A stretch of 25,695 nucleotides of DNA from a virus, in the IMG/VR virus record IMGVR_UViG_3300021368_001688, positions 1 to 25,695 of that record, one strand, 5' to 3'. The notes under the pieces were generated by a model. That model made no database searches. It was not told the origin of the DNA and saw only the letters and a program-made list of their open reading frames with translations. A program made the position numbers and the translations under genes. How positions within the stretch are numbered: the first letter of the stretch is position 1; each line of letters opens with the position of its first letter. Positions 1-25,695 of the stretch are shown here, in pieces.

Positions 1-660
1 ATGAAATTATTTCTTGATACTGCTGAGCAGCGTGCCATTGAACGCCGTTACAAAACTGGATTGATTGATGGTGTGACCACCAACCCTACTTTGATTGCAA
101 AACTGGGTTATAAGAACGCACGCGATTGCGTCCTTAGTATTCTTAGAGTTTGTCCTGACTTGGAGAGTGTTTCTATTGAGGTTCACCCTTCAGCATGTGA
201 CGATGTTGATGCTATGGTCTTGGAAGGTGGTGACTATCGAGCACACAAGGCACTCACAGTTAAAGTTCCTTGCACCCCTGCAGGTTTGCAAGCCTGTAAG
301 ATTCTGAATGCTCGTGGTCAGAAGACCAATGTGACTCTGGTCTTCTCTGTTGCACAGGCAATCCTTGCTGCTAAAGCAGGTGCTACTTATGTGTCACCTT
401 TTGTTGGCCGTTGCAACGATAATTCCTTTTCTGGTGTAGAATTGGTTCGTGCCATTGCTTCCGTCTATCGTGAGCACATGGTATCTACTCAGATCCTCGC
501 TGCATCCGTCCGTGATGTTCATCAAGTCGGACGTTTGTTTGCTGTCGGTGCTGATGTTTGTACCATTCCTCCTAAGGTATTTGACCAAATGTATGATCAT
601 GTTCTTACCCGAGAAGGGTTGGAGAAATTCAAGGCAGATGCTGCTGCTGGGGGTCTTTGA
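1..660 (+). CDS. talC: Transaldolase, cyanophage TalC type
   Basis: A 219-residue transaldolase of the short TalC / fructose-6-phosphate aldolase-like class, a TIM-barrel enzyme of the pentose phosphate pathway that transfers a dihydroxyacetone unit between sugar phosphates. The sequence shows an N-terminal KLFLDTA strand, the TTNPTL motif at about residues 26-31, and VKVP at 87-90, whose Lys88 is the expected Schiff-base lysine. The length is that of the short phage-type enzyme, not the ~330-residue cyanobacterial host type. The start is at the window edge, so upstream signals cannot be judged. It is followed 10 bases later by a tRNA cluster. In known cyanophages TalC is an auxiliary metabolic gene thought to steer host carbon toward NADPH and ribose; that role here is inferred from the family. 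Confidence 0.95.
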   Translation: MKLFLDTAEQRAIERRYKTGLIDGVTTNPTLIAKLGYKNARDCVLSILRVCPDLESVSIEVHPSACDDVDAMVLEGGDYRAHKALTVKVPCTPAGLQACKILNARGQKTNVTLVFSVAQAILAAKAGATYVSPFVGRCNDNSFSGVELVRAIASVYREHMVSTQILAASVRDVHQVGRLFAVGADVCTIPPKVFDQMYDHVLTREGLEKFKADAAAGGL

Positions 661-670
661 CCCCTCGTAT

Positions 671-744
671 GCCACTTTAGCTCAGCTGGATAGAGCAACG
701 GTTTTGTAAACCGTAGGTCGTCGGTTCAAGTCCGACATGTGGCT
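671..744 (+). tRNA. tRNA-Thr (anticodon UGU)
   Basis: The cloverleaf can be folded by eye. The D arm has GCTC/GAGC, the anticodon stem ACGGT/ACCGT closes loop TTTGTAA with anticodon TGT at 705-707, and the T arm contains GGTTCAAGTCC. The acceptor stem GCCACTT pairs with ATGTGGC with one U-U mismatch. No CCA is encoded. It reads ACA codons. Confidence 0.95.
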
Positions 745-747
745 TAC

Positions 748-821
<74 letters not shown>

Positions 822-825
822 CCTT

Positions 826-896
826 GCGGGTGTGGTGTAGCGGTAACACGCCATCCTTCCAAGTTGGAATCACGGGTTCGATCCCCGTCACCCGCT
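826..896 (+). tRNA. tRNA-Gly (anticodon UCC)
   Basis: Acceptor GCGGGTG pairs perfectly with CACCCGC. The anticodon stem CCATC/GTTGG has one T-T mismatch and closes loop CTTCCAA, anticodon TCC at 858-860. The T arm CGGGTTCGATCCCCG is canonical. The gene is 71 nt and CCA is not encoded. It reads GGA. Confidence 0.94.
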
Positions 897-899
897 CTC

Positions 900-971
900 G
901 GGAGATTAGCTCAGCGGTAGAGCGCTTCGTTTACACCGAAGATGTCACTGGTTCGATCCCAGTATCTCCCA
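900..971 (+). tRNA. tRNA-Val (anticodon UAC)
   Basis: Acceptor GGGAGAT pairs perfectly with ATCTCCC. Anticodon stem CTTCG/CGAAG closes loop TTTACAC, anticodon TAC at 932-934. The T arm CTGGTTCGATCCCAG is canonical. It is the last of four tRNAs separated by only 3-4 bases, so they are probably processed from one transcript. It reads GTA. Confidence 0.96.
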
Positions 972-994
972 TGCATAGGTTCAATTGAATATAA

Positions 995-1246
995 ATGATT
1001 ACAGTAAGATGTAAGAGATGTGGGAGAGAAATTACTGCTCATCCCACCAAAACACAATGTTGTGGCTGTCCAAACATGATGACAGTTACTGAAGACAAGA
1101 TCACTGCGGAGGACTTGTCCTTAGTTTTATTGCTGAATAATAAAGAAAAAGTAAAAAATACTGGTTTCCTGACAGAAACTGACTTAAAATACCAGGAGGA
1201 ACGCCGAAAGAGGCGAGTCCGCAAACTAAACTTTGAGGTTCGCTAA
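995..1246 (+). CDS. Small zinc-ribbon-like hypothetical protein
   Basis: An 83-residue protein of unknown function. The N-terminal third has a cysteine pattern suited to metal binding: Cys6 and Cys9 (CKRC), then Cys22, Cys23 and Cys25 (CCGC). The C-terminal part is strongly basic (EERRKRRVRKL near residues 68-78). A small zinc-ribbon protein binding nucleic acid or a protein partner is plausible, but this is inference. It begins 23 bases after tRNA-Val with no obvious Shine-Dalgarno. The bases TATAAATG overlap the start codon and resemble a T4 late box. Its stop overlaps the next start (TAATG), suggesting translational coupling. Confidence 0.75.
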   Translation: MITVRCKRCGREITAHPTKTQCCGCPNMMTVTEDKITAEDLSLVLLLNNKEKVKNTGFLTETDLKYQEERRKRRVRKLNFEVR

Positions 1247-1467
1247 TGATCAATCTGCACCAGTTGTACAATCATTATCTGCATACAGATAAGAAGCATG
1301 ACTTAGTTGATGAGAGAGTCATCAGCTATGGCTGGCGTGACAATGGTGAGGATGTGGTCGGATACTATGTGGTCACTGAAAACTGGGTGCTTAAATATGA
1401 TATAGCAGGTGGGTACATCGGCAAAGACAGTCACGAAACTGTCTTCGCTGAACCAAAAACCGCCTGA
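1246..1467 (+). CDS. Hypothetical protein, 73 aa
   Basis: A 73-residue protein that I do not recognise. It is hydrophilic, with many aromatic residues and repeated short strand-like stretches (VVGYYVVTENWVLKYDI around residues 37-51), suggesting a small beta-rich fold. There is no signal peptide or membrane segment. The start shares one base with the stop of the preceding zinc-ribbon-like gene, so the two are probably co-translated. A -10-like element follows 7 bases after its stop, so the next gene may have its own promoter. Confidence 0.7.
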   Translation: MINLHQLYNHYLHTDKKHDLVDERVISYGWRDNGEDVVGYYVVTENWVLKYDIAGGYIGKDSHETVFAEPKTA

Positions 1468-1471
1468 AATA

Positions 1472-1480
1472 TGCTATAAT
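1472..1480 (+). promoter_or_regulatory. Extended -10 promoter (TGcTATAAT)
   Basis: TGCTATAAT lies 22 bases upstream of the ATG at 1503, in the short gap between genes. No matching -35 is visible 17 bases upstream (the bases there are ACCAAA), so activity would depend on the TGn extension. The same TGYTATAAT motif recurs at other gene starts in the window. Confidence 0.5.
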
Positions 1481-1502
1481 ACATAGGTAAACAAGCAAAG
1501 CG

Positions 1503-1715
1503 ATGAATCTCTCGGAAAAGTTCAAGAAGCACATGGCTATCCTCCAAGATACCCGTGATGGCAAGTATGCACTTGATATGCAGAATCCGAAACTGTACAA
1601 AAAAGTGTGTAAGTATCTTTCTGAAAAAGGACTAGAGTTCTCTGGTGATCCATACGATGACTATGAGATGTTCCTTGATACCCTTGACCAAGAACTTTCA
1701 ACCATTGAAAAATGA
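1503..1715 (+). CDS. Hypothetical protein, 70 aa
   Basis: A 70-residue acidic protein without recognisable family. It reads as mostly helical, with charged segments (SEKFKKHMAIL, KLYKKVCKYLSEKGLEF) and an acidic C-terminal half (DDYEMFLDTLDQEL). No signal peptide or membrane span. It follows a TGCTATAAT element and overlaps the next gene by 4 bases (ATGA at 1712), so the pair is probably one transcript. Small genes like these near tRNA clusters in T4-like phages are often early host-takeover factors; that is a location-based guess, not shown by the sequence. Confidence 0.7.
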   Translation: MNLSEKFKKHMAILQDTRDGKYALDMQNPKLYKKVCKYLSEKGLEFSGDPYDDYEMFLDTLDQELSTIEK

Positions 1716-1981
1716 ACGACCTAAAGAACAAGTCAACTAAGACTACTGTCATTCACGAGAGATTTCCCTATCGCTATGTGCAGAAGGGTTACATTCAACT
1801 GAATGGTAAACCTGATTTTCGTTTGCAAAAAGCAAACGAGTATACTAAGAAGTATTCTGACATCTATCTCTTTGATAATGGTGATCAGTTGCTTCTTGCT
1901 ATTGAAGACTTTGATTATGCAAAGTGGTTAGATCCTGAGGGCGTTGCTTGTTACATCAAAGAAGACACGGATGGTCTATAA
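1712..1981 (+). CDS. Hypothetical protein, 89 aa
   Basis: An 89-residue protein, not recognised. The N-terminus is basic (KNKSTKTTVIHERFPYRYVQ), the C-terminus acidic with an aromatic core (IYLFDNGDQLLLAIEDFDYAKWL around residues 51-73). No membrane segment, signal or obvious catalytic motif. It overlaps the previous gene by 4 bases and is the last gene before the terminator at 2102-2128. A 31-codon frame starting inside its last codons is described under findings. Confidence 0.72.
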   Translation: MNDLKNKSTKTTVIHERFPYRYVQKGYIQLNGKPDFRLQKANEYTKKYSDIYLFDNGDQLLLAIEDFDYAKWLDPEGVACYIKEDTDGL

Positions 1982-2101
1982 CAGCACTGGTCGGGAAACC
2001 CCTCAGACATGGAGAGTCTCTAAAAATACTGGTGGAGTCAACCCTCTGAGTTTCTTGTTTCTCTAAAGAACAAGTGGCGAGCCTGCAAAATTCAGATCAC
2101 T

Positions 2102-2128
2102 AGGAGGTTGACATCGACCTCCTTTTTT
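2102..2128 (+). terminator. Rho-independent terminator before the glycan cassette
   Basis: AGGAGGT (2102-2108) pairs with ACCTCCT (2117-2123), giving a 7-bp stem with an 8-base loop followed by a T run to 2128. It ends the small-gene operon. The -35 hexamer of the next promoter (2108-2113) sits at the end of the 5' arm and in the loop. Confidence 0.8.
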
Positions 2129-2136
2129 GTTATTAT
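2108..2136 (+). promoter_or_regulatory. Strong sigma-70-type promoter for the glycan cassette
   Basis: TTGACA (2108-2113, perfect consensus), a spacer of exactly 17 bases, and TATTAT (2131-2136) preceded by TGT, an extended -10. The predicted start of transcription is near 2143, about 20 bases before the ATG of the epimerase gene. The terminator stem and T run lie inside the promoter, an economical boundary that stops one operon and starts the next. Confidence 0.75.
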
Positions 2137-2163
2137 ACATAAGAAGAAACCATTTTATTATTA

Positions 2164-3222
2164 ATGACTGCTTACATTAAGAAAGCACTTGTGCTTGGTG
2201 CTGGTGGGTTCATTGGTTCGCACATGGTCAAGCGTCTACGATCTGAAGGGTATTGGGTTCGTGGTGTTGATCTAAAACGTCCAGAGTATTCTGAAACAGA
2301 AGCAAACGAGTTTGTCCAAGGTGACTTGCGAGACTATGATTTCGTCCGCCGTGTCCTTGAGTACAAGGGAGACCGTGGCAACTTCTATCATTCGGTTCCC
2401 CATCGTTATATTCAATGCTTCGATGAGATTTACCAGTTCGCTGCCGACATGGGTGGAGCTGGATTTGTATTTACTGGTGAGAATGATGCAGAGATCATGC
2501 ACAACTCTTGCACCATCAATCTGAATGTGCTTGAAGCACAGCGTAAGATGAATGAGGAGAAAGGTAAGAACGAAACTAAGATTTTCTACTCTGGGTCTGC
2601 GTGCATGTATCCCGAGCACAACCAATTAGATCCAGATAACCCAGATTGCCGTGAAGAATCAGCGTACCCAGCGGACCCAGACTCCGAATACGGATGGGAA
2701 AAACTCTTTTCTGAGAGACTATATTTTGCTTATGCTCGTAATCATGGGATCCCTGTTCGGGTGGCTCGATATCATAATATCTTCGGCCCAGAAGGAACCT
2801 GGGACGGTGGAAGAGAGAAAGCACCTGCAGCAATCTGTCGTAAAGTAGCATACCTGCCTGGAGTTGGTGGTGGTATTGAGGTGTGGGGTGACGGTCTTCA
2901 GACACGCTCCTTCCTTTATATCGATGAGTGTATTGAAGCAACTCGTCGCCTGATGGATAGTGATTTCCAAGGACCAGTCAACATCGGTTCTGAAGAGATG
3001 GTAACCATCAACCAGTTGGTGGAGACTGCTGCAAAGGTCTCTGGCAAGGTAGTGAAGAAGATCTACAAACTGGATGCACCTACTGGTGTCCGTGGACGTA
3101 ATTCAAACAACGATCTCATCCGTGAGAAGTTGGGTTGGGATTATTCTCAGACTCTTGAGGAAGGTATCCGCAAGACATATGAATGGATTAGTGAGCAAAT
3201 CAATGTCAAAGCTTCGTCTTAA
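2164..3222 (+). CDS. GDP-mannose 3,5-epimerase-like SDR enzyme
   Basis: A 352-residue extended short-chain dehydrogenase/reductase. The NAD-binding motif GAGGFIGS is at residues 12-19 and the catalytic YxxxK is Tyr176/Lys180 (YGWEK). Two features point to GDP-mannose 3,5-epimerase specifically: GSACMYPE with Cys147, and GTWDGGREKAPAA with Lys219. These match the acid/base Cys and Lys known for the Arabidopsis enzyme. The family turns GDP-D-mannose into GDP-L-galactose (and GDP-L-gulose) in the cytoplasm. It is the first gene of the glycan cassette, just downstream of a strong promoter, and overlaps the following transferase gene by 20 bases. A generic UDP-sugar epimerase is the alternative but fits the Cys and GGREKAPAA motifs less well. 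Confidence 0.88.
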   Translation: MTAYIKKALVLGAGGFIGSHMVKRLRSEGYWVRGVDLKRPEYSETEANEFVQGDLRDYDFVRRVLEYKGDRGNFYHSVPHRYIQCFDEIYQFAADMGGAGFVFTGENDAEIMHNSCTINLNVLEAQRKMNEEKGKNETKIFYSGSACMYPEHNQLDPDNPDCREESAYPADPDSEYGWEKLFSERLYFAYARNHGIPVRVARYHNIFGPEGTWDGGREKAPAAICRKVAYLPGVGGGIEVWGDGLQTRSFLYIDECIEATRRLMDSDFQGPVNIGSEEMVTINQLVETAAKVSGKVVKKIYKLDAPTGVRGRNSNNDLIREKLGWDYSQTLEEGIRKTYEWISEQINVKASS

Positions 3223-4006
3223 TCTTGTAGGAGATACTTTTACCCATCTTACCGGCGGAAACAAAGGATATTCTGTTCACGGTAAAGTCTCTAAGCATAT
3301 TGAATGGGTAAAGGATGGTGGAGAGGGTACATTCTATGTGGATAGTACCCTTCCCTGGGCCTGGATCGATCCAAAACCAGGTCCTAGGTATGCTTGGTTA
3401 TTGGAATCAAAGTATATTACTCCACAGATTGTTGATTCTGTGAAGATGGACACTCAGAAGTATCTTGATGCTTTTGATACTATCTTTACGCACAACCAAG
3501 AGTTATTGTCACTGCATCCTAAGTTTAAGTGGGTGCCTGCGCAGGGATTTTGGATCAAAGAACCTAAGATCTATGAGAAGTCTAAGATGATTTCTATGAT
3601 CTCTTCCAATAAAAGGATGTGCAAAGGTCATATAGATAGGTTACAATGGGTAGAGGCACTGAGAGATCAGGTGGATCTATTCGGTAGAGGATTTCACGAG
3701 ATCGAACTGAAAGAAGAAGGTCTTTGTGATTACATGTTCTCTGTAGCCATTGAGAATGGTCAGTATGGTACATACTTTACTGAAAAACTTCTTGATTGTT
3801 TTGCTACAGGTACTATTCCTGTCTACTTAGGTGCTCCTGACATCGGTAAGTTCTTCAATATGGATGGTATCATCCCACTATCAGAAGAGTTTACTGTCAG
3901 TGAAGACATCTATGAATCAAAGAAAGAAGCAATCCAAGATAATCTAGAGATTGCTAAAACAATGGAAGTCCTTGAAGACTTTATTTACACCACATACTTG
4001 AATTAA
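3203..4006 (+). CDS. Glycosyltransferase family 10 (fucosyltransferase-like)
   Basis: A 267-residue transferase. The C-terminal half has the hallmark of GT10 alpha-1,3/4-fucosyltransferases: a phenylalanine-rich strand, ENG at residues 184-186, TEKL at 193-196, then a Gly-Thr-x-Pro-Val-x-x-Gly segment (ATGTIPVYLGAPDI). These enzymes use GDP-L-fucose and have a GT-B fold. The start ATG at 3203 gives MSKLRLNLVGDTF, a normal first beta strand; the frame is open further upstream to 3074, but that extension lies inside the epimerase gene and lacks conserved features. It overlaps the epimerase gene by 20 bases. Given the epimerase next door, GDP-L-galactose is a plausible donor (inference). Confidence 0.82.
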   Translation: MSKLRLNLVGDTFTHLTGGNKGYSVHGKVSKHIEWVKDGGEGTFYVDSTLPWAWIDPKPGPRYAWLLESKYITPQIVDSVKMDTQKYLDAFDTIFTHNQELLSLHPKFKWVPAQGFWIKEPKIYEKSKMISMISSNKRMCKGHIDRLQWVEALRDQVDLFGRGFHEIELKEEGLCDYMFSVAIENGQYGTYFTEKLLDCFATGTIPVYLGAPDIGKFFNMDGIIPLSEEFTVSEDIYESKKEAIQDNLEIAKTMEVLEDFIYTTYLN

Positions 4007-4008
4007 CA

Positions 4009-4638
4009 ATGGGACAAATCAATCATCCAGTCAAACTTGAGCAGATGCTCAAGAATTTTGGCATTAAAAACTTTGTCGAAACTGGTACAGGCGATGGCTC
4101 CAGTATGGATAAGGTTCTGCTGACAGAGATCGTTGACAATGCCTATGGCATTGAACTCGATGATGAACTGTATGCTAATCTTGCAGAAGCATATGCTGGC
4201 ATTGATTATATGCACCTGTATAAAGGATACAGTGAAGATAAGATGGCAAATGTCATGGATGACATTGATGATGAACCTGCTCTGTTCTGGTTAGATGCAC
4301 ACTTCCCTGGTGCTGATTATGGTCCTGCTGGGTATGGTGCTGAGGAAGATGTGAACAAGCGTCTTCCCATGGAAGCAGAACTGAGGGTGATGAAAGAGAA
4401 GCGTGATCTCTCCAAAGATATTATTTTCATGGATGATCTGCGCATTTATGTTGATCGTGGTTATGAGGCTGGCAACTGGGATCAGCGAAAGATGTATGGT
4501 GGTGATGGATATGATTTTGTGGAAGAGTTGATTGGTGATACTCACGTTCTTGTAGAGCATCATGGGGATCAAGGGTATCTCTTGGCTTTCCCTGTTGATA
4601 CTGACCAAGAAAAAATCATGGAAATCGTCAAGCAATGA
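4009..4638 (+). CDS. Class I SAM-dependent methyltransferase-like protein
   Basis: A 209-residue protein. FVETGTGDGSS at residues 22-32 resembles the glycine-rich SAM-binding loop, followed by an acidic strand end (AYGIELDDEL) and a LFWLDAHFPG strand-loop. This layout is that of class I methyltransferases acting on sugars or small molecules. There is no signal peptide or membrane segment. It starts 2 bases after the GT10 gene and overlaps the next gene by 4 bases (ATGA), inside the glycan operon, so O-methylation of a sugar is the likely job. The substrate cannot be read from sequence, and a non-methyltransferase Rossmann protein is not excluded. Confidence 0.65.
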   Translation: MGQINHPVKLEQMLKNFGIKNFVETGTGDGSSMDKVLLTEIVDNAYGIELDDELYANLAEAYAGIDYMHLYKGYSEDKMANVMDDIDDEPALFWLDAHFPGADYGPAGYGAEEDVNKRLPMEAELRVMKEKRDLSKDIIFMDDLRIYVDRGYEAGNWDQRKMYGGDGYDFVEELIGDTHVLVEHHGDQGYLLAFPVDTDQEKIMEIVKQ

Positions 4639-5348
4639 ATTTAGTTGTTCTTCAACAAGGAGGATTGGGGGACATCTTCTTCATTCAGAAACTTTTGAAA
4701 GAGTTTCATAAGAAGTACGAGGTGTACCATCCAGTCACAAAAGAAATGTGGGATGCTGGGTGCTGCCAACTGAGGACACCAGTCAACACTGGATGGAATA
4801 TTCAGATTCCTCGGTCTGATGTTTTTGCATACGACTGCAGTAAACAACCATTGCCTAATGGTACTGCAGATATCATGACCTCCAAGTATGCAGGTGCCAA
4901 TGTTGACTGGTCTGACTGGGCTAAGTATTTCTCATATGATAGAGATTATGAAAGAGAGTATAGTCTCTACAGTCAACTGGGATTGAATGATGGACAACCT
5001 TATATCTTTGCCAACTCATGGTACAGTTTTAGGAAACCTCATCATGGTGTACAACTGAGTATCCCTGAAGACTATGATGGTAAGGTGATCTGGATGGATC
5101 CAAACCTGACCGAGAGAGTCTTTGACTGGTGCTCTGTCATTGAAAACGCAGAGCAAATTCACATCGTTGATACTTGCCTAAATTATATTATAGACACGTT
5201 GAACATTCAGGCTGACACACTTGTCTGTCATCCAAGACACTACAAAAATACTGAAGAGTGTGTTGGAAAATTATTCAGTGCTCCTTGGCAATGGGTAGAT
5301 TATGAACAATGGTTGTGGCGTGAAAAAGTACCTCAAGAATTAGAATGA
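4635..5348 (+). CDS. GT9-like (heptosyltransferase-like) glycosyltransferase, copy 1
   Basis: A 237-residue protein with a glycine-rich first strand-loop (VVLQQGGLGDIFFIQKLL, residues 4-21) that matches the N-terminus of GT-B enzymes of the ADP-heptose transferase family (GT9). The C-terminal half has DWCSVIENAEQIHIVDT, resembling the donor-binding helix and strand. It is shorter than typical GT9 proteins (~320-350 residues). It is a clear paralogue of the next gene: both share GLGDI, a WSDW segment, GLND and DWCxVIExA in the same order. Start and stop overlap neighbours by 4 bases. A heptosyltransferase role is inferred from fold and from the HldE-like genes nearby. Confidence 0.65.
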   Translation: MNLVVLQQGGLGDIFFIQKLLKEFHKKYEVYHPVTKEMWDAGCCQLRTPVNTGWNIQIPRSDVFAYDCSKQPLPNGTADIMTSKYAGANVDWSDWAKYFSYDRDYEREYSLYSQLGLNDGQPYIFANSWYSFRKPHHGVQLSIPEDYDGKVIWMDPNLTERVFDWCSVIENAEQIHIVDTCLNYIIDTLNIQADTLVCHPRHYKNTEECVGKLFSAPWQWVDYEQWLWREKVPQELE

Positions 5349-6103
5349 AAACTGCTTTGATATACCAACCGTGTGGGTTGGGTGATATTTTATTTCTACA
5401 AAAGGCTGCCTACTTCATGAAGGAAGCAGGTTATGAAGTATGGTGGCCTGTGGTACATGAGTTCAAGTGGTTGTCTGATTACATTCCAGACTTTAACTTT
5501 GTTTCTTGGGATGATGATGACAGTCCTGTGAATGGAAGTACACAACCTGTTCCACAGTCTTGTCAATTCCCACATAGGGATGAGTACATTCATGGTGCTC
5601 CTTCAAAAATTTCTGATGAATTGTTTTTCTTTCAGGGATTTGGTGATTACAAACCCATCATGGCTGGCAAGTATGATCATGTTGGTCTTGACTGGTCTGA
5701 TTGGAGAGACTATGTACTCTTCAATAGAAACAAAGAGAAAGAAGACGAACTTTACTACAAAGTTTTAGGTCTTAATGATGACAGTACATATGTTCTAGTT
5801 AACAGATATTGGTGTACCAGACCAAAGATTGAAATCTGTGATAGAATATCTGTGAATCCAGATGACTATGGCGGTGCTCAAGTTGTAGAGACTAGACACA
5901 TCCCTGGTTATACGCTTTTTGATTGGTGTAAAGTCATTGAGAAAGCAGCAGGATATAACTTCATCGAAACTGCCTGGAATTATCTCTTTGAAAGCCCTGA
6001 GTTATTCAGTAAAGTAAAAGACAAACCTATGTTACTCCACCATCGTTGGGGTAACTGGAACGAAGTCCGATATCTATTCAACCTCCCCTGGAAATATCAA
6101 TGA
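5345..6103 (+). CDS. GT9-like (heptosyltransferase-like) glycosyltransferase, copy 2
   Basis: A 252-residue paralogue of the preceding gene. Shared landmarks in order are GLGDILFLQKA (residues 11-21), EVWWPV, DWSDWRDY, VLGLNDD and LFDWCKVIEKA. The copies are diverged, so the duplication is not recent. The middle carries an extra acidic stretch (SWDDDDSPVNG near 54-64) that copy 1 lacks. No signal peptide or membrane segment. It overlaps both neighbours by 4 bases. Sequential addition of two related sugars by the two copies is a reasonable inference. The assignment rests on the GLGD loop and overall layout, so it is moderate. Confidence 0.62.
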   Translation: MKTALIYQPCGLGDILFLQKAAYFMKEAGYEVWWPVVHEFKWLSDYIPDFNFVSWDDDDSPVNGSTQPVPQSCQFPHRDEYIHGAPSKISDELFFFQGFGDYKPIMAGKYDHVGLDWSDWRDYVLFNRNKEKEDELYYKVLGLNDDSTYVLVNRYWCTRPKIEICDRISVNPDDYGGAQVVETRHIPGYTLFDWCKVIEKAAGYNFIETAWNYLFESPELFSKVKDKPMLLHHRWGNWNEVRYLFNLPWKYQ

Positions 6104-6591
6104 TTGAAACTATCGAATTTAGAGGTGAAGAATATCCTTCATTTCAAACTGAAGGAAATGCATCTCAGTTTGCTATTCCCTTTGCCAAGCATGTATGTCA
6201 TGGTCGGGGATATGATGTTGGATGTATGAAACCCGAGTGGGCCTTTCCTGGAGCACAACCAATTGACCTTGATTTCCCAGATACTTACCACGCTCTCAAT
6301 CTCCCTCCTGATGATCCTGATTTCATCTTCTCTAGTCATTGCCTTGAGCATACTGATGACTGGATTGAAGTCATGGATTACTGGTATGAGAGATTGAAAG
6401 ACGGGGGAACTTTGTTCTTGTATCTGCCTGACTACAGTCAGTTCTACTGGAGGCCTTGGCATAATCGTAAGCACAAGCATGTCTTCCAACCATGGGTTAT
6501 TAAACAATACATGGAAGATCGCGGATATAAAAAAGTGTTTGTGTCTGATGTTGACCTGAATAATTCATTCATGGTGATGGGGGAAAAATGA
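6100..6591 (+). CDS. Small SAM-dependent methyltransferase (Methyltransf_11-like)
   Basis: A 163-residue protein with a compact class I methyltransferase core: a motif I-like strand GYDVGC (about residues 37-42), an acidic strand end IDLDFPD, the motif IV region FIFSSHCLEHTDDW (about 75-88) and motif V LKDGGTLFLYLPD. These are typical of the ubiquinone/sugar methyltransferase group. The usual third glycine of motif I is replaced (GCMKPEW), so cofactor binding may be altered. It sits in the glycan operon, overlapping both neighbours by 4 bases, and most likely methylates a sugar or sugar nucleotide. The substrate is unknown. Confidence 0.78.
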   Translation: MIETIEFRGEEYPSFQTEGNASQFAIPFAKHVCHGRGYDVGCMKPEWAFPGAQPIDLDFPDTYHALNLPPDDPDFIFSSHCLEHTDDWIEVMDYWYERLKDGGTLFLYLPDYSQFYWRPWHNRKHKHVFQPWVIKQYMEDRGYKKVFVSDVDLNNSFMVMGEK

Positions 6592-7082
6592 GTAAAGTTG
6601 TATTCACAAATGGATGCTTTGACATCCTACACCAGGGACACTATGCTCTATTCAAATACTGTCGAGACTTGGCAGGTCCTGATGGTAAGGTAGTCTTAGG
6701 GATTGATACTGATGAACGTATCAAGAAGAATAAGGGAGAGGGAATTGCAGGAGATAAAGCCTTTGTGAATAGACCTTTCCATAATGAATGGGAAAGACAT
6801 ATTAATCTAACAAGAAATAAAAATCCTCTGAATGGTAAACCCTTTGCAGATGACATTCATTTCTTTGCTACAGATGAAGATCTCGTTAGGCTTGTGAAAA
6901 TTACACAACCTGATATAATGGTAAAAGGATCTGACTGGGAAGGCAAACACATCATTGGTGGTGAACATGCAAAAGAAATTAAATACTTCGGAATCATCGG
7001 AACTTTTTCAACAACTAAAGTCCTTAAACATCTTGCTGCTGGGGGAGAGTTGCCAAGACGAGACTCATTTTGGGACGGTTGA
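6588..7082 (+). CDS. HldE-type nucleotidyltransferase (heptose-1-phosphate adenylyltransferase-like)
   Basis: A 164-residue nucleotidyltransferase equivalent to the C-terminal half of HldE/RfaE. VFTNGCFDILHQGH opens the protein, with the catalytic HxGH at residues 15-18. VKGSDW at 112-117 and GTFSTTK at 138-144 match the VKGGD and STT motifs of HldE. That domain joins D-glycero-beta-D-manno-heptose 1-phosphate to ATP, giving ADP-heptose for LPS or capsule. It carries a longer central insertion (about residues 62-92) than the bacterial domain. It overlaps the previous gene by 4 bases and the kinase gene after it by 116 bases in another frame. Other nucleotidyltransferases such as glycerol-3-phosphate cytidylyltransferase are less likely because of the STT motif and the neighbouring kinase. 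Confidence 0.85.
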   Translation: MSKVVFTNGCFDILHQGHYALFKYCRDLAGPDGKVVLGIDTDERIKKNKGEGIAGDKAFVNRPFHNEWERHINLTRNKNPLNGKPFADDIHFFATDEDLVRLVKITQPDIMVKGSDWEGKHIIGGEHAKEIKYFGIIGTFSTTKVLKHLAAGGELPRRDSFWDG

Positions 7083-7797
7083 TCGTATTAGTCCAGAGGC
7101 ACCAGTCCCTGTCTTCGACTTTGAAAAGGTAGAAGTCAAACCAGGTATGGCTGCCAATGTCTATCAGAACCTGAAGGCATTTGGATGTAACGTAGAGTTT
7201 GTCACTAATGATTCAAGTCAATTAGTAAAGCGTAGGTTTGTTGATTCAAAACTGAGTCAGCAACTTTTGCGTGAGGACATTGGTACAGAAGTTGATCCTC
7301 TGTACATGCTTGATATTCCTCCCCTTGAAGACTTTGATGCTGTCGTATTTTCTGATTATGCCAAGGGTTTGATCTCTTGGAAGTTTGCTCAGCAGGTGTG
7401 TAGGGAAGCCAATACTCCCATCTTTGTTGATTCTAAGAAGCATGATCTTACATGTTATCCTAATAGTATCATCAAGATCAATCAGAAAGAATATGACGAA
7501 AGTCCTGCTTTCTGTTCTCCATATGAACTGATCGTTACCAAGGCCAGAGAGGGTGCTATCTGGCGTGACAGAGTATACCCTGCACCAAAGGTTAGTGTCT
7601 ATGATGTAAGTGGCGCTGGTGATGTATTCCATGCAACTCTTGCTGTTGTCTACACTCTTACCAAAAGATTTGATCAAGCAATTACTTGTGCGGTTCGTCT
7701 AGCAAGTAAGTCTGTTGCTCATGTCGGCACATATTGTATTACTGAAGAAGATATCATGGAGGTACTAAGTGAAAGTATTGAATTTCTTGAGGCCTGA
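6967..7797 (+). CDS. PfkB-family kinase, HldE N-terminal (heptokinase)-like
   Basis: A 276-residue PfkB/ribokinase-family sugar kinase matching the N-terminal half of HldE. Landmarks are the first strand NILLLGE (21-27), RISPEAPVPVF (40-50), GMAANV (60-65, HldE has GGAANV), VFSDYAKG, and the catalytic GAGD at 216-219 in YDVSGAGD. HldE1 makes heptose 1,7-bisphosphate from the 7-phosphate. At 276 residues it is shorter than the bacterial domain (~315-320), with the section between the GMAANV motif and the lid trimmed. ATG 6967 is the only Met before the conserved strand; a TTG at 6955 is possible. It overlaps the adenylyltransferase gene by 116 bases. Gene order is the reverse of the domain order in the bacterial fusion. 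Confidence 0.85.
   Translation: MQKKLNTSESSELFQQLKSLNILLLGESCQDETHFGTVDRISPEAPVPVFDFEKVEVKPGMAANVYQNLKAFGCNVEFVTNDSSQLVKRRFVDSKLSQQLLREDIGTEVDPLYMLDIPPLEDFDAVVFSDYAKGLISWKFAQQVCREANTPIFVDSKKHDLTCYPNSIIKINQKEYDESPAFCSPYELIVTKAREGAIWRDRVYPAPKVSVYDVSGAGDVFHATLAVVYTLTKRFDQAITCAVRLASKSVAHVGTYCITEEDIMEVLSESIEFLEA
7758..7762 (+). promoter_or_regulatory. Shine-Dalgarno fixing a GTG start
   Basis: GGAGG lies 6 bases upstream of GTG 7769-7771, inside the end of the kinase gene. It is one of the best ribosome-binding sites in the window and supports the non-ATG start of the next gene. Confidence 0.75.
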
Positions 7798-8647
7798 GAA
7801 CGGTCTTACTGAGGATCCTCTCTACTATCTGAACTTTGAAAAGTATGAGGATACTGCCAGAGATTGCTATCTCTTTATGGCAGATTTCTACAACGACTTG
7901 TACTCTGGTAGGTATGATGATAAGGAGAAGGTTGTTCTTACTTTAGAGGAACCTAACTTCTGTGTTGCTCCTGGTGATAAGGTAAGACTTCATGAGGTCG
8001 CAGATAAGATTCTGACCATCTGTCCTTACACTGCAGAACTCTTTGATAATCGTCAGTTTGTCTTCTTCCCATTTAGTGAGGACTGGATCCCGCTGAAGGA
8101 AGAGAAGACGATTGATGTTTGTTACTTCGGTAGTATGCCTAAGGCTGTGCCTTGGGAAAGTTACATGAGAAATGTTGTCGCCAAGCATAACTTTAGGTTT
8201 GGTCACTACAGCATGGGTAATGTTCCTCGCTGTTCATACGCTGATAAGATGCGGATGTATGCACAGAGTAAAGTATCTGTTGTTCATGGACTGTGTAACA
8301 TCAATCCTGAGACAGCACAGAGGTATCGTGACTTCCCCAAGGGAACTGAGAACGAAGCATTCCAATACCTTGAGAAAGGTTGGGCTCCACAGATTAAGTC
8401 TAGGATGTTTGAAGCTGCCTTTGCTAGGTCTCTAATTCTCTGTCAGAGAATGGAACTTAATCCAATTGAACGGTTCTTCACTCCTGATCAAGACTTCCTC
8501 TACTTTGATGATGAGGCAGACCTGGATAGAGTGCTGACTAATGTGTTGGAGAACTATGATTTCTTTGACAAGATGACAGAAAACGCTTATAATAAGGCTT
8601 GCGCAGAATATACCACTAAGTCCTTTGTTGAAAAGTATCTTCGATGA
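7769..8647 (+). CDS. Glycosyltransferase, GT-B / GT1-like C-terminal domain
   Basis: A 292-residue protein beginning at GTG 7769, supported by GGAGG six bases upstream. It overlaps the kinase gene by 29 bases and the next gene by 4. The C-terminal third carries the layout of a GT-B donor-binding domain: KSRMFEAAFARSLILCQRM (about residues 211-229), then NPIERFFTPDQDFLYFDDEADL, and a helix ending in a TTKSFVEKYL tail. This matches the Glyco_trans_1_2-type module often seen in spore-maturation-like and phage transferases. The central YFGSMPKAVPW segment is similar to the linker of those enzymes. Donor and acceptor are unknown; the family call is moderate. Confidence 0.68.
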   Translation: MKVLNFLRPENGLTEDPLYYLNFEKYEDTARDCYLFMADFYNDLYSGRYDDKEKVVLTLEEPNFCVAPGDKVRLHEVADKILTICPYTAELFDNRQFVFFPFSEDWIPLKEEKTIDVCYFGSMPKAVPWESYMRNVVAKHNFRFGHYSMGNVPRCSYADKMRMYAQSKVSVVHGLCNINPETAQRYRDFPKGTENEAFQYLEKGWAPQIKSRMFEAAFARSLILCQRMELNPIERFFTPDQDFLYFDDEADLDRVLTNVLENYDFFDKMTENAYNKACAEYTTKSFVEKYLR

Positions 8648-9567
8648 ATAAGTTTGTAGTTACAACTACAATCAATCCAGTCCAAGAGGCAACCAGACGT
8701 TATGCTGCGATGCCTGATTGGACTTTGATTGTTGTTGGCGATACTAAGACTCCCCATGAGGAGTATGAAAATTTAGATTGCATCTATCTTCATCCAGAGT
8801 ATCAGCAGTCCGAGTATCGTGTTGTAAGTGATGCTATTGGATGGAAGTCTATTCAGCGTAGGAACATTGGTTTCCTTGAGGCTTTCAAACTGGGTGCAGA
8901 TGTTGTTGCCACTGTGGATGATGACAACATTCCTTATGCTGACTGGGGACAAGATCTTCTAGTAGGTCAAACTATTGAATGTGATCTTTGGGAACCAGAG
9001 GCAGATGTCTTTGATCCTCTGTCTGTGACTAAGAATAATAATGTATGGCACAGAGGGTATCCTATTGAGTTGGTTCCTCAACGCCATAGGGTTCACTACA
9101 AAGGCAAGACATTCCGTAAGGTTCTGGTTCAGGCTGATCTGTGGGATGGTGATCCTGACATTGATGCCATGGCAAGACTGTCACAGAAACCCTGTGTGCG
9201 GTTTGATGATGTGACTGGTCCTTATTGTTCAAACAAGATTGCACCATTCAATAGTCAGAATACTTTCCTTGCTAGGGAAGTCATTCCATATTATGCAGTT
9301 CTACCTCATGTAGGCCGAATGGATGACATCTGGGGAGCATATATTCTTCAGCATCTATTTCCTGATAGCGTGGTGTATAACAAAGCATCTGTCTATCAAG
9401 ATAGAAATGTCCAAGACCTGGTAACCAATCTTGAAAAAGAGATCATTGGTTATCGCAACACATATAATTTACTGAACGACCTTGAGCACTATGGAGAGTA
9501 CCTCACAAGAGATGCACAACAATTCTGGTTCCACTACCGAAAAGCATACGAATACCTTTGTGGTTGA
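8644..9567 (+). CDS. STELLO/DUF288-like glycosyltransferase
   Basis: A 307-residue GT-A-like protein. The N-terminal part reads WTLIVVGDTKTP (about residues 26-37), then RRNIGFLEAFKLGADVVATVDDDN with the acidic metal-binding cluster Asp92-Asp94. A later FNSQNTFLAREVIPYY segment follows. This order (WxLxVVGDxKTP, RRNIGYxxA, DDDN) is that of the DUF288/STELLO group, distantly related to reversibly glycosylated polypeptides (GT75). Members are glycosyltransferases or close relatives; the activity of bacterial and phage members is not established as far as I know. It is in the glycan operon with 4-base overlap upstream, and its 3' end overlaps the phosphatase gene. Confidence 0.68.
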   Translation: MNKFVVTTTINPVQEATRRYAAMPDWTLIVVGDTKTPHEEYENLDCIYLHPEYQQSEYRVVSDAIGWKSIQRRNIGFLEAFKLGADVVATVDDDNIPYADWGQDLLVGQTIECDLWEPEADVFDPLSVTKNNNVWHRGYPIELVPQRHRVHYKGKTFRKVLVQADLWDGDPDIDAMARLSQKPCVRFDDVTGPYCSNKIAPFNSQNTFLAREVIPYYAVLPHVGRMDDIWGAYILQHLFPDSVVYNKASVYQDRNVQDLVTNLEKEIIGYRNTYNLLNDLEHYGEYLTRDAQQFWFHYRKAYEYLCG

Positions 9568-9871
9568 CATAGACGGTACTATCTGTAATAATACATACGG
9601 AGAATACGAAACTGCCGAACCTTTTAAGGATCGGATTGAGTATCTAAATAAACTATACGATGAAGGTCATACCATCATCTATTCCACCGCAAGGGGGATG
9701 GGTAGATTTAAAAACTCACCAGCACTGGCATATGGTGAGTTTTATAAGTTGACTCTAAATCAATTAACAACCTGGGGATGTAAATTCCACGAACTCCACT
9801 TGGGAAAGTCTGCAGGTGACTACTACATTGACGATAAAGGAGTCTTTGCAGATGAATTCTTTTCCGGCTGA
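9512..9871 (+). CDS. HAD phosphatase, EcbF/BcbF capsule-biosynthesis type
   Basis: A small HAD-superfamily phosphatase. FVVDIDGT (residues 16-23) holds the nucleophile Asp19 and Asp21; STARG is motif II; and YYIDDKG carries the motif IV acidic pair. The short cap-less layout with an ARG and a YIDDK end matches the ~120-residue EcbF/BcbF capsule-biosynthesis phosphatases. It overlaps the end of the STELLO-like gene by 56 bases. The start is uncertain: ATG 9512 is preferred, but ATG 9491 or TTG 9482 are in frame, giving 119-129 residues. In an HldE-like pathway a phosphatase is needed to remove the 7-phosphate of heptose bisphosphate (GmhB role). This protein could fill that gap, although it is shorter than GmhB; that link is inference. 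Confidence 0.78.
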   Translation: MHNNSGSTTEKHTNTFVVDIDGTICNNTYGEYETAEPFKDRIEYLNKLYDEGHTIIYSTARGMGRFKNSPALAYGEFYKLTLNQLTTWGCKFHELHLGKSAGDYYIDDKGVFADEFFSG

Positions 9872-10235
9872 CCGTACACCAGCAGGAGAACCAATCAAAC
9901 TGGTTCCCAAAGGTTGGGGTTATGAAAAATGGATCGTGAATTGCGATGAATATTGTGGTAAACTTCTTCACTTCGTCAAAGGTAAGAAGTGCTCATGGCA
10001 CTACCACAAACTCAAGGATGAAGTCTTCTACATCCAGTCAGGGAAGTTGATTCTTTACTGGGGATATGATGATGACTTTGGAAGTGCCAGGAGAATGGAA
10101 CTAAATCAGGGTGATAAGTTTCACGTTCCCGTTGGAATGAGACACCAGATGAAAGCCAAGGAAGACACTATCATGTATGAGTTTTCCACACAACACTTTG
10201 ACGATGACAGTTACCGCGTGAAGAAGGGGGATTAA
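9852..10235 (+). CDS. Cupin-domain protein (mannose-6-phosphate isomerase-like)
   Basis: A 128-residue single-domain cupin. SWHYHK places His50 and His52 as metal ligands, followed by KDEVFYIQSGK with a third ligand Glu57. The second cupin motif is FHVPVGMRHQM with a final His near residue 97. The WGYE motif near the N-terminus is typical of type II phosphomannose isomerase-like cupins. The start ATG 9852 has GGAG nine bases upstream; the open frame continues to 9816 but only across the phosphatase gene. It lies between the phosphatase and a GT11 gene. An isomerase or epimerase acting on a sugar or sugar nucleotide is likely; which one cannot be told. Confidence 0.75.
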   Translation: MNSFPADRTPAGEPIKLVPKGWGYEKWIVNCDEYCGKLLHFVKGKKCSWHYHKLKDEVFYIQSGKLILYWGYDDDFGSARRMELNQGDKFHVPVGMRHQMKAKEDTIMYEFSTQHFDDDSYRVKKGD

Positions 10236-11080
10236 TGGCAATTTCTTATAATGCTTTAGGATCTAACGGGCGACTTGGAAATCAGATGTTTCAATATGCG
10301 GGACTCCGTGGTATTGCAGCACATCATGGGTATGACTTTTTAGTCCCACCCCCAGAAAACTATGGGAGATCTAACTACGGTCTCTTTGATTGTTTTAAGA
10401 TGACCAATGTTGGACGCAAGAACCAAGGTTATCTACAGACAAGCAAGAACATGGCGAGTGGTCGCTTTGAATACAGTGAAGAATTCATGAAGGCTGTTCC
10501 TGATGGAGTGAATCTTCATGACTATTTCCAAACAGAGAAATACTTTAAGCACATCTCTGATGAAATCAGACAGGACTTTGAGTTCAATGATGAGATTCTT
10601 GAATCTTGTAAAGAAGTAATCTCTGAGTTTGAGAAACCAATCTTCATGCATGTTCGCCGTGGAGATTATATCAATCAACCTCAGTTCCATCCATTCACTG
10701 GAATTGAATACTATCAGGAGGCTAGGAAGTTATTCCCTGATGATATTCAAGTCCTAGTATTCTCTGATGACTTGGAGTGGTGTAGGTCACAAGAGTTGTT
10801 CCATGGAGATGAGTATTACATCTCTGACTTTGATACTAGATACGAACAGACTGCAGATACTAATGATGGACCAGAGAAGTCTTTGGTTCCATACTATGAT
10901 CTGTGTATGATGTCTCTGTGTAAGGGTGGTGTCATCGCCAATAGTTCCATGAGTTGGTGGGGTGCATGGTTGATGAAGAACCCTGAGTTGCCTATCGTCG
11001 CACCTAAACAATGGTTTGGTGAGGCATACAATCACTATGAGATGGGTGATCTGCGACCTGAAAGCTGGATTTTAATTTAA
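10235..11080 (+). CDS. Glycosyltransferase family 11 (alpha-1,2-fucosyltransferase-like), copy 1
   Basis: A 281-residue GT11 enzyme. GRLGNQMFQYA opens the protein (residues 12-22), HVRRGDY is at 139-145 and SSMSWWGAWL at 237-246; these three are the diagnostic GT11 motifs. The family transfers L-fucose from GDP-L-fucose to the 2-position of galactose in LPS, capsule or glycans; the Arg in HVRRGD binds the GDP-sugar. It starts on the TAATG overlapping the cupin stop. A second GT11 gene lies 0.8 kb downstream. No gene for GDP-fucose synthesis is in the window, but the GDP-mannose epimerase-like enzyme would provide GDP-L-galactose, which differs from GDP-L-fucose only by a 6-hydroxyl. Confidence 0.93.
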   Translation: MAISYNALGSNGRLGNQMFQYAGLRGIAAHHGYDFLVPPPENYGRSNYGLFDCFKMTNVGRKNQGYLQTSKNMASGRFEYSEEFMKAVPDGVNLHDYFQTEKYFKHISDEIRQDFEFNDEILESCKEVISEFEKPIFMHVRRGDYINQPQFHPFTGIEYYQEARKLFPDDIQVLVFSDDLEWCRSQELFHGDEYYISDFDTRYEQTADTNDGPEKSLVPYYDLCMMSLCKGGVIANSSMSWWGAWLMKNPELPIVAPKQWFGEAYNHYEMGDLRPESWILI

Positions 11081-11901
11081 TGGATTTAACATATGTTTTG
11101 CCAGTCAGGATTGAATCTGCTGACCGGCTCCGTAATGTAATTACGTCAGTTCTATATCTTCTTAAGACACTCCCTGATGCCAAGGTGATTGTCAAGGAAG
11201 TTGATAAGGAGAGTGTCTTCGCTGAGAAGGTTATTCCTGTCCTTGAGAAGCATGTCTCTAAAGAAGATGCTAATCTTCTCCATGTATTTGAGAAGAGTGA
11301 GTCTGATTTATTTCACAAGACTAGGATTCTCAATGACCTGATTGAGATGGCTCCCACTAATATCGTGTGTTGTCATGATGTTGATGTGGTGTATCCTGCC
11401 AAGAGTCACATCATGGCATACACTACGATCAAGGAGAACAAGTGTGATGTCGTGTACCCATATGGTTGCGGTGTCTATCAGTATCAGGTAACATATCCAC
11501 AGCATATTCACGAGCAGTTTATTGCTAGTGATTTTGATATTAGAATCTTCAAAGATCACATCAGATCAGAATCCTCCACCATTGGATGGACACAGTTCTT
11601 CCGTAAGAAGAGTCTTGTTCAAGCCGGTTGGTGGAATGAGAACTTCATCTCCTGGGGTGCAGAGGACTGTGAGATGTACTATCGTATGAATGCTCTAGGG
11701 TATCGTGTAAGTCGCGTAGAGGGTCCTATCTGGCACATGGAGCACGGTAGAACTCATAACTCTCATTACCACAATCCAAAGTTCCTAGAGAACCACCAGT
11801 TGTGGCAGAGCATCCGTACCTGGGATAAGAATCAAATTATGAAATACTATAGGAGTCAGGCATACGTGAAAGAGAGGTTTGAAAAAAATGTTAGCCGTTA
11901 A
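11080..11901 (+). CDS. GT-A glycosyltransferase with galactosyltransferase C-terminal motif
   Basis: A 273-residue GT-A enzyme. The N-terminal domain ends in CCHDVDVVYP with a DxD motif (Asp100, Asp102) for metal and nucleotide-sugar binding. The C-terminal half has GWTQFFRKKSLVQAGWWNE followed by FISWGAEDCEMYYRM, where Trp192-Gly193 and Glu195-Asp196 form the WGxED signature of the Glyco_transf_7C / beta-1,4-galactosyltransferase group. The donor is typically UDP-galactose or UDP-GalNAc, but many bacterial relatives differ. Its stop overlaps the second GT11 gene by 14 bases, and its start overlaps the first GT11 stop. The family call is solid; substrate is unknown. Confidence 0.85.
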   Translation: MDLTYVLPVRIESADRLRNVITSVLYLLKTLPDAKVIVKEVDKESVFAEKVIPVLEKHVSKEDANLLHVFEKSESDLFHKTRILNDLIEMAPTNIVCCHDVDVVYPAKSHIMAYTTIKENKCDVVYPYGCGVYQYQVTYPQHIHEQFIASDFDIRIFKDHIRSESSTIGWTQFFRKKSLVQAGWWNENFISWGAEDCEMYYRMNALGYRVSRVEGPIWHMEHGRTHNSHYHNPKFLENHQLWQSIRTWDKNQIMKYYRSQAYVKERFEKNVSR

Positions 11902-12682
11902 TCACATTGGTAAACTAGGGCGTCTGGGTAATCAGATGTTTCAGTATGCTTCACTGCGAGGCATTGCTCACAACCGTGGGTATGATTTTGGTATTCCTCC
12001 ATCTGACTATGAGGATGAGTGGAATGAGCACCAACTCTTTGAGGTCTTTGAACTTCCAGCGCTGAATCCTCAGAATATAAAGTTCCTAGACAATGGACAC
12101 GCTCCTGTGGCTAGAGAGAGGTTCTTTGAATTTGATCAAGAACTTTTTGATAAGTGTCCTAATGATATTTCTTTGCTAGGTTTCTTCCAGTCGGAAAGAT
12201 ACTTTGGTAATATCAAAGAAAGTATCAAAGAAGATTTTACTTTCCTTCCAAATATTTTGGAACCTGTAGAGGAGATGATCACGCAACTGAATCATCCTGT
12301 TGCACTGCATGTTCGTCGCACAGACTATTTGACAAACAGTGAGAACCATGCTAATCTACCTCTGGACTATTACCGCGCTGCTCTGTCGCAATTTGATGAC
12401 ACTAGACAAGTAATCGTCTTCTCTGATGATCCTGCATGGTGTATCGAACAAGAGATCTTCTCTGATGATCGCTTCATTGTATCTGAGTCAGATGATAATG
12501 CCGTTGACATGTGTCTCATGTCTAAGTGCTCGGGACACATCATTGCCAACTCATCATTCTCTTGGTGGGGTGCATGGCTTGCTGACTCTAAGAAAGTCAT
12601 TGCTCCTAGTCTTTGGTTTGGTCCAAACAACAAAGATAAAACAACTCGTGATTTGATTCCTGAACGATGGCATATTATTTGA
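11888..12682 (+). CDS. Glycosyltransferase family 11 (alpha-1,2-fucosyltransferase-like), copy 2
   Basis: A 264-residue GT11 enzyme with GRLGNQMFQYA near residue 10, HVRRTDY at 141-147 and SSFSWWGAW at 222-230. It is a paralogue of the gene at 10235 with the same motifs but diverged sequence. RRTD replaces RRGD, a variant seen in some GT11 proteins. ATG 11888 is preferred, with GAGAGG about 10 bases upstream; a TTG at 11879 is in frame but its spacing to that site is poor. Its end overlaps the GT25 gene by 16 bases. Two GT11 enzymes plus a GT10 in one phage operon suggest a glycan with several L-fucose-type or L-galactose-type residues. Confidence 0.92.
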   Translation: MLAVNHIGKLGRLGNQMFQYASLRGIAHNRGYDFGIPPSDYEDEWNEHQLFEVFELPALNPQNIKFLDNGHAPVARERFFEFDQELFDKCPNDISLLGFFQSERYFGNIKESIKEDFTFLPNILEPVEEMITQLNHPVALHVRRTDYLTNSENHANLPLDYYRAALSQFDDTRQVIVFSDDPAWCIEQEIFSDDRFIVSESDDNAVDMCLMSKCSGHIIANSSFSWWGAWLADSKKVIAPSLWFGPNNKDKTTRDLIPERWHII

Positions 12683-13491
12683 GCGAAGAAAAGAACAAAT
12701 CTAAGTTCAAACTCAAAGGTCTTCCTGAAATCTATTACATCAATCTTGATGATAAGGTTGAGCGTAAAGAATATATGGAAGGTCAGTTTAAATACTGGGG
12801 TATTGAAAACTACACCCGTATATCCGCTCAAGACGGACGGAATAATAGTCTTGCTGGTACATTGGTTGGTGGGTATCCAGAACGTGTCACCCATGGTGAG
12901 ATTGGATGCCTTACCAGTCACTTGAAAGCACTCAAGCACTGGTTAGAGAACAGTGATGAGGAATATCTTCTGGTGATGGAAGATGATTGTGACCTGCAAC
13001 CAATTAAGAATTGGAAGTTTAAGTGGTCTGAACTCATGTCATGGCTTCCTTATGACTTTGATGTGATTCAACTAGCAATCATCAACCCTGGAATCCTTTC
13101 TGTCAGACTTCATAAGAGGTTTGTCAATGACTTTTCTACGGCATGTTATCTGATCACCAGACATCATGCACAGAAACTTGTAAACCTGCACTGTGTTGGT
13201 GACAAGTATAAGTTGGATCAGGGTATCAAACCCAGAGCGGTAGCAGATGATTGTATCTACAACTCAGGTAACACCTTTGGTGTTCCTCTGCTGCTGTATA
13301 AGATTGATATGGGATCTGATATCCACCAAGAACATATTGATATGTTCCATAGATCAAGTCATGAAGGTCTGTGGAAGTGGTGGGCTGAACAAGCACCAAT
13401 GATTGAAGACTGGGGAATGCTCTTTGATTATGATCCCTATTATGGTCAACTGCCGCCTGAAATGAAACTGGCGGAAGAACCGAAGGATTAG
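12667..13491 (+). CDS. Glycosyltransferase family 25 (LPS-type)
   Basis: A 274-residue GT25 enzyme, the last gene of the glycan cassette. Conserved landmarks are IYYINLDDKVERK (about residues 22-34), GEIGCLTSHLKALKHWLE and the acidic LLVMEDDCDL, with Met104-Glu105-Asp106-Asp107. This is the layout of LPS beta-1,4-galactosyltransferase-type enzymes and of collagen galactosyltransferases; the EDD cluster coordinates the metal and UDP-sugar. It overlaps the second GT11 by 16 bases. Downstream it is separated from the next gene by 186 bases, with short hairpins but no convincing U-rich terminator directly after the stop. Confidence 0.9.
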   Translation: MAYYLSEEKNKSKFKLKGLPEIYYINLDDKVERKEYMEGQFKYWGIENYTRISAQDGRNNSLAGTLVGGYPERVTHGEIGCLTSHLKALKHWLENSDEEYLLVMEDDCDLQPIKNWKFKWSELMSWLPYDFDVIQLAIINPGILSVRLHKRFVNDFSTACYLITRHHAQKLVNLHCVGDKYKLDQGIKPRAVADDCIYNSGNTFGVPLLLYKIDMGSDIHQEHIDMFHRSSHEGLWKWWAEQAPMIEDWGMLFDYDPYYGQLPPEMKLAEEPKD

Positions 13492-13492
13492 G

Positions 13493-13534
13493 ATGGGTAA
13501 TCATACCCATAAGTAGAGTGTATCATTCGATACA
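13493..13534 (+). other. Two short hairpins after the glycan cassette
   Basis: ATGGGTA (13493-13499) pairs with TACCCAT (13504-13510), and TGTATC (13519-13524) pairs with GATACA (13529-13534), both with 4-base loops. Neither is followed by a T run, so they are not typical rho-independent terminators. They may protect the 3' end of the 11-kb mRNA (inference). Confidence 0.35.
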
Positions 13535-13539
13535 ACTTG

Positions 13540-13547
13540 TATAAATA
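13540..13547 (+). promoter_or_regulatory. T4-type late promoter box TATAAATA
   Basis: An exact match to the T4 late promoter -10 consensus TATAAATA, in the gap between the glycan cassette and the outer-membrane-type gene. Late transcription in T4-like phages uses the phage sigma gp55. The predicted start is about 13553, which would give a roughly 125-base leader. Confidence 0.65.
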
Positions 13548-13572
13548 AACTCCGTAACTGTTACAAATTGAA

Positions 13573-13603
13573 ACTTTCCTTTTCGAGGGAAGTGTGTTAT
13601 AAT
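13573..13603 (+). promoter_or_regulatory. Extended -10 promoter with an adjoining inverted repeat
   Basis: TGTTATAAT (-10 hexamer 13598-13603) has the TGn extension but no consensus -35. The -35 region is instead covered by an inverted repeat, ACTTTCCT (13573-13580) and AGGGAAGT (13586-13593), ending 4 bases before the -10. This could be an operator or an activator site. It gives the outer-membrane-type gene an early-type promoter in addition to the late box upstream. Confidence 0.5.
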
Positions 13604-13612
13604 TGTTCTCAC

Positions 13613-13656
13613 GCAGACAAGTCGAGTCTGCTTTCATCCGTGGGTAAAACTCCACG
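13613..13656 (+). promoter_or_regulatory. Tandem hairpins in the 5' leader of the outer-membrane-type gene
   Basis: GCAGAC (13613-13618) pairs with GTCTGC (13626-13631), and CGTGG (13639-13643) pairs with CCACG (13652-13656). Both lie between the promoters and the GAGG ribosome-binding site at about 13667-13670. Such 5' hairpins often stabilise abundant mRNAs; function is not shown. Confidence 0.45.
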
Positions 13657-13677
13657 AGACAAACTAGAGGTAAACTA

Positions 13678-14061
13678 ATGTTCAAATCTGCAATCGCTGC
13701 GGCTGCTGCCGCTGTCGCTTTCGCTCCTGCCGCCGCCCTTGCTGGCCCCTACGTCAACGTAGAATCCAATGCATCGTGGGCTGGGGACGACTACACCGGA
13801 GCAACCACTGATTTCCATGTGGGCTACGAAGGTGCTATCGGTGATGGTAATGCTGCTTGGTACGTCCAAGGCGGCCCCGCTATCGTCGCTGTTGACGGTG
13901 AAGAGAATGAGACCCGCTTCTCTGGTAAGATCGGCGCTAGTGCCGCTCTGTCCAGCAGCGTTGGTGTCTATGGCGAACTGAGCGCCATCACCGCTTCTGA
14001 CGAACTCTCTACCGACAACCTTGGCGTTGGTGGTAAGTTGGGTGTCAAGTATTCCTTCTGA
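13678..14061 (+). CDS. Secreted, predicted outer-membrane beta-barrel-type protein, copy 1
   Basis: A 127-residue exported protein. A Sec signal peptide (MFKS, then an Ala-rich core) ends at ALA|GPYV, cleavage after residue 22. The mature ~105 residues alternate polar and nonpolar residues in short strands and end in LGVKYSF. A C-terminal Phe with aromatic residues at alternating positions is the classic outer-membrane insertion signal. It is a paralogue of the next gene (shared GPYV, DDY/EDY, VGYE, YV-GG, YGE/YGK and KY-F). At ~105 mature residues it is short for an 8-stranded barrel, so a smaller or oligomeric barrel is possible. Codons are much more C/G-rich than in the glycan cassette, like psbA, suggesting high expression or a host origin. 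GAGG lies 7 bases before the ATG. Confidence 0.8.
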   Translation: MFKSAIAAAAAAVAFAPAAALAGPYVNVESNASWAGDDYTGATTDFHVGYEGAIGDGNAAWYVQGGPAIVAVDGEENETRFSGKIGASAALSSSVGVYGELSAITASDELSTDNLGVGGKLGVKYSF

Positions 14062-14105
14062 TAACCACATCTTAATTAAGTAAGGATATCCAAACGATCA
14101 AACTG

Positions 14106-14132
14106 CCGTCCCCCACAAGGGACGGTTTTTTT
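14106..14132 (+). terminator. Rho-independent terminator
   Basis: CCGTCCC (14106-14112) pairs with GGGACGG (14119-14125), a 7-bp GC-rich stem with a 6-base loop, followed by seven T. It ends the first outer-membrane-type gene. Confidence 0.9.
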
Positions 14133-14185
14133 GTGGTTAAAATACGATTATTGAGTGCTATATACGAAGGTTTTCATCAAATCAA

Positions 14186-14218
14186 CTTAATTTGATATTA
14201 ACCAAACCCTGTTATAAT
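14186..14218 (+). promoter_or_regulatory. Pho-box-like repeats and extended -10 upstream of the outer-membrane-type gene and pstS
   Basis: Two 8-base units, CTTAATTT (14186-14193) and ATTAACCA (14197-14204), are separated by 3 bases. This 11-base period and the YTTAA core resemble cyanobacterial PhoB boxes. They end 8 bases before TATAAT (14213-14218), which has a TGT extension and no good -35 at 17 bases, as in activator-dependent promoters. The same stretch contains a perfect inverted repeat ATCAAAT (14176-14182) / ATTTGAT (14190-14196). Control by host PhoB is inferred. Confidence 0.5.
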
Positions 14219-14249
14219 ATACAAGTAATCCACAAAGGAGAACACAACA

Positions 14250-14615
14250 ATGAAAACACAAGCACTTGCCGCACTGGCACTGATCGCCCTGGCGACACCT
14301 GCTATTGCTGGACCTTATGTTGAGTCCAAGCACGAATTCAAAGGCACAGACGAAGATTATAAGAAAGCCGTTCACCAAGGACGTGTCGGTTATGAGTGGA
14401 AGACTGGAGCACTTTCCCCTTACGTTGAGGGTGGTCTGGGTGTAGAAATGCCTGATGGTTCTAACGACACCAATACCTTCAAGGCACTGGAAGTCGGCAC
14501 CAAACTGAAGGTGACTGATAACTTCTCTGCTTATGGTAAGTGGGAAAACATCTTCCAAGACAGTGACGACACCCGTGACTGGAAAGTAGAAGTCGGCACC
14601 AAGTACAAGTTCTGA
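14250..14615 (+). CDS. Secreted, predicted outer-membrane beta-barrel-type protein, copy 2
   Basis: A 121-residue exported protein. The signal peptide MKTQALAALALIALATPAIA is followed by cleavage before GPYVES (after residue 20). The mature 101 residues read as amphipathic strands and end in VEVGTKYKF, with the terminal Phe expected of an outer-membrane beta-barrel. Similarity to the gene at 13678 runs the whole length (GPYVES, DEDYKKA, VGYEWKTG, SPYVEGG, FSAYGKWE), so they arose by duplication. It has a good AGGAG site 9 bases upstream and lies 10 bases before pstS, apparently in one operon under a Pho-box-like promoter. Possible roles are a phosphate-starvation channel, surface change or superinfection exclusion; none is shown. 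Confidence 0.8.
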   Translation: MKTQALAALALIALATPAIAGPYVESKHEFKGTDEDYKKAVHQGRVGYEWKTGALSPYVEGGLGVEMPDGSNDTNTFKALEVGTKLKVTDNFSAYGKWENIFQDSDDTRDWKVEVGTKYKF

Positions 14616-14625
14616 TATCTGATCA

Positions 14626-15600
14626 ATGAAACTCAAAGCAATCGCTGCCACTCTAGTCGCAGCTCCCATGCTCGTAGCATGTGGTGGAACAGAAACAAAA
14701 AAAGTTGTAACCCTCAATGGAGCAGGTGCTACATTCCCAGCACCTCTCTATCAAGCATGGTTTCAAACCTATGCCTCTACTGGTGGCCACAGAGTAAACT
14801 ATCAAGCAGTTGGTAGTGGATCTGGTGTTCGTCAGTTCAAGGCAAAAACTGTTGATTTCGGTGCCAGCGATGGTGCTGTGAGTGATAACAAAATGCCAGC
14901 AGAAGGAATGGTTCACATTCCTATGACTGGTGGAGCAATCGTCCCTGCCTACAACAATCCTGGTTGTGACCTTAAGATTACCCAGACTCAACTCGCTGAT
15001 GTGTTCTTGGGTAAGATTACTAACTGGTCTGAGTTGGGTTGTGCCGACAAGCGAATCACAACTGTCTGGCGTTCTGATGGTTCTGGAACTACCAAAGGAT
15101 TTACCAACTCCCTGTCTGCCTTCTCTCCTGAGTGGAAAGAAAAGGTAGGAACAGGTAAGGCAGTAAACTTCCCTGTTGGTGTGGGTGGTAAAGGCAACTC
15201 TGGTGTTGCTGCTGGTATTAAAAACCTTGATGGTTCTATCGGTTATCTAAACTATGGTTATGTGAATGGTGGTCAGTTCCAACAAGCTTCCATTCAGAAC
15301 AAAGCAGGAAACTTTGTGAAAGCAAATAGTGAAACTTCTGCTGCTGGTCTGTCTCAGATTGTCTTGGACGATCAACTGCGTGGTGCCGATCCTAATCCTG
15401 CTGGTGCCAATTCGTATCCTATTGTTTCTTTGACCTGGATCCTTGCGTATCCTGAGTCTCCTAAGAACGAGGCTGTAAAGGATACACTACGATATACTCT
15501 GAGTCCTGAAGCACAAGGTATTTCAGATTCTCTGGGATATGTACCTCTCCCAGAAGATCTTCGACAGAAATCTCTTGCTGCTGTTGAGACTTTGAAATAA
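14626..15600 (+). CDS. pstS: Phosphate-binding lipoprotein PstS
   Basis: A 324-residue periplasmic phosphate-binding protein of the PstSCAB ABC importer. The N-terminus is a lipoprotein signal with lipobox LVAC, Cys19 being the lipidated residue. NGAGATFPAPLY follows directly, then GSGSGVRQF and DFGASDG, and the phosphate-binding loop SDGSGTT at residues 150-156. All are hallmarks of PstS. Length is normal for the family and the gene looks intact. It starts 10 bases after the outer-membrane-type gene with no clear Shine-Dalgarno, so translation may be coupled. Cyanophage pstS genes are known to respond to host PhoBR under phosphate starvation; the Pho-box-like repeats at 14186-14204 fit that. 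Confidence 0.97.
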   Translation: MKLKAIAATLVAAPMLVACGGTETKKVVTLNGAGATFPAPLYQAWFQTYASTGGHRVNYQAVGSGSGVRQFKAKTVDFGASDGAVSDNKMPAEGMVHIPMTGGAIVPAYNNPGCDLKITQTQLADVFLGKITNWSELGCADKRITTVWRSDGSGTTKGFTNSLSAFSPEWKEKVGTGKAVNFPVGVGGKGNSGVAAGIKNLDGSIGYLNYGYVNGGQFQQASIQNKAGNFVKANSETSAAGLSQIVLDDQLRGADPNPAGANSYPIVSLTWILAYPESPKNEAVKDTLRYTLSPEAQGISDSLGYVPLPEDLRQKSLAAVETLK

Positions 15601-15605
15601 TATCA

Positions 15606-15630
15606 GGGGGTCGTAACAGACCCCCTTTTT
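15606..15630 (+). terminator. Rho-independent terminator of pstS
   Basis: GGGGGTC (15606-15612) pairs with GACCCCC (15619-15625), 7 bp with a 6-base loop, followed by five T. The next promoter's -35 begins 5 bases later. Confidence 0.9.
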
Positions 15631-15635
15631 AATGC

Positions 15636-15664
15636 TTGACAAAAATACATAATTGCTATATAAT
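15636..15664 (+). promoter_or_regulatory. Consensus sigma-70-type promoter of the hli operon
   Basis: TTGACA (15636-15641), 17-base AT-rich spacer and TATAAT (15659-15664), both hexamers perfect. The predicted start is near 15671, about 20 bases before the Hli ATG. It should be recognised by the host housekeeping sigma factor, so early expression is expected. Confidence 0.85.
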
Positions 15665-15690
15665 TATGTTACAGTTCTTTACACAAGACA

Positions 15691-15909
15691 ATGACCGTCA
15701 CAACTAATGATCGCGGACAGCAGAACATGTGGGCGAAAGAACCTACCATGTACTACTCTAAAGAAGACATGGAGCGTTATGGTTTTGAACCCTATGCAGT
15801 TCGTGCAGAGCGTGCTAACGGACGCTGGGCTATGATGGGATTCGCTGCTGCAATGATCTCCTATGCTACTTCCGGCAGTCTTTTCTTTTTCGGACTCTTC
15901 GGAATCTGA
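15691..15909 (+). CDS. hli: High-light-inducible protein (Hli)
   Basis: A 72-residue Hli/SCP protein, a single-helix relative of plant light-harvesting proteins that sits in the thylakoid membrane, binds chlorophyll and carotenoid, and protects photosystem II. The membrane helix carries the motif AERANGRWAMMGFAAAM (about residues 39-55), with the chlorophyll-binding Glu, Asn and Arg, and ends in a hydrophobic tail (SLFFFGLFGI). The hydrophilic N-terminal ~35 residues are typical of cyanophage Hli. It is directly downstream of a perfect consensus promoter. A second, shorter Hli gene follows 35 bases later. Confidence 0.93.
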   Translation: MTVTTNDRGQQNMWAKEPTMYYSKEDMERYGFEPYAVRAERANGRWAMMGFAAAMISYATSGSLFFFGLFGI

Positions 15910-15944
15910 TTGACCATATTACTTTACCTAAAAGGAGCAAAACA

Positions 15945-16052
15945 ATGAACGAAAAAGCAGAAAGGATTAACGGATGGGCAGCTATGCTTGGAGTGATTGC
16001 AGCGATGGGATCGTATGCAGTAACGGGACAGGTGATTCCTGGGGTCTGGTGA
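15945..16052 (+). CDS. hli: Minimal high-light-inducible protein, 35 aa
   Basis: A 35-residue protein with the core chlorophyll-binding helix of the Hli family: EKAERINGWAAMLGVIAAM. Glu6, Asn9 and Gly10 match ExxNGR, with Trp11 in place of the usual Arg. That makes it nearly all membrane helix, with only five residues before the motif. It has a good AAAGGAG ribosome-binding site (15930-15936) and its stop overlaps the next start (TGATG). It follows the longer Hli gene and shares its promoter. The Arg-to-Trp change resembles the NGWAAM form seen in many small cyanobacterial Hli proteins. It is easy to overlook because of its size. Confidence 0.85.
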   Translation: MNEKAERINGWAAMLGVIAAMGSYAVTGQVIPGVW

Positions 16053-16180
16053 TGTTAGTATTAGCATCTATGCTAATAAGTGGGTTCGTCTTCTGGGCCG
16101 CCTTCTTCACTGATGATCAAGATGATGATGACGGTCCTGATGGTGGGTTAATGCAACCAGTGTATAATCCAAACTATTAA
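16052..16180 (+). CDS. Small single-helix membrane protein with acidic tail, 42 aa
   Basis: A 42-residue protein with one predicted membrane helix (LVLASMLISGFVFWAAFF, residues 2-19) followed by a very acidic tail (TDDQDDDDGPDGG) and a Pro/Tyr-rich end (MQPVYNPNY). The start overlaps the stop of the short Hli gene (TGATG), so it is translated with it; this fixes the start at 16052 rather than an earlier ATG in the same frame that lies inside the Hli gene. The membrane-then-acidic layout is a little like the CcoS/FixS cytochrome oxidase assembly factors, but the similarity may be superficial. I do not recognise its family. Position suggests a thylakoid or photosynthesis-linked role. Confidence 0.65.
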   Translation: MLVLASMLISGFVFWAAFFTDDQDDDDGPDGGLMQPVYNPNY

Positions 16181-16204
16181 ATAGTAGTGCCTTGACTTCT
16201 ACGC

Positions 16205-16507
16205 ATGACTACAAAGCCAAAAGTAGATGAGAAGCAACAAGATGAAGATAAAAGTGAAGTTCTTGGTAATTTGGTGAAAGTTGTAGTCCTTATTTGGTCT
16301 GCATCCCTTCTCACATTTAGTTACGTTCGTCTCCCGAACGGACAGAAAATTTTGGATTTCGATCCAACGTTCATTGCCTCAGTCTTTTCCGGCTCCCTTG
16401 CCGCATTTGGATTGAGTCCTGCAAAGAACGGTGGAAATGGAAACCAATCTAAAAAGAAAAATGAGGAACCGCCAGTAGTCTCAACTATTGACAAACCTAA
16501 GACTTGA
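16205..16507 (+). CDS. Two-helix membrane protein, holin-like
   Basis: A 100-residue membrane protein: a charged N-terminal 18 residues, two predicted membrane segments (about 20-41, LGNLVKVVVLIWSASLLTF, and 52-71, FDPTFIASVFSGSLAAFGL), and a hydrophilic Lys-rich C-terminus. That size and topology fit class II holins, which open the inner membrane at the end of infection. The gene lies just upstream of a secreted lysozyme-like gene, the usual holin-endolysin order. No holin family can be assigned from sequence alone, so the role is inferred from layout and position. The -35 of the next promoter (16488-16493) lies inside its last codons. Confidence 0.65.
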   Translation: MTTKPKVDEKQQDEDKSEVLGNLVKVVVLIWSASLLTFSYVRLPNGQKILDFDPTFIASVFSGSLAAFGLSPAKNGGNGNQSKKKNEEPPVVSTIDKPKT

Positions 16508-16516
16508 TGTTATACT
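16488..16516 (+). promoter_or_regulatory. Sigma-70-type promoter of the lysozyme-like gene
   Basis: TTGACA (16488-16493, perfect) inside the holin-like gene, 17-base spacer, then TATACT (16511-16516) preceded by TGT. The predicted start falls near 16523, right before the hairpin at 16525-16541, so the leader RNA would begin with that hairpin. Confidence 0.7.
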
Positions 16517-16524
16517 ATCCGGGT

Positions 16525-16546
16525 GGGTGCTTTGCTCACCCTTTTT
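16525..16546 (+). terminator. Rho-independent terminator after the holin-like gene
   Basis: GGGTG (16525-16529) pairs with CACCC (16537-16541) around a 7-base loop, followed by TTTTT (16542-16546). It would stop the hli/holin-like transcript. It lies 7 bases upstream of the ATG at 16554, where a Shine-Dalgarno would normally be. Confidence 0.7.
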
Positions 16547-16553
16547 CATGTGA

Positions 16554-17132
16554 ATGAACCTTATGCTAAAACAAATTATTTTAACTGGGGGGTTGTTTGC
16601 AACTACAGCACTGGCTCATAGTGCGGCAACTATTCCACCTCCTGTGGAAGCACCTCCAGTGTATAGACAAAAGTCTTGGTACTGTCCTGGGTGTTCTCCC
16701 AATGAACAGTATGTGTTGAGAGAACTGCAAGAACATACTAAGATCAGAGATAAAAATGCACTTGCAACAATCCTGGGAAACATTAAACAGGAAAGTAATT
16801 TCCGTGCCAACGTATGCGAGGGAGGGGCTAGAGTTCCTTACCCTGATTGCCATAGGGGTGGGTATGGAATCATTCAATGGACTACTGTCGGTCGTTACAA
16901 TGGTCTAGGTAATTTCTGTAAAAATTATGGATGTGATCCGTCTTCCCTTGAGGGACAGACTCGTTACATGCTTAACGAAAATCAATTCCGTCAGGCTCTA
17001 TCTACCTTTGAGGGTGGTGGTCAGTCTATCTCCTACTATATGAACGCCGCTTACTGGTGGTTAGGTTGGGGGATTAAAGGAAGACGCCAAAGTTATGCTT
17101 TTGATTATCTAAACAAATTAGTATACTCATGA
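16554..17132 (+). CDS. Secreted lysozyme-like protein (phage tail lysozyme type), candidate endolysin
   Basis: A 192-residue protein with an N-terminal signal or signal-anchor (MNLMLKQIILTGGLFATTALA, about residues 1-21) and a lysozyme-like domain of the Phage_lysozyme2 type from about residue 50. Key motif is ATILGNIKQESNF, with Glu80 the likely catalytic acid, then GGYGIIQWT (102-110) and the final WWLGWGIKGR. Six cysteines in the domain region suggest disulfides, consistent with export. Such domains cleave peptidoglycan, either as endolysins or as tail-tip enzymes. Signal sequence plus an upstream holin-like gene favour an endolysin (inference). The start lacks a Shine-Dalgarno and follows a terminator-like hairpin by 7 bases. 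Confidence 0.75.
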   Translation: MNLMLKQIILTGGLFATTALAHSAATIPPPVEAPPVYRQKSWYCPGCSPNEQYVLRELQEHTKIRDKNALATILGNIKQESNFRANVCEGGARVPYPDCHRGGYGIIQWTTVGRYNGLGNFCKNYGCDPSSLEGQTRYMLNENQFRQALSTFEGGGQSISYYMNAAYWWLGWGIKGRRQSYAFDYLNKLVYS

Positions 17133-17608
17133 TCAAACAACAACTTAAAAAGGCAATGGGCACATTTAAAGACATCTTTGGTAACAAGATGAGTTGGCCA
17201 GATCCCAACAAGAGTGATGACATTGTTGTTAATATGGATGGTGGTGTTGGTGGATCCTGGACAGTAAAGGATGATGCAGAAACATTTACCAATGATGCTA
17301 AGCGTCACTACGCTGACTACATTGGTGTCCCCGCACCAGTTCTTACCCCTAATGATCCATGGTTTAATGAACCCGTGAAAACAGAAAAGATGTTAACTCA
17401 TGAAGAGATGCTAGAAATAGCACATGAAAGAGAGAAGGATGACAAACCTCCTACTAAAGAGCCTGAGAACATCCATGAAGTGATGTACCAAAAGGCAACT
17501 AAGAATCAAAATACAACTGTTCAACTCAATCCTCCTGGTGGTTCTGAGAACTTCCATGAAGGACCTGGTGGTTGGACTTCTGGCACTGGCATTAATCAAT
17601 TCCGATGA
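17129..17608 (+). CDS. Hypothetical protein, 159 aa
   Basis: A 159-residue hydrophilic protein without recognised family. The N-terminus is basic (MIKQQLKKAMGTFKDIFGNKM). A glycine-rich region follows (NMDGGVGGSWTV), then a charged helix (THEEMLEIAHEREKDDKPPT) and a Gly/Pro-rich C-terminus (NPPGGSENFHEGPGGWTSG). It looks loosely folded, with much proline, glycine and asparagine. No signal peptide or membrane helix. The start overlaps the lysozyme-like stop by 4 bases (ATGA) and its stop overlaps the next gene by 4 bases, so all three are one operon. It could be a lysis accessory factor or a structural protein; nothing decides between these. Confidence 0.72.
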   Translation: MIKQQLKKAMGTFKDIFGNKMSWPDPNKSDDIVVNMDGGVGGSWTVKDDAETFTNDAKRHYADYIGVPAPVLTPNDPWFNEPVKTEKMLTHEEMLEIAHEREKDDKPPTKEPENIHEVMYQKATKNQNTTVQLNPPGGSENFHEGPGGWTSGTGINQFR

Positions 17609-17877
17609 AAGGTTACTACTCCGTTTTTAAACCTGATGACACCAAGTTTGCAGACTGTGGTGCTCAGAGAGATGCTGAAATGTTGGTCGGCATGAGAGGT
17701 GAGGGATTTTATTATAAGTTCACTCCCTACCTGGGTGATATTATTGACGTTGGCGCCAAGCAACTTGCTGGTTCCTATGTCTATAAATCCATTGATATCA
17801 CTGCTTTGCCACAGGAAGCGGCACCTATTTTAGAAAGTCTTCCTGAATCCGATGCCAAACCCCTTGACCAGGCCTGA
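17605..17877 (+). CDS. Hypothetical protein, 90 aa
   Basis: A 90-residue protein, family not recognised. The first 60 residues look like an alpha/beta domain (KGYYSVFKPDD, DAEMLVGMRGEGFYYKF, GDIIDVGAKQLAGSYVYKSIDI) and the last 20 are Pro/Glu/Asp-rich and probably disordered. No membrane span. It overlaps the preceding gene by 4 bases and is the last gene before psbA. Its final codons contain the TTGACC -35 of the psbA promoter. No terminator is visible between it and psbA, so read-through into psbA is possible. Confidence 0.7.
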   Translation: MKGYYSVFKPDDTKFADCGAQRDAEMLVGMRGEGFYYKFTPYLGDIIDVGAKQLAGSYVYKSIDITALPQEAAPILESLPESDAKPLDQA

Positions 17878-17897
17878 GCATCGTGCTATAATAAATA
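17864..17897 (+). promoter_or_regulatory. psbA promoter, early-type with an embedded late-like box
   Basis: TTGACC (17864-17869), a 17-base spacer, and TATAAT (17887-17892) preceded by TGC, close to the full consensus. The bases AATAAATA (17890-17897) match the T4 late box TATAAATA at 7 of 8 positions and overlap the -10. Together these could keep psbA transcribed both early and late in infection (inference). Confidence 0.7.
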
Positions 17898-17899
17898 GG

Positions 17900-18078
17900 T
17901 AAAGTTTTGTGAGGATTCATTTTGAATTCCTGACATACGCAGATCCATGGAGCAAACGGTCTAACCACCTTACCGAGGCTATCCATGCAAAACATGCCTC
18001 TTATATCCTGTCTGAGGGTGACAGGAAATCTTCTGATACATCAGTTCCCTACTGATACTACTTTCAAACCCTTTTCAA
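17900..18078 (+). promoter_or_regulatory. Long structured 5' leader of psbA
   Basis: About 180 bases separate the predicted start from the psbA ATG. They hold no convincing gene. Several hairpins are visible: GGATTC/GAATTCC (17913-17930, one bulge), GAGGC/GCCTC (17975-18000, with an inner ATG/CAT stem) and a perfect 7-bp TCCTGTC/GACAGGA (18006-18026). No Shine-Dalgarno precedes the ATG. Post-transcriptional control through the leader is plausible. Confidence 0.45.
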
Positions 18079-19155
18079 ATGTCTGCAACACTTTCAAAAC
18101 AACAATCGAATACTTGGGAACAGTTCTGTGACTGGGTAACCAGCACCGACAACCGCCTCTATGTGGGTTGGTTCGGAGTTCTGATGATCCCTACCCTGCT
18201 GGCTGCAACAGTCTGCTTCATCGTTGCGTTTATCGCAGCACCTCCCGTCGATATTGACGGCATCCGTGAACCAGTTGCTGGTTCTCTCCTGTATGGTAAC
18301 AACATCATTTCTGGTGCTGTTGTTCCTTCTTCAAACGCAATCGGTCTCCACTTCTATCCCATCTGGGAAGCCGCATCTCTTGATGAGTGGCTGTATAACG
18401 GTGGTCCTTTCCAACTCGTTATCTTCCACTTCCTGATCGGCATCTTTGCTTACATGGGACGTGAGTGGGAACTGTCTTACCGTCTTGGTATGCGTCCATG
18501 GATCTGCGTTGCCTATTCTGCTCCTGTTGCCGCTGCTTCTGCAGTATTCCTTGTTTACCCCTTCGGTCAGGGTTCTTTCTCTGACGCTATGCCTCTTGGC
18601 ATCTCTGGTACTTTCAACTACATGCTGGTGTTCCAAGCTGAGCACAACATCCTGATGCACCCCTTCCACATGCTGGGAGTCGCTGGTGTCTTCGGTGGTT
18701 CGCTGTTCTCTGCTATGCACGGTTCGCTGGTTACCTCTTCGCTGGTTCGTGAAACCACCGAGAGTGAGTCCCAGAACTATGGTTATAAGTTCGGTCAAGA
18801 AGAAGAGACTTACAACATTGTCGCCGCTCACGGTTACTTTGGTCGTCTGATCTTCCAATACGCTTCCTTCAACAACTCCCGTTCGCTGCACTTCTTCCTC
18901 GCAGCATGGCCTGTTGTCGGTATCTGGTTCACCGCCCTGGGCGTAAGCACCATGGCATTCAACCTGAACGGTTTCAACTTCAACCAGTCGATCATTGACT
19001 CACAAGGTAAAGTGATCAACACCTGGGCTGATGTTCTGAACCGTGCTGGTCTTGGCATGGAAGTCATGCACGAGCGTAACGCTCACAACTTCCCCCTGGA
19101 CCTGGCTGCTGCTGAGCAAACTCCTGTTGCTCTGACTGCACCCACGATCGGTTGA
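18079..19155 (+). CDS. psbA: Photosystem II D1 protein
   Basis: A full-length 358-residue D1 reaction-centre protein, intact, with no intron or homing endonuclease. The five-helix sequence is near-identical to cyanobacterial D1, including [13 protein letters not shown] (with the Asp ligand of the Mn cluster), [12 protein letters not shown] (chlorophyll and iron/quinone histidines), [22 protein letters not shown] (QB site with Ser264 equivalent) and [13 protein letters not shown], where Ala343 is the C-terminal processing point. The N-terminus is one residue shorter than Synechocystis, so Glu129 here is position 130. Glu, not Gln, at 130 is the high-light D1 type. Codons are C-rich and host-like. 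Phage D1 replaces photodamaged host D1 during infection. Confidence 0.99.
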
Positions 19156-19162
19156 GTCAACC

Positions 19163-19171
19163 TGCTATAAT
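19163..19171 (+). promoter_or_regulatory. TGCTATAAT element between psbA and its terminator
   Basis: TGCTATAAT just after the psbA stop matches the extended -10 motif seen elsewhere, but no -35 lies at the right distance. The predicted start would fall inside the terminator stem, so the new RNA would lack a complete hairpin and could escape termination. It may be a weak promoter for the gene at 19225. Confidence 0.35.
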
Positions 19172-19175
19172 ATCG

Positions 19176-19203
19176 GAGGGTCTTCGGACCCTCTATTTTT
19201 TTC
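19176..19203 (+). terminator. psbA terminator with UUCG tetraloop
   Basis: GAGGGTC (19176-19182) pairs with GACCCTC (19187-19193), closed by a C(TTCG)G tetraloop and followed by TATTTTTTTC. The same extra-stable tetraloop ends psbD. Confidence 0.9.
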
Positions 19204-19224
19204 TCTGAATTGTTAAGTTTTATT

Positions 19225-19413
19225 ATGCCTGACCTTATTGAACTCCTCACATACTATGTGATTGTTGCCGTTGTCTTCATCGGCGCACCAGGAGTATTCT
19301 TTTTCATTGTCTTTATGCCAGCACTCCAGAATACCAAAGGTAGAATGGTTGGGTATAAAGAACATAAAATTTATGGTGACTCTACCATTAACGAACTAAA
19401 CCGAACTGTGTAA
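19225..19413 (+). CDS. Small membrane protein between psbA and psbD, 62 aa
   Basis: A 62-residue protein with a hydrophobic segment (LLTYYVIVAVVFIGAPGVFFFIVFM, about residues 7-31), long enough for one membrane helix, and a hydrophilic C-terminal half (PALQNTKGRMVGYKEHK). Size, single helix and position between psbA and psbD suggest a photosystem II-associated small subunit. It shares a helix-then-polar-tail look with PsbM or Psb30, but I see no definite match and do not assign a name. The start is ATG 19225; a TTG at 19210 is in frame but lacks support. It has no clear Shine-Dalgarno. psbD begins 6 bases after its stop, so the two are co-transcribed. Confidence 0.72.
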   Translation: MPDLIELLTYYVIVAVVFIGAPGVFFFIVFMPALQNTKGRMVGYKEHKIYGDSTINELNRTV

Positions 19414-19419
19414 ATAACA

Positions 19420-20478
19420 ATGACAACTTCAACACTTTCACCACCGCGTAATGGAGGATGGTTTGATGTCCTGGATGACTGGCTTAAACGAGATCGCTTT
19501 GTCTTTGTGGGTTGGTCTGGACTATTACTTTTTCCCACTGCTTATCTTGCAATTGGTGGCTGGCTTACTGGCACTACCTTTGTTACGTCTTGGTACACCC
19601 ACGGACTTGCAAGTAGTTACCTTGAGGGTGCTAATTTTCTTACAGCGGCAGTCTCAACGCCTGCTGATAGTATGGGTCATTCTCTTCTTCTACTTTGGGG
19701 TCCTGAGGCTCAGGGAGATTTCGTCCGCTGGGCCCAACTTGGGGGATTCTGGGCTTTTGTGGCACTCCATGGTGCCTTCGCCCTTATTGGGTTCATGCTT
19801 CGACAGTTTGAGATTGCTCGTCTTGTAGGTATTCGTCCTTACAATGCCATTGCTTTCTCTGGACCCATCGCTGTATTCGTCAGCGTCTTTCTCATCTATC
19901 CATTAGGACAATCCTCCTGGTTCTTTGCTCCCTCTCTTGGAGTGGCAGCAATCTTCCGCTTCCTGTTATTCCTCCAAGGATTCCACAACTGGACACTCAA
20001 CCCCTTCCATATGATGGGTGTTGCAGGTATCCTGGGTGGAGCACTGCTCTCAGCAATCCATGGTGTAACAGTGGAGAACACACTTTATGAGGATGGAGAT
20101 GGAGCAAACACTTTCAAAGGATTCGCATCTGATCAAGAGGAAGAAACCTATTCGATGGTTACTGCCAATCGTTTCTGGTCTCAGATCTTTGGCATCGCTT
20201 TCTCGAACAAAAGATGGCTCCACTTCTTCATGCTTTTTGTTCCTGTTATGGGTCTGTGGGTCAGTTCCATTGGTATTATTGGTCTGGCTCTCAACCTTAG
20301 GGCTTACGATTTCGTCTCTCAAGAACTAAGAGCAGCAGAAGATCCTGAGTTTGAAACCTTCTACACCAAGAACATTCTCTTGAATGAAGGTCTCCGTGCC
20401 TGGATGGCACCAGTGGATCAACCACATGAATCATTTGTCTTCCCTGAGGAAGTTCTTCCTCGTGGTAACGCACTCTGA
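19420..20478 (+). CDS. psbD: Photosystem II D2 protein
   Basis: A full-length 352-residue D2 protein, the same length as in cyanobacteria. The conserved N-terminal [21 protein letters not shown], the loop [19 protein letters not shown] (near identical here), the histidine-bearing [15 protein letters not shown] and the invariant end [10 protein letters not shown] are all present. D2 pairs with D1 to form the photosystem II reaction centre and carries QA. It lacks introns. It lies 6 bases after the small membrane-protein gene. Codons are less C-rich than psbA. Carrying both psbA and psbD is typical of cyanomyoviruses and would sustain the reaction centre during infection. Confidence 0.99.
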
Positions 20479-20484
20479 TACATT

Positions 20485-20508
20485 AGGGATCTTCGGATCC
20501 CTTTTTTT
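20485..20508 (+). terminator. psbD terminator with UUCG tetraloop
   Basis: AGGGATC (20485-20491) pairs with GATCCCT (20496-20502) around a C(TTCG)G tetraloop, followed by a run of T to 20508. It separates the photosynthesis block from the structural genes. Confidence 0.92.
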
Positions 20509-20509
20509 G

Positions 20510-20523
20510 TGCTAAAATAAATA
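20510..20523 (+). promoter_or_regulatory. Late-type promoter of the structural gene at 20546
   Basis: TGCTAAAATAAATA contains AATAAATA (20516-20523), 7 of 8 matches to the T4 late box, placed about 22 bases before the ATG. No -35 is present, as expected for late promoters. It immediately follows the psbD terminator. Confidence 0.55.
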
Positions 20524-20545
20524 CTACGATGGATACTGTATTGAA

Positions 20546-21178
20546 ATGTCTGCTGAACTCACAGATTTCTTCAAATTGATATCAGAAGAGAAGAAAAGGA
20601 ATAAAGAAGAGTTCAGAGAACTGGTTGGTGATCTGGATTTGACAAATGTTTTTGCAGAGATTTCTAATCTGAAGAAGGAAGATAAGAAAGTTAAAGTAAA
20701 AGAAGAAAAGAAAGTAGATAAGAAGAAAGAAGAGAAAGCTCTGAGTCTATTTGAGAATCTTCTGAAGGATCCTGAAGAACCACAACCAGAAGTTGTGGAG
20801 GAGACACAGGAAGCAGTGCAAGATTGGATTGGTGATGTTGTTCTCAAAGAAGGACTTCTAAATACACCACCATCTGAAAGAAATTCAGATCCTCTTACTC
20901 CTTTGGATCAGGAGTTTGCAACTCTGGAGGATCTTTCAAAACACTATAGAATATTCATCAATCGTATTCAAGAACAACTATCAACCCTTGGGGGTGGTGG
21001 TGAAGTTCGTCTTGAGTTTCTTGATGATCTTGATAGAGACACTGCATTGCAATCAAAGAAACTGATTGCTTATTCATATGATGAGTCCACTGGAAAGGGT
21101 ACTTTCATTGGAACGGATCATTATGATAAGAATGAAGTATTGAATCTGACATTACAGATGCAATTATTCTTGAGCTAA
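20546..21178 (+). CDS. Putative virion structural protein with Lys/Glu-rich region
   Basis: A 210-residue protein. Residues ~10-75 are highly charged and probably helical or coiled-coil (EEKKRNKEEF, LKKEDKKVKVKEEKKVDKKK), then an acidic linker. The C-terminal ~90 residues look folded: HYRIFINRIQEQLSTLGGGGEVRLEFLDDLDR followed by a small beta-rich end (LIAYSYDESTGKGTFIG). The STLGGGGEVRL-LDD segment recalls proteins found in cyanomyovirus structural regions, so a virion or assembly role is likely, but the function is unknown. It has a late-type promoter box and is followed by a fibre-like gene. Confidence 0.7.
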   Translation: MSAELTDFFKLISEEKKRNKEEFRELVGDLDLTNVFAEISNLKKEDKKVKVKEEKKVDKKKEEKALSLFENLLKDPEEPQPEVVEETQEAVQDWIGDVVLKEGLLNTPPSERNSDPLTPLDQEFATLEDLSKHYRIFINRIQEQLSTLGGGGEVRLEFLDDLDRDTALQSKKLIAYSYDESTGKGTFIGTDHYDKNEVLNLTLQMQLFLS

Positions 21179-21207
21179 AATCAAATTTAGTTTCTAAAAA
21201 CATAGAG

Positions 21208-21240
21208 GAGGCAAAAATTTTTCCCACAATTTTTTGCTTC
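21208..21240 (+). other. Stem-loop in the gap before the fibre-like gene
   Basis: GAGGCAAAAA (21208-21217) pairs with TTTTTGCTTC (21231-21240) with one G-T pair, enclosing a 13-base loop. It is AT-rich and followed by TGGGGGG, not a T run, so it is at best a weak terminator. Confidence 0.35.
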
Positions 21241-21251
21241 TGGGGGGTTTC

Positions 21252-21259
21252 CATAAATA
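21252..21259 (+). promoter_or_regulatory. Late-type promoter box CATAAATA
   Basis: CATAAATA matches the T4 late consensus at 7 of 8 positions. It lies 48 bases before the ATG of the long fibre-like gene and just upstream of a GGGGAG ribosome-binding site. It is probably the main promoter for the last three genes of the window. Confidence 0.6.
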
Positions 21260-21272
21260 AAGGGGAGAACCC

Positions 21273-21299
21273 ATGAGTGAATGGTATAGAGGGGTATAA
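21273..21299 (+). CDS. Eight-codon leader frame before the fibre-like gene
   Basis: ATG to TAA encodes MSEWYRGV. It has GGGGAG seven bases upstream, better than most sites here. Its stop codon lies directly against the ATG at 21300, and the second ribosome site (GAGGGG) lies within it. It may couple or tune translation of the fibre-like gene; being so short, it could also be chance. Confidence 0.3.
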   Translation: MSEWYRGV

Positions 21300-24200
21300 A
21301 TGGCAACTCCCATTAGAATTAAACGCTCTACAGTACCGGGTAAGGTCCCAACAGTAGATCAATTACAATCGGGTGAATTAGCCGTCAACGTATATGACGG
21401 TAAAGTTTATATCAGACAAGATACTGGCGGCGTTGGTATCGCAACTCGTACTGTTCAAGTTGGATTTGGTGGATCTACTGGCGCCACTCTTTTTGTTAGT
21501 GAAAATGGTAATGACGAGAACACTGGTTTAACTGAGGGTGATGCATTTGCAACGCTCCAAAAAGCAATCAGTATTGTAAAAGAAGGAGAACATATTAAGG
21601 TCATGGCCGGTGACTTCACCGAGACATGTCCTATTACTGTTCCTAAGAATGTAAGTATTAGTGGTGATGGTCTTAGAGCAACGGTACTTAGACCATCGGA
21701 TGCCACGAGACATAAAGATATTTTCTATGTTGATCAGGGCGTAACCATCTCAGACATTACCATCGCTGGTGGTCTGTATGATTCTGATAATGATACTGGA
21801 TATGCTTTTAGATATAATCCAGTCGGTATTGCAATTACAACAAAGTCTCCATACCTTCAGAACATCACAGTTCTGAACAGAGGTAGTGTTGTTGGTGCAG
21901 ATGATCCCTATGGATTTGATACTCCAGACAATCCTCCTGTTACATACCTTGCTGGTAGAGGTGCAGAGATTGATGGTAAACTTGTTAGTGGTCCTGGAGT
22001 CATTGAAGCAGGTATGCTCTTCAATGAGGTTACCTTCTTTACTCCCAATAACAAGGGTCTGATTTTAACTAACGGTGCCAGAGCAGAGTACCTGAACTCG
22101 TTCCACTATTTTGCATCTGATGCGATTACTGGTACCGCTGGAACAGTTGGTCTTGGATACACTGGTTCTGTAAGACTTAGAATTACTGGAGAGACAGGAA
22201 CAGTAGGAGCTGGTGATACTCTTGAGGTGTACAATCCTCTTGGTGTTGGTATTGCGACTGCTACTATTGTTGGTAACGATGGTGAGTATGTTACTCTCCG
22301 TGGTCACAATGTAGGTGCTGGAAACACTCAAGGTCCTGGTATTGGTACCTTCTCTGTTCTTCCAGACAGATCTGCAAAGACTGTAACTGTTGTTGGTACG
22401 ACCACAATTACTACAGTTCAAAAGAAATTTGGAACTGGTTCACTTGCATTTGATGGTGCAGATGATAATGCTGTTGTTCTGTCCGCTAATTCTCAACTGG
22501 CATTTGGAACAACTGACTTTACTGTTGAAGGTTTCTTCCGCTTAGCTGGACTTGCTAGCACAGAAGCATTCATCTTTGACACCAGAACAGCTAACTCAAA
22601 TACTGCTGGATCACTTTCTATTGGTAACACTGGTATTATTCAGTATAATGTTGGTGTCAGTAGTATTATTGTTGGTGTCAACACTATTGCTGTTGATCAA
22701 TGGTATAACTTTGCTGTAGATAGAAGAAACAATAGCACTGTTCTTTATCTTGATGGTGTAGGAATTGGTACTGCTGCAGATGCTAATAACTATGGTACTA
22801 CTAGACCACTGACCATTGGTGCAAAGAACACACAGGCTTTCGCAATCTATGGATATATTGATGATCTTCAGGTAAGCAACATATCCAGACACTCTGGTGG
22901 ATATACATCTCCTACTGCTGCACAGACTGGTGACAGTGCTACTGTATATTTGTCTCACTTTGATGGTGCTGATGGATCTACAACTATCTCTGAAGATGTT
23001 AATGTTCTACAAGACATTAGAACTGTATCAACAGCTGGAACTGCAACCAAGATTACCTTCGCAGACTACAAACAGTTTGGTGCAGACCTGAGATCTGTTG
23101 GTTGTGCTATTGAATATGGCACTAGAGGTGTTATTGGTGATGGCAACGGTGTTTCGCTGAGACTCTTTGCTCTTAACTTCAACCATGTAGGAACAGGAAA
23201 AGACTTTAGTAATGATGAAACTGAAGTCATTCAAATCAATGAAGTTACCGAACTCAATGGTGCAGAGGTATCTTATGTAAGTATTGACCAAGGTGGTAAC
23301 TTTAGAGTTGGTGAACTCTTCTTCATCGACCAAGAGTCTGGTAGTGTCAGTTTTGCTGCTACTGCATTTGACCTGAGTTCTGTTACTGATCTTGCAGTTT
23401 CAGGTAATCTCACTGCAGACAGTGCGACTATCGGAAACATTGTAATCTCCGAGAACAAGATTGAAACCACTGGTGGAGATCTTACGATTGATCCTGGCGG
23501 TTCAAACGAAACTATTATTCAGGGTAACCTGAGTGTAGTTGGTGTTCTGACTGCATCCAGTATTCAACTTGACGCTTTCCAGAAAGGTAATACTTCTGTC
23601 AGTTTGACTGACACTGGAGTTGGTAGTGGAGAAATTAACTTCATTACTGATGGCGTCACAGCAATGACTCTTGACGCTGGTCAGCGTCTGGGTATCAATG
23701 ACACCACACCCACATCGGCTTTGACTGTTGATGGTGATGTTCTTGTATCAGGTGTAGGCACATTTAGTGGACTGAGAGTTGACAACAATGTAGACATCGG
23801 CGGCACTGTTGCCGTTGCTGGAACATCCATCTTTAGAGATGATGCTACGTTCCAAGGAACGTTCATGTCGATTGCTGGTTTTACCACAGTCACAAATCAA
23901 GGAATAATAGTAAGTGGTGTTGTTACTGCGACCAGGTTCTCTGGATCTGGTGCTGGTCTGACTGGTATTAACCCCTCTCCTGTTGGATCTGACGGACAAT
24001 TCCAGTTCAACAATGAGGACTTTGCTGGTGGATCTCAGTTCGCTGTATATGATAAGAACTACGGATCTGTTGGTTTTGGTAGCACTCAACCAGGTTTACT
24101 GGATGGTGACCCTGTAAGAGTTGATGTTCTTGGAACAGTTCGTGCTTCTAGGTTTGTTGACAGAGATGGTAATGATGTTGGTGGTCTGTATAAACTCATC

Positions 24201-24527
24201 AATTCAAATGTAGGCCTTGGTACATCCACTCCTGGAACTGGTAGTCTGACTGTCGTAAGTAAGTATCTAATTGATACTACAAACGGACCCTGCACTGTCT
24301 ACCTTCCTCAAACTGGGTTGACTACTGGACATTGGATTGAGATCCAAGATATCGGATCTTCCTGGAACATAAATAATGTAACGGTATACTCTGGCATTGG
24401 ATCCCAATTCCAAAACCAACTTCTAAACATAGCTGATGGTCCGTTGTACCTTGATGTTGCATCCCAAGTTAAATTGATTTGGAGTGGAACACTATGGAAG
24501 ATATTCGCTAATCCCGTAGGCATCTAG
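21300..24527 (+). CDS. Tail-fibre-like structural protein with inserted lectin-like domain
   Basis: A 1075-residue virion protein. The N-terminus (IRIKRSTVPGKVPT-LQSGELAVN-DGKVYIR, residues 5-39) is a motif common at the start of phage fibre proteins. Residues ~60-250 read as a right-handed beta-helix of pectate-lyase type (VSENGNDENTGLTEGDAFATLQKAI, then ISGDGLRATVLRPSD). Residues ~370-565 look like a LamG/concanavalin-like lectin domain (GTGSLAFDGADD, FTVEGFFRL, WYNFAVDRRNNSTVLYLDG, GYIDDLQVSN). After it, cyanophage stalk features resume (FNFNHVGTGKDFSND, VSYVSIDQGGNFRVGELFF), then many repeated Gly/Thr/Val strands to the end. The likely role is host-surface recognition. No protease or autochaperone domain is recognised. 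Confidence 0.85.
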   Translation: MATPIRIKRSTVPGKVPTVDQLQSGELAVNVYDGKVYIRQDTGGVGIATRTVQVGFGGSTGATLFVSENGNDENTGLTEGDAFATLQKAISIVKEGEHIKVMAGDFTETCPITVPKNVSISGDGLRATVLRPSDATRHKDIFYVDQGVTISDITIAGGLYDSDNDTGYAFRYNPVGIAITTKSPYLQNITVLNRGSVVGADDPYGFDTPDNPPVTYLAGRGAEIDGKLVSGPGVIEAGMLFNEVTFFTPNNKGLILTNGARAEYLNSFHYFASDAITGTAGTVGLGYTGSVRLRITGETGTVGAGDTLEVYNPLGVGIATATIVGNDGEYVTLRGHNVGAGNTQGPGIGTFSVLPDRSAKTVTVVGTTTITTVQKKFGTGSLAFDGADDNAVVLSANSQLAFGTTDFTVEGFFRLAGLASTEAFIFDTRTANSNTAGSLSIGNTGIIQYNVGVSSIIVGVNTIAVDQWYNFAVDRRNNSTVLYLDGVGIGTAADANNYGTTRPLTIGAKNTQAFAIYGYIDDLQVSNISRHSGGYTSPTAAQTGDSATVYLSHFDGADGSTTISEDVNVLQDIRTVSTAGTATKITFADYKQFGADLRSVGCAIEYGTRGVIGDGNGVSLRLFALNFNHVGTGKDFSNDETEVIQINEVTELNGAEVSYVSIDQGGNFRVGELFFIDQESGSVSFAATAFDLSSVTDLAVSGNLTADSATIGNIVISENKIETTGGDLTIDPGGSNETIIQGNLSVVGVLTASSIQLDAFQKGNTSVSLTDTGVGSGEINFITDGVTAMTLDAGQRLGINDTTPTSALTVDGDVLVSGVGTFSGLRVDNNVDIGGTVAVAGTSIFRDDATFQGTFMSIAGFTTVTNQGIIVSGVVTATRFSGSGAGLTGINPSPVGSDGQFQFNNEDFAGGSQFAVYDKNYGSVGFGSTQPGLLDGDPVRVDVLGTVRASRFVDRDGNDVGGLYKLINSNVGLGTSTPGTGSLTVVSKYLIDTTNGPCTVYLPQTGLTTGHWIEIQDIGSSWNINNVTVYSGIGSQFQNQLLNIADGPLYLDVASQVKLIWSGTLWKIFANPVGI

Positions 24528-24528
24528 A

Positions 24529-24882
24529 ATGGCACTAAATTTAAGTAATTTATCGGGTAATATCGCCAACTCAGCGAACTTTTTTATCTATGCTCTTCGC
24601 AGAGATAGTGAGGGTATGCTTATCCTCCAGAAAGTGAGCACAGCATCAACAGAATCTGTCGATTTCAGAAGAAACGATGGAACTCAGATGCCTGGAATCA
24701 CTGAGGGGATTGATTATGTAGAGGAGACTACTCCTGAGAGAGCGACACTCAATCACCCACAAGATAAATATCAACAGATACGTTTCGATTCCCGTAATAT
24801 TAATTACTTCTTTAATACTGATGGCGATATGATCGTTCAGTATAATGGGACGTATGATTATGAAACTGAAGGACCCAAATAA
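24529..24882 (+). CDS. Hypothetical structural protein, 117 aa
   Basis: A 117-residue protein starting 1 base after the fibre-like stop, so surely co-transcribed and probably co-translated. It begins MALNLSNLSGNIAN and has repeated short strands (FFIYALRRDSEGMLILQKV, DFRRNDGTQMPGI, NYFFNTDGDMIVQYNG). There is no signal peptide or membrane segment. The DFRRNDGTQMPGI-TEGIDYVEET stretch looks like a compact beta domain. Position between a fibre-like protein and a modular protein suggests a tail or fibre accessory component. I do not recognise a family with a known function. Confidence 0.75.
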   Translation: MALNLSNLSGNIANSANFFIYALRRDSEGMLILQKVSTASTESVDFRRNDGTQMPGITEGIDYVEETTPERATLNHPQDKYQQIRFDSRNINYFFNTDGDMIVQYNGTYDYETEGPK

Positions 24883-24897
24883 CAACGACGGAGAACA

Positions 24898-25695
24898 ATG
24901 GCTGAATTTCGTTTAGGACGTTTAAAATTCAATTGGAAGGGTCCTTGGACCACTAGTACCGCCTATGTCGTTGACGATATCGTTCGACTTGGCGCGAATG
25001 ACTATGTTTGTACTACCAACCACACCTCTACAGGTATTGGTATTACTGCATGGTATGATGTTGACTCCAGCAACTGGCAACTCCATGTTGAAGGTTTCAA
25101 ATACAGAGGTGCCTTCACGACTGATACGTCATACACCGTAAATGATATTGTAAATATCGGTGGTAACAAATATATTTGTACCTCCAACCATACTTCCGTT
25201 GCGTCTACTTCTCTGTGGGCTGGCACTGACCAGACACCATATTGGGATACCTATCTAGAGGGAGTCGAAGCAGTTAGTGAGTGGACACCTAACACTTATT
25301 GGAGTGTTAACGAACTCGCTAAGATTGGTGGTAATGTCTATCGTGTTCTGACTGCACATGCTGGTGCTGCAACCACGACTGCATGGGAATCTTCAGATAA
25401 ATCAAACTGGGAAGTCTTCGTTCCTGGTCAAGATGTCGTAGGTGCATACACTACGAACACAATGTATGGACCTAATGATCTGATCAAGATCGGTCCAAGA
25501 CAGTATAAAGTTGATGAGGCTTTCACTGCTAGTGGAAGCATTGAATATGCTAAAATGTCCGTCTTTAGTGACGGTTTTGAGAACCGTGGCAGATGGGACA
25601 CCAATAATTATTACAAGACTGGCGATGTTGTAGAGTTTAATGGTAACTCCTATGTTGCTATTACTGATAATAATGCCAAGCAACCAAACCTTGAT
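24898..25695 (+). CDS. Modular structural protein with tandem carbohydrate-binding-like repeats (incomplete at 3' end)
   Basis: An open frame of 266 codons that runs off the window end. After a short lead (MAEFRLGRLKFNW) come about five tandem modules of ~50 residues. Each has an aromatic-rich pattern: W-x(3-6)-Y-x(2)-x-D-(I/V/L)-(V/A/I)-x(2)-G-x(2)-Y, then a W near the end. Examples are STAYVVDDIVRLGANDYVC, DTSYTVNDIVNIGGNKYIC, NTYWSVNELAKIGGNVYRV, NTMYGPNDLIKIGPRQYKV and NNYYKTGDVVEFNGNSYVA. This spacing resembles chitin-binding CBM5/12 modules of chitinases and phage tail proteins. A GGAG site lies 7 bases before the ATG. A glycan-binding tail component is likely. Confidence 0.85.
   Translation, partial: MAEFRLGRLKFNWKGPWTTSTAYVVDDIVRLGANDYVCTTNHTSTGIGITAWYDVDSSNWQLHVEGFKYRGAFTTDTSYTVNDIVNIGGNKYICTSNHTSVASTSLWAGTDQTPYWDTYLEGVEAVSEWTPNTYWSVNELAKIGGNVYRVLTAHAGAATTTAWESSDKSNWEVFVPGQDVVGAYTTNTMYGPNDLIKIGPRQYKVDEAFTASGSIEYAKMSVFSDGFENRGRWDTNNYYKTGDVVEFNGNSYVAITDNNAKQPNLD

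Follow-up and report, generated by a model that had tools for sequence, protein, structure and literature searches.

Two Related Genes Directly Upstream of pstS

The window analyzed here, the whole 25,695-nucleotide stretch of virus record IMGVR_UViG_3300021368_001688, carries two small related genes followed by pstS; all three, and the control elements described below, lie on the plus strand. Gene 1 (13678-14061), called as an open reading frame, encodes a protein of 127 amino acids with a signal peptide at residues 1-22, and gene 2 (14250-14615) encodes one of 121 amino acids with a signal at residues 1-20. In both proteins the Sec-type signal, read by eye, ends in AxA before GPYV (ALA-GPYV in gene 1, AIA-GPYV in gene 2), leaving mature chains of 105 and 101 amino acids that end in KYSF and KYKF, respectively, and the two proteins share 29% identity. 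The combination of a Sec signal and a C-terminal aromatic-x-Phe, a general mark of outer-membrane beta-barrel proteins, is thus present in both. The gene that starts 10 bp after gene 2 (14626-15600) encodes the phosphate-binding protein PstS according to its match to TIGR00975 (9.5e-83); among cyanophage phosphate genes, pstS is the textbook case. The preliminary description of this locus, as two secreted proteins ending in KY-x-F and adjoining pstS, is therefore confirmed, with exact reading frames and the mature lengths that it gave. A reverse-strand open reading frame of 131 amino acids (13675-14070) overlaps gene 1.

A Cyanophage Family With Two Types

Both proteins match the Pfam family PF24653 (Phage_OMP, "Cyanophage outer membrane protein like beta barrel") over their full length, gene 1 with 8.6e-47 (158.8 bits) and gene 2 with 1.2e-41 (142.3 bits), far above the curated cut-off of 27 bits; both also match phrog_417, a family of unknown function. 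PF24653 itself is described as an outer-membrane-like barrel without a function. Members are often labeled DUF680 in GenBank and correspond to PhCOG173, listed under the name "DUF680" for 15 of 16 early cyanomyovirus genomes (PMC3037559), although neither gene matches the current Pfam DUF680 at E<=1. All three collections, PF24653, phrog_417 and PhCOG173, share with our genes the full-length match, the signal and the C-terminal Phe. The latter was found in 227 of 227 PF24653 members of a first set of loci, nearly all ending in aromatic-x-F, and in 107 of 109 members of a second, more distant set, and on these counts it is not a matter of chance. Using tblastn, relatives were detected in 469 records with gene 1 as query and in 407 with gene 2, among 50,697 phage records, all of them from cyanophages. 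Phage outer-membrane proteins had been called rare; with a family spread over about 470 cyanophage records and already possessing a Pfam model, this statement is wrong. In some podovirus-type contigs, the family gene lies between psbA or scaffold and capsid genes (L283:2202-2561, L284:2179-2532).

The relatives form two types, type 1 (gene 1-like) and type 2 (gene 2-like), with approximately 32% identity between them. The order type 1, type 2, pstS occurs in 57 of 163 loci and type 2, pstS in 35, in a set where many loci end at contig ends and neighboring loci may share one contig. Type 1 is also found apart from pstS, for example in S-TIM4, where it adjoins nrdC. This phage has a single family member, of type 1 and preceded by the RNA leader described below, and possesses pstS without gene 2; gene 2 is therefore not required for PstS. 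The literature that we searched on the PF24653 family yielded no mention of the split into two types, of their separate regulation, of the RNA leader or of the two-unit host relatives.

Gene 1 and a Candidate Regulatory RNA

Upstream of gene 1 lie a T4-type late-promoter box, ATAAATA (13541-13547), and a -10-like TATAAT box (13598-13603), the latter recognized by consensus match only. ATAAATA occurs within 170 bp upstream of 63 of 85 distinct type-1 loci and of none of 76 type-2 loci, and type-1 genes often carry a sigma-70-like box besides the late box. In L120, L092, L111 and others, which have ATAAATA as their only box, a further hairpin, variable in sequence, often begins approximately 4-5 nt after it, near the expected 5' end of the transcript.

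Nine nucleotides after the TATAAT box begins a predicted two-hairpin RNA leader (13613-13656; covariance model R1), followed by a Shine-Dalgarno-like GAGG (13667-13670) identified from sequence. Hairpin 1 (13613-13631) reads GCAGAC-AAGTCGA-GTCTGC, and a CATC linker (13635-13638) connects it to hairpin 2, formed by CGTGG and CCACG (13639-13643/13652-13656); the loop GTCGA (GUCGA in RNA) and the linker are invariant. A simple pattern of this leader is present in 105 of 119 type-1 upstream regions, against 0 of 95 for type 2. Across 54 aligned sequences, standard pairs make up 99.2% of the pair cells, and 134 cells show double changes vs. 32 +- 6 in shuffles, while slid controls collapse. The count for helix 1 is biased, because training rows were picked with at least five pairs in this helix; helix 2, which was unselected, is 100% paired. 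A recount of pairs on model-detected matches agrees with this, although it leans on the model and overlaps the training set. The model scores 70.8 bits on the leader of the window, itself a training sequence, and 66 bits on the S-TIM4 copy, which lies outside the training set. Exactly one copy was present in 11 of 13 phage records and two copies in none, and those copies whose coordinates were compared adjoin a type-1 gene. Among 201 host-family genomes the leader was found in one, within a phage contig. In L015, L032, L035 and L119, the common type-1 leader is replaced by a CACATGTG-type or similar palindromic hairpin.

The leader loosely recalls the glutamine riboswitch; its identity with a known riboswitch is ruled out by a search of Rfam 15, where no family matches it. 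We regard this element, strongly covarying and present once per phage genome searched, as a possible new regulatory RNA of a virus group that is abundant in the sea; it may stabilize the 5' end of the mRNA, or bind a ligand or protein.

Gene 2 and pstS Resemble One Phosphate-Starvation Unit

The control elements of gene 2 are of a different kind. A terminator-like hairpin with a T run (14105-14132) lies in the gap between the two genes, and it is followed by a putative Pho box (14186-14204), an 11-bp tandem repeat of the form CTTAATTT-gat-ATTAACCA, in which two 8-bp units are separated by a 3-bp spacer. This is the only YTTAAN6HTTAA within the window, and a consensus-only -10-like TATAAT box (14213-14218) stands just 3' of it. 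TTAA-N7-TTAA was found upstream of 50 of 75 type-2 genes and of 1 of 86 type-1 genes (shuffles: mean 2.9, maximum 9). In 81 of 87 loci, pstS starts 9-11 bp after the type 2 stop, and in the window a second terminator-like hairpin follows pstS (15605-15631). Since the Pho box and the hairpins bracket them, gene 2 and pstS look like one two-gene unit responding to phosphate starvation. Control of cyanophage genes by host PhoB has been established for other phages (PMC10976474). S-PM2d169, which phosphate starvation induces, was considered as a family member and rejected, as it is a different protein and S-PM2d lacks a PF24653 gene.

The two genes had been taken for one functional pair. This is not supported: their promoters differ, a terminator-like hairpin stands between the two and a Pho box is missing from gene 1, and, going by these elements, they are controlled separately.

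Predicted Fold, Strand Count and Inward Charge

AlphaFold2, run on an alignment of 112 sequences, predicted six antiparallel strands per mature chain for both genes, with pLDDT of approximately 90-96 (~95 in the mature part of gene 1 and ~92-96 in that of gene 2). In all six strands, hydrophobic residues facing outward alternate with polar residues facing inward, and the turns between them are mostly short (~2-11 residues), with no long loops of receptor type. Foldseek searches of the PDB placed outer-membrane barrels on top (OmpX, OprF, the OmpT porin of V. cholerae, OmpG, NspA and de novo barrels), with probabilities up to 1.00, but with E of 0.02-0.2 and TM of approximately 0.45-0.57; some unrelated beta folds, e.g., avidins, appeared at lower ranks. 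Such weak values would be expected if six strands are laid over eight or more. By sequence, the best match to a solved structure was an autotransporter with E 0.098, and no solved relative was found. An outer-membrane barrel had been proposed for each protein: the outer-membrane beta-type fold stands, given PF24653, the barrel matches obtained with single predicted chains and the strand alternation. Both models have six strands per chain, so that an oligomer would be needed to reach eight or more. OmpX, OmpA and OprF, which resemble both proteins in the Foldseek matches, the alternation and the C-terminal Phe, differ from them in having longer chains of eight strands.

Couplings from a mean-field analysis of 242 sequences (61 effective) ranked 1-2, 2-3, 3-4, 4-5, 5-6 and 1-6 as the six best antiparallel pairs among the 15 possible strand pairs. 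The five neighboring pairs together with 1-6 indicate that the amphipathic sheet closes into a ring, either within one chain or between chains, although closure depends on the 1-6 coupling, which ranks last among the six (z 3.58; 0.2% of 448 null diagonals score as high). According to our calculations, the register sums give a shear of 10 and a radius of approximately 7 A for a six-strand ring, and a shear of 20 and a radius of approximately 13.6 A for a 12-strand dimer.

Glu/Lys partners fill the inward face, which differs between the types. Type 1 shows a Glu27-Lys81-Glu97-Lys114 pattern (gene 2 numbering), which is reversed to Lys-Glu-Lys-Glu in type 2. Type 2 chains carry on average 9.9 inward Lys/Arg and type 1 chains 3.5, with a mean inward net charge of +2.1 and -0.95, respectively; for the proteins of the window, this charge is only +1 (gene 2) and 0 (gene 1).

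Two-Unit Relatives in Host Genomes

The authors of the S-TIM4 study reported no homologue in their host strains (PMC6224464). Our profile search of 300 host-family genomes gave weak but over-threshold matches in longer proteins. A first host type (240-265 amino acids) consists of two tandem PF24653 units, i.e., 12 strands, matched in two stretches with 8.7e-14. The first half repeats in the second (HHalign 98.8%, 33% identity), and against the type-1 profile the halves score 96.5% and 91.7%, both keeping the type-1 Glu27-Lys81-Glu97-Lys114 pattern. That types 1 and 2 each represent one host half was considered and rejected, as both halves match type 1 better. A second host type (~320 amino acids) has a His/Asp-rich insert and one clear C-terminal unit. 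Judging from neighbor names read from translations, it lies 43 bp after znuA and beside znuB/znuC in one locus (L292), and near znuA and a CobW-type GTPase in another (L290). We consider these uncharacterized outer-membrane-type proteins beside zinc-uptake genes (L292:5166-6122, L290:5528-7364) candidate outer-membrane zinc channels. In Synechococcus WH8102, synw0972, an uncharacterized gene downstream of znuA, is induced at low zinc (PMC9337993), and by its position it is probably the orthologue of the second host type.

The host two-unit proteins thus resemble the phage pair in their unit, in the type-1 belt residues and in a gene location beside that of a periplasmic binding protein; they differ in being one long chain, in the His/Asp-rich inserts of one type and in having zinc instead of phosphate neighbors. 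Going by these sequence comparisons, each phage protein resembles one half of a larger membrane channel of the host. Host genomes were also considered as a source of single-unit genes, but the strong intact matches examined were phage contigs, with nrdB, heme oxygenase and a cupredoxin-like gene in L247 and with capsid/scaffold genes in L283 and L284. On a 2.4-Mb host contig (L282, G129:C1:132523-132861), a single-unit type-1-like gene is broken by a frameshift and stops; it is perhaps a relic of phage DNA.

A Possible Phosphate Pore and Its Alternatives

The reading that we favor, with middling confidence, is that gene 2 encodes the subunit of an outer-membrane pore made at phosphate starvation and feeding PstS, and gene 1 a sister subunit that is otherwise expressed. 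Both would be secreted outer-membrane beta proteins of one six-strand unit each, strand 6 pairing with strand 1, most likely that of a partner chain, to give a 12-strand barrel like that of the host two-unit proteins; that the phage chain is half of the host chain is our main reason for preferring a dimer. Host PhoB would turn on gene 2 and pstS together at phosphate starvation, and the gene 2 pore, with its more basic lumen, would let phosphate reach PstS. Gene 1, with its own promoters, structured RNA leader and host-like charge pattern, may encode a pore or wall protein serving another solute or purpose. When S-TIM4 evolved on WH8102 in replete medium, loss-of-function mutations of its type-1 gene reached approximately 100% (PMC6224464); on this published evidence, type-1 loss is selected in phosphate-replete culture, and at least one host makes gene 1 a burden to the phage. 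The published phosphate link of the S-TIM4 gene may have mixed both types. We infer outer-membrane secretion, the dimer, the pore, phosphate passage, PhoB binding and a function of the leader, and for the pore and its substrate we do so from gene neighbors, regulation and charge.

The entry of phosphate suggested in the preliminary description gains from the Pho box of gene 2, the two-gene unit with pstS and the more basic inward face of type 2; the host analogy, which is to zinc and not to phosphate, speaks against it. The phosphate porins PhoE and OprP are like type 2 in their phosphate-starvation promoter and more basic inward face. They are trimers of 16-strand chains, and a Pfam search found no sequence relation to either gene. 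In the literature we found no account of extra phosphate crossing the host outer membrane, and a Pho-controlled outer-membrane subunit encoded directly before pstS would fill this gap. The link to the znuA-adjacent two-unit proteins would also suggest a role for uncharacterized, zinc-induced host genes.

A more far-reaching version, which is possible although we would not expect it to hold, sees here a split host 12-strand nutrient channel, whose six-strand subunits of two charge-reversed types form homo- or heterodimers of differing selectivity, one under the control of host phosphate signaling, the other under that of a structured mRNA leader of a new class. If true, the choice of gene expressed would tune an outer-membrane barrel made of two subunits.

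It is unlikely, in our opinion, that the proteins instead change the host surface late in infection, blocking further phages or the adsorption of progeny to debris, in a Lom-like or superinfection-exclusion role. The late-type promoter usual for gene 1 (63/85) would suit this, as would its position here after a run of glycosyltransferase-like genes (fucosyltransferase-like, GT25). The selected loss of type 1 in one host would also be expected of a host-specific surface trait. However, the association of gene 2 is with pstS and a Pho box rather than with surface genes, and the mostly short turns offer no receptor-type loops. The comparison with Lom drawn earlier is not supported either: lambda Lom/Ail is likewise a phage-encoded outer-membrane protein, but our proteins have fewer strands and a shorter chain, and neither has a Pfam or NCBIfam match to the Lom/Ail/OmpX family at E<=1.

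Rather improbable, to our mind, is a monomeric reading, in which the six strands of each protein close on themselves around a filled interior and the product serves as a small wall or anchor protein, poreless and OmpA-like in mode. In its favor, the 1-6 coupling fits closure within one chain, the calculated shear of 10 and radius of ~7 A come close to an eight-strand OmpX-like barrel and Glu/Lys partners fill the inward face. Against it, the host homologues are tandem two-unit chains, and a solute-binding protein gene so closely coupled to gene 2 fits a pore better. We know of no six-strand transmembrane barrel.

Outer-membrane fragments are common contaminants of phage preparations. A family member was detected by LC-MS, with 2 peptides, in a virion preparation of S-SZBM1 (PMC9146016), and it is probably of type 1, since its gene adjoins nrdC. 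A part for the type-1 protein in particles, morphogenesis or the lysis program, which this detection and the podovirus copies near capsid genes (L283, L284) might suggest, is very improbable in view of the Sec signal and outer-membrane barrel features and of S-TIM4, where mass spectrometry found the protein absent from particles and it is dispensable (PMC6224464).

Elsewhere in the window, a perfect TTGACA-17-TATAAT promoter (15636-15664) stands directly before a high-light-inducible gene at 15691, and four tRNA genes lie in a row at 671-971.
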